DNA from: Geobacteraceae bacterium | GTDB taxonomy: Bacteria > Desulfobacterota > Desulfuromonadia > Geobacterales > DSM-12255 | Assembly (NCBI GenBank): GCA_013377075.1 | Contig: JACABD010000007.1 | Location: 53,893-94,143 of the forward strand | Length of the DNA stretch: 40,251 bases | Direction of reading: 5' to 3' | In this document: positions 1-40,251 of the stretch, piece by piece | Layout: every line of letters begins with the position of its first letter | Position numbering within the stretch: position 1 is the first letter of the stretch | The notes under the pieces: model-generated | Told to the model about the DNA's origin: nothing | The model's database searches: none | Seen by the model: only the letters and a program-made list of their open reading frames with translations | Translations under genes and position numbers: made by a program

Positions 1-60
1 AAATACTACGAAATGGAGCCTGAGCGCTCACTACGGCAGCCACCAACTACTGCTTTCAGG
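1..60. other. Window edge, nothing recognised
   Basis: These 60 bases lie downstream of the MFS pseudogene. I see no reading frame, terminator or repeat that can be named. Confidence 0.5.
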
Positions 61-753
61 CTAACCGTTATGAAGCCTGTCGCGCTGCAACAGCTCCGGA
101 AAAAAAAGCATCCAGAACCCAACCACAAGCAGAGTGCCGATGCCGGCAAATAGCGATATCATGGAAAGCGGCTCGCGCCTGTTTTCATGACTGGAGCTGA
201 TCTTTAGAGTGGCAATGAATGCGGCTGCACAGAAAAAGATGAGTGCGCCGCAGCCGTAGACCGTCCATGCACCGGCTATGTAGAGAAATCCTCCCAGTAC
301 CGGGCCTATGATTATGGCAATCTGGCGTACCGAGGCATTTTTTTGGCAATGGCGGCAGGGAGGGCTTCCTGTAGCACCAGTGCCGGAAGAAGAGTCTGGA
401 AAGTTGTGTATTCAAATGACCGGGCAGCCCCGAGCAGAAAGGTAATCAGTAAAATGACCCCGTTATCGGCAAGGTGCAGATAGCTGAAGAGCGCCAGCGC
501 AAGGAGCACCACAGCTTCAACGGACTGGGCAAGGACAACGATATTACGGCGATTGTGGTGATCAGCGGCATGGCCGACATACAGAGCCAGCAGCAAGGCA
601 GGGATAAACTGCACCAACCCGACCCAAGGACAAGGGGGCTACCGGTCAGGTCATACATCTGCCAGCCAATGGCCACACCTGCCATCTGATAGGCCAGTGT
701 GGCTGAGGTGCGGGCTTAGAGATAGAGTCTGAAGCCAGCGGATCAGGTTTCAT
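61..753 (-). pseudogene. Decayed MFS transporter (EntS/MFS_3-like) with nonsense, frameshift and deletion lesions
   Basis: The remains of a major facilitator transporter can be read piecewise on the minus strand. It starts at ATG 753 (MKPDPLAS) and shifts frame before FRLYL. A TAA follows near 705, then the frame continues ARTSATLAYQMAGVAIGWQM. It shifts near 620-635 into VQFIPALLLALYVGHAADHHN (DHHNRR loop) and again near 335 into ASVRQIAIIIGPVLGG. It ends GFWMLFFPELLQRDRLHNG at the stop 61-63. Intact relatives have about 400 residues and 12 membrane segments. Here the chain jumps from the loop after segment 6 (SLFAGI) to a last-helix-like end (GTLLVVGFW), so segments 7-11 appear deleted around 140-155. 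No single continuous protein can be made. It lies 55 bases after the ubiD-like stop and was probably once its operon partner. The family is judged from the GxxADxxxRR-type loop and general resemblance. Confidence 0.8.
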
Positions 754-807
754 GGAATCAGCAGCCACTTTGCATCAAGTGGAGCGACTCTATTGCACCG
801 GGCGCCT

Positions 808-2646
808 TTAGTATAGTCCATACAAAGCCCCGCCAGGTGCTGCCAGTGCTTCTACCCTTTTGATAACTTCGGGTGTCTCGACAAGCGGAGGTGCGTGATG
901 GGGCTTGATTCGGGCATCTATGACCAGTGAGCCGCTACACCCCCAGTGCTTGGACTCGATTGAGGCACCGACACCGTACATATCCGAACCGGGATTGGAG
1001 CGGGTAAAGGTTACCCAGAGGAGGTTATCGAGGGTCTTTGCAGTGAAGTCGCTGTCATCTACGAGAACAACCAGAAGAAATCCGCTCAGGTCATTTCTTT
1101 GCTCAAAAAACCTGCAAAACTCCTCCAGATGGTGATCAACAGTATTTCTGGAAGAGCCACACGGTGGAGCTGTCATTGCGATGACACCCGGCATGCATAC
1201 ACGTGGCGCTCCGAAACCTGCGGGAAGAGCCAGATCAGTCGGCAACCCGGTTGCAAGCTCTCTTTTCTTCCCGCCTGCCGCAGCTATGACAACCTTTGAC
1301 CCCCGGTTCAGGGAGGAACCGGAATAGTCGAGTGTATCAATGGTTGTGGAGGTCTGAAAATGGAGATCGCGCCTGAAATCGACCCGCTCCAGAATGAACT
1401 GGAGGAAAGCGGAAATATCGTGAATATCGGGAGGATTGTCATTTTCGGCAGCAATGAAAAGGTACTTTGCCAAAGAGAGCTGCCCCTGGCCAAGAATGGC
1501 GTTTGCCTGGGTAAGCAGCTCCATCGGCTGACGATCAATTGCATAGGGGAGGTAGCGTTCACTGCCGATGGCCAGAAGAAGCGGATGCACGCCTGCAGCA
1601 TCAACAGCATGAACCCCCTTTACACCAGGCAGCACCGTCGGAATCAGCTCACCGGTCAGCTCGTGGATGAATGCGCCGAAGGAGGTATCCTCCTGTGGAG
1701 GGCGACCGACCGTGGTAAAAGGCCAGATTGCGCCATCCCTGTAAAAGACCTCATCCACGGCCATGACAGGAAAATCGTGGGCAAGACTGTAATAGCCAAG
1801 ATGGTCACCAAAAGGCCCCTCAGGGAGCAGCTTGCCGGTCATGATCCGCCCACAGATGCAGAAGTCAGCCTCTGCCGGAATCGGCAGCTGACCATGACGG
1901 TTCACCAGAGGGATCCGCTGCCCGCCAAGAAGACCGGCAAATGAAATCTCCGGCATCCCCTCTGGCAGCGGCATGACAGCCGCAACGGTCATTGACGGCG
2001 CGCCGCCGACAAAAATATTTACCTTGAGCTCTTCGCCACGGCTAATTGCCTCGCTGTGGTGCACGCCGATACCACGATGGATCTGGTAATGAAGTCCGAT
2101 CTCCCGGTTTTGTTCATAAGCGTTACCGGAGAGCTGAACGCGGTACATGCCCAGGTTCCCCCCCCTGAAGCCAGGTGCAGCGGGGCTTTCCGAGTAGACC
2201 TGCGGCAGGGTGATGAATGGGCCGCCATCAAGGGGCCAGGATTTCAGCCGGGGGAGCTTGTCTATGATTGTGCGATTGGCAAGGATCGGGCCGCTTGAGA
2301 CCTTCTTTGGCAAAAGGGAGATTGCCGCCGGAATAGCAGAGAGTAGTGAGAGCGGATTTTTCAGGGCTGAAGCCGGATCAATCTTCAGCCTGACGAGATT
2401 CTCAATGGCAGAAAGGGTGTCGCGAAAGATGAAACGGGTCCGCTCAAGAGTGCCAAAGAGATTGCCGAGCATGGGGAAAGCTGACCCCCTGACATTGGTA
2501 AAGAGCAACGCCGGGCCGCCTGCTTCATAAACCCGGCGCTGTATGCAGCCGATCTCTTCATCGGCGTCAACTGGAACCTCTATCCGCTTCAAACAGCCAT
2601 GCTGCTCAAGGTCGGCAACACATTCCTGTAGATTTTTATATCCCAT
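808..2646 (-). CDS. UbiD-family decarboxylase, long form (612 aa)
   Basis: UbiD-family enzymes are prenylated-FMN-dependent (de)carboxylases of aromatic or unsaturated acids, used for example in ubiquinone and menaquinone synthesis. Family hallmarks are visible: NLGMYRVQLSG followed by HYQIHRGIGVHH (cofactor and metal region), EISFAGLLGGQRIPLV, and PEGPFGDHLGYYS, which holds one of the conserved acidic residues. At 612 residues it is longer than the roughly 490-residue E. coli UbiD and resembles the long forms often annotated as menaquinone-pathway decarboxylases. Start ATG 2646 has AGGAA four to five bases upstream. It is separated by 207 bases from the HD-GYP gene and followed by the MFS pseudogene. 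Substrate is not determinable from the sequence; a role in quinone synthesis is inference from family and respiratory lifestyle. Confidence 0.88.
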   Translation of the reverse strand: MGYKNLQECVADLEQHGCLKRIEVPVDADEEIGCIQRRVYEAGGPALLFTNVRGSAFPMLGNLFGTLERTRFIFRDTLSAIENLVRLKIDPASALKNPLSLLSAIPAAISLLPKKVSSGPILANRTIIDKLPRLKSWPLDGGPFITLPQVYSESPAAPGFRGGNLGMYRVQLSGNAYEQNREIGLHYQIHRGIGVHHSEAISRGEELKVNIFVGGAPSMTVAAVMPLPEGMPEISFAGLLGGQRIPLVNRHGQLPIPAEADFCICGRIMTGKLLPEGPFGDHLGYYSLAHDFPVMAVDEVFYRDGAIWPFTTVGRPPQEDTSFGAFIHELTGELIPTVLPGVKGVHAVDAAGVHPLLLAIGSERYLPYAIDRQPMELLTQANAILGQGQLSLAKYLFIAAENDNPPDIHDISAFLQFILERVDFRRDLHFQTSTTIDTLDYSGSSLNRGSKVVIAAAGGKKRELATGLPTDLALPAGFGAPRVCMPGVIAMTAPPCGSSRNTVDHHLEEFCRFFEQRNDLSGFLLVVLVDDSDFTAKTLDNLLWVTFTRSNPGSDMYGVGASIESKHWGCSGSLVIDARIKPHHAPPLVETPEVIKRVEALAAPGGALYGLY

Positions 2647-2853
2647 AAGTTCCTGTAATTAGCTGAAGTATACTCATTATTCGGATCCGTGGCAGCAGGA
2701 GCCGTATCGAACGGAACCAGCCGGGGCCACACGTTGCCGAGCTGATGCCCTGCTTTCGTCAGGTGACTGCAGTGCATAAGAACGCGGCTTAAGTAAAAAG
2801 GTAAAGCAGAGGCGTTGCAGTGAGAGGCGGCTTCTGCTGACGCGGATCCGTAC

Positions 2854-4281
2854 TCACACAAAATATCCGGCAGTATCTACCCCGAGAGCTGTTGCATCTA
2901 TCACACCGTAGACCATCGACTCATCTGTAGTATCCATAATCGCGCCATCAATAGCCTCTCCGGCAGCCGATACGACCAGCTTCACCAACGGGATACGCAA
3001 CCCCTCTGCGCTTGATCTGTTTTCTGCCACAACCCCGACCTCACCCGAATTGAGGAGCAGCAGCGTCCCGACAGGATAGAGGCCGACAACGGAGATAAAA
3101 AGTTTGAGAAGAGCCGGATGATAGTTTTTGCCAGACTTGGAAATCATGTATCTTATGACTCTGTCAGCAGGCTTGGCATCCCTTCTGTAGACCCTCGATG
3201 AGGTAAGTGAATCAAAGTCGTCAGCAATGTTGATTATCCTGGAAAAGAGTCCGGCATTCTGATAAGGGAGCCTTGGATAACCGGAAAAGTCGTACTGCTG
3301 GTGATGTTCGAAAGTTCCGGCTATCATCCTGGCGCTTAGTGCGTCAAACTGCTTCAGCTCCAAAACAAGGCTGACCCCGTAAAGAGGATGTTTCTGAATC
3401 TCCTGCCACTCTTCGCTGGTGAAATCGGTATCCTTGCCGATAATATCCCCGGAAATCGAGACTTTACCGATATCATGGCAGAGGGCTGTCAGACCGATAT
3501 CGCAGCACCTCCCCTTGGAAAGTCCCGCCCTTAGCCCGACGACCATGGAGAGAATACAGACATTGACCGGGTGTTTGGCTGAGTAGTTGTCAAGGCATTT
3601 CAGCGTTGTCAGGGCAACAAGATCGGCAGGATCGGTGCGCATCTGATCGACCATCACCTGAACAACCCGTTTTGCCTTGGCAAGCCTGAGCGACTTCCCC
3701 TTTGCAGCTGAATCCATAATCTCATCAACCGCACTTATGGCCTGAAAATATATCCTTCTGGCCCTTGAGCGGCTGTCCATTTTTGCTTCATCATTGACAA
3801 CCGTCCGCTCGGTAACGGTCATGATCTCAAGCTCGACACGGCTGATGCCGCCGGCATTCAACAGACTTTGAAGCTCTGTAAATGCCTGTTCGCAGCCTTT
3901 TTTCTGAATCCTTTGTAGATTATAGAGAAAACCGGTGATATCGGCGGCCTGCACCCCCTGGGAAAAACAGATGCCACCCAGGAAACAGCGCTTCATCTCT
4001 TCCATGGTAAACCTGAACGCCTCGAATCCTGAAGCATCCGGTTTGAGGCGCAGATCCCCGAGGTACAGGTAGTCGTCCTTCATTCTCAGCGACGCCTCTG
4101 CATTCATCCGGTGCATCTCACGGATCAAGGCAAGGAGCTGTTCCACCGGGCCGGACAGGGCAGCGTGCCCCTCCTGATAATTCTGTACCGTCTTGAAGAG
4201 AACAAACAGCCTGGCAACTAGCCCCTTTCCCAGTTGCAACACAGCCGTTTCAAGCTGATCCTGGTTGTGGTTGGGATTCAC
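2854..4281 (-). CDS. HD-GYP-like phosphohydrolase with unknown N-terminal domain
   Basis: The protein has 475 residues. The C-terminal half is an HD-GYP domain, a family that hydrolyses cyclic di-GMP or related dinucleotides: KHPVNVCILS (237-246), LCHDIGK with H269/D270, KHPLYG (297-302) and HHQQYDFSGYP (326-336). The canonical motif is HHExxDGSGYP; here E is Q328 and G is F332, so activity may be altered. Residues 15-124 resemble residues 25-127 of the upstream HEAT protein. No membrane segment or signal peptide is seen, so it is probably cytoplasmic. The start is a GTG at 4281, one base after the TAA stop of the HEAT gene, indicating translational coupling. It is the last gene of the caspase/OmpA/HEAT/HD-GYP block. 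Domain call is sure; catalytic competence is not. Confidence 0.87.
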   Translation of the reverse strand: MNPNHNQDQLETAVLQLGKGLVARLFVLFKTVQNYQEGHAALSGPVEQLLALIREMHRMNAEASLRMKDDYLYLGDLRLKPDASGFEAFRFTMEEMKRCFLGGICFSQGVQAADITGFLYNLQRIQKKGCEQAFTELQSLLNAGGISRVELEIMTVTERTVVNDEAKMDSRSRARRIYFQAISAVDEIMDSAAKGKSLRLAKAKRVVQVMVDQMRTDPADLVALTTLKCLDNYSAKHPVNVCILSMVVGLRAGLSKGRCCDIGLTALCHDIGKVSISGDIIGKDTDFTSEEWQEIQKHPLYGVSLVLELKQFDALSARMIAGTFEHHQQYDFSGYPRLPYQNAGLFSRIINIADDFDSLTSSRVYRRDAKPADRVIRYMISKSGKNYHPALLKLFISVVGLYPVGTLLLLNSGEVGVVAENRSSAEGLRIPLVKLVVSAAGEAIDGAIMDTTDESMVYGVIDATALGVDTAGYFV

Positions 4282-4282
4282 G

Positions 4283-5998
4283 TTAGTTCTCCTGGCCTGC
4301 TAAAGCATCGGCTGGTTTCGGTTTCCCGATCCTGTCGATGGCACTGATAAGAACATCGTGATGCTCCCTGGTCTTTGACTTGAGCGCCTCACTGAGCATC
4401 TTCAGAGGCTCATCACCCGGTATCTTCGGCAAGGCGGCAGCGGCACAGATGACCGCATCCCTTTCCCTCGCCCGCTGGAAATGAAATTTCTTTGTCAGCA
4501 TTGTCTTGAAAACCGGCAGGGTCTTTTCTGCCCCGATATCGGCTATCGCCTCGTAAACCGCCTTTTTAACCGCAATATCCATATCTTCGAACACTTCTGA
4601 AGCGACAAAATCAAGGAGCGGATTCAGAGCTATATGAAGCCTTGCTCTCCCCATGAGCTGAACGGCCATGATCCTCATTGATGGGGTCTCGTCCCTTAGA
4701 AATCGCAGAATATAAGGTTTTGCCTTTGGATCCGGCACTGACAGCAGGTATCTGAGAACCTCTTTCCTTACCCTGATCTCCCGGTGTGTGATAAGAGCTA
4801 CAACCTGATCCAGAAGGTCCGTACTCCTGATCTGGGAGAGAAGAAAGACCATGTTCCTGACAACAAACCACCTTGAATCCTTGAGAAAGGGGAGAAGTAT
4901 CTGGGGCCGTTCCCTTGCAAAATCAGCAGTCGTATCAAGAAGAACCTTGCGCATCTTCATATTCTCAACCTGACCAAGAAGCTGGCAAAGTGCTGCCGGG
5001 GTACTCCTGCCGATCAGTATCGAGAGCGACTTAAGCTCATCCGGAGAAATAACACTTCCTGTATCAATGGCACTGGAAAACCCTTTAAGAACATCATCGC
5101 TCCACAATCTGCCAAGGGCCAGCAAAAGTTCCTGTTTTCTGGTTTCGGAAGGTTCGGTTGCAGTCCCCCTTCTCTGGAGAAAGGCAAACATTTTCAGAGC
5201 CACCCTGCTCTCTCCTGAGACAAAAAGATTTCCGGCCAGCTTCAGATAGATATTGAGGAACTTGGTAAAGAGTTCATCTTCGGCAACTCCGGAAACTATT
5301 GCAGAGAGGATTCTGGCAGTGGCTTCCAAAGGCTGGAACTGCTCCTCAGCCTCCACAAGACCCTTCAGAGCGGCAGCATCATCTTCAGAAAGGGTAATGA
5401 GGTGATCCGGGATATCGGCAAGCCCGACCGCATTGGTAGCAAGCTCCCTAAGCTGTGAGGAGGTGAGATTTGCCAGTGGAGATGAACCGGGGAGATGTTC
5501 ATCGATCTGCCGGTCTATTTCGTGGTAATCCTCTTCAAGAATGTAGGCAAAGTGCGGAAGCCCCACGTCCCAGAAGCGGGTGACGATGTCGTCATCAAGG
5601 GAGGAGGAGCTGTTCATATTGACAATGTCGAGGAACTCTTTCAGCTCCCAATCACACAACCCCTTTTTGAAAATAACCGACCTGATCCCGTCAGAGTACA
5701 TCCTGAAAGCAATGCTATCCTTTGGATCGGAGTTTTCGTAAACCTGGTGTCCCTTGTATTTCAGTTCAAACCTGTCCACATCGAGCCGGTACTGACCGTA
5801 CTGATCAAGCATGGCAGAAACCTTTTCGGAGAGATCCTGGAAAAACTTCTCAAGAACAGAATTATTGGCCTGATACATCCTGAGACCCTTGGTGGTTTTC
5901 ACCATTGCAAGCATGACATCGGTTGCAAGGGAAACTTCAGACCTGCTTACCTCGTCAGGCGGTGGGGCTTCGTCTGTCATATCAATGTTATCGGCCAT
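4283..5998 (-). CDS. HEAT-repeat scaffold-like protein sharing an N-terminal domain with the HD-GYP protein
   Basis: This 571-residue soluble protein has no signal peptide. From about residue 340 to 560 it consists of helical pairs typical of HEAT/PBS-lyase repeats (for example PFLKDSRWFVVRNMVFLLSQI, VVALITHREIRVRKEVLRYL, ILRFLRDETPSMRIMAVQLM), which serve as protein-binding scaffolds. Residues 25-127 form a separate domain, starting KTTKGLRMYQANN and ending WELKEFLDIV. It can be aligned by eye with residues 15-124 of the downstream HD-GYP protein (KTVQNYQEGH ... DITGFLYNL). The start ATG 5998 has GGAGCG just upstream. It follows the OmpA lipoprotein gene by 38 bases and precedes the HD-GYP gene by one base. 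Role unknown; a scaffold presenting the HD-GYP partner is inference. Confidence 0.82.
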   Translation of the reverse strand: MADNIDMTDEAPPPDEVSRSEVSLATDVMLAMVKTTKGLRMYQANNSVLEKFFQDLSEKVSAMLDQYGQYRLDVDRFELKYKGHQVYENSDPKDSIAFRMYSDGIRSVIFKKGLCDWELKEFLDIVNMNSSSSLDDDIVTRFWDVGLPHFAYILEEDYHEIDRQIDEHLPGSSPLANLTSSQLRELATNAVGLADIPDHLITLSEDDAAALKGLVEAEEQFQPLEATARILSAIVSGVAEDELFTKFLNIYLKLAGNLFVSGESRVALKMFAFLQRRGTATEPSETRKQELLLALGRLWSDDVLKGFSSAIDTGSVISPDELKSLSILIGRSTPAALCQLLGQVENMKMRKVLLDTTADFARERPQILLPFLKDSRWFVVRNMVFLLSQIRSTDLLDQVVALITHREIRVRKEVLRYLLSVPDPKAKPYILRFLRDETPSMRIMAVQLMGRARLHIALNPLLDFVASEVFEDMDIAVKKAVYEAIADIGAEKTLPVFKTMLTKKFHFQRARERDAVICAAAALPKIPGDEPLKMLSEALKSKTREHHDVLISAIDRIGKPKPADALAGQEN

Positions 5999-6036
5999 GT
6001 CGCTCCATTTTTAAGCAAATAACGGGCTCAATCACT

Positions 6037-7212
6037 CTACTTGACAACATCATGCACAGTTGTGCTGAATATCTGGCAGATTCTGCGTTGCGGATTGGTG
6101 GCCTGTGCCGTCATCTGAACCCCTGGAGGGGGCTCTTCACCCTTGCCAACCACCTTGCCCGCGTGGATCACAACCTTACTACCGTACGAGGCAAGTTTCT
6201 GGGTCAGGGCCCGATTAAGACAGTCACTGACACTTTTTGCCCGCAGCTCGGAGAGGCGCTGATTCAGGAGTGCTCTTTTTTTCAGATTGCCGCCATCGCT
6301 TAAGAATCCGGATGAATCGGTATAACCATAAACGTCCACCTGCAGGATCAGCGGTTTGTCCGGGAAAAGAATCAGACTGCTGTCGATATTGGCCACAATT
6401 TTCTCGGCAAATTTTTCCAGCGCAGCTTTACCGTCCTGAGCAAGGTCGTACTTCCCCATGGCAAAGGAGATATCGGACTGAAGCTTTTCCTGCTGGCTGC
6501 TTTTTATATCCTCTTCGTAAACCTTCAGATCGCTTGTGATGCTTGCCGCCTTGACAAGGGACATCTGCTCCAGCCCCTTCTCGTCGTTCTGGACATCGTT
6601 GGCGAACTGAAGGATTTCATCCAGTCTTGGCAATATCTTCTTCAAAGGAGTTGCGGGGTTTTCCTCCTGTTTCCTTACAATCTCCTCTTTCATCACCTTG
6701 ACCGAGCTGGTAATCCCCTGAAGAATGACCCGCTTCGAAGAGGTGATGCTGTCCTTTGCAGCAGATATGGCTCGCTGATACTGCTGCTCGGCAAGCTGCT
6801 TTTCAGCCTCATCAAACTTCTGAACCGAACTTGCAATATCAGGAGAGCTACTCCCGGAAGAGGCCGATCTCTTCACAGTATCCTGATATTCTCTTGCCTC
6901 ATCGATCAACCTCTTGGCATCAAGATACAAAAGCACCCGTTTGGAAGCATCAATGCTGTCCCGCGCCGATTCAACTGCACGGGGGAACAACAGGAATTTC
7001 ATGGACTTCTCTGCTTCACTGATTTTTGATTTAATCAAAGGGACATCCGGAGTGGCATTTTCAGTTATGCCTGTCCGGCTTACATCTTCCTGATACTGCA
7101 TGGCCTCATTAATAGCCCGTTTTGCATCAAAGATAGTCGGACCGCAACCGGCAGATAATAGTAGTGTCACAAACAGCAATAGCGCTTTTACAATTCTTAC
7201 CGACAATCTCAT
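6037..7212 (-). CDS. OmpA-family lipoprotein with duplicated helical repeat
   Basis: The 391-residue protein begins with a lipoprotein signal (LLLFVTLLLSAGC, C23 the likely lipidated residue). Two copies of a helical unit follow, residues 28-94 (DAKRAINEAMQYQ ... ASKRVLL) and 98-164 (DAKRLIDEAREYQ ... SSKRVIL). A coiled region leads to an OmpA-like peptidoglycan-binding domain in the last 140 residues (DVYGYTDSSG, RLSELRAKSVSDCL, GKGEEPP, NPQRRICQIF). The usual arrangement is lipid anchoring in the outer membrane with the OmpA domain bound to peptidoglycan. AAGGAG lies eight bases before ATG 7212. The gene starts 19 bases after the caspase-like gene, so both are likely on one message. Similar helical repeats are often seen in envelope lipoproteins of this group; precise function unknown. 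Confidence 0.85.
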   Translation of the reverse strand: MRLSVRIVKALLLFVTLLLSAGCGPTIFDAKRAINEAMQYQEDVSRTGITENATPDVPLIKSKISEAEKSMKFLLFPRAVESARDSIDASKRVLLYLDAKRLIDEAREYQDTVKRSASSGSSSPDIASSVQKFDEAEKQLAEQQYQRAISAAKDSITSSKRVILQGITSSVKVMKEEIVRKQEENPATPLKKILPRLDEILQFANDVQNDEKGLEQMSLVKAASITSDLKVYEEDIKSSQQEKLQSDISFAMGKYDLAQDGKAALEKFAEKIVANIDSSLILFPDKPLILQVDVYGYTDSSGFLSDGGNLKKRALLNQRLSELRAKSVSDCLNRALTQKLASYGSKVVIHAGKVVGKGEEPPPGVQMTAQATNPQRRICQIFSTTVHDVVK

Positions 7213-7231
7213 AACTCACTCCTTACTGCGG

Positions 7232-8341
7232 TTATCTGTTCAATTCACAGAACGACTCTTCATACTTTTGCCTTGTTTTGGCAGTATTGCTCTGCATCTG
7301 CCGAAGAGACTCATCTTGATTTAACAGATACTGTTCCTGTAGCAGCGCTTCAATACCCTTGAAATCACAGACTATTTTTTTAAGTACCAAAGCAGCTTCG
7401 GAGCCGCCTGACCGCCCCTTTTTCTTAAGAGTATCATAACTGACCAGATCCTTCTTTGACGAGGAGAGCAGCTCCTCTAGTGTCCTGCTGTCAGCAAGGC
7501 ATTCAATCGAGCATCTATCCATCTTTTTGACCGTTGTGAAATAAAAATCCCCCCGCAAAGAGGTTGACTCCCAGGGAATCTGCCTGTTGCCGGTCTCTGT
7601 AATGACATCATTACGAACATGTTTGAATACCTGTTCAATGGTCAGGCCGGGTATTGTCAGCGCCTTTAACAAATGCTTTGTATAGACGCCGTTTTTATCC
7701 TTGCCATCAGCCGCCACTGACTCCGGCGCAGTTGCATAGGCGACAATGGTTCCGGTAGGCGCGTCCATCCGGGCAAGGCCGCCCCGTGAAGAGCGGAAGC
7801 TTCTGGCAAACGGGTTGTCACGGCAGGCGTCGAGAATAACGATATTTACCGGATTCCCGGCATCTTCCATCTTCCCCAGAACCCGGGCGATATCGATGGA
7901 TTCGTGCTCGATATCAGATTCACTCTCAATGCGGGCGCCGATCGGAATCAGGTAGTTCCTGCCGTTTACCTGCATGCCATGCCCGGCATAGTAAAAAAGA
8001 CCTACGCCACCGTTGCGCAGCTTCTGGTAAAAGGCTCTTATCGCCTCATCCATACTGCGGCGGGAAGCATCCTCTTCATAGATTACCTGAAAACCGAGTT
8101 TTTTCAATGCCATGGAAATGTCCCGGGCATCATTTACCGGGTTTTTCAGAGGCGAGTTAGCGTAATTGCTATTGCCGATAACAAGGGCAAGGCGGCTTTC
8201 ATCTGCAGTGCTTTTGATAGTTATTGATCTGTCATTCGCTGATGCCGTTGACACCAGCAGAAAGAAGATAGCATATGCAAAAGCAGACAGTGGGGCCTGT
8301 AGCAGGTATTTGGAATGAAAACATTTACAGAGAATAATCAT
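7232..8341 (-). CDS. Secreted caspase-like (peptidase C14) protein
   Basis: This 369-residue protein has a signal peptide (hydrophobic AFAYAIFFLLVSTASA, probable cleavage before NDR). A caspase/metacaspase p20-like domain follows: RLALVIGNSNY, LFYYAGHGMQ with catalytic His121, and VNIVILDACRDNPF with catalytic Cys173, then the family segment TGTIVAYATAPESVAADG. The last 110 residues are helical, polar and unassigned. I chose ATG 8341 rather than the upstream in-frame codon at 8395. It overlaps the permease TGA by one base (TGATG) and puts the signal peptide near the N terminus. Prokaryotic members cleave after basic residues or act in stress and signalling. Export suggests action in the periplasm, next to the OmpA lipoprotein encoded 19 bases downstream. 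Substrate unknown. Confidence 0.87.
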   Translation of the reverse strand: MIILCKCFHSKYLLQAPLSAFAYAIFFLLVSTASANDRSITIKSTADESRLALVIGNSNYANSPLKNPVNDARDISMALKKLGFQVIYEEDASRRSMDEAIRAFYQKLRNGGVGLFYYAGHGMQVNGRNYLIPIGARIESESDIEHESIDIARVLGKMEDAGNPVNIVILDACRDNPFARSFRSSRGGLARMDAPTGTIVAYATAPESVAADGKDKNGVYTKHLLKALTIPGLTIEQVFKHVRNDVITETGNRQIPWESTSLRGDFYFTTVKKMDRCSIECLADSRTLEELLSSSKKDLVSYDTLKKKGRSGGSEAALVLKKIVCDFKGIEALLQEQYLLNQDESLRQMQSNTAKTRQKYEESFCELNR

Positions 8342-9642
8342 CACCCCTTCGGCAGGAAGATAAAGAGTGTTACCGAAAGGGCGGCAAGCACCCACATCCC
8401 CGGCTTCACCTCGGAAGCCCTTCCTGTGAGAGCCTTCAGCACCACATAGGTAATCATCCCGGCGGTCATCCCCACGCCGATATTATAAGTAAAGATCATC
8501 AGCACAATGGTCAGAAAGGCCGGAATCAACTCAGTCATGTCGTCGAAATTGAGCTGGGAAATGGGGCGGATCATGAATGAACCGATGACGATAAGCGCTA
8601 TGCCGTAGGCGTGTGGCGGCACAATAGTGAAGAGCGGCGCAAAAAAGAGCGACAATCCAAACAGTGCAGCAACCACAAGGGCGGTAAAGCCTGTCCTCCC
8701 ACCCTCTTCTATTCCGGCGGCTGATTCGATGTAAGCACCGGTAGTGGTAGTACCGAGGAGGGGCGCGACCATTGTGGCAACGGCATCGGCCAGCATCGGC
8801 TTCTCGATTTCTGGAAGGTTACCGTCCTTGTCGAGAAGGTCAGCCCGCATGGACAAACCGATCAGCGTGCCGATGGTATCGAGAAAGGCCATGATGAAGA
8901 TAACCATGACCACCGGAAAGAATTTGATATCCATCGCCCCGGCCAGGTCAAGCTTTAAAAGAATCGGTGAGATGGACGGCGGCATGCTGACAATCTCTTT
9001 CGGAAGCGGGGTAATGCCGAGAACAATGGAGAGGATAGTAATGGTGACAATGCCGATGAGCATTGCGCCGTGAACCCTTCGAGAAAGAAGCACCACAACC
9101 AGCATCACCCCTGCTGCCGCAAGCAGCGCCGATGGCTGGGAAATGTTCCCCAGTTTCACCGGAGCACCCTGCACACCGAGCGCCACAATCCCGGTCTCAT
9201 TGAGACCGATAAAGGTGATAAAAAGGCCGATACCGACAGCAAAGCTCCCTTTGAGAGACATCGGAATCGACTCGGCCAGCCAGCTCCTGATCTTGAAGAT
9301 GGTGAGGATAGTAAAGAGGCAACCGGCAATGAAGACCGCTCCCAGAGCCACCTGCCAGGTGTACCCCATCACCTTGACAACGACAAAGGCGATGAAGGCA
9401 TTTTCGCTCATGTAGGGGGCAATGGCAAATGGGCGCTTTGCCCATAATGCCATAATCACCGTACCGAAAAGGGCGGCAAGTATAGTGGCCGTAACCTGGG
9501 GAGCCCGGGGGATGCCCGCATTTTCAAGGATCGCCGGATTAACGATAATGATGTAGGCCATGGTCAGAAAGGTTGTGATCCCGGCAATGGTCTCCTGCTT
9601 GTAGGAGGTGTTGTGCCTGTCGAATTCAAAGAATTTTTTCAT
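8341..9642 (-). CDS. NCS2-family purine permease (AzgA/PbuG type)
   Basis: A 433-residue polytopic inner-membrane protein with the AzgA-type N terminus (FFEFDRHNTSYKQETIAGITTFLTMAYIIIVNP, quoted in part as YKQETIAGITTFLTMAY). It also has the family segments AIAPYMSENAFIAF, FLDTIGTLIGLS and LLGTTTTGAYIESAAGIEEGGRTG. Family members import adenine, guanine or hypoxanthine with protons. The gene begins four bases before the hpt stop, so salvage uptake and phosphoribosylation are translationally coupled. Its own stop overlaps the start of the caspase-like gene. Note the position usually holding N in APYMGLNAFF-type motifs is a SENAF sequence here. Which purine is preferred cannot be told. Confidence 0.9.
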   Translation of the reverse strand: MKKFFEFDRHNTSYKQETIAGITTFLTMAYIIIVNPAILENAGIPRAPQVTATILAALFGTVIMALWAKRPFAIAPYMSENAFIAFVVVKVMGYTWQVALGAVFIAGCLFTILTIFKIRSWLAESIPMSLKGSFAVGIGLFITFIGLNETGIVALGVQGAPVKLGNISQPSALLAAAGVMLVVVLLSRRVHGAMLIGIVTITILSIVLGITPLPKEIVSMPPSISPILLKLDLAGAMDIKFFPVVMVIFIMAFLDTIGTLIGLSMRADLLDKDGNLPEIEKPMLADAVATMVAPLLGTTTTGAYIESAAGIEEGGRTGFTALVVAALFGLSLFFAPLFTIVPPHAYGIALIVIGSFMIRPISQLNFDDMTELIPAFLTIVLMIFTYNIGVGMTAGMITYVVLKALTGRASEVKPGMWVLAALSVTLFIFLPKG

Positions 9643-10193
9643 AGCCCTTTCACCGCATATATTCCCGGGGCATTTCTCCAGAAGCCTTTGTAATCAAGTC
9701 CATAGCCGAAAAGAAAGCGATCTTCAATCTCCAGACCGGTAAAGTCGGCCCGGTAGCCTGGCTTGAACTTTCTGTCGTGAATCTTGTCGACAAGTACGGC
9801 GGTAAGAACCTCTCTAGCCCCATCCTCCAGACAGTAATCGGCAATTGCACCCAATGTCACCCCTTCATCGAGGATATCGTCGAGGAGCACAACCGTTCGT
9901 CCGGCAAGATCCCTGGTTGGCCTGACAATCCAGTTAAGCCTCCCTCCAGAGGTCGATGCGCCGTATCTGGTTGCGTGAACATACTCGACTTCAAGGGGGA
10001 AGTTCAGTTTTGTCAGCAGTTGACCGGCAAAGATCAACCCGCCGTTCATTACGCAGAAAAATAGCGGCCGACTGTCAGCAAGTCTGGTTGTAAGTTCTTC
10101 CGCTATTTTGGTAATTGCTGCTGTCACCTCTGTTTCACCTGCCAGTAGATCCGCGTCTGCAAGCACCCTGTTTGCCTCATTTACCGACATCAT
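9639..10193 (-). CDS. hpt: Hypoxanthine(-guanine) phosphoribosyltransferase
   Basis: A 184-residue type I phosphoribosyltransferase that converts hypoxanthine or guanine plus PRPP to IMP or GMP. The PRPP-binding motif VVLLDDILDEGVT is present, as are the PPi loop region (FFCVMNGGLIFAGQLL), EVEYVHATRYG and the C-terminal base-binding segment (EDRFLFGYGLDYKGFWRNAPGI, partly quoted as FGYGLDYKGFWRN). The start is ATG 10193 (MMSVNEANRVL), with AGGGGCG six to eight bases upstream; longer in-frame starts lie inside the neighbouring gene. It overlaps the end of the upstream membrane-protein gene by 17 bases and is coupled to the purine permease downstream. Confidence 0.92.
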   Translation of the reverse strand: MMSVNEANRVLADADLLAGETEVTAAITKIAEELTTRLADSRPLFFCVMNGGLIFAGQLLTKLNFPLEVEYVHATRYGASTSGGRLNWIVRPTRDLAGRTVVLLDDILDEGVTLGAIADYCLEDGAREVLTAVLVDKIHDRKFKPGYRADFTGLEIEDRFLFGYGLDYKGFWRNAPGIYAVKGL

Positions 10194-11034
10194 AATTTCT
10201 CGCCCCTTTTTTAAACGCCTCGAACCGCTCCATTTCCAGATTGAAGCAGTCGGGACAGAGTCCATGGGTGAACTCCGCCTCCGTATGGCTTGATATATAC
10301 TCTTCTACCCTTGTCCAGAGCCCATAATCATCCCTAATCTTCTTGCAGCATGCACAGATAGGAAGAAGACCCTGTAAAGTTTTTATCTCGGCGAGGCTCT
10401 GCTCAAGCTCGGCAGTTTTTTGAATGCTGATATCGAGAACCTCTGTCAGACTGTCGTTTAACTTTTTACACTGCTCATGTTCACGATCATATGTTGAGAC
10501 AATAACCCATAGTACGGCATATGCGCCTATAGCCGCCGTCATAACTCCAGTTATCTGGTCTGCCATCCTGTCATTGTTTGAGGCGAAAGGTACCAGCAGA
10601 TCCGGGTGCAGCAGCTCTATTGCCATTAACAATATTACATTCGCAAGCGTTATGGACATTAATATGAGTCGTTTCCAGCCGCGAAAGAAAAAAACCAGAT
10701 AAATGATCGCCATGAAAAAGTAGTATGGGACACTGCCGGTAGAACCTGCATTGTAAAACCAGACAGAGTTGAGGAGAGCGAGTATTATTAAAAAGAAACC
10801 GGCCTGATAGATACGGCTTCTTACTGCAAGCAGGTAGAGGAGAAAAGACGCCGTACCAAAAACCGCAACCGCAATATCTACCTGAACAGGAATTCGTTGT
10901 AATAAATTAAACGGGATGATTACGAAAAAAGAGAGGACGGTTGCAATAATGGTCAGCAGTTTGTAAAGACGCAGCTCTATCTCTGTGCCAAAACCGGGGT
11001 AAGGGTTGTTCAACTCCTGAAATATCAATTTCAA
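10177..11034 (-). CDS. Membrane protein with coiled coil and cysteine-rich C-terminal motif
   Basis: A 285-residue protein with about six membrane segments (residues 25-180), a short coiled coil (183-222) and a cytoplasmic tail containing ICACCKKIRDDYGLW and THGLCPDCF (C227, C229, C230, C260, C263). From memory, the same tail occurs at the end of PAS, kinase or GGDEF signalling proteins in Geobacter relatives, probably as a metal-binding module. Here it stands without any catalytic output domain. GGAG-like sequence (AAAAGGAG) precedes ATG 11034. It is the first gene of the minus-strand group and is divergent from the sensor kinase. It may be a truncated or adaptor-type sensor; function unknown. 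Confidence 0.72.
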   Translation of the reverse strand: MKLIFQELNNPYPGFGTEIELRLYKLLTIIATVLSFFVIIPFNLLQRIPVQVDIAVAVFGTASFLLYLLAVRSRIYQAGFFLIILALLNSVWFYNAGSTGSVPYYFFMAIIYLVFFFRGWKRLILMSITLANVILLMAIELLHPDLLVPFASNNDRMADQITGVMTAAIGAYAVLWVIVSTYDREHEQCKKLNDSLTEVLDISIQKTAELEQSLAEIKTLQGLLPICACCKKIRDDYGLWTRVEEYISSHTEAEFTHGLCPDCFNLEMERFEAFKKGARNYDVGK

Positions 11035-11229
11035 AAGGAGCCTCCAGATGAAAGTTGCGTGAGTCTATCATATTTTAGCGAAATCGCCACTGTCTTGATT
11101 CAGTTAAAATTATAAGTTTGTCAATTCCACCGCAGGTTTACTGCTATTGATTGTCATTTAACTAAGTAGCTGCCACAGCAAGACAATCCCCCCTTGTATT
11201 CTCCACACCTCTTAAGATAAATTGACCTA
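11035..11229. promoter_or_regulatory. Divergent intergenic region between membrane-protein and sensor-kinase genes
   Basis: These 195 bases separate two divergent genes and must hold promoters for both. No strong -35/-10 pair or sigma-54 element is obvious. TTGTAT about 17 bases before a GATAAAT-like stretch near the kinase start is only weak, and no clear Shine-Dalgarno precedes the kinase ATG at 11230. Confidence 0.4.
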
Positions 11230-13713
11230 ATGAAACTGACACTGTTCAGAAAATTCCTGCTGGCGCTCTTTTTGATCGCCATATTGCCGCTGATCCTGTC
11301 GTCGGCAACACTCCTTTTTAATCTTTCCGCCACATCAGGGCGGCTTGCTGAAGACATTACCGCTGCTACTGACAAGCAGGCATCTGAAGCGCTGCAGAGC
11401 CGGGCACGGCAGGTTGCCGAGGATGTGTCCCAGTTTCTGGCACAGTGCGAAAACGATCTTCGTCTGGTTGCCGCCATTTCCAAGGACAGCTCCACCCTGG
11501 ACAGCTTCTACCAGAGCAGGAAATTAGAAATCTGGCATCGCCTCGAAAAAAACGGGCAACCTGTCGAAGAGTCGCTTTTCATACCGGTCTACTCATCCCT
11601 TGAGCTGATTGACAAAAAAGGGAAACAACGCTTTGTCATCTCCTCCGGCAGGATTCTCCCGGTGGATGAACTGAAGGACATCTCAAACCAGGCCAATACC
11701 GGCTTTCGGAGTGAGGATTACTTCAGAAAAACCGCTTCCCTGAAAAAGGGGAAAATCTATGTTTCCCATCTCACCGGATTTCATGTTTCCAAAAAGGAGC
11801 AGCTAAGGGGAGCACAGGATTCGGAAACGGCCTATGGCGGCAAGGAATACCAGGGTGTCATCCGTTTTGCCACCCCGATCTACGGCTCGGATAACGAGTT
11901 TGAGGGGATTATTGTTCTGTCACTCGACCATCGCCATCTGATGGAATTCAGCCAGCATATACTCCCCGGCAGTGTGGAAAAAACGCTTTTCCCGTCCTAC
12001 AAAAGCGGCAACTATGCCTTTATTTTCGATGATGAAGGCTGGATCATCACCCACCCAAACTACTGGGATATTCGCGGACTTTATCCTGACGGCAGGGAGG
12101 TTGCCCCCTACACGGAGAATACGCCGCTGGCGCTGATTGAGGCGGGAAGAATCCCGTTCAATCTCGACCGTGCCGGTTTTATTCACCCCAACTACCCCCT
12201 TGCCGCGGCAATGGCGAGAAAGGGTGAGAGCGGTTATCTGGACACAACCAATGTCGGCGGCGCCCGCAAGGTTATGGCCTATGCCCCCATTCCCTACCGC
12301 ACAGGGGATTACAGGCGACACGGCATATTTGGCGGCGTCACAATAGGCTTCCAGACCGACCAGTTCCACGAACCGGCCAAGCAGGCAGCAGCAGTGATTC
12401 ATAATCAGATGCAGAGTCATCTGCGGCGAAGCGGGATGATTCTTGCCTTCACAGCCCTCCTCTCCCTTCTGGCCGCATGGAGAATCTCAAGGAGTATCAC
12501 CAAACCCCTGGCGCTTCTCACAGAAAAGGCAAGGGATCTGGCAGAAGGTGCCGAAGGAGTGCGGGTCCTGATCTCATCGGGCGATGAAGTTGGCGAACTG
12601 GCTGCAGATTTCAACAAAATGGCTGACGAGCTTGAAGTGCGTAACCGCCATATTCTTGAAACCCTCTCCGAACTTGCCCGCTCCAGGGAAACTGTCACCG
12701 GCGAGCGCAACTTCATGGAAGAGGTGCTCAACAGTATCTCCAGCGCAATTATCCCCTTTTCACCCCAAGGGGAGATGATCTCAATCAACACCAAGGGGAT
12801 CGAGATACTGGAACGGACACCGCTTTCAGGGGAGAAGTACAGTCTGATTTTTGCAGACTGGCCGTCACTTGTGCAGCGGATCGAGGAGACAGTTGCCGGC
12901 AGGGGCGAATTTGGTCGCAAACCGGATAATTGGAAACGCAGATGTTTCGATGTCGGAATATTCCCCATCGGCGCAGGCATGGAACAGGGTTTCACCGTTA
13001 CTCTTCGTGATGAGACCGAGAAGGAGCGGATGCGTGAAGAAATGACGCGGATGGATCGTTTTGCCTCCCTTGGCAGGCTTTCTGCCGGAATTGCCCATGA
13101 GATCCGTAATCCTCTTACCGGCATCACCTTGCTCCTTGACGATCTCCACGACCGGGCAGATACTGATCCGGAGAGCCGCGAGATGCTGGGACGATCACTT
13201 GAGGAAATCGAGCGGGTGGAGCGGCTCCTCAGTTCGCTCCTCAGCTACGCGTCTCCGCCAAAATCCGAGTTTTACACCGCCGACCTTAAGCAGACAATCG
13301 AAGAGACCCTCCTCTTTTTCAGAAAAACGTGTGAAAAAGGTGGTGTCTCCCTGGAGAGCCGTATTGCAAGGCTTCCCGAACTTGTCTTTGATCCTGACAA
13401 GATCAGGCAGATGCTGCTGAACCTTTTGCGCAACGCCCTTGAAGCCACGCAAAGCGGTGGCAGAATCACGGTAACCCTGGAACGTGAAAATGAGAGCGCA
13501 ATTTTAACCGTAACCGACACCGGGCAGGGGATTCCGGCGCCGGATCTTGATCATGTATTCGAGCCGTTTTTCACCAGAAGCGTCGGCGGCACCGGCCTTG
13601 GACTCTCCATCAGCCAGCGGATCATCGAGGAGCATCACGGCAGCATTGAGGTCAGAAGCGTTGAGGGTGAAGGGACGCGGTTTGAGATACGGCTGCCGCT
13701 TACAGGAACATAA
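11230..13713 (+). CDS. Membrane sensor histidine kinase (Cache-HAMP-PAS-HisKA-HATPase)
   Basis: 827 residues. An N-terminal membrane segment (FLLALFLIAILPLILS) is followed by a large extracytoplasmic Cache-like sensor region (about 35-390), a second membrane segment (MILAFTALLSLLAAW), HAMP (RSITKPLALL ... DEVGELAADFNKM) and a PAS-like region (NFMEEVLNSISSAIIPF). The kinase core has the H-box IAHEIRNPLTGI with His623 as phosphoacceptor, N-box MLLNLLRNALEAT, and ATP-lid motifs DTGQGIP and GGTGLGLSISQRI. It resembles NtrB/DctB/ZraS-type kinases that pair with sigma-54 activators. The activator gene begins one base after its stop. The TRAP transporter downstream suggests that the sensor domain detects an organic acid; the ligand is inference. 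Confidence 0.9.
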   Translation: MKLTLFRKFLLALFLIAILPLILSSATLLFNLSATSGRLAEDITAATDKQASEALQSRARQVAEDVSQFLAQCENDLRLVAAISKDSSTLDSFYQSRKLEIWHRLEKNGQPVEESLFIPVYSSLELIDKKGKQRFVISSGRILPVDELKDISNQANTGFRSEDYFRKTASLKKGKIYVSHLTGFHVSKKEQLRGAQDSETAYGGKEYQGVIRFATPIYGSDNEFEGIIVLSLDHRHLMEFSQHILPGSVEKTLFPSYKSGNYAFIFDDEGWIITHPNYWDIRGLYPDGREVAPYTENTPLALIEAGRIPFNLDRAGFIHPNYPLAAAMARKGESGYLDTTNVGGARKVMAYAPIPYRTGDYRRHGIFGGVTIGFQTDQFHEPAKQAAAVIHNQMQSHLRRSGMILAFTALLSLLAAWRISRSITKPLALLTEKARDLAEGAEGVRVLISSGDEVGELAADFNKMADELEVRNRHILETLSELARSRETVTGERNFMEEVLNSISSAIIPFSPQGEMISINTKGIEILERTPLSGEKYSLIFADWPSLVQRIEETVAGRGEFGRKPDNWKRRCFDVGIFPIGAGMEQGFTVTLRDETEKERMREEMTRMDRFASLGRLSAGIAHEIRNPLTGITLLLDDLHDRADTDPESREMLGRSLEEIERVERLLSSLLSYASPPKSEFYTADLKQTIEETLLFFRKTCEKGGVSLESRIARLPELVFDPDKIRQMLLNLLRNALEATQSGGRITVTLERENESAILTVTDTGQGIPAPDLDHVFEPFFTRSVGGTGLGLSISQRIIEEHHGSIEVRSVEGEGTRFEIRLPLTGT

Positions 13714-13714
13714 A

Positions 13715-15079
13715 ATGGAAAAAATTCTCATAATAGACGACGAGCAGTTCATTCGCGATAATGTCAATCGTGTCCTCTCCGAAGATGGCTACGAAACTAT
13801 TCAGGCTGCTGACGGCAAGAGTGCCCTGGAGGCCGTGTCTTCCGAGGAGATTGACCTTGCCCTGCTCGACCTTAATCTGGGGAGCGAAAACGGCATTGAC
13901 ATTCTCCGGTCAATGAAGAAGATCGACCCGGAGTTGCTGATCATCGTCATTACCGGTTACGGCTCTGTGGAAACAGCTGTGGAGTCCCTGAAACTGGGGG
14001 CTTTCCACTACATGAAGAAACCGTTCAAGGCCGATGCCCTGCGGCTTATCGTCAAACTTGCCCTCCAGACCAGCAACCTCAAGCGTGAAGTAAGAGCGAT
14101 CCGCAAAAACGAGCTCCTCTTCTTTGAAAAGGTGCAGATGGTCGGGGTGAGCAGCTCCCTGAAAGAAATCATGCACCAGGCAAGGGAGGTTGCACGGCAC
14201 TCCGACGCCACTGTGCTCATCACCGGCGAGTCAGGGACAGGAAAAGAGCTGATTTCAAAGAGCATCCATCACCTCTCAGGGAGGCGGGAGGCTCCTTTTA
14301 TTGAAATAAACTGCGCCTCCATTCCGGTGAACCTCCTTGAGAGCGAGCTTTTCGGCCATGAGAAAGGGGCTTTTACCGATGCCAAAGAACGCAAACAGGG
14401 GCTCTTCGAGGCTGCCAACCGTGGGACAATCTTTCTTGATGAAGTAGGCGAAATGGATCCGGCTGTACAGGCAAAACTGCTGCGGGTGCTGGAGAGCCGC
14501 ACCATACGGCGTATCGGCGGCATCAAGAATATCGAGGTTGATGTCCGGGTCATTGCCGCCACCAATAGAAACCTGAAGGAGGCGATGCAGAATGGCAGCT
14601 TTCGCGAGGATCTTTTCTACCGCCTCAATGTCTTCCCGATTCATATCCCGCCACTGCGGGAGCGGCTCGAAGATATCCCGTCGCTGGTGACATTCTTTCT
14701 GGAGACCTACAGCAGGCAGTTCTCCCGCAGCTTTACAGCCATCTCCCCTGAAGCCATGAAGCGCCTCTGCGCCTACAGCTGGCCGGGAAATATCCGCGAG
14801 CTGAAAAACAGCATCGAGCGGATATGCATCATGAACGACAGTGAATCACTGGAAACCGGGATGCTCCCGCCTGAAATCAGGGGGAAAAAGTCAGGGGAAG
14901 GAGAGGTCTGCGACACTCCGCAAACCGGACTTGAAGAGGCAGTGGAGGCCCTTGAGCGGCGGATGATCCGCTGCGCCCTTGCCAGCTCCGGCAACAATGT
15001 CCTTCAGGCTGCCCAGCTGTTAAAAATCCCAAGGGGCACTTTGCGCTACAAGATAGAAAAGCTGGGGATAGCCGCTTGA
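13715..15079 (+). CDS. NtrC-family sigma-54-dependent response regulator
   Basis: 454 residues: receiver domain (acid pocket D8/D9, phosphoacceptor D52 in LLDLNLG, K103 in MKKPF), AAA+ sigma-54 interaction domain (Walker A GESGTGKE at 172-179, Walker B-like GTIFLDEVGEM) and a Fis-type HTH at the C terminus (NNVLQAAQLLKIPRGTLRYKI). The sigma-54 contact loop reads GAFTDA (219-224) instead of the canonical GAFTGA, a variant that occurs naturally. I chose ATG 13715 because the receiver starts there (MEKILIIDDE) and it lies one base after the kinase stop; the upstream extension is only overlap with the kinase. It most likely activates the sigma-54 promoter found before dctP. Confidence 0.93.
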   Translation: MEKILIIDDEQFIRDNVNRVLSEDGYETIQAADGKSALEAVSSEEIDLALLDLNLGSENGIDILRSMKKIDPELLIIVITGYGSVETAVESLKLGAFHYMKKPFKADALRLIVKLALQTSNLKREVRAIRKNELLFFEKVQMVGVSSSLKEIMHQAREVARHSDATVLITGESGTGKELISKSIHHLSGRREAPFIEINCASIPVNLLESELFGHEKGAFTDAKERKQGLFEAANRGTIFLDEVGEMDPAVQAKLLRVLESRTIRRIGGIKNIEVDVRVIAATNRNLKEAMQNGSFREDLFYRLNVFPIHIPPLRERLEDIPSLVTFFLETYSRQFSRSFTAISPEAMKRLCAYSWPGNIRELKNSIERICIMNDSESLETGMLPPEIRGKKSGEGEVCDTPQTGLEEAVEALERRMIRCALASSGNNVLQAAQLLKIPRGTLRYKIEKLGIAA

Positions 15080-16281
15080 CCGGCCCGATTGAACATGGCT
15101 CTGCCAGATATCATCGCGCCAACCTGGCGCTGTTCATCGCCGGATTCGTCGCCTTTGTGACCCTCTACGACGTTCAACCGCTTCTGCCGCTCTTCAGCCG
15201 GGAGTTCGGCGTCTCCCCTGCCATCGGTAGCCTTCCGCTGTCCATAAGTACCTGGACCCTGGCGGTTGCCATGCTGCTTGCCGGGACAGTTTCGGAAACT
15301 GTCGGCAGAAAGCCGCTGATCTCGGCAGCGTTGTTTCTCACCTCACTGATGGCGCTGTTGACTTACTTCTGCGACAGCTTTGCCGCGCTACTGACTGTCC
15401 GTTTCCTGCAAGGGCTGGTGCTGGCCGGTGTGCCGTCGGTCGCCATGGCGTACCTTGGAGAGGAGATGGACAGCCGCGCCATTACCAGCGCCATCGGCAT
15501 CTATATCAGCGGCAATGCGGTTGGCGGCATGACCGGAAGGATCTCCTCGGCCATACTCTCAGACCACTTCCCCTGGCGCAGCGGCATTGCCCTGATCGGC
15601 TGCCTGACTTTTGTACTGGCTGTCATGTTCCTCTTCATCCTGCCGGCACCGGCAAAGTTCGTCAAACGCCCATTCAAGGCGGGCTACCTCCTTACCTCCC
15701 TGCTGTTTCACCTGAAAGACCGCTCAATGCTACTGCTTTTCTCCATAGCCTTTCTGGCCATGGGAGGTTTCATCACCCTTTACAACTACATCACCTTCAG
15801 GCTGTTGGCGCCCCCCTACTCCCTCAGTCAGTCCAGCATCAGCCTGATCTTCCTCGTCTACTTCACCGGCTCCCTCAGCTCATCGTTCATGGGAAGACTG
15901 CTGCAGCGCTTCGGCCGTACCTTCATGATGCGGCTGACCATCGGCGGAATGCTTGCCGGAACCCTGCTAACCCTCTGTAGCAGCCTTGTCTGGATCATCA
16001 CCGGCATCGGCATCTTCACCTGCGGCTTCTTCGGCGCCCACGCCATCGCCTCGGGCTGGGTCGGAAAGCGGGCCACAACCGCCCGCGCCCAGGCCACTTC
16101 ACTCTATCTTTTTGCCTATTATCAGGGGTCAAGTATCTCCGGAACCGTTGGCGGTATCTTCTGGGTCAAATGGGGCTGGCATGGCATCACCATCATCATT
16201 ATTACCCTGCTGCTTCTGGCTCTGGCTGCTGCAGAATCTGTCAGGAGGATGGAACTGAACCAGCCAGTAATCTCTGGCTGA
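15076..16281 (+). CDS. MFS transporter, YnfM-like
   Basis: 401 residues, 12 predicted membrane segments. It closely follows the E. coli YnfM pattern as I recall it: YDVQPLLPLFSREFGVSP, SLPLSISTWTLAVAMLL, SETVGRKPLI, YISGNAVGGMTGR, FAYYQGSSISGTVGGIFW. YnfM relatives are putative drug or metabolite exporters of poorly defined substrate. The only plausible start is TTG 15076, which overlaps the activator's TGA; there is no in-frame ATG before the first helix. It sits between the two-component system and the TRAP operon, so it may be co-controlled with them. An inverted repeat (CAGCCAG/CTGGCTG, 16261-16280) covers its 3' end. Confidence 0.83.
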   Translation: MTGPIEHGSARYHRANLALFIAGFVAFVTLYDVQPLLPLFSREFGVSPAIGSLPLSISTWTLAVAMLLAGTVSETVGRKPLISAALFLTSLMALLTYFCDSFAALLTVRFLQGLVLAGVPSVAMAYLGEEMDSRAITSAIGIYISGNAVGGMTGRISSAILSDHFPWRSGIALIGCLTFVLAVMFLFILPAPAKFVKRPFKAGYLLTSLLFHLKDRSMLLLFSIAFLAMGGFITLYNYITFRLLAPPYSLSQSSISLIFLVYFTGSLSSSFMGRLLQRFGRTFMMRLTIGGMLAGTLLTLCSSLVWIITGIGIFTCGFFGAHAIASGWVGKRATTARAQATSLYLFAYYQGSSISGTVGGIFWVKWGWHGITIIIITLLLLALAAAESVRRMELNQPVISG

Positions 16282-16302
16282 AAACCGCCACTTTCAGGTG
16301 GC
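16261..16302 (+). promoter_or_regulatory. Two adjacent dyads: hairpin at MFS end and possible activator-binding site
   Basis: CAGCCAG-N6-CTGGCTG (16261-16280) overlaps the MFS stop codon and can form a 7-bp hairpin without a T-run. Immediately after it GCCAC-N6-GTGGC (16287-16302) is centred about 93 bases before the -24 element of the dctP promoter. That is a usual distance for an NtrC-type enhancer site. Binding is inference. Confidence 0.4.
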
Positions 16303-16385
16303 TGACATCCGCCACCACCAGCAACAAAACTGCGTATCTCTTCCCTCAGACTTGCAATTACAGACAGTTGCGCTAGTCTTTGTTT

Positions 16386-16401
16386 TGGCACTCCTATTGC
16401 T
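16386..16401 (+). promoter_or_regulatory. Sigma-54 (-24/-12) promoter of dctPQM
   Basis: TGGCAC-N5-TTGCT matches the sigma-54 consensus (TGGCAC-N5-TTGCW) completely. GG lies at 16387-16388 and GC at 16399-16400, with exact 10-base spacing. Transcription would begin near 16412, leaving a 5' leader of about 65 bases before dctP. The NtrC-type activator encoded just upstream is the natural partner. Confidence 0.88.
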
Positions 16402-16476
16402 ATACAAACATCAGTCCATAATTTTGTTTACTATCCATTGGCATACCAGCAGATAAAACCCTCAAGGAGAAAGCGC

Positions 16477-17469
16477 ATGAAATTAAAAGCCCTGTTAGCA
16501 GCTGCAGCACTCACCGCCTTTGCCACAAACGCACTGGCAGCACCGATTGTCATCAAGTTCAGCCATGTCGTTGCCCAGAACACACCGAAGGGTCAGGCAG
16601 CCGACTACTTCAAGAAGATAGCCGAGGAGCGCACCAAGGGTAAGGTAAAGATTGAGGTCTATCCCAACAGCCAGCTTTACAAGGACAAGGAAGAGATGGA
16701 AGCTCTTCAGCTGGGCGCTGTGCAGATGCTTGCACCATCCCTTGCCAAATTTGCGCCTCTTGGAGTGAAAGAGTTTGAGGTTTTCGACCTGCCGTTCATC
16801 TTTGACAGCTATGCCGATCTTCACAAGGTAACCCAGGGTCCGCTGGGTGCCAAGCTGCTGAAGAAGCTTGAGCCAAAAGGGATCGTCGGTCTTGCCTACT
16901 GGGACAACGGTTTCAAGGTGATGAGCGCCAACAAGCCGCTGAAAACGGTCGATGACTTCAAGGGCCAGAAAATGAGAATCCAGTCTTCCAAGGTTCTCGA
17001 TTCACAGATGCGCTCAATGAATGCAATCCCGCAGGTTATGGCATTCTCCGAGGTTTATCAGGCTCTCCAGACCGGCGTTGTTAATGGCACCGAGAACCCG
17101 CCGTCAAACCTCTACACTCAGAAGATGCATGAGGTACAGAAATACGTAACCCTCTCAGACCACGGCTACCTCGGCTATGCGGTTATCGTTAACAAGAAGT
17201 TCTGGGAAGGCCTGCCAGCAGACATTCGCACCGGGCTTGAGAGCGCCATGAAAGATGCTACCAAGTTCGCCAATGATGTTGCTAAGAAAGACAACGACGA
17301 AGCGCTTGCAGGTGTAAGGAAATCCGGTAAAACACAGATCATCACCCTGACTGCCGCAGAGAAGGCTGCCTGGAAAAAAACCATGGACAAGGCTCACAGG
17401 GACAATATGACCCGCATTGGCGCCGACATTGTCAAAGAAGTCTACACCGCCACCGGTTACAAGCCTTAA
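16477..17469 (+). CDS. dctP: TRAP transporter substrate-binding protein DctP
   Basis: 330 residues with a cleavable signal peptide (LLAAAALTAFATNALA before APIVIKF). The DctP fold is indicated by IKFSHVVAQNTPKGQAADYF, LQLGAVQMLAPSLAKFA, FDLPFIFDSY, the Arg-containing segment GQKMRIQSSKV that usually clamps the ligand carboxylate, and FSEVYQALQTGVVNGTENPPSN. It captures C4-dicarboxylates or similar organic acids in the periplasm and delivers them to DctQM. Start ATG 16477 is chosen over an upstream in-frame ATG (16438) because AAGGAGA (16464-16470) precedes it and the signal peptide starts there. Driven by the sigma-54 promoter at 16386-16401. The exact substrate is not readable from the sequence. 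Confidence 0.94.
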   Translation: MKLKALLAAAALTAFATNALAAPIVIKFSHVVAQNTPKGQAADYFKKIAEERTKGKVKIEVYPNSQLYKDKEEMEALQLGAVQMLAPSLAKFAPLGVKEFEVFDLPFIFDSYADLHKVTQGPLGAKLLKKLEPKGIVGLAYWDNGFKVMSANKPLKTVDDFKGQKMRIQSSKVLDSQMRSMNAIPQVMAFSEVYQALQTGVVNGTENPPSNLYTQKMHEVQKYVTLSDHGYLGYAVIVNKKFWEGLPADIRTGLESAMKDATKFANDVAKKDNDEALAGVRKSGKTQIITLTAAEKAAWKKTMDKAHRDNMTRIGADIVKEVYTATGYKP

Positions 17470-17493
17470 CCGCCCTGAGTTTTCAACTTTTGA

Positions 17494-17523
17494 GGCCGCT
17501 GCGGCCATGCAGCGGCCTTTTTA
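17494..17523 (+). terminator. Intra-operon terminator/attenuator between dctP and dctQ
   Basis: GGCCGCTG (17494-17501) and CAGCGGCC (17510-17517) form a perfect 8-bp GC-rich stem with an 8-base loop followed by five to six T. It stands 25 bases after dctP and would reduce read-through to dctQM. This fits a need for more binding protein than membrane components, and it may also protect the dctP message end. Confidence 0.82.
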
Positions 17524-17548
17524 ACGAGTTTTTTCAGGAGACTTGAAA

Positions 17549-18217
17549 ATGATGAAATACCTTGATCACCTGGAGGAATGGATCATCACCTTCCTCATAG
17601 GCGCAGCAACGCTAGTTATTTTTGTTTCCATTATCCACCGCTATGGCGCCGGGTTGCCCATTCCCGGCGTGCAGGTCTGGCTGATCCAGCTCAACCTCAG
17701 CTGGGCTCAGGAACTGTGCATCTACATGTTTGTCTGGATGGCCAAGTTCGGTGCAGCCTACGGCGTTCGTTCCGGCATCCATGTCGGCGTTGATGTGCTT
17801 GTCAACAGGCTCCCTGTGGATTGGCGCACAAAAGGTGTGATGGTCTCCATCGTCTGCGGAACCATTTTCACCGGCATCATCGGCACCCTGGGCGCCACAT
17901 TTGTCTGGGAGAACGGTATGCACTACGCCGTCTATACATTGCTGGGGATAGGTGTGGGTGATGTGCCGCAGGGGCCGACCACTCCGGATCTGGAGTGGCC
18001 GACATGGGTCATCTACTCGGCAGTGCCGCTCGGTTCCTACCTGATGTGCTTCCGTTTCATGCAGGTCGGCTATCGCTTTCTCAAAACTGGCCACCTGCCG
18101 AAACATAATGAAACCCATGTTGAAGGACTGGAGGACGTAGTGGAGGACATACCGGGAGCTTTGCATGACCCGATAAGACATGACGACGCGGTTATCGATG
18201 GGGGTAAAACAAAATGA
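17549..18217 (+). CDS. dctQ: TRAP transporter small membrane subunit DctQ
   Basis: 222 residues with four membrane segments (WIITFLIGAATLVIFVSII, the ELCIYMFVWMAKFGAAYGV region, MVSIVCGTIFTGIIGTLGA and WVIYSAVPLGSYLMCFRFM) and the family signature SWAQELCIYMFVWMAKFGAA. DctQ is an obligate partner of DctM in the inner membrane. ATG 17549 follows AGGAG (17536-17540) at good spacing; a TTG six bases earlier is less likely. The C-terminal 40 residues are acidic and soluble, longer than in short DctQ forms. Its TGA overlaps the dctM ATG (ATGA). Confidence 0.9.
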   Translation: MMKYLDHLEEWIITFLIGAATLVIFVSIIHRYGAGLPIPGVQVWLIQLNLSWAQELCIYMFVWMAKFGAAYGVRSGIHVGVDVLVNRLPVDWRTKGVMVSIVCGTIFTGIIGTLGATFVWENGMHYAVYTLLGIGVGDVPQGPTTPDLEWPTWVIYSAVPLGSYLMCFRFMQVGYRFLKTGHLPKHNETHVEGLEDVVEDIPGALHDPIRHDDAVIDGGKTK

Positions 18218-19608
18218 GCACAGCTGAAGAGACATTAAATGTCATACCTCCCATGAGTAAACCCCGCGCCGCCGCCTGGTTAATCGGGATTTCAACGGTT
18301 CTGATCGGTGTCAGTCTCTACTTCGGCAATGTCGGCATTGTTTTCGCGCTACTTTTGGCGCTGATGCTGACCGGCGTGCCGGTTTCCATCGCCCTCGGAC
18401 TGACTGTCCTCACCTTCCTTTTTCTCCTGACCAACGTGCCGATCGAAGCGGTGGCATTAAAACTGTTCACCGGCATAGAAAAATTCGAAATCATGGCCAT
18501 TCCCTTCTTCATCCTGGCCGGTAATTTCCTTACCCACGGAGGCGTGGCTAAGCGGATGATCAACTTTGCCACCAGTATGATCGGCCATCTTCACGGCGGG
18601 CTCGGACTTGCAGGCATCATCGCCTGCGCCATGTTTGCCCTGGTCTGCGGCTCCAGCGTCGCTACGGTAGTGGCGATCGGTTCGATCATACTTCCTGCCA
18701 TGGTAAAGCAAGGGTATCCAAAGCGCTTTGGCGCCGGCATCATTATTTGTGCCGGCTCCCTGGGCATCCTGATGCTCCCCTCAATCCCCAAGGTGGTCTA
18801 CGCCATTGCCACCAATACGTCCATCGGCGCTCTCTTTGTTGCCGGTCTGTTGCCGGGCATACTACTTACAATCATGCTCTGCGTCGTCACCTGGTATATA
18901 GCCAAAAAACGTGGCTACATACGCCTGCCAAAAGCCACCTGGGGTGAGCGATTCATCGCTTTTCGCCAGAGTGTCTGGGGTCTGATGCTGGTGGTTATCA
19001 TTGTCGGCGGCATATACTCTGGCATCTTCACCGCCACCGAGGCAGCCGCCATGAGTGCAGTCTACGCCTTCTTCATCTCCGTCTTTATCTACAAGGATAT
19101 GGGGATGAAAGACGTTCCCAGGGTACTCTTGAACTCGGCCAACCTGAGCGCCATGCTGCTCTATATCATCACCAACGCGGTGCTCTTCTCGTTCCTCATG
19201 TCCCACGAGAATATCCCCCAAGCCATGGCAGACTGGATTCTCGGCAAGGATCTGGGGGTTGTCACTTTCCTGATCTTCGTTAACGTGGTGCTGCTCCTTG
19301 CAGGCAATGTCATGGAACCATCCTCCATCATCCTGATATTTGCGCCAATCCTCTTCCCTGCTGCCATGCGCCTCGGCATCGATCCGGTACACTTCGGTAT
19401 CCTCATTGACGCCAACATGGAAGTGGGACTTTGTCATCCGCCGGTCGGCCTGAACCTTTACGTGGCCAGCGGCATCTCGAAACTCAGCATTTCGGAGCTT
19501 ACGGTGGCTGTCTTGCCCTGGTTAAGTACCATGATTGTGTTTCTCATCATTGTCACCTACTGGCCGTCGCTATCGATCTGGCTGCCGAAAATAATGGGAA
19601 TGATGTAG
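18214..19608 (+). CDS. dctM: TRAP transporter large membrane subunit DctM
   Basis: 464 residues, about 12-13 membrane segments. It is the ion-coupled permease of the TRAP system, moving the acid inward with sodium. Family segments include VPVSIALGLTVL, FEIMAIPFFILAGNFLTHGG, GSLGILMLPSIPKVVYAIATNTS, FTATEAAAMSAVYAFF and DPVHFGILIDANMEVGLCHPPVGLNLYVASGI (partly quoted as MEVGLCHPPVGLNLYVASG). In many relatives the first conserved loop reads IPPSIPMIVY; here it is MLPSIPKVVY, so a lysine sits near the usual substrate/ion site. The N terminus carries about 20 extra polar residues. Overlaps dctQ by four bases. Confidence 0.92.
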   Translation: MSTAEETLNVIPPMSKPRAAAWLIGISTVLIGVSLYFGNVGIVFALLLALMLTGVPVSIALGLTVLTFLFLLTNVPIEAVALKLFTGIEKFEIMAIPFFILAGNFLTHGGVAKRMINFATSMIGHLHGGLGLAGIIACAMFALVCGSSVATVVAIGSIILPAMVKQGYPKRFGAGIIICAGSLGILMLPSIPKVVYAIATNTSIGALFVAGLLPGILLTIMLCVVTWYIAKKRGYIRLPKATWGERFIAFRQSVWGLMLVVIIVGGIYSGIFTATEAAAMSAVYAFFISVFIYKDMGMKDVPRVLLNSANLSAMLLYIITNAVLFSFLMSHENIPQAMADWILGKDLGVVTFLIFVNVVLLLAGNVMEPSSIILIFAPILFPAAMRLGIDPVHFGILIDANMEVGLCHPPVGLNLYVASGISKLSISELTVAVLPWLSTMIVFLIIVTYWPSLSIWLPKIMGMM

Positions 19609-19926
19609 ATGCAAGATCATCTGCTCATTTATGTGATTGTCGTTTTGAATGCATTCTGCCAGCTCTTGCTGATATGGAGCCTGAAAAAACTCGGCAATAA
19701 AAGATTCCATTTTATGGCAGCGGCCATACTTCTTCCGTTGTTTACGGCAATCTTCATGAGGGGCATGGTTGCAACGGGGCTGATACACGGACATCTTGCA
19801 GATCAGTCCCAGTTCGAACAGATTCTTACAAAAGTAACTGGTGGTTTGCTGGTGGCCGCACCATGGCTGACAACCCTGGCGGCAATTCTTTATCGAAGAC
19901 GGATGAAAATTGCTTTGAATACGTAG
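19609..19926 (+). CDS. Small three-helix membrane protein coupled to dctM
   Basis: 105 residues with three hydrophobic segments (LIYVIVVLNAFCQLLLIWSL, FMAAAILLPLFTAIFM, LLVAAPWLTTLAAILY) and a basic C-terminal tail (RRRMKIALNT). Its ATG follows the dctM TAG with no gap, so it must be translated by coupling or from SD sequence inside dctM. A strong terminator follows seven bases after the stop, so it is the last gene of the TRAP operon. I do not recognise a family. An accessory or regulatory subunit of the TRAP transporter is a guess from position only. Confidence 0.7.
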   Translation: MQDHLLIYVIVVLNAFCQLLLIWSLKKLGNKRFHFMAAAILLPLFTAIFMRGMVATGLIHGHLADQSQFEQILTKVTGGLLVAAPWLTTLAAILYRRRMKIALNT

Positions 19927-19932
19927 AATCAA

Positions 19933-19957
19933 GGGTCTGCCTCGGCAGGCCCTTTTT
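19933..19957 (+). terminator. Rho-independent terminator of the TRAP operon
   Basis: GGGTCTGC (19933-19940) pairs with GCAGGCCC (19945-19952) through one G-T pair around a CTCG tetraloop, followed by TTTTTAT. Confidence 0.9.
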
Positions 19958-19982
19958 ATTTCCCTTCAGAGCATCTGTCGGC

Positions 19983-19988
19983 TATAAT
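19983..19988 (+). promoter_or_regulatory. Possible -10 element of nhaD
   Basis: A perfect TATAAT lies 10 bases before the nhaD ATG, with no good -35 partner (TTCCCT at 17-base spacing). If used, the message would have a leader of only about four bases, consistent with the absence of a clear Shine-Dalgarno. Weak evidence. Confidence 0.35.
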
Positions 19989-19998
19989 TTCCACACTT

Positions 19999-21285
19999 AT
20001 GCTCGCAACCCTTGTCATAATTTTTGCCCTCACCTATGCAGCCATCGTCCTCGAACATCCGCTCAAGGTGAACAAATCCGCCTCTGCACTCATCGGCGCC
20101 GGACTCCTCTGGACCATATACGCTGTTGCAATCCCTGATCAGATTCTGGTGAACGAGCATCTGGCAATATCACTCACCGGAGCCGCCCAGATCGTCTTCT
20201 TCCTTATGGGCGCCATGACCATTGTCGAAGTAATTGACGCCCATAACGGCTTTGAGGTCATCACATCGCGGATCAGGACTGACAGCCTGTCCACCCTTCT
20301 CTGGCAGACCGGTTTTGTCACATTTTTTCTTAGCGCCGTCCTTGATAACCTTACCACTGCAATAGTCATGATCTCCCTGATGAAAAAGCTGTTGGGTAAA
20401 GATGAAGACCGCCTCTACTTTGCCGGGATAATTGTCATCTCTGCAAATGCTGGTGGCGCATGGTCTCCCATCGGCGATGTCACCACCACCATGCTCTGGA
20501 TCGGAGGCCAGGTAACCGCCATCCCCATCATGAAAGGACTCTTCCTCGCCTCCCTTGTCAACATGCTGCTGCCACTGGCTATTGCCAGCTACATTTTCAG
20601 GGGGGAGAGTGTGACTCCGCCTGTGAAGCGCCGTGCAGAGGTGGATCAGGTCAAAGCAACCCCGTTCGAGCAGAACCTGATGTTTGTCATGGGGCTGGGC
20701 ATCCTCATCTGCGTACCGATCTTCAAAAGCATCACCCACCTCCCCCCATTTCTCGGAATTCTCTTTGGCCTTGGGATTCTATGGCTTACCGGTGAACTCA
20801 TTCATAGCAGAAAAGATGAGGAGATAAGGGAGCAGCTGACCATTGCACGGGCACTCAAGCAGATTGACCTGAGTTCCATTGTATTCTTCACCGCCATTCT
20901 CCTTGCAGTGGCAACCCTTGAGCATAGCCATATTCTCACCAGCCTTGCCACCTGGCTGGAGAGGACTGTGGGCCAACAGGAGGTTATTGTCACCCTCATC
21001 GGCCTTGCCAGCGCAGTTATCGACAATGTACCGCTGGTTGCAGCATCCATGGGGATGTACAGCCTCGCCCAGCACCCGGCAGACAGCTTTCTCTGGGAGT
21101 TTATCGCCTACTGCGCCGGCACCGGGGGCTCAATTCTGATAATCGGCTCTGCTGCCGGGGTTGTGGCAATGGGGCTGGAAAAGATAAGTTTCTTCTGGTA
21201 CCTGCGCAGGATAAGCTGGCTCGCCCTGCTTGGCTATTTTGCCGGAATAGCTGCCTGCATCCTGCAATATCGCCTGACAGTTTAA
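19999..21285 (+). CDS. nhaD: NhaD-type Na+/H+ antiporter
   Basis: 428 residues, about 12-13 membrane segments. NhaD/IT-superfamily segments are visible: YAAIVLEHPLKVNKSASALIG, FFLMGAMTIVEVIDAHNGF, LSAVLDNLTTAIVMISLM, SANAGGAWSPIGDVTTTMLW and SAVIDNVPLVAASMGMYS. The two half-site motifs with conserved aspartate-asparagine pairs (DNLTT and DNVPL) are both intact. The family expels sodium in exchange for protons. In this setting it may maintain the sodium gradient that a TRAP transporter uses, which is inference. It has its own transcription unit after the TRAP terminator. Start ATG 19999 begins directly with the first helix. Confidence 0.9.
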   Translation: MLATLVIIFALTYAAIVLEHPLKVNKSASALIGAGLLWTIYAVAIPDQILVNEHLAISLTGAAQIVFFLMGAMTIVEVIDAHNGFEVITSRIRTDSLSTLLWQTGFVTFFLSAVLDNLTTAIVMISLMKKLLGKDEDRLYFAGIIVISANAGGAWSPIGDVTTTMLWIGGQVTAIPIMKGLFLASLVNMLLPLAIASYIFRGESVTPPVKRRAEVDQVKATPFEQNLMFVMGLGILICVPIFKSITHLPPFLGILFGLGILWLTGELIHSRKDEEIREQLTIARALKQIDLSSIVFFTAILLAVATLEHSHILTSLATWLERTVGQQEVIVTLIGLASAVIDNVPLVAASMGMYSLAQHPADSFLWEFIAYCAGTGGSILIIGSAAGVVAMGLEKISFFWYLRRISWLALLGYFAGIAACILQYRLTV

Positions 21286-21348
21286 TTCTAAGCGATAAGA
21301 AACCAATCCTCCATTCGGCACTATCATCCAAAACGACGTTCCCACCCG

Positions 21349-21374
21349 TTGACAATCACTTTTGCCAATCAACA
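21349..21374 (+). repeat. 26-bp direct repeat, copy 1 (TTGACA...TTGCCAAT)
   Basis: This element begins TTGACAATCAC and continues TTTTGCCAATC; it matches copy 2 at 21 of 26 positions. TTGACA with AACAAT 16 bases later could act as a weak promoter. A TTGCCAAT core is shared by both copies. Confidence 0.55.
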
Positions 21375-21454
21375 ATTTTAATATCGTCTTCGATTTTCTG
21401 GGCAACGTGAGGTGTCAAACCTGATACATTTTAACAAAAATTACTACCAGCACC

Positions 21455-21482
21455 TTGACAAGCAGTATTGCCAATTTACACT
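21455..21482 (+). promoter_or_regulatory. 26-bp direct repeat, copy 2, with sigma-70-like promoter
   Basis: This copy begins TTGACAAGCAG and continues TATTGCCAATT. TTGACA (21455-21460) and TACACT (21477-21482) are 16 bases apart, giving a plausible promoter about 80 bases before the barrel gene. The repeat core TTGCCAAT would lie between -35 and -10, where a regulator could block or reshape RNA polymerase binding. Confidence 0.5.
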
Positions 21483-21567
21483 TAAACTCAACTCTCACTT
21501 TACCCTAGCAACCATAATGAATCATCTGGCAATTTGCTGCTTCAACCTTTAAACAAAGGGGACAAAT

Positions 21568-22884
21568 ATGAATATGACCTTAGCCAAGCCAATTTTATTA
21601 CTCTCTATCGTCTTGCTTCCCTCCGCCCTAAGTGCAGCCGAAATCTCCATTGATTCAAACACCATTTTCCGCATTGAAAAACGTGACATGATAGGTTCAG
21701 GAAAAGACACTATCATGCCTGCGACCGAATTTATCGGTTTTGACGCCAACAGGCTTGCTGATACCAACCTGTCATTCCATTTTTATGGCTGGGGGCGAAT
21801 GGATCTGAAAGACAAGAGTTATAATGATGACAATGCTGACGCCGGATTCACATACGGATATCTCCGCTACCGCTTTAATTCAGCAAATGCAGATGTTAGA
21901 GCCGGTCGTTTTTTTGTTCACGAAGGCATTGTCAATGAACAGGTCGACGGTGTCAGCGCAAGGACAGACCTACCATTAGGCTTCGGCATCTCGGCGTTCG
22001 GAGGCGCTCCGGTACATGGAGAGAATCTTTATCGGGAGAATAGTGACGGCAAAGGAGATAGCGTCGTCGGTGGAAGACTCAACTACCGCTTCAAAGGGAT
22101 TCTCGACCTTGGAGTTTCAACCGTATATGAAGGCAAGACACCTGATCTGCTCTACCATACCAACGGAGAGCACCGTCTGGTTGGCGGCGACATCTGGCTC
22201 ACACCGATCTCCTGGTTCGAACTGATCGGCCACACGAGCTATAACACAAAAACATCAACAGTTGCAGAACACTCCTACCTGGCAAACATCCGCCCCCTGA
22301 AGCGCCTTACACTAAGTGCTCAATACAACGAATCTGACGATCAGAGTCTCTTTTACTCATGGGCCGCATTTTCCGGTGCAGCACTGCCATCCGGTAGCAA
22401 AACAAGAACTGCTGCAACTACAGTTTCCTATGAATTCAGCAAGAACGTGGAAGCATCGACAGATTTCAAGCATTACAAGCGGGACAAGGGTGAAGCTGAA
22501 CGTTATGGCGGTAATCTCAAATTCAAGTTCATGGAAAACAGTTTACGCACAGGCATCGGTTATCACTACCTGCGTGCCGGAGAAGGGTTTGCCATAGATA
22601 GCAACCCTACCGCTTCTTATCAGGAAGCACGAACTTATGCCATGTACGATTCGAAAACGTACTTCACTGCAATAGACCTGATTGGGCAGTTCTTCAAGAA
22701 CAAGGTCTACAACAAGAGCAACGCTCTTGAGGGCAGAGTCTCCATCGGCTACCACATCACACCTACACTGGCAGTTTCGGGTGACATAAGCTGCGGCAAA
22801 AACCCTGAATTCACTTCGGAGACAAAAGGTCTGATCAGACTTACATATAATCCTGTCTTTGACGGCAAAGGAGATAAAAAATGA
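21568..22884 (+). CDS. Outer-membrane beta-barrel of a porin-cytochrome conduit
   Basis: 438 residues with a signal peptide (PILLLSIVLLPSALSA, cleavage before AEIS). The rest alternates hydrophobic and polar residues with many short aromatic-rich strands (LSFHFYGWGRMDL, FTYGYLRYRF, VVGGRLNYRFKGIL, SLFYSWAAFSG, LRTGIGYHYLRAG, ALEGRVSIGYHI), typical of a barrel of about 18-22 strands. No conserved enzyme motif is present. Two multiheme lipoprotein genes follow with overlap or an 8-bp gap, the arrangement known for Geobacter porin-cytochrome conduits such as the ext and omb-oma-omc clusters. It probably forms the pore through which cytochrome hemes span the outer membrane. AAAGGGGA precedes ATG 21568. 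Confidence 0.83.
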   Translation: MNMTLAKPILLLSIVLLPSALSAAEISIDSNTIFRIEKRDMIGSGKDTIMPATEFIGFDANRLADTNLSFHFYGWGRMDLKDKSYNDDNADAGFTYGYLRYRFNSANADVRAGRFFVHEGIVNEQVDGVSARTDLPLGFGISAFGGAPVHGENLYRENSDGKGDSVVGGRLNYRFKGILDLGVSTVYEGKTPDLLYHTNGEHRLVGGDIWLTPISWFELIGHTSYNTKTSTVAEHSYLANIRPLKRLTLSAQYNESDDQSLFYSWAAFSGAALPSGSKTRTAATTVSYEFSKNVEASTDFKHYKRDKGEAERYGGNLKFKFMENSLRTGIGYHYLRAGEGFAIDSNPTASYQEARTYAMYDSKTYFTAIDLIGQFFKNKVYNKSNALEGRVSIGYHITPTLAVSGDISCGKNPEFTSETKGLIRLTYNPVFDGKGDKK

Positions 22885-23357
22885 ACCTGTTACGACTGAG
22901 TACCCTTGTATTTGCCATCATCGCCATGATCGTGACTTTAGCTGCATGCGCCCAGATGAACAGCATGAAAAGTCTCCCTTCTGCGCACCCTGAATCACTG
23001 GCAATCGGCCAGCAGGCAGACTGCTCCGAGTGTCATGACGATCAGCAGAAAGGAACTCTTAAGGCAATCCCCTACTTCAGCCATTCAAAATCTTTTGTAG
23101 ATAACCATCGTTTTTATGCTGCCAATGATAACCGCCTCTGCATAGTCTGCCACAAAGAATCTTTCTGTGCCGATTGCCATACAAACAAGGTCGAGATGAA
23201 ACCTTCGACCAAATACGGTTATCGTCCGGACAGAGAGATGCCCCATCTTGGCGACTTCATGGTGCTTCACAGGATTGAAGGGAAGCTGGATCCGGCGAGC
23301 TGCTACCGCTGTCATGGTAGAGCCAACAACGAGCGCTGCAGCAGTTGCCATAGATAG
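22881..23357 (+). CDS. Five-heme lipoprotein c-type cytochrome
   Basis: 158 residues. The lipoprotein signal ends LAAC (C23). Five CXXCH motifs follow: C48SECH, C87IVCH, C96ADCH, C141YRCH, C153SSCH. Extra histidines (H68, H76, H122, H130) are available as distal ligands. Heme spacing is uneven: a close pair at 87/96 and another at 141/153. The ATG overlaps the barrel stop (ATGA), so barrel and cytochrome are made in step. Probably the periplasm-side cytochrome that feeds electrons into the barrel, by analogy with the small cytochromes of other conduits. Confidence 0.92.
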   Translation: MNLLRLSTLVFAIIAMIVTLAACAQMNSMKSLPSAHPESLAIGQQADCSECHDDQQKGTLKAIPYFSHSKSFVDNHRFYAANDNRLCIVCHKESFCADCHTNKVEMKPSTKYGYRPDREMPHLGDFMVLHRIEGKLDPASCYRCHGRANNERCSSCHR

Positions 23358-23365
23358 GAGGAATT

Positions 23366-26248
23366 ATGCGATTTTCAGCTTTATTGCTTATTCTGGGATT
23401 GATGTTTGGCTGCAGCAAAGCCAATGAAAATGCTCCGATACTGAACCCGGTTACCGGCAAACACCCTGCAGGCTGGGCTGTTGCCAATACCGGTGGACTC
23501 CATCCGGCAGCTTATCTGAAAGGGCCAAGTTCCTGCCTGGAATGCCACGGCAAGAACATGGATGGCGGCATCAGCAGTGTCAGCTGCTTCAGTGCCTCGC
23601 GAAGCGGAATTACCTGCCACCCGGGGGGGCCTTCAGGACACCCGCAGGGGTGGTCGGCACCTAACTCCCATGGCGCGGCAGCAAAGGCTGCCTATGCAGG
23701 CAGATTCGGATTTCTTCACTGTTCCAACTGCCATGGAGTTGACTACAATGGTGGTGTGGTCAATAAGTCATGCTTCAGCAATTCGGGCTGTCATGTAAAA
23801 TCGCCCCACCCTTCTCCGTGGCAACCTAGTTTAAGCATTTTTACCCACACAAATACTGATGCCAGCAACGCGGCAGCCTGCATAGTCTGCCATGCAAGCG
23901 GTAACAACTTCCCTCACCTGGGTAACTCTACCCCGCCAGCAACAACACCTCCAGCCGGGACTCCAGCGGGATGTTTCAACAATACTCTCTGCCACGGCGT
24001 AATGGGGCATAATGTTGGCTGGTCAGCTCCTAATGTGCATGGGGCTTCTGCTAAAGGTATCGCCAGCGGTGACACCGGTTTTAAATCCTGCACCCAGTGT
24101 CATGGTACAAATTATGGCACCATTCTTTATACTGCCGACATTCCACCCATACCTAAGACTTGCCTTGATCCTGCTGCCTGCCACTCCGTTGCAGCACCAC
24201 ATCCACCAAAACCATGGAGAACCACTGGCGGGGTAACCCATATCAACACCGACACCAGCAACGCCGACCAGTGCGCTATTTGCCACACTGGTGGGCAGAA
24301 TTCGGGATTAAAACCAATCACTGGAGCTCAGGCCGGACTTACAGGATGTTACAACAATACTCTCTGTCACGGCCAGATTGGCCACCCTGCAGGATGGAGT
24401 GCCCCTACAGCACATGGCGCTACAGCTAAAAAAGCCCCTTCTCAAACAACCGGCTTCTCCTCGTGCCAGCTCTGTCACGGTGCAGCATTTGTCAACGGAA
24501 GCGCTACTACCTGCTTCAAGGGGATCGGCTGCCACGGTTTCGGCATAGCATCACCACATCCGCAAAAGCCGTGGTTCTCCCGTACAGGCGGGGTCACCCA
24601 TTCAGATACTGACCCGGGGAATGTCGACGTATGTGCCATCTGTCATACAGCCGGTGCCAACTCGACAATCAAACCACCTTTCCCTCAAACCAACACCCTG
24701 GCTGGCTGCTATAACAACACCCTCTGCCACTTCCATCAGATCCCATTTGCTCCGCCACCATTAGGTACAATGCCGATATCACTACATAGCGGAGAGGCAA
24801 AAAAAGACCTGAGCATCTGCCAGGCATGCCATGGAAAACCTGGAACCACAGCTTTTGACGGAGTCCTCCTTGCAGATGGTACACGCACAATTGCCTGCTC
24901 ATCCTGTCACACATATGCCAAAGCTCACCCAACAGACTGGCAGGGATCTGGCACATACTCACACAGGGATGCGGGCAACAAATCTGTTGCCTGCGCAATC
25001 TGCCACGGATTAAGCTTGGGAGCGGCATCTCCTCTCCCGGCTGCGCCCAGCTGTTTCAGCGCTTCCTTTACCAACCCACTTGGACAGGCCAGAACCTGTC
25101 ATGCCAACGGACCTGGAAACGCTGCCCATACTGTCCCTTATGTCAATCACAATTCGGCTGCCAGCGCAAACATAACCTACTGCCTCGGTTGTCACAGTGT
25201 CACAGGTTCAGGCTCTAATCCCAATGCTCCTGCCTGCACGAGCTGTCACATTTCAAGTCCACAGGCAAGTCCGAGCAATTGCGTCTCATGTCACGCAATG
25301 CCTCCTAGTGGCCCCACATATCCCAATATCAACAAATCGCACACGGCACATAGTTCCCTTAACGTCACGGCCATTTGTGCAGAGTGCCATTCCGGACTCG
25401 GAGCGGGCACATATAATCATTACTCAAGATCGCAACTTCGCACGACATCAGTCCAACCAAACCCTGTAAAATTCGGCACATTGGCAAAAACCGGCGGAGT
25501 TGCCCCGACATTCACCCTCTCAACCGGTGTATGCGCTAATACATACTGCCATGGCGCAACGCTGTTAGGCGGCAGCAATCCGAATCCTGTATGGGGGGAC
25601 GCAACCTATCTGACTGGATGCGGAGTCTGCCATGGTTTCCCACCGTCAACTCCTGAGCACACAGGCTCGAATGTCACGTCCGCTACTCCTTGCATGGGTT
25701 GCCACCCGCATGTCAACGCAACAAATACCGGATTTACCGACCCTACCAAACATATCAACGGAGTGATTGATGCGAGTGGAACCGGGCATGCATTCCCATA
25801 CTCCGGAGCCCTTCACCAGGCAAACGGCGCTACCTTGGCCAACTGTAGCGGCTGTCATGACACAACAACTACCGGCGGTACTTACCCTGTTGCAGCAGGA
25901 GTCCGTCCGCTCTGCTCGGGCTGTCACCTTAACATGACCGGTTTTACAGGCTGTTGGGACTGCCACGGAGCAAGTGCAACTAACGCAAGACCAAATGGCT
26001 CTTCTTTTCCGAATCGGGTTGGCTATCACAATGTGGGCGACCATGCAGCATCCAAATTCACATGTACAACCTGTCACCCCATAACTTCAGGAAGCATTAA
26101 TCATGGGTGGTCTAACAGGATAAAATCAACCAGAGCACAGGTTAACGCTAGCCTGAGATTTGTTCCGGCCAATGGCAACATTCAAAGCAGCTGTAATCCA
26201 TCAGCTGGAGGGATGACCGGCTGTCACGGTTCTGCAAACGGCTGGTAA
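23366..26248 (+). CDS. Large multiheme lipoprotein cytochrome c (20 CXXCH plus 10 CXnCH)
   Basis: 960 residues. The signal peptide ends LMFGC (C16), a probable lipoprotein site. Twenty canonical CXXCH motifs start at C57, 119, 172, 242, 303, 367, 423, 485, 511, 543, 606, 624, 639, 671, 752, 776, 827, 850, 863 and 900. Ten further CXnCH sites exist: CX5CH at 136, 203, 266, 328, 383 and 448, CX4CH at 723, CX9CH at 74 and 943, CX14CH at 563. Residues 95-217, 218-342 and 343-466 are tandem units starting GWSAP, each with CXXCH, CX5CH, CXXCH, CX5CH in that order. Residues 723-756 match the Geobacter CX4CH...CXXCH domain pattern (TIGR01904 as I recall it). AGGAGG lies five bases before ATG 23366 and overlaps the previous gene's end. 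Likely the outward-facing electron outlet of the conduit. Confidence 0.93.
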   Translation: MRFSALLLILGLMFGCSKANENAPILNPVTGKHPAGWAVANTGGLHPAAYLKGPSSCLECHGKNMDGGISSVSCFSASRSGITCHPGGPSGHPQGWSAPNSHGAAAKAAYAGRFGFLHCSNCHGVDYNGGVVNKSCFSNSGCHVKSPHPSPWQPSLSIFTHTNTDASNAAACIVCHASGNNFPHLGNSTPPATTPPAGTPAGCFNNTLCHGVMGHNVGWSAPNVHGASAKGIASGDTGFKSCTQCHGTNYGTILYTADIPPIPKTCLDPAACHSVAAPHPPKPWRTTGGVTHINTDTSNADQCAICHTGGQNSGLKPITGAQAGLTGCYNNTLCHGQIGHPAGWSAPTAHGATAKKAPSQTTGFSSCQLCHGAAFVNGSATTCFKGIGCHGFGIASPHPQKPWFSRTGGVTHSDTDPGNVDVCAICHTAGANSTIKPPFPQTNTLAGCYNNTLCHFHQIPFAPPPLGTMPISLHSGEAKKDLSICQACHGKPGTTAFDGVLLADGTRTIACSSCHTYAKAHPTDWQGSGTYSHRDAGNKSVACAICHGLSLGAASPLPAAPSCFSASFTNPLGQARTCHANGPGNAAHTVPYVNHNSAASANITYCLGCHSVTGSGSNPNAPACTSCHISSPQASPSNCVSCHAMPPSGPTYPNINKSHTAHSSLNVTAICAECHSGLGAGTYNHYSRSQLRTTSVQPNPVKFGTLAKTGGVAPTFTLSTGVCANTYCHGATLLGGSNPNPVWGDATYLTGCGVCHGFPPSTPEHTGSNVTSATPCMGCHPHVNATNTGFTDPTKHINGVIDASGTGHAFPYSGALHQANGATLANCSGCHDTTTTGGTYPVAAGVRPLCSGCHLNMTGFTGCWDCHGASATNARPNGSSFPNRVGYHNVGDHAASKFTCTTCHPITSGSINHGWSNRIKSTRAQVNASLRFVPANGNIQSSCNPSAGGMTGCHGSANGW

Positions 26249-26277
26249 TAACCTCATCATCTTTGTTTAGTGCACAT

Positions 26278-26313
26278 CGGGAGTTCGGTATAATTATTTT
26301 GACCGAACTCCCG
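26278..26313 (+). repeat. Perfect 12-bp inverted repeat after the cytochrome operon
   Basis: CGGGAGTTCGGT (26278-26289) and ACCGAACTCCCG (26302-26313) form a perfect stem with a 12-base AT-rich loop. No T-run follows, so it may protect the message 3' end rather than terminate. It stands 29 bases after the cytochrome stop and just before a true terminator. Confidence 0.75.
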
Positions 26314-26346
26314 AATACATGAAGGTCGCAAAATAATGAAGAAACA

Positions 26347-26382
26347 AAAAGAGGGGGACGCCATTTGCGCCCCCCTCTTTTA
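26347..26382. terminator. Bidirectional rho-independent terminator
   Basis: AAAAGAGGGGG (26347-26357) pairs with CCCCCTCTTTT (26371-26381). A-tract and T-tract flank both sides, so it can end the cytochrome transcript on the plus strand and the zinc-ribbon transcript on the minus strand. Confidence 0.9.
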
Positions 26383-26404
26383 ACATCTTATATTACTGCT
26401 TGAA

Positions 26405-26560
26405 TCAGTCTCTAAGTGAATTCAGATTCCGCACTCTGTTAGCTATGATTGTGGAGTCTAAAAGCTCTCCGCAGCATGTGCATTTCCAGGCATCAAAAGA
26501 GCGGACGAAATCATAATACTTCTCAGCGTACATTCTTCCTTTACACTTTGGACAATTCAT
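26405..26560 (-). CDS. 51-residue zinc-ribbon protein
   Basis: A short gene reads MNCPKCKGRMYAEKYYDF and continues VRSFDAWKCTCCGELLDS before ending NSLRD. C3/C6 and C27/C30 (with an extra C29) form a two-knuckle zinc ribbon. GGGAGGGGG, seven bases before ATG 26560, is a strong Shine-Dalgarno, and a bidirectional terminator follows the stop by 23 bases. Both support a real gene despite its size. Small proteins of this type occur in Geobacter relatives as hypothetical proteins in my memory; function unknown. It is convergent with the cytochrome operon. Confidence 0.78.
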   Translation of the reverse strand: MNCPKCKGRMYAEKYYDFVRSFDAWKCTCCGELLDSTIIANRVRNLNSLRD

Positions 26561-26817
26561 ATATACCCCCTCCCGGCTGAATTTTTTATAATTTCATAAG
26601 TGAGGATATCTAGTACATCAAACATGCCAATGTGTACCAAAAAAAGATGCATATATTAATCTACACTAACATTTATTTTTTATTCTTTACAATCAGCAGG
26701 TTACAGGCAGCACCAAGAGCATTCAATGTCATGGAAATTCTTAGAAAACAGCATTTATGTAATTTCAGATATCAACTGTAGAAAATTACGTCATTAATTT
26801 GGCGCCAGATTTAAACC
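26561..26817. other. AT-rich non-coding stretch upstream of the zinc-ribbon gene
   Basis: No convincing gene. It must contain the minus-strand promoter of the zinc-ribbon gene, but I cannot pick a reliable -35/-10 pair. A 44-codon frame from 26648 has no Shine-Dalgarno. Confidence 0.5.
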
Positions 26818-26952
26818 AGAGGGGAGTAATACTCTCTTATTAACGAAATAGGCAACTTAGTTGCGTGAAATTTAGGCCGGGAAGGTTAACCGGCAGCAAA
26901 GACATCGCCAAACAAATGACATCATATGGAATATGGTGTCATTTGTTTGGCG
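26818..26952. ncRNA. Candidate structured RNA or regulatory DNA: four consecutive hairpins
   Basis: Four dyads follow one another in otherwise unassigned DNA: GAGTAATACTC (26824-26834), GCAAC-TTA-GTTGC (26852-26864), GCCGG-N9-CCGGC (26876-26894), and a 47-base near-perfect hairpin (26906-26952). The last has 22-base arms, a three-base GGA loop and only one wobble pair. Arms start CGCCAAACAAATGACA and end TGTCATTTGTTTGGCG. No T-run follows on either strand, so it is not a normal terminator. It matches no riboswitch class that I can name. Strand and expression unknown. Confidence 0.35.
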
Positions 26953-27000
26953 CATAAAACAAATCAGATGAGGCTAACAGGAATATTCAGTGCAAATCAT

Positions 27001-27034
27001 AAAAAACGCACCCTGCGTTACCACAGGGTGCGTT
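27001..27034 (-). terminator. Rho-independent terminator of cimA
   Basis: AACGCACCCTG (27005-27015) and CAGGGTGCGTT (27024-27034) form a perfect 11-bp stem with an 8-base loop; on the minus strand it is followed by TTTT. It lies 27 bases after the cimA stop. Confidence 0.92.
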
Positions 27035-27061
27035 ATAGCTTGCTTAATTATACTGTATAAA

Positions 27062-28636
27062 TCAGGCAGCTTCTTCGTTTTTATGCAACTTGAATTCTAT
27101 ACTATCAATCAGGGCCTGGTAAGATGCTTCAATTATGTTTTCAGAAACCCCTACGGTCCCCCAACGGCTCTCTTTGTCACCTGACTCTATAAGAACACGA
27201 ATGGCAGATGCAGTCCCCTGGCCGGCAGGAAGCACGCGTACTTTATAGTCAAGGAGCTTCACCTCTTTCAGTTTCGGATAGAACTTCTCAAGGGCCTTGC
27301 GAAGGGCATTGTCTAGAGCATTTACCGGGCCGTTACCCTCAGCAGCCGTATGCTCGACCTTGCCACCAACCCTGACCATCACAGTAGCCTCTGAGATCGG
27401 CTGATTATCCTCGTGGCGCTTCTCGTCTATAACCCTGAAGGCCGTAACAGTGAAGAACTTCTTATGTGTGCCCAGCGCCCGTTTCATCATCAGTTCAAAT
27501 GTGGCCTCTGCCCCTTCAAACTGATACCCCTTATTCTCCATTTCCTTGATATTATCGAGGATGTCCAGAGTTACAGGATCCTTGCTGTCAAGATTGATAT
27601 TAAACTCTTCTGCCTTGGCAAGGATATTGGCTCTACCGGAAAGATCCGATATCAGAACCCTGGTCGAGTTTCCGACTATTTCAGGGCGGATATGCTCATA
27701 GGTTTCCGGATGCCTCTGAATGGCGCTGACATGAACACCACCTTTGTGGGCAAAGGCTGCATTGCCGACATAGGCCTGATGCTTTGGAGGGGCAAAATTA
27801 GCCAGTTCATAGACATAACGGGAAAGATCACGAAGCTTTTTCAGCTGCTCATCACTTATGCAATCATGGTTCATTTTCAACTTCAGAGCAGGGATAATGG
27901 AGCAGAGGTTGGCATTTCCGCATCTTTCACCAAAACCATTGATAGTCCCCTGAACATGAACAATCCCGTGTTTAACAGCAATCAGCGAGTTTGCAACTGC
28001 GCACTCGCTGTCATTATGAGTATGAATTCCAAGAGGTGTTTTAATCTGTTTTTTAACATCATCGATTATCTCGGCAATCAAGAATGGCAGATTGCCACCA
28101 TTGGTATCACATAGAGTTATACAGTCTACACCGGCAGCTTCAGCAGCCAGAAGTGTCTTTATCGCATACTCAGGATTGGCTCTGTAGCCATCAAAAAAAT
28201 GCTCTGCATCATAAACAACTTCTGGAGCACGGGCTTTGAGATATGCAAGCGAATCGTGGATCAGATCAAGATTTTCTTCTAGAGATATTCGCAGAGCCTC
28301 CCTTACATGAAAGTCCCATGTTTTACCAAAAATCGTGATGCAGTCAGGCTCTGCCTGAACAAGCAATTTTATGTTCTGATCCTTGTCGGGTGTTATCTTT
28401 GCCCTGCGGGTTGAACCGAATGCGGCAATCTTTGTCTGCTTGAGCTTCTCCTTCTTAATCTCCTTGAAAAAAGCTACGTCCTTGGGGTTACTCCCAGGCC
28501 ATCCACCCTCTACATAATGAATACCCGCCTCGTCAAGACGGTGCGTAATCCGGATTTTGTCCTCAAGTAGGAATGAAATATCTTCAGACTGCGTACCGTC
28601 ACGCAGCGTAGTATCATAAAGCTTTACCAGACTCAT
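27062..28636 (-). CDS. cimA: (R)-citramalate synthase
   Basis: 524 residues. It condenses pyruvate and acetyl-CoA to citramalate, the entry to isoleucine synthesis that bypasses threonine; this route is established for Geobacter. The DRE-TIM metallolyase barrel shows [33 protein letters not shown] (metal-binding HxH), [15 protein letters not shown] and a C-terminal LeuA allosteric domain ([26 protein letters not shown], partly quoted as [19 protein letters not shown]). Length fits CimA of the long type and AAFGSTRRA supports CimA over 2-isopropylmalate synthase. Start ATG 28636 ([10 protein letters not shown]) has AGGAAGG six bases upstream; an in-frame ATG 33 bases earlier lacks one. It follows lysC on the same strand but has its own upstream region after the lysC terminator. 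Confidence 0.94.
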
Positions 28637-28804
28637 ATTTTCACCTTCCTGCGATAAGAGTATATTCAATAGAGTTGATATTTCTATAACGATTTTAGAA
28701 ACTTTTCAACATCGAAATCAATAATCAAACAGCTTTATCCGTAAATAACATCGTAAGTTTAGCAGCAGTAAATTATAACCATAAAATCTTATCCAGACTT
28801 AACG

Positions 28805-28839
28805 AAAAAAAAGGCGTGCCCCTTAAAAAGAAGCACGCC
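28805..28839 (-). terminator. Rho-independent terminator of lysC
   Basis: GGCGTGC (28813-28819) and GCACGCC (28833-28839) form the stem; on the minus strand it is followed by an eight-base T-run (28805-28812 as A on plus). It ends transcription 24 bases after lysC, so cimA needs its own promoter in 28637-28804. None stands out beyond a TTATAATT stretch. Confidence 0.9.
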
Positions 28840-28862
28840 CTAAAAAAATTTAAACAGTACCG

Positions 28863-30080
28863 CTATTTTCCCGACATCCCGAAAGCATCATGGAGCACCC
28901 TGACAGCAAGCTCCGTGTATTTTGAATCAACAATTACAGAAACCTTGATCTCTGATGTAGATATCATCATGATATTAATCCCCTCTGCAGCAAGGGTCTG
29001 GAACATCTTCGTAGCGACTCCGGCATGGCTGCGCATACCAACTCCGACCACTGAGATTTTGCTGATATTTTCGTCAGAAAAAACTTCTTTAGCGTCAACA
29101 CCCTTAGCAGAATCTGCGGTGATCTGAAGAGCCTTCTTGAAATCAGCCTTGGTAACCGTGAAGGTAAAGTCAGTAAAGCCTTCCATACTGACATTCTGAA
29201 CAATCATATCCACTGAAATATTTGCATCTGAAAGCGGTGTCAACAGCTTTGCCGCGATACCTGGCTTGTCAGGCACATGCATGACTGAAATTTTTGCTTC
29301 ATTTTTGTCATATGCGATCCCAGAAACGAGAACTGCTTCCATCTCCTTATCCTCCTTGGTGACAATTGTCCCTTGATTATCATTAAAGCTAGAGCGGACA
29401 TGAATATCCACATTGTACTTCTTGGCAAACTCCACCGAGCGAATCTGCAAAACTTTTGCGCCGAGGCTTGCAAGCTCAAGCATCTCATCATAAGAAACTT
29501 TTTCAACCTTGCGTGCATCAGTGCAAATATTAGGGTCTGTTGTATATACCCCGTCAACATCGGTGTATATTTCGCAGACATCAGCCTTGAGAGCCGCTGC
29601 CATGGCAACTGCAGAGGTGTCGGAACCACCACGGCCAAGAGTAGTAACATTCCCCTGACGGTCAATCCCCTGGAAACCGGCGACAATAACAATGGTGCCG
29701 GCCTTAAGATCAGCCCTTACATTGGTATCTGGGATCTCCTCAATCCGAGCCTTGCTGCTGACGCTGTCGGTAATGATAGGCACCTGCCAGCCGTGATAAG
29801 ACTTGGCCTTGTAGCCCATACCGATTAATGTCATGGAAAGAAGAGCAATGGAAACCTGCTCGCCCGCTGCGACCAGAACATCATATTCACGCAGGTCTGG
29901 AAACTCACAGGTATCATTACCTAGGGCAACAAGCTTGTTCGTCTCGCCAGACATGGCAGAGACGACAACAACCATCTCGTTTCCCTGATCAAAGCCCCGT
30001 GCAACTCTCTGTGCAACGTTTTTAATCCGCTCAACGGTCCCCATTGAGGTGCCGCCATACTTTTGAACTACCAGAGCCAT
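28863..30080 (-). CDS. lysC: Aspartate kinase
   Basis: 405 residues. It phosphorylates aspartate, the first step to lysine, threonine, methionine and diaminopimelate. The kinase domain shows the N-terminal [21 protein letters not shown], and [18 protein letters not shown]. Two ACT regulatory domains follow (about 260-400), typical of feedback-inhibited monofunctional aspartokinase. GGGAGGG eight bases upstream of ATG 30080 is a good Shine-Dalgarno. The gene is separated by 104 bases from tsaE and ends at a clear terminator. The lysC-cimA neighbourhood is conserved in Geobacter from memory and ties aspartate-family and branched-chain synthesis together. Confidence 0.95.
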
Positions 30081-30184
30081 CAGTCTGACCCTCCCTGAAA
30101 GTTAGATACTATTTTAGTCGCCATCACAAATAACGATAGCAGGTTATCTTGGAATGAATTTTTTATCAAGAATGGATCAAATGG

Positions 30185-30676
30185 TCAAAAGAATTTTACA
30201 TTTTTAATATTTTTAGTTGTTTCAGTTACCAGCAGAATCAACTTTTCCATCCGTGCGCAAGTTGCAACCAGTTCGATCTGCCTACTGTTTTCGGAAATAT
30301 AGGTCAGGAAAATATCGAGGCGCTCCCCAGGAAGCTCTTCTTTGAGTCGTTCAGCCCACTCAACAAGACATACACCGTCACCGGAGAAATATTCGTGAAA
30401 TCCAAGAGTTACAACATCATCATCTCCGGCAAGTCTGTACAAATCAAAATGATACAGCGGGATTTCACCATGATAGATATTGAGAAGTGTATAAGTCGGA
30501 CTTGTTACAGGGATTGAATGATCGACGCCAAGTCCCTTTGCTATCCCGCTGGAAAATTTAGTCTTGCCTGCACCAAGTTCCCCGTGAAGGGAAACAAAAT
30601 CCCCTGCAACAATAAATCTGGCAAGCGCCACAGCAAAGGCCTCCGTAGCATCAGGTGAACTGGAAACTATTTTCAT
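30185..30676 (-). CDS. tsaE: tRNA threonylcarbamoyladenosine biosynthesis ATPase TsaE
   Basis: 163 residues. TsaE works with TsaB and TsaD to place t6A on tRNAs that read ANN codons. Walker A is GELGAGKT (32-39); family segments SPTYTLLNIYHGE, LYHFDLYRL and CLVEWAERL follow. The C terminus is slightly longer than E. coli TsaE (153). It starts three bases after the CBS-gene stop, so the two are cotranscribed with acpS and nnr. Confidence 0.93.
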   Translation of the reverse strand: MKIVSSSPDATEAFAVALARFIVAGDFVSLHGELGAGKTKFSSGIAKGLGVDHSIPVTSPTYTLLNIYHGEIPLYHFDLYRLAGDDDVVTLGFHEYFSGDGVCLVEWAERLKEELPGERLDIFLTYISENSRQIELVATCARMEKLILLVTETTKNIKNVKFF

Positions 30677-30679
30677 GAA

Positions 30680-31129
30680 CTAACCAGCCATAGACCTTAT
30701 CAGATCGATTCTGGAGACAATTCCGACAAGTTTTTTCCCCTCGACCACCGGCAGGGCATTGATTTTTTTACGGCTGAGAATATCAGCAACATCTGCTACC
30801 GATGATTCAGGGTTTACCGTCACAACATCAGTGGAAAAGATCTCACCGACAGACTGACCGGTCATTTTCTTCAACTCTTTTTCGAATTTCTTGTCACTCT
30901 CAAGATAGATAACCCAATCAAAGATCGAGATAACAGTCGGGATATGCAGGTTTTTATCCTGCTCTATCAGATCGGTCTCGGTGACAATACCAATCAGTTC
31001 TCCATCTGACCCCAGCACCGGCAAAGAGCTCAAGTGCCGCGCTGCAAAGATCTTCGCAAGCTCCATAATTGTCGTCTCTTTTGTTACGGTCACAACATCA
31101 GTCGTCATTATATCTTTAACTTTGAGCAT
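30680..31129 (-). CDS. Two-CBS-domain protein
   Basis: 149 residues made almost entirely of two CBS domains (about 1-60 and 85-148): VKDIMTTDVVTVTKETTIMEL, LPVLGSDGELIGIVTETDLI, STDVVTVNPESSVADVADIL and LPVVEGKKLVGIVSRIDLI. CBS pairs bind adenine nucleotides and sense energy or ligand state. No attached enzyme domain exists, so it may act on a partner protein. ATG 31129 is preceded by GGAGG (ACCTCC on plus). Confidence 0.9.
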   Translation of the reverse strand: MLKVKDIMTTDVVTVTKETTIMELAKIFAARHLSSLPVLGSDGELIGIVTETDLIEQDKNLHIPTVISIFDWVIYLESDKKFEKELKKMTGQSVGEIFSTDVVTVNPESSVADVADILSRKKINALPVVEGKKLVGIVSRIDLIRSMAG

Positions 31130-31152
31130 AAAACCTCCGGTTATTTTTACTG

Positions 31153-31207
31153 GTTAAGTAGTTGAGTAGTTAGGTGTTCACAACTTAACAACTCAACCAC
31201 TCAACTG
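31153..31207. repeat. Stem-loop built from 8-bp units, copy A
   Basis: The left arm is three 8-bp units (GTTAAGTA, GTTGAGTA, GTTAGGTG, 31153-31176). The right arm is three complementary units (CTTAACAA, CTCAACCA, CTCAACTG, 31184-31207). The last unit contains the nnr stop codon. The right arm matches copy B (36418-36441) at 22 of 24 positions. It lies between nnr and the CBS gene inside an operon. Confidence 0.8.
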
Positions 31208-32751
31208 ATTCTGACTTCCAACAGCTTCTTGAAAGCATACGGCACCATCTCCTGTACATCAGTAGCAATCAGGCCGATCTCCCCTTTTTCCTCCGCAACC
31301 ATATCCCCTGCCAGTCCGTGGCAGTATGCACCGAGACAGCAGGCATCAAACGGCTCATACCCTTGGGCAAGAAGGGCGGTAATCACCCCCGACAAGACAT
31401 CTCCCATGCCACCTGAAGCCATGCCCGGGTTACCTGTGGAGTTTATGGCAATTCGTCCATCAGGAGCAGCTATCACGGTTCGTGCCCCTTTCAGCAGGAG
31501 ATAACAACCATTGGTAGCTGCAAAATGCCGTGCAGCCCCGATTCTGTCGGACTCTATCGCTGTAACACTTGCTCCTGTCAGCCGTGCCATCTCGCCCGGA
31601 TGGGGGGTCAACACAACTGTAGGTGAAGAGGAACCCGGCAGAATGGAAATATCTTCTGCAACCGCATTCAGAGCGTCTGCATCGAGCAGTAGCGGGAGTT
31701 TTGCAGTAGAGACAATCCCCTTTATCACGGCAATGGTCTCTTCATCAAGGCCAAGTCCCGGCCCTGCGGCAATGACATCTTTACCTTCGATCAGATGTTC
31801 AATAACCTTGAGTGAATCAAAGGCAATGGCACCTGCCGGACTCTCAGGAAGCGGCACTGTCATTGCCTCCGTTGTCTTCACCTCAACTACAGGATGTATC
31901 CCACAAGGGACTGCCAGGGTAACAAGGCCGACCCCGGCTCGCATGGCACTGTTTGCGGCCATTGCCGCTGCGCCGCTCTTGCCGCAGGAGCCGGCAACAA
32001 TAAGGCAATGCCCGTAGCTCCCCTTGTGAGCTGTTCTGCTGCGGGGCGTTACAAGTTTTGCTGCATATTCGGCATCGATAAACTCTATAATAGCGGTCTT
32101 TTCTACCAACACGGCAGGAATCCCGATATCAGTAACTAAAAGCTCGCCAACATAACCGGCACCCGGATAGAGCAGTTGACCGATCTTTGCTGCGCCAAAG
32201 GTGACAGTGATGTCAGCCTTGATTGCCCCCCCCAAAGTTCTGCCTGAAGTAGCATCGACTCCTGAAGGGATATCAACGGCTATGACCGGTTTTTCTGAAG
32301 AGTTTATCAGCGCTGCAAGTCCGGCATAATGGCCTTCAAGGCCGCTCTTCAGCCCCGTACCAAAGATTGCATCAATAATGACCGCTGATCCCTGCACAAT
32401 GGCTTCAATCTCAGATTGAACGGCGCTCTTAAAATCAATCTGCTTTACCGATGGTGGAGTGCGCCTGAAGTTTGCCTCTGCATCACCTGCGTAAGCAGCT
32501 GTAAATATGAGCAGACTGACGCTCCAGCCAGCCTCAGCAAGGAGTCTGGCAATCACGAAACCATCGCCGCCGTTATTCCCCTTGCCGGCAACTATCAGTG
32601 CGGTGCGCTCCTTAAAGTTTCCAAAGCGGGAGATGACAATGGTTGCGACATGACTTCCGGCTCGCTCCATCAGTTCAAGCCCAGACACACCATACCCACT
32701 GATTGTAGTGCGATCAAGCTCCTGCATGACTTCTGCGGTTACGGCCCTCAT
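31201..32751 (-). CDS. nnr: Bifunctional NAD(P)H-hydrate epimerase / ADP-dependent NAD(P)H-hydrate dehydratase
   Basis: 516 residues, a fusion of YjeF_N (about 1-215; IVAGKGNNGGDGFVIARLL, VDIPSGVDATSG) and YjeF_C/ribokinase-like domains (about 230-510; HKGSYGHCLIVAGSCGKSGAAAMA, quoted in part as GHCLIVAGSCGKSGAA, LTPHPGEMARLTG, GNPGMASGGMGDVLSGVI). It repairs hydrated NAD(P)H: the first domain epimerises, the second dehydrates the S form with ADP. Start ATG 32751 overlaps the acpS TGA by one base; a TTG one codon earlier is also possible. Its stop lies in an 8-bp-unit repeat. Confidence 0.94.
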   Translation of the reverse strand: MRAVTAEVMQELDRTTISGYGVSGLELMERAGSHVATIVISRFGNFKERTALIVAGKGNNGGDGFVIARLLAEAGWSVSLLIFTAAYAGDAEANFRRTPPSVKQIDFKSAVQSEIEAIVQGSAVIIDAIFGTGLKSGLEGHYAGLAALINSSEKPVIAVDIPSGVDATSGRTLGGAIKADITVTFGAAKIGQLLYPGAGYVGELLVTDIGIPAVLVEKTAIIEFIDAEYAAKLVTPRSRTAHKGSYGHCLIVAGSCGKSGAAAMAANSAMRAGVGLVTLAVPCGIHPVVEVKTTEAMTVPLPESPAGAIAFDSLKVIEHLIEGKDVIAAGPGLGLDEETIAVIKGIVSTAKLPLLLDADALNAVAEDISILPGSSSPTVVLTPHPGEMARLTGASVTAIESDRIGAARHFAATNGCYLLLKGARTVIAAPDGRIAINSTGNPGMASGGMGDVLSGVITALLAQGYEPFDACCLGAYCHGLAGDMVAEEKGEIGLIATDVQEMVPYAFKKLLEVRIS

Positions 32752-33128
32752 CAAGCCTCCAGTATGACCATGGCGATGGCGAACCCACCATCATCGGAGA
32801 GGGAGAGATGACTCTTTTCTGCGCCTGCTATTTTCATCTGATCGGCAGCTTTGCCTTTAATATAAAGGTGTGGCTTGCCGAGTTCATCATTTCTCACTTC
32901 AATATCCAGCCAGTTGATGCCGTCGCGAAGGCCTGTGCCCAGGGCCTTGAGAAAAGCCTCCTTGGCAGCAAAGCGCATGGCAAGCGGCCTGGCAGAGAAC
33001 CGCTTCGCAAAACAGTAATCAAGCTCGAATCGAGTAAAGAGACGCCCGAAGAGAGACTGGTTATCCTCTTTCACAAACTTCTCAAAGCGGGCTATTTCAG
33101 CTATGTCTATCCCTGTACCAATAATCAA
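32751..33128 (-). CDS. acpS: Holo-[acyl-carrier-protein] synthase
   Basis: 125 residues. It transfers phosphopantetheine from CoA to acyl carrier protein. Motifs: IGTGIDIAEIARFEKF with metal-binding Asp8, and FAAKEAFLKALGTGL with the catalytic Glu/Lys region, plus HLSLSDDGGFAIAMVI at the end. Length is normal. First gene of the acpS-nnr-CBS-tsaE-lysC group, with AGGTTTC region upstream of ATG 33128; divergent from the cytidylate-kinase-like gene. Confidence 0.94.
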   Translation of the reverse strand: MIIGTGIDIAEIARFEKFVKEDNQSLFGRLFTRFELDYCFAKRFSARPLAMRFAAKEAFLKALGTGLRDGINWLDIEVRNDELGKPHLYIKGKAADQMKIAGAEKSHLSLSDDGGFAIAMVILEA

Positions 33129-33209
33129 TGAAACCTCCGAAAGTCCAGATTATACCGTTTTACACCCCAAAGGCAATCATCAAGAGAGGAGAAATTTAAT
33201 CAACAAACC

Positions 33210-33237
33210 TTGACTGTCGTCTAACAGGAGTCATAAT
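33210..33237 (+). promoter_or_regulatory. Sigma-70-type promoter of the cytidylate-kinase-like gene
   Basis: TTGACT (33210-33215) and CATAAT (33232-33237) are 16 bases apart, about 30 bases before the ATG; AAGGAG precedes the start. Confidence 0.6.
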
Positions 33238-33266
33238 TATTATAAACAGCTTTAAAAGGAGCGATT

Positions 33267-33965
33267 ATGACTGAGTCAATACTTGTGCCGTCAATTGAAA
33301 GCAGGCTTGCAGGGCTTATCGAAGTAAGCCGCAGGGCGAAGATTGAAGCAGATATTGCCACCAGGCATATCGTAAAGAAAACGGTCACCATCTCCAGAGA
33401 GTTTGGCTGCGAAGCCTATCCGACTGCAGAGAAGCTCAAAAAGATCCTCGAAGAAAAGAGCGGTGAACCATGGATTCTGGTAGACAGATCGCTGATTGAT
33501 GCAGTCGCAAAACACCACGATATGGAGGCAGAACTCCTGCACAATCTTGGAAAACGGCCACGCTGGCTTGACGACATGTTCTCCTCACTCTCGCCAAAAT
33601 GGAAAAACGAAAGGGATCACTTTCAACTCCTTGCACAGAAGATTGTAGCCATCGCTTCAGGGGGCAACGCCATCATAGTCGGGATCGGCGGCGCAATTGT
33701 CACCCAGTCCATGAAGAACTGTCATCATTACAGAATTTTTGGTTCCATGGAGCACAGAATCAAATCGATTAGCCACAGAGCAAAAGTTTCTCCGGCAGAG
33801 GCGCTGACATTGATTGAAAAACGCCAGCGCTCCAGAGAGAAGTTCATCCGTGATTTTCTTGATAAAGACATAAACGACATGCACTTCTTTGACATGCTCT
33901 TCAACAATGACCGCAATAGTCCGGAGATGATGGCAGAATGCATTGCCAGTCATGTCCTTCGATAA
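33267..33965 (+). CDS. Cytidylate-kinase-like family protein
   Basis: 232 residues. Residues 38 onward follow the cytidylate kinase-like family: VTISREFGCEAYPTAEKLKKIL, WILVDRSLIDAVAKHH, IASGGNAIIVGIGGAIVTQ, and HRIKSISHRAKVSPAEA. In the family the phosphate loop usually reads SRQFGSGG; here it is SREFGCEAYPTA, lacking the glycine pair, so nucleotide binding may differ. No signal peptide or membrane helix. It is monocistronic, with its own promoter and a hairpin terminator. Substrate unknown; it is not the essential Cmk. Confidence 0.78.
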   Translation: MTESILVPSIESRLAGLIEVSRRAKIEADIATRHIVKKTVTISREFGCEAYPTAEKLKKILEEKSGEPWILVDRSLIDAVAKHHDMEAELLHNLGKRPRWLDDMFSSLSPKWKNERDHFQLLAQKIVAIASGGNAIIVGIGGAIVTQSMKNCHHYRIFGSMEHRIKSISHRAKVSPAEALTLIEKRQRSREKFIRDFLDKDINDMHFFDMLFNNDRNSPEMMAECIASHVLR

Positions 33966-33979
33966 TCCTGAAACAAAAC

Positions 33980-34010
33980 AGACCTCTGAGGAGTAACGCC
34001 TCAGAGGTCT
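33980..34010 (+). terminator. Hairpin terminator after the cytidylate-kinase-like gene
   Basis: AGACCTCTGAGG (33980-33991) and CCTCAGAGGTCT (33999-34010) form a perfect 12-bp stem with a 7-base loop. The following sequence (CCCTCCTCG) is not a T-run; on the minus strand the stem is followed by GTTTTGTTTC. Termination efficiency on plus is uncertain. Confidence 0.65.
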
Positions 34011-34026
34011 CCCTCCTCGACCTTTC

Positions 34027-34055
34027 TTGACTCCTTTCACTCCCTGCTGTATATA
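34027..34055 (+). promoter_or_regulatory. Sigma-70 promoter of the yggT operon
   Basis: TTGACT (34027-34032) and TATATA (34050-34055) are separated by 17 bases, 30 bases before the yggT ATG. Confidence 0.75.
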
Positions 34056-34084
34056 GAATCATCAATAAATCAAACGAGGTTCTG

Positions 34085-34393
34085 ATGTTTATATTAGGTA
34101 ACCTGCTCATCGCCATTGCCCAGATCAGCAATTTGATCCTGACCCTCTACATGTACATGATCATAGGAAGCGCCCTCATCTCCTGGGTTAATCCAGACCC
34201 CTATAATCCAATCGTAAGATTTCTCCATAGAGCTACAGAACCGGTCCTGTACAAGGTTCGCAGTAAACTGCCTTACATGGGAGGGGTAGACCTCTCGCCT
34301 ATGGCCGTCATATTCGCAATCTACTTCATGAAAAGTTTTGTTGTCAACTCAGTCATGGATATGGGTTTGAGAATGAAAGGGGGAGGATTCTGA
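34085..34393 (+). CDS. YggT family membrane protein
   Basis: 102 residues with two hydrophobic segments (LLIAIAQISNLILTLYMYMII and LSPMAVIFAIYFMKSFVV) and the YggT loop WVNPDPYNPIVRFLHRATEPVL. The family is linked to division, osmotic tolerance or septum components in various bacteria and commonly sits with YggS, DivIVA and YggU, as here. Its TGA overlaps the start of the DivIVA-like gene. Confidence 0.9.
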   Translation: MFILGNLLIAIAQISNLILTLYMYMIIGSALISWVNPDPYNPIVRFLHRATEPVLYKVRSKLPYMGGVDLSPMAVIFAIYFMKSFVVNSVMDMGLRMKGGGF

Positions 34394-34839
34394 TGAACAT
34401 TACGCCTCTGGACATCCAGCAGCAGCAGTTCAAAGGGAAGATGCTCGGCGGACTCGATCCGAATGATGTCGATGCCTTTTTGCAGATTGTCGCTTCAGAG
34501 ATGGAATCTTTGATCCGCGAAAACAGTGAGCTTAAAGAACAGGCTCGAAGGACAGCTCTCCAGGTAGACGAGCTGTCTCAGCGCGAGGTCAGCCTGCGTG
34601 AAACCATGCTGGCTGCACAGAAGATAACTGAAGAGATGAAGGCAAACGCCCAGAGAGAGGCAAAGCTTCTTGTTTCCGAGGCAGAGCTTAAAGGTGAACG
34701 GATAGTCGCGGATGCCGAAAACCGGCTCGTCCAGCTCAACAACCAGATCCATGAAATACGACGTCAGAAACTCCAGTTCGAGTCAAATCTCAAGGCCCTG
34801 ATTGAAACTCACCTGAAGATGCTGACCCTTGAAGAATGA
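34393..34839 (+). CDS. DivIVA-domain protein
   Basis: 148 residues. N terminus ITPLDIQQQQFKGKMLGGLDPNDVDAFL matches the DivIVA membrane-binding domain (quoted in part as KMLGGLDPNDVDAFL). The remainder is a long coiled coil (about 35-140). DivIVA proteins recognise curved membrane and organise poles or septa. Shorter than Gram-positive DivIVA because the C-terminal tail is missing, as is usual in Deltaproteobacteria-type members. It overlaps yggT by one base and the next gene by four. Confidence 0.9.
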   Translation: MNITPLDIQQQQFKGKMLGGLDPNDVDAFLQIVASEMESLIRENSELKEQARRTALQVDELSQREVSLRETMLAAQKITEEMKANAQREAKLLVSEAELKGERIVADAENRLVQLNNQIHEIRRQKLQFESNLKALIETHLKMLTLEE

Positions 34840-35159
34840 GTGATAAAATCCCTGACGGGGCAATTCAAGCGGCTCGGGATGGAGTAATCATCAGGCTGCA
34901 TCTCCAGCCACGGGCATCGAAAACCGAAATCTGCGGTTTCCAAGGGGATGAACTAAAAGTCCGCGTCACCTCCCCGCCTGTGGATGATGCCGCAAACAGG
35001 CTCTGCACTGGGTTTTTTGCTAAAATATTCAAGGTACCTAAATCATCAGTTACAATTCTTTCAGGTCACAAGTCTCGTCACAAGAGGGTACATATTCCCG
35101 GAGCTGGCCTTGAATACACCTCTGACCTGATTATCTCTCTTCTAACTTCAAAGCATTGA
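34836..35159 (+). CDS. DUF167/YggU family protein
   Basis: 107 residues: IIRLHLQPRASKTEICGFQGDELKVRVTSPPVDDAANRLC (in part LQPRASKTEI and SPPVDDAANRL) and SGHKSRHKRVHIPG are the family signatures. Function is unknown across bacteria. The ATG overlaps the DivIVA stop (ATGA). Its stop codon is part of the promoter of the next gene. Confidence 0.92.
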   Translation: MSDKIPDGAIQAARDGVIIRLHLQPRASKTEICGFQGDELKVRVTSPPVDDAANRLCTGFFAKIFKVPKSSVTILSGHKSRHKRVHIPGAGLEYTSDLIISLLTSKH

Positions 35160-35185
35160 CAAAACTCCCTGTTAATCATTATATT
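35156..35185 (+). promoter_or_regulatory. Sigma-70 promoter of the FmdB-like gene
   Basis: TTGACA (35156-35161), overlapping the yggU-like stop, and TATATT (35180-35185) are 18 bases apart; the FmdB-like ATG is 43 bases downstream. Confidence 0.7.
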
Positions 35186-35228
35186 TAGAGATGATGTTTC
35201 AGAAATTATTTCAGTGAGGTTTTTAGAA

Positions 35229-35486
35229 ATGCCGATGTACGAGTACAAATGTGAAGCATGCAGCAACCAGTTCGAACTTCGCCAGAAGTTTTCAGACCCC
35301 CCTGCCAGCGAGTGTCCAGCCTGCGGTGGCGCTGTCACCAAGCTTATTTCAGGTGCTGCTTTTGCTCTTAAAGGTGGCGGATGGTACAAAGAAGGCTACG
35401 ACTCCGGTTCAAAGAGTGCGGCACCCCCATCCTGCCCGGCTTCATCCGGCGGCGGATGTGCCGGCTGCCCTTCAGCATCCACCTAA
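35229..35486 (+). CDS. FmdB-family zinc-ribbon protein
   Basis: 85 residues. MPMYEYKCEACSNQFEL with C8/C11 and SECPACGGAVTKLIS with C29/C32 define the putative regulatory FmdB zinc ribbon. The tail is rich in glycine, serine and cysteine (SSGGGCAGCPSAST). ATG 35229 is chosen over an in-frame GTG at 35214 because the family starts MPxYEYxC and GTGAGG sits at Shine-Dalgarno distance. Role unclear; family members are suspected regulators or metal-binding proteins. Confidence 0.9.
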   Translation: MPMYEYKCEACSNQFELRQKFSDPPASECPACGGAVTKLISGAAFALKGGGWYKEGYDSGSKSAAPPSCPASSGGGCAGCPSAST

Positions 35487-35517
35487 AATTTAAACAAAAC
35501 CATCAAGGAGTTTATTT

Positions 35518-36360
35518 ATGGCTACAGTTATCGACGGTAAGGCGATTGCTGCAAAAATTCGCGGCGAATTGACAGCTTCTGTATCAGAACTAAAGATAAA
35601 AGGGATCACGCCAGGTCTTGCAGTAGTCCTTGTCGGTGAAGACCCTGCCAGCAAGGTATATGTAAGCATGAAAGAGAAGGCCTGTGCCGACGTAGGCATC
35701 TTCTCTGACGAGCATAAACTCTCTGTGGAGACATCTGAAGCAGAGCTTCTTGACCTAATCGCCAAGCTCAATGCTGACCCGAAGATCCACGGTATACTGG
35801 TTCAACTGCCGCTGCCGAAACAGATCAACACCGAGAAAGTCCTTGAAGCCATCTCCCCGAACAAGGATGTTGACGGATTCCACCCTTACAATGTCGGCAG
35901 GCTCATGGTTGGCAAACCCACCTTCCAGCCATGCACCCCTTACGGCGTCATGATCATGATGAAGGAGATCGGTCTTGACCTTACCGGTAAAAACGTTGTT
36001 GTCGTCGGCCGCTCAAACATTGTTGGCAAACCGGTTGCCATGATGTGTCTTCAGCAGCACGCAACCGTTACCATCTGCCATTCACGGACCAAAAATCTTG
36101 CAGAAGTTGTCGGCGCTGCCGATGTTGTCATCGCAGCTGTCGGCGTTCCCGAGATGATCAAGGGTGAGTGGATAAAGGAAGGAGCCGTTGTCATCGATGT
36201 CGGCGTAAACCGGGTCGGCGAGAAGAAACTTGTCGGTGATGTCGAGTATGCTGCGGCTTTCGAACGGGCAAGCGCCATCACCCCTGTTCCAGGCGGAGTC
36301 GGCCCCATGACTATCACCATGTTGCTCTACAATACGGTTGAATCTGCGAAGAAGCAGTAG
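35518..36360 (+). CDS. folD: Methylenetetrahydrofolate dehydrogenase / cyclohydrolase
   Basis: 280 residues. It interconverts 5,10-methylene- and 10-formyl-tetrahydrofolate in the cytoplasm. Signatures: [23 protein letters not shown] (in part [15 protein letters not shown]), [34 protein letters not shown], and the nucleotide-binding [16 protein letters not shown]. The conserved Lys of YVxxKxKA is present. AAGGAG is eight bases before ATG 35518. metV and metF follow after a repeat, giving a one-carbon folate block. Confidence 0.96.
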
Positions 36361-36380
36361 ACAGAATCAGATCAAAAGAC

Positions 36381-36441
36381 GTTGAGTAGTTAAGTCGTTA
36401 AGCTAAAACCTCAACCACTTAACGACTCAACCACTCAACCG
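36381..36441. repeat. Stem-loop built from 8-bp units, copy B
   Basis: The left arm is GTTGAGTA, GTTAAGTC, GTTAAG (36381-36402). The right arm is four units CTCAACCA, CTTAACGA, CTCAACCA, CTCAACCG (36410-36441). Left arm and the reverse complement of the right agree at 20 of 22 positions; the two differences pair as G-U only in minus-strand RNA. It separates folD from metV. Confidence 0.82.
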
Positions 36442-36459
36442 ATTTCCCCCGGGTTCCCA

Positions 36460-37107
36460 ATGATCATAAGCCAGAAAAAACCTTTAGAAACCATCCTCGA
36501 ATCCCTTGGCGAGAGTCGGTCAGTCTTTTTGATCGGCTGTGCCAAATGCGCGACCGTCTGCAAGTCCGGTGGAGAGGAGGAGGTGTGGCAGATGCAGGAG
36601 GCGCTCCACTCTGCCGGCAGAGAGGTCACCGGCTCCATTATCATTGATGAAGCCTGCCACATGCTCAGGGTTGGCCGCGATCTGCGCGGCAAACAGCAGA
36701 TGGTTGATGATGCTGACGCCCTGCTTGTCATGGCCTGTGGTGCCGGAATCCAGTCGGTTTCCGCAGCTGTGCCGAAAAGGACAGTTGCAGCTCTTGACAG
36801 CATGTTCCTCGGTAACATCAGGAGATTCGGCCAGTTCGAGCAAAAATGCTCCCTCTGTGGCGAATGCATCCTTTCTGAAACAGCCGGTATCTGCCCTGTC
36901 ACTGCCTGTCCGAAGGGGCTTTTAAACGGTCCTTGCGGCGGCATGGATAACGGCAGGTGCGAAACCGACCCGGAAGCTGAATGCGCCTGGGCGCAGATAT
37001 TTTCACGGATAACCAATGATGGCCGCGAGATGGACCTTGACCGATCTGTCCCGCCAAAAAACTACGCAAAGATCCCGAAACCCGGGAAACTGACACTCCC
37101 TAAATGA
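36460..37107 (+). CDS. metV: Methylenetetrahydrofolate reductase C-terminal domain protein (MetV-type)
   Basis: 215 residues. Cysteine-rich MTHFR_C-type protein: FLIGCAKCATVCKSGGEEEV (C27, C30, C34), then QKCSLCGECIL and GICPVTACPKGLLNGPCGG near 128-165, likely binding iron-sulfur clusters. In acetogens MetV forms a complex with MetF and is needed to reduce methylene-THF with low-potential electron donors. The metF ATG overlaps its stop (ATGA), indicating a tight pair. There is no strong Shine-Dalgarno before ATG 36460. Confidence 0.87.
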   Translation: MIISQKKPLETILESLGESRSVFLIGCAKCATVCKSGGEEEVWQMQEALHSAGREVTGSIIIDEACHMLRVGRDLRGKQQMVDDADALLVMACGAGIQSVSAAVPKRTVAALDSMFLGNIRRFGQFEQKCSLCGECILSETAGICPVTACPKGLLNGPCGGMDNGRCETDPEAECAWAQIFSRITNDGREMDLDRSVPPKNYAKIPKPGKLTLPK

Positions 37108-37982
37108 ACAACCCACTCTCAAATCTGCACAGAAAACTCGCAGTCAGCGAATTTGTTTTTACTGCCGAAGTCTGCCCCCCCAAAGGTTGTGACACTTCGC
37201 TGTTCATTCAGCAATCAAAGGCTTTGGCAGGAGTTGTCGACGCTATCAATGTCACTGATAACCAGGGTGCAAATATGCGCATCTCTCCCCTTGCCGCTTC
37301 TGCACTGCTTCTTCGTGAGGGGATCGAGCCGATTCTGCAATTCACCTGCAGGGACAGAAACCGTCTGGCTCTACAGAGTGATCTTCTTGGCGCGGCTGCG
37401 ATGGGGATAACAAACGTCCTTGCCCTCACCGGTGATCATATTTCGTTTGGTGATCACAAAACCGCCAAAGCTGTATTTGACCTCGATTCAGTACAGCTCC
37501 TCGAAGGAATAAGAATGCTGCAAGGGGGGACAGATCTTTCCGGCAAGAAGCTGGAAGGGGCACCCTCTTTTTTCACCGGAGCTGCAGCCGCTCCAGAGGC
37601 AGAGCCATTTGAGCTGACCCTTTTCAAACTGAACAAGAAAATTGCCGCTGGAGCAGGGTTCTTCCAGACCCAGGCGATATTCAATACGGTTAAGCTTGAG
37701 CGTTTTTCCAGCAGACTTAATCCGTCCGGCGTAAAGATAATTGCAGGGATACTTCTGTTGAAATCAGCACCGATGGCACGTTTCATCAATAAGAACATTC
37801 CTGGCCTCCGTATTCCGGATGAAATTATCTGCGAACTGGAATCGTCTACAAACCCGACGCAGACAGGGATAGACATAGCAATACGTCTGGCAAGAGCCGC
37901 AAAAGCCCACTCCCACGGCCTCCACATTATGGCAATGGGACGAGAAGAGGTTATTCCGGAAATTATCAAGGGAGTCATATAA
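37104..37982 (+). CDS. metF: Methylenetetrahydrofolate reductase
   Basis: 292 residues, FAD-containing TIM barrel that reduces 5,10-methylene- to 5-methyl-tetrahydrofolate for methionine synthesis or one-carbon flow. Segments: FVFTAEVCPPKGCDTS, AINVTDNQGANMRISPLA, PILQFTCRDRNRLALQSDLLGAAAMGI (in part FTCRDRNRLALQSDLLGAA), NVLALTGDH, GAGFFQTQAIFN. It overlaps metV by four bases and galU by one. Paired with MetV, so its electron donor may not be NADH; that is inference. Confidence 0.94.
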   Translation: MNNPLSNLHRKLAVSEFVFTAEVCPPKGCDTSLFIQQSKALAGVVDAINVTDNQGANMRISPLAASALLLREGIEPILQFTCRDRNRLALQSDLLGAAAMGITNVLALTGDHISFGDHKTAKAVFDLDSVQLLEGIRMLQGGTDLSGKKLEGAPSFFTGAAAAPEAEPFELTLFKLNKKIAAGAGFFQTQAIFNTVKLERFSSRLNPSGVKIIAGILLLKSAPMARFINKNIPGLRIPDEIICELESSTNPTQTGIDIAIRLARAAKAHSHGLHIMAMGREEVIPEIIKGVI

Positions 37983-38848
37983 TGCGTGTAAAAAAAGCTG
38001 TATTTCCTGTTGCCGGTCTTGGAACCCGATTTCTCCCTGCGACAAAAGCCTCTCCGAAAGAGATGCTTTCGCTCATTGACAAACCTCTGGTTCAGTACGT
38101 GGTTGAGGAGGCGGTAGCCTCTGGAATAGAGCAGATTCTGTTTGTGACCGGGCGCGGCAAGCGAGCCCTTGAGGATCATTTCGATATCGCCTTCGAACTT
38201 GAGGCGCTTCTTCTTGACAAGGGTAAAGATGCCGAGCTTACCCAGATCAGGGAAATTGCCGAAATGGTTGACATCTTCTATGTCCGCCAGAAACAGGCAC
38301 TGGGGCTTGGCCATGCAATTCTCTGCGCCAGGGATTTTGTCGGCAACGAGCCATTTGCCGTGCTTCTTGGCGATGACATAATCGATTCAGACAAGCCCTG
38401 CCTCTCCCAGCTACTGGAGGTTCACAGCAAGTATCGCGGCTCTGTTCTGGCCCTGGAACAGGTGCCGATGGAAAACATCTCATCATACGGCTGCGTTAAG
38501 GCAAGCCATATTTCTGACCGAGTTTATGAAGTGACCGACATGGTCGAAAAGCCGAAACCTGAATCAGCACCATCAGATTTGGCTATTATCGGCAGATACA
38601 TTCTTACACCTGAGATTTTCCCCATACTCCAAAACCAGGAACCAGGGAAAGGTGGAGAGATCCAGCTGACCGACGCCATATTGAAACTCTCGAAAGAGCA
38701 GGCAATCTATGGATGCAGATTTGAAGGGGTCAGACATGATTGCGGTGACAAACTCGGATTTTTAAAAGCCACCGTAGATCTGGCGCTAAAGCGTGAGGAG
38801 TTTAACGGGGCGTTTGAGAAGTATCTGCGGGAGAGGCTTTGCTGCTAA
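37982..38848 (+). CDS. galU: UTP-glucose-1-phosphate uridylyltransferase
   Basis: 288 residues. It makes UDP-glucose for lipopolysaccharide and exopolysaccharide. Signatures: VFPVAGLGTRFLPATKASPKEML (in part FPVAGLGTRFLPATKA), DKPLVQYVVEEAVASGI, VRQKQALGLGHAI, AVLLGDDIID, and DMVEKPKPESAPSDLAIIGRYIL (in part VEKPKPESAPSDLAIIGRY). Its ATG overlaps the metF TAA. Its TAA overlaps the stop of the convergent DUF294 gene. Confidence 0.96.
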   Translation: MRVKKAVFPVAGLGTRFLPATKASPKEMLSLIDKPLVQYVVEEAVASGIEQILFVTGRGKRALEDHFDIAFELEALLLDKGKDAELTQIREIAEMVDIFYVRQKQALGLGHAILCARDFVGNEPFAVLLGDDIIDSDKPCLSQLLEVHSKYRGSVLALEQVPMENISSYGCVKASHISDRVYEVTDMVEKPKPESAPSDLAIIGRYILTPEIFPILQNQEPGKGGEIQLTDAILKLSKEQAIYGCRFEGVRHDCGDKLGFLKATVDLALKREEFNGAFEKYLRERLCC

Positions 38849-40074
38849 ACGATTCGGAAATTTGCATGAATTACTTTTTGCAGATCTTCAATCCTGAGCA
38901 GAGCATGACGGATAGTTTCCCGCTCATCGGCAGCCAACTGGTAAGGGTTTATGTGATATGAATCCTTTTGGATACCTTTGATAACCTTGATCTGGAGAAG
39001 TATTCTGTGGCGGGTAAGAACATAATAGGCATCACTCAAGCCTGCGGCCATGCCCTCTGAAAAACTCCCCTCTTTTTTCAGCAGATCTATCCTTTGCAAG
39101 GTGGATGTTGCCGGGATTCCCTGATTTATTGAGATGATGCGAACATTCATAACCAGTGGCGCCCAGGCAAGCAGCTTCAGGTTAAACTCACCCTTATGCT
39201 CTCCCGAACCCTCAGTCCAGATTCTCTTCAGAAACCCGAGCGCCAGCCGCATCTCTGTGGCAGCCTTTGCCATCCCCCAGAGCACGTGAAAATACTCCCT
39301 TTCCAGATCCCTTATCAGAGTTACCAGTTCGTCGGCAATCTCCCTGTCTCCGGCAACATATCTGGCGTCTGAAAGAACAATCAGATCCATAAGATTCTTG
39401 CCGTAATCCTCATACTCATAGCGGACAATGGCAATAAGTTTCTTACGCCACTGGCTCAGTGAACCGCGCCAGGTAGGATTACTCGGCATTATATCACCGG
39501 TACATTTTTTAAAACCCACTTCAACAAGACGCTCTACCAGTAGCTCGGAAAAACGTCTAAACCAGTCATCGACCTCTTCTCCCCCGCCATCTCCATAGAC
39601 AATGAGATAATCCTGATCGGTAATAAGAGTCTGTTCTTCACGGCCGTCACTCCCCATGCTTATCAGGGCGCATGGCAGATCAGGGATAGGTGAGCCAGCT
39701 GCAACCATCTCAGCTGCGACAAGTGACATTGCCCGCGCTGCAAGGGCATCTCTGTAGGCGGTACAGCTATTATGAAGAGCCGGGACAGACGGCAGCTTAA
39801 GAAAGCGATCCATTTCCAGACTGTTTAGTTCACTATGTATAGCACCAAGCTCCCTGCAATCATCTGTGGCAGTAATACGCGCAAGCAGACGGTTTTGCGT
39901 GGAGTTTACCCCCTCCATCCATGAAATGTTAGTTTCAACACTCTGTTTTAGCTCAGATAAAAACCTGTCAGCCTCTGCTGCGTCAAGAAGCGGCAGGAAT
40001 TCTCGAACCTGTGACATCAGTCCGGCGATAAACTGTTGATTGGAAACTTTCTCTTTATGTCCTCGACCACCCAT
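38845..40074 (-). CDS. DUF294 putative nucleotidyltransferase protein
   Basis: 409 residues. The central part carries the nucleotidyltransferase motif MGSDGREEQTLITDQDYLIVY (in part GSDGREEQTLITDQDYLI) and, further on, SNPTWRGSLSQWRKKL, matching DUF294 fused to its C-terminal helical domain. Such proteins often have CBS or cyclic-nucleotide-binding modules in front; here the N terminus is helical only. DUF294 genes frequently adjoin acetate or other solute symporter genes, which fits the partial gene at the window end. Probably a cytoplasmic regulator, like GlnD-type nucleotidyltransferases; activity untested. Stop overlaps galU convergently by three bases. Confidence 0.85.
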   Translation of the reverse strand: MGGRGHKEKVSNQQFIAGLMSQVREFLPLLDAAEADRFLSELKQSVETNISWMEGVNSTQNRLLARITATDDCRELGAIHSELNSLEMDRFLKLPSVPALHNSCTAYRDALAARAMSLVAAEMVAAGSPIPDLPCALISMGSDGREEQTLITDQDYLIVYGDGGGEEVDDWFRRFSELLVERLVEVGFKKCTGDIMPSNPTWRGSLSQWRKKLIAIVRYEYEDYGKNLMDLIVLSDARYVAGDREIADELVTLIRDLEREYFHVLWGMAKAATEMRLALGFLKRIWTEGSGEHKGEFNLKLLAWAPLVMNVRIISINQGIPATSTLQRIDLLKKEGSFSEGMAAGLSDAYYVLTRHRILLQIKVIKGIQKDSYHINPYQLAADERETIRHALLRIEDLQKVIHANFRIV

Positions 40075-40141
40075 TCATAAACCCCCAAATTATTTGAATC
40101 AAACATACAGTAAATACAGACAATTAAAAGGAAAGTTTATA

Positions 40142-40181
40142 AAAAAACTGGGGGAAAGGTTTCCCCTTCCCCCAGTTTTTT
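40142..40181 (-). terminator. Rho-independent terminator of the window-edge gene
   Basis: The left arm (40142-40156, AAAAAACTGGGGGAA) pairs with the right arm (40167-40181, TTCCCCCAGTTTTTT). The minus strand has a T-run after the stem. It lies 20 bases after the stop of the partial gene, and before the DUF294 start. Confidence 0.9.
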
Positions 40182-40200
40182 ACTTCTGTCAGACAATTGA

Positions 40201-40251
40201 TCAGTGATCAATAGCCTTTGCCATGCCCAGACCGGTGTTCTGGCGGACATA
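40201..40251 (-). CDS. C-terminal end of a probable solute:cation symporter (partial)
   Basis: The last 16 residues of a gene entering from the right edge read YVRQNTGLGMAKAIDH before TGA at 40201-40203. It resembles the end of acetate permease ActP-type symporters as I remember it (FIRSQTGFG...). The neighbouring DUF294 gene fits such a symporter. Too short to be sure. Confidence 0.45.
   Translation of the reverse strand, partial: YVRQNTGLGMAKAIDH

Follow-up and report, generated by a model that had tools for sequence, protein, structure and literature searches.

The last gene of a three-gene cluster in a Geobacteraceae bacterium encodes a 960-residue cytochrome in which six motifs with five residues between the cysteines (CX5CH) stand among 20 canonical CXXCH motifs. 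These CX5CH motifs are very probably covalent heme c sites, equivalent to CXXCH with three further residues between the cysteines, in a lipid-anchored outer-membrane protein that carries about 30 bis-His hemes and is probably the outward-facing component of a porin-cytochrome conduit. Heme attachment at CX5CH, the surface position and the role in electron export are what we infer from the motifs, their conservation and the gene context within the window, the whole analysed stretch of 40,251 nucleotides (Table 1).

Motif content and unit architecture

Sixty of the 61 cysteines in the cytochrome pair into exactly 30 C-Xn-C-H sites, and the sole cysteine outside these motifs is Cys16, the lipobox residue (LMFGC16) of a lipoprotein signal. 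The sites comprise 20 CX2CH, six CX5CH, one CX4CH, two CX9CH (residues 74-85 and 943-954) and one CX14CH (563-579), which bears out the total of 30 given in the initial annotation. Spacing is non-canonical at 10 of the 30 sites, mostly with n = 5; the six CX5CH motifs are CFSNSGCH (136-143), CFNNTLCH (203-210), CLDPAACH (266-273), CYNNTLCH (328-335), CFKGIGCH (383-390) and CYNNTLCH (448-455). The 20 CXXCH motifs and the lipoprotein signal identify the product as a multiheme c-type cytochrome, in the sense of an exported protein with several CXXCH motifs, and it matches Cytochrome_C7 and GSu_C4xC__C2xCH in Pfam and TIGR01904 in NCBIfam. The GSu_C4xC__C2xCH model (PF09698 / TIGR01904) is found once in the C-terminal part, covering residues 708-767 only (TIGR01904, 49.3 bits against a curated cut-off of 27), and gives the CX4CH site; the tetraheme CX2/CX5 units lie outside it. 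Across 57 related proteins, 2004 cysteines belong to CXnCH pairs, and 13 cysteines located after the first motif are unpaired.

The CX5CH motifs cannot be attributed to chance. When residues outside the 20 CXXCH were permuted in 20,000 shuffled sequences, CX5CH arose 0.05 times per sequence on average and never more than twice, against six observed. Extra CH dipeptides numbered 1.9 on average in the same shuffles, with a maximum of nine, and 10 are present in the protein.

Residues 95-600 consist of repeated tetraheme units. Three tandem units, each beginning with GWSAP (residues 95, 218 and 343), are mutually 43-50% identical (E values from 6e-34 to 4e-42). Both their residue limits (95-217, 218-342 and 343-466) and the order of motifs within each (CX2CH, CX5CH, CX2CH, CX5CH) are as the initial annotation had described, except that its nucleotide start of 23651 falls one codon late, the actual start being 23648. 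The fourth unit shares 25-34% identity with units 1-3 and keeps an unchanged register. Placing the first CX9CH (74-85) at unit position 2 was considered and dropped; its flanks, GPSGHPxGW, suit position 4 better.

The number of conserved histidines matches the number of motifs. When 22 diverse units are aligned, the cysteines and histidines shared by all of them are those of the four CXnCH motifs together with His 16, 62 and 75; His 129 is present in more than 90% of units. Four extra histidines for four CXnCH motifs would fit four bis-His hemes per unit. In residues 1-610 of the long family members, 20 invariant extra histidines accompany 19 CXnCH sites, only 11 of which are CX2CH; if these 11 sites alone carried heme, about nine invariant histidines would be left without a ligand role. 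Candidate distal ligands for bis-His ligation are thus available at a ratio of 20 for 19 sites over this region and of four for four in each unit.

Table 1. Features of the cytochrome locus, in window coordinates; residue numbers refer to the 960-residue cytochrome
Feature	Position	Strand	Basis or remark
Secreted 438-aa protein, probable outer-membrane beta-barrel; conserved partner	21568..22884	+	Barrel assigned solely from gene context and appearance of the sequence
158-aa lipoprotein with five CXXCH; conserved partner	22881..23357	+	4-base overlap with barrel gene
960-aa outer-membrane lipoprotein multiheme cytochrome, 30 CXnCH sites	23366..26248	+	ORF, Pfam, NCBIfam
N-terminal half unit: CX2CH (57-61), CX9CH (74-85, 23585-23620)	23462..23647	+	CX9CH retained in 14/14 homologues
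Tetraheme unit 1 (95-217): CX5CH 23771-23794 and 23972-23995; candidate distal His 102, 148, 161, 215	23648..24016	+	
Tetraheme unit 2 (218-342): CX5CH 24161-24184 and 24347-24370; candidate distal His 225, 279, 292, 340	24017..24391	+	
Tetraheme unit 3 (343-466): CX5CH 24512-24535 and 24707-24730; candidate distal His 350, 398, 412, 457	24392..24763	+	
Fourth, diverged unit (467-600): position 2 CX2CH (CSSCH), position 4 CX14CH (25052-25102)	24764..25165	+	
C-terminal part: CX2CH sites, one CX4CH (25532-25552, TIGR01904 domain), final CX9CH (26192-26227)	25166..26245	+	
Intrinsic-terminator-like hairpin and T run, -22.7 kcal/mol	26346..26381	+	About 100 bases past cytochrome gene

Conservation and exchange of cysteine spacings

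A genome scan recovered 11 loci, including those of Oryzomonas japonica and Geomonas silvestris, and a match is present in 48 of 141 genomes of the order. The alignment comprised the query and 14 long, non-redundant members, including three incomplete ones. Both cysteines and the histidine of all six CX5CH motifs, 18 residues in total, are retained in all 15 long sequences. The initial annotation had named loss of these residues in homologues as a refuting result, and such loss occurs in none of the 15. The spacing itself is nearly as constant: among the 14 homologues n = 5 is found in 83 of 84 cases and n = 3 in the remaining one. The loop residues, in contrast, vary between the fixed cysteines and histidines of these sequences.

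Other non-canonical sites show a range of behaviour in the long members. The N-terminal CX9CH (74-85) is kept in 14 of 14 homologues. The site at residue 827 is CX2 in the query, CX6 in most long members and CX4 in one, and the CX2 site at residue 511 is CX4 in one long member. The last CX9 appears as CX7 or CX3 in single long members, and the final histidine is lost in two (L026 and L028). At the equivalent of residue 776, the contracted CSCH (CX1CH) replaces CXXCH in four members (L026, L028, L042 and L044). A contracted motif of this kind is likewise reported for one anammox cytochrome, and a CKCH motif for a protein associated with hydrazine synthase (PMC7096707). A homologous unit from a distant genome (L077; G290:C71:74293-74616) contains an in-frame TGA.

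The tetraheme unit also occurs in shorter proteins of the cytochrome family and in proteins belonging to other families within the phylum, and 91 units were collected in all. Position 2 has n = 2 in 36 units and n = 5 in 48, and the remaining seven show n = 3, 4, 6 or 9; both cysteines, the histidine, the flanks (for example KSC..CH..APHP.KPW) and the downstream PH..PW stay constant throughout. The canonical CXXCH therefore occurs at the very position that holds CX5CH in the 960-residue protein. Since CXXCH and CX5CH exchange amid unchanged surroundings, position 2 appears to be a single heme site whose loop is free to vary in length, and its CX5CH is most simply read, from these alignments, as a canonical CXXCH heme site with a loop between the cysteines.

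Position 4 follows a different pattern, with n = 5 in 70 units, n = 14 in 14, and n = 9, 10 or 16 in a few. The 91 units hold no convincing CX2CH counterpart of the position-4 motif C[FY]NNTLCH, which swaps only with longer or unusual spacings; n = 4 and n = 2 at this position in three rows (L045_5, L046_4 and L049_4) were set aside, as these rows look half a unit out of register. A unit tree built without the loop residues, in which many forks are unresolved, implies at least 12 spacing changes at position 2 and at least seven at position 4. The position-4 loop is strongly conserved within the protein (203-210, 328-335 and 448-455) and in relatives, C[FY]NNTLCH being the commonest form of CX5CH, whereas the position-2 loop is variable. 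This conservation suggests that the position-4 loop has a role of its own.

Alternative readings and the number of hemes

The conservation of the CX5CH motifs could have causes other than heme binding at full occupancy. One is that heme is bound only at the 20 CXXCH sites (plus the CX4CH), the CX5CH cysteines forming structural disulfides followed by an incidental histidine. Curated heme motif models lack CX5CH, and the good conservation of the C[FY]NNTLCH loop is what one might expect of a structural element. A disulfide, however, does not account for a histidine as invariant as the cysteines that precede it, for the CX2CH that many relatives have at the same position, or for conserved extra histidines too numerous for 20 hemes, and we regard this explanation as improbable. 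Slightly more doubtful is attachment through one thioether only, or partial occupancy, which would place the working number of hemes between 20 and 30. Experiments with System I show that attachment can indeed be faulty when the heme-Cys spacing is altered (PMC3601427), but single-thioether attachment does not require both cysteines, and both are invariant in 15 of 15 sequences. The lowest probability of all falls to a mixed cofactor chain, in which CX5CH holds another metal (zinc or iron-sulfur) or a low-occupancy heme. Two cysteines and a histidine, joined by a conserved extra histidine, could in principle bind zinc; against this, the protein is a secreted lipoprotein encoded in a heme-protein operon, and CX2CH and CX5CH interchange at one position while their partners remain unchanged.

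Covalent heme at CX5CH thus remains the preferred reading. The initial annotation had proposed up to 30 hemes rather than 20, and about 30 is indeed the best count, because the 18 key residues are kept in 15 of 15 sequences, relatives carry CX2CH at position 2, and the histidines suffice for four rather than two hemes per unit; the presence of heme itself is deduced from these features. AlphaFold2 predictions are of very low confidence, with a mean pLDDT of 31 for the full protein with 12 homologues and 45 for one unit with 22 diverse units, and searches of PDB sequences with the protein and its profile gave no solved-structure relative at E < 0.001. The genome encodes ResB and CcsA-like proteins of the System II heme-attachment pathway. 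That this machinery accepts CX5CH is our assumption, given that the CX15CH of MccA, which carries heme, requires a dedicated heme lyase in Wolinella (PMC7096707). MccA and the CKCH protein are unrelated to the 960-residue cytochrome; they demonstrate heme-Cys spacings longer or shorter than two.

The gene trio and its relation to known conduits

The cytochrome gene is the last of a trio and starts eight bases after the gene of the pentaheme lipoprotein. The 4-base overlap and the close spacing indicate that the three genes are probably co-transcribed. The putative barrel matches no Pfam family. The order of barrel, pentaheme lipoprotein and large lipoprotein is kept in homologous loci, including those with a short last gene of 14-24 sites, and the operon is present in Oryzomonas japonica and Geomonas silvestris (L008 and L013). 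The number of CXnCH sites in the last gene reaches 37 among the long members. A barrel kept together with a small and a large cytochrome characterizes porin-cytochrome conduits, and such a conduit is the best reading of the layout. Across the loci L016-L044 and 21568-26248 of the window, the last cytochrome varies from about 14 to 37 sites in an accordion-like change of unit number, and its partners are 50-70% identical. Elsewhere in the window, on the minus strand (2854-8395), a caspase-domain (Peptidase_C14) protein is encoded near one HEAT-repeat protein, one HD-domain protein and one protein that matches no Pfam family, all on the same strand.

Such a conduit would consist of the 438-residue barrel, the 158-residue pentaheme lipoprotein and the 960-residue cytochrome built from tetraheme units. 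Periplasmic cytochromes would pass electrons to the barrel and its pentaheme base, from which they would move through the 30-heme surface protein to metal oxides, other cells or shuttles. The arrangement resembles the Ext and Omc conduits of G. sulfurreducens (ExtABCD, ExtEFG and OmbB-OmaB-OmcB), where a barrel and lipoprotein cytochromes share one cluster. There the barrel ExtB is followed by ExtC, a pentaheme lipoprotein, and by ExtD, a lipoprotein with multiple hemes (PMC6148476), which is also how the present trio is arranged; the likeness drawn here is one of order. ExtD has 12 heme sites, compared with 30 in the 960-residue cytochrome and about 14 to 37 in the operons of relatives.

An expanded motif with bound heme is known from OmcZ of Geobacter sulfurreducens, where cryo-EM revealed heme at one CX14CH, with its 14-residue loop, among eight hemes (PMC9473688). 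OmcZ is likewise a Geobacter multiheme c-type cytochrome with expanded CXnCH, and there the bound heme has been seen. It differs from the 960-residue cytochrome in that it forms filaments and has a single expanded site of eight, as opposed to 10 non-canonical sites of 30, mostly with n = 5. Open-licence PMC text yielded no account of CX5CH sites in their own right. The earlier statement that no CX5CH heme site is established is fair for characterized proteins in the open-licence papers searched, but spacings of two to five had already served as a heme-counting rule in work from 2025, so n = 5 had been presumed before (PMC12545173). As a systematic and conserved spacing, CX5CH appears to be previously undescribed in the papers searched. 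Expanded heme sites are known; the use of a spacing of five six times in one protein, fixed across a family, appears to be new.

A more far-reaching interpretation, which we offer tentatively and hold to be less probable than its opposite, is that CX5CH has been selected as a heme-site class in its own right and is not a mere tolerated insertion. The conserved C[FY]NNTLCH loop at position 4 might then serve a separate function, for instance in packing units against one another, in tuning heme potential or in docking an acceptor or partner, and the last gene of the operon might act as an accordion of tetraheme units on which the length of a surface wire depends.

If CX5CH binds heme, counts restricted to CXXCH miss a third of the hemes in the 960-residue cytochrome, and where heme chains predicted for other large cytochromes show gaps, the search pattern itself may be the cause. 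Within the family a single heme site is found naturally with spacings of 2, 3, 4, 5, 6 and 9, which would allow a direct test of the spacings that the heme-attachment machinery accepts and of how the loop affects the heme.

Follow-up and report, generated by a model that had tools for sequence, protein, structure and literature searches.

Conserved palindromic sites upstream of a small zinc-ribbon protein gene in the class that includes Geobacter, located in most relatives inside a ComEA-like gene

Three copies of a 16-bp palindrome, YGYCA-N6-TGRCR, lie upstream of a gene for a small zinc-ribbon protein in the genome of a Geobacteraceae bacterium, and the palindrome recurs at the corresponding position in relatives whose base composition differs widely. 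Judged from comparative sequence data, it is well supported that these palindromes are conserved control sites of the zinc-ribbon gene and that the region holding them is its upstream control region. The best reading, which we consider probable, is that they form an enhancer array through which an activator of the NtrC/FlrA type would drive this gene. A broader proposition has, in our estimate, an even chance of being correct. According to it, a class-wide array restricted to a single locus is in most species embedded in a ComEA-like gene, where the sequence is constrained both as code and as DNA; the sites and not the protein are indispensable, the array outlives the gene, and it drives the zinc-ribbon protein via a sigma54-type promoter that is unusual in having T or A at -12. 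Enhancers and palindromic operators as such are familiar. What is unusual here is the depth and locus specificity of the conservation, the position of the sites inside a neighbouring gene under codon constraint, their survival without that gene and the -12 variant of the promoter. Conservation to this extent is seen here in the control region of a core gene of Geobacter's class, and three palindromes, one promoter and one gene offer a short handle for tracing both the regulator of a small, nearly universal zinc-ribbon protein and the signal that governs it. The locus would also be a clean natural example of control DNA that is concealed in a coding sequence and persists after the loss of the gene that carried it.

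The window, a stretch of 40,251 nucleotides (G000:C94:53893-94143), belongs to a 3.7-Mb assembly of 126 contigs. The preliminary description had seen an apparent gene desert with no start codon near the feature; this is contradicted by an ORF of 51 aa at 26405-26560 on the minus strand, situated between the feature and an intrinsic terminator (26347-26381, minus strand). The ORF, which we presume to be the target of the sites, encodes a zinc-ribbon protein with two CxxC pairs, and the four cysteines are invariant in 11 diverse homologues. A homologue is present in 123 of the 138 genomes of the order and in 247 of the 277 of the class. In Pfam and NCBIfam the protein falls into no family above cut-off, and the search for a related solved structure returned none (best E 0.11). 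A literature search, with most subscription journals outside its range, found nothing on the gene or its sites, including under GSU1797 and GSU1796, the locus tags that we guessed for it. The upstream neighbour is a citramalate synthase-like gene (cimA; 27062-28669, minus strand) with HMGL-like, LeuA_dimer and HCS_D2 domains, set apart from the control region by its own intrinsic terminator at 27005-27034 (minus strand). The same neighbour is found in most relatives, where cimA also lies about 700 bp upstream of the zinc-ribbon gene. On the other side, convergent with the zinc-ribbon gene, the interval 21568-26248 holds ORFs with multihaem cytochrome c motifs, two of which match Cytochrome_C7 or GSu_C4xC__C2xCH.

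The feature was first described as a chain of hairpins closed by a long stem, a view which overlooked that the arms of this stem are two copies of the palindrome, 31 bp apart, and that a third copy lies nearby. All three are given here on the minus strand, that of the gene. The two distal copies occupy 26906-26921 (left stem arm, -361 from the ATG, TGTCATTTGTTTGGCG) and 26937-26952 (right stem arm, -392, CGCCAAACAAATGACA), and the proximal copy occupies 26789-26804 (-244, CGCCAAATTAATGACG). They conform to a GTCA-N6-TGAC box, one half-site of each copy at this locus being GCCA/TGGC. From the presumed transcription start, the sites are about 190 and 310-340 bp away here, and about 190 and 440-450 bp away in relatives.

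The near-perfect 22-bp stem itself is real. Its 22-nt arms, 26906-26927 and 26931-26952, are 95% complementary (21 of 22 pairs) and enclose a 3-nt GGA loop, which makes 26906-26952 the longest stem of the window with at most one mismatch. The runner-up, at 40142-40181 near the right end, has 18 bp with at most one mismatch and a 4-nt loop. Little is left of the remainder of the chain. On the plus strand, 26780-26970 folds with a z of -7.0 (0 of 200 shuffles as good), of which the long stem is the main cause. The three small dyads alone (26810-26903, assigned to no strand) barely exceed chance, with z = -2.2 on the plus strand (4 of 200 shuffles as good) and z = -0.2 on the minus strand (78 of 200), and give no evidence of function.

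The strength of the plus-strand fold speaks for a small structured RNA transcribed from the region, with the 22-bp hairpin as its functional core. We nevertheless regard this reading as highly improbable. No Rfam family was matched at its gathering score, and permissive E-values yielded only weak matches, mostly to eukaryotic microRNA and snoRNA families and far under the gathering scores. The small dyads fold at chance on the gene strand and no terminator-like tail was found after the 22-bp stem, in which respect the initial statement that the hairpin is not explained by a terminator stands. An important hairpin should make the two N6 spacers of a pair match as mirror images better within genomes than between them, which is not the case: among 87 distal pairs, 2.31 of 6 spacer positions are complementary, against 2.32 in permuted pairs. 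Comparison across relatives thus brought out no conserved pairing beyond the palindromes. A full 6/6 mirror occurs only in this genome among the listed pairs 30-32 bp apart. Palindromic paired sites that fully mirror each other can be drawn as a 22-bp hairpin, and on the sequences compared the full mirror, hence the striking hairpin, looks peculiar to this genome among pairs of such spacing. The functional form of the paired sites would be double-stranded DNA rather than a hairpin. As a separate matter, a retron msr-msd, which combines short hairpins with a long stem, was considered and rejected: no reverse transcriptase lies nearby, and the sole RVT_1 match of the genome, presumably a group II intron-type protein, is on another contig.

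The conservation of the sites was assessed in a proximal window (-290 to -190 from the gene) and a distal window (-575 to -420), exactly or with at most one mismatch, alongside shuffled controls. The census of the order drew on 125 loci, with at least one from almost every genome that has a homologue. With at most one mismatch, the proximal site was present in 118 of 121 loci (3.7 in shuffles) and the distal site in 114 of 120 (7.3 in shuffles); the exact forms were found in 109 of 121 (0.2) and 106 of 120 (0.1), respectively. In nearly every relative the proximal site stands at about -198 to -285. It was missed at L062, L113 and L198, and these three loci also lack sites in the distal window. 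The other distal misses are due to distal sites that stand nearer to the gene, at L024 (this genome), L045 and L114. At L198 (G105), whose gene is a partial hit, the only sites are at -357, -616 and -637, about 140 bp farther than usual. The promoter element has kept its position there, which gives the impression of an insertion between it and the sites.

Beyond the order's own loci, 20 more were selected in other families of the class, out of its 247 matching genomes; all of them carry the proximal site (20/20) and the distal site (20/20), usually as a 32-bp pair with the proximal site 256 bp downstream. A further set of 80 loci came from public genomes, mostly of Desulfuromonadales, Geobacteraceae and Geobacter-type organisms, and represents the best 80 of 180 relatives; wherever the upstream DNA was long enough, the proximal site (79 of 79) and the distal site (78 of 78) were present. 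This last set overlaps the other two, and counts are not additive across the sets. The spacing of 87 distal pairs is 21 bp in 63, 22 bp in one, 30 bp in one, 31 bp in one (this genome) and 32 bp in 21, and pairs 31-32 bp apart occur also in other families of the class. These spacings amount to two or three helix turns.

The palindrome is also specific to the locus. Across the 138 genomes of the order, the forward pattern CGYCAWWWWWWTGRCG matches 162 times and its reversed control 53 times, both sums being taken from hand-copied counts. Among the 75 forward matches listed, 64 are at this locus by eye from their coordinates, with 3 at contig ends without the gene, and the 11 that remain do not exceed what the control would lead one to expect. 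The narrower form GTCATTWNWTTGRCG was found at this locus only, with three copies in this genome and one in G009, and is absent from 11 other genomes of the family; its reversed control gives 5 matches in the same 13 genomes.

This concentration of genome-wide matches at one locus per genome would also suit sites for chromosome organisation or site-specific recombination rather than for gene expression, and recombinase cores resemble the N6 spacer. We find such a role very unlikely. The sites accompany the zinc-ribbon gene when it stands elsewhere, as they do in genus g3 (L057-L060) and at L114 and L115, where an additional copy of the gene, not next to cimA, retains them. Moreover, sites and promoter element are jointly absent at L062, where the ComEA-like gene is intact, and at L113.

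It had also been suggested that the feature is a small non-autonomous repeat. Direct and inverted copies of one 16-mer at a single locus could indeed be the remnant of a transposon end or a miniature repeat with TGTCATTT-type ends, an explanation to which we attach almost no probability. Neither the genome nor the plasmid records hold another copy, and no match was obtained at E<=0.01 in 140 other genomes of the order. Phage records give one weak hit of 81.6%, outside the feature. The fixed position before one gene in nearly all relatives across the class contradicts the idea. As to the three options raised at the outset, it is the regulator-binding palindrome that comparative sequence evidence supports well, as a cis element acting at the DNA level; the small RNA and the repeat are not supported. 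IS21/Tn402-like ends, suggested only by a resemblance of TGTCATTTT, were dropped once the position was found to be conserved. Two weak DNA hits in genomes of the family (L004, L005) were likewise set aside as matches of 20-23 bp, apparently inside coding sequence.

In most relatives, the gap between cimA and the zinc-ribbon gene holds a ComEA-like helix-hairpin-helix (HhH) gene of about 185 aa (HHH_3, E 1.5e-10; below the ComEA cut-off), and the palindromes are located within it. Such a position raises the alternative that the motif merely reflects conserved HhH codons (RQ-NG, V/A-I-K-M) and that the locus studied here is a pseudogene. We judge this scarcely credible, for several reasons. Among 87 representatives of the HhH gene, the third bases of the site codons are among the strongest outliers, beyond codon usage: the site codon CGT has T in 83 of 87 (expected fraction 0.22), the codon GGC is kept in 87 of 87 (expected 0.33), and a distal site codon ends in C in 87 of 87 (expected 0.34). 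With a spacing of 32 bp, which three does not divide, the copies fall into different reading frames, so that an amino-acid repeat cannot explain the pair. The HhH gene is missing from 24 of the 218 loci with enough upstream DNA, and 23 of the 24 retain the sites; with duplicates removed (L292 = L058, L299 = L060), 21 of 22 do. This genome and G009 have no HhH gene in the gap, and a profile search here, whose best hit (E 0.14) was on the strand opposite to the gene, revealed no remnant of one, which also speaks against a pseudogene. Where the HhH gene is absent, the spacing from distal to proximal sites is variable.

The HhH gene may carry more than the palindromes. At four loci that were read (L026, L056, L064 and L071), the cimA-type intrinsic terminator falls within the coding sequence of the downstream HhH gene, and the codons at this terminator are also third-base outliers among the 87 representatives, which suggests a second DNA-level element in the same gene.

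Between the palindromes and the zinc-ribbon gene, a sigma54-like promoter element, TTGGCATGTTTGATGTA, is found at 26614-26630 (minus strand), the only exact match to TTGGCAYRNNNGRTGWA in the genome. The element is conserved as TTGGCAYG-N3-GRTGWA near -60 to -90, and its loose form, GGCAY-N6-TGW, is present at 119 of 125 loci of the order and at 19 of the 20 from other families of the class. The -24 GG stands in a TTGGCAC context, which here reads TTGGCATG, and in the second half of the element T and G are kept at -14/-13. At -12 this genome reads GT and not the GC dinucleotide. The pattern used to gather 142 such elements fixes GGC and TG and admits A, T or C at -12; 138 of them carry T or A there and 4 carry C, and L165, L171 and L172 read GG-N10-GC. 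Sigma54 promoters are defined by C at -12, and with T or A in its place we name the element sigma54-like and do not file it as a sigma54 promoter. The -24 half equals TTGGCACGGTTTTTGCT, with one base off in this genome, which is the RpoN consensus of Geobacter sulfurreducens as reported in the relevant part of PMC2725144. The RpoN promoters described in that part share the same TTGGCACG -24 half and differ from the element here by having C at -12, where T or A is found in 138 of the 142 (PMC2725144).

Taken together with the palindromes, this element suggests a mechanism. The three 16-bp palindromes are predicted binding sites of a dimeric DNA-binding protein, and the distal pair, about three helical turns apart (31 bp), would seat two dimers next to each other on the same helix face. 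The likeliest binder would be a bacterial enhancer-binding protein, an AAA+ protein of the NtrC/FlrA type. From the paired and proximal palindromes, activator dimers could then reach the -24/-12 promoter (26614-26630) by DNA looping and switch on the zinc-ribbon gene. As in sigma54 enhancers, the sites are palindromic, conserved in position and upstream of the target promoter. We infer protein binding, activation over repression and the use of sigma54. Several observations count against the proposal: the sites are farther from the presumed start than most enhancers are, the -12 base is the wrong one for sigma54 in nearly all elements, and few loci (6 of 141, versus 1.95 in shuffles) have an IHF-like site in the interval from palindrome to promoter.

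The -12 base also favours the main rival, in which a different dimeric protein, either a repressor or a CRP/FNR-like factor, would use the palindromes as operators and act by looping or cooperatively on a promoter that does not depend on sigma54. Two or three widely spaced operators fit repression loops. We consider this unlikely, given that the -24 half TTGGCAYG and the TG at -14/-13 are of sigma54 type and that the few relatives mentioned above have the canonical -12 GC. A rigid loop would poorly tolerate the varying distance between distal and proximal sites in loci without the HhH gene, and no conserved -10 box at the usual spacing was seen by eye.

For the enhancer array that we favour, candidate activators abound, with 28 Sigma54_activat matches in the genome. 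Against it, inspection by eye revealed no activator gene that is consistently adjacent. FleQ proper was rejected as the binder: its domain, PF06490, was not found in this assembly, which is 95.5% complete, and is present in only 63 of 138 genomes of the order. In the window itself, some 11 kb away from the feature (11230-15079), a histidine kinase-like ORF precedes one for an NtrC-type response regulator, whose Sigma54_activat match is at G000:C94:68033-68536.

Several known systems offer points of comparison. The NtrC enhancer of glnA has a spacing of 32 bp (-108/-140). Its sites are placed at about -90 and -140 in the part of PMC7408454 that concerns them, and tandem sites upstream of a -24/-12 promoter are common to both systems, as looping would be; the sites described here are farther away, usually lie inside another gene and have a different half-site sequence (PMC7408454). 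In its section on the FlrA/FleQ-like activator DVU2894 of Desulfovibrio, PMC4641369 gives yGTCA-N6-TGACr as the predicted site. Half-site and 6-bp spacer are the same as here and the binder predicted there is a sigma54 activator, whereas the targets predicted there are its own gene and flagellar operons, and here the zinc-ribbon gene. The GCCA/TGGC half-sites of this locus resemble the FlrA site, GTCA-N6-TGGC, quoted in the same section (PMC4641369). The box proposed for Pseudomonas FleQ, GTCaNTAAAtTGAC, for which the portion of PMC6120874 dealing with it could not confirm a general consensus, has GTCA-N6-TGAC and an AT-rich centre in common with our palindrome. The palindrome differs from that box in allowing Y/R at the third position (GYCA/TGRC), in a genome in which no FleQ-domain protein was found (PMC6120874).

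Loci of three genomes (L105, L120 and L122) have one extra exact palindrome about 1.5-1.8 kb beyond the zinc-ribbon gene, where it possibly precedes another target.
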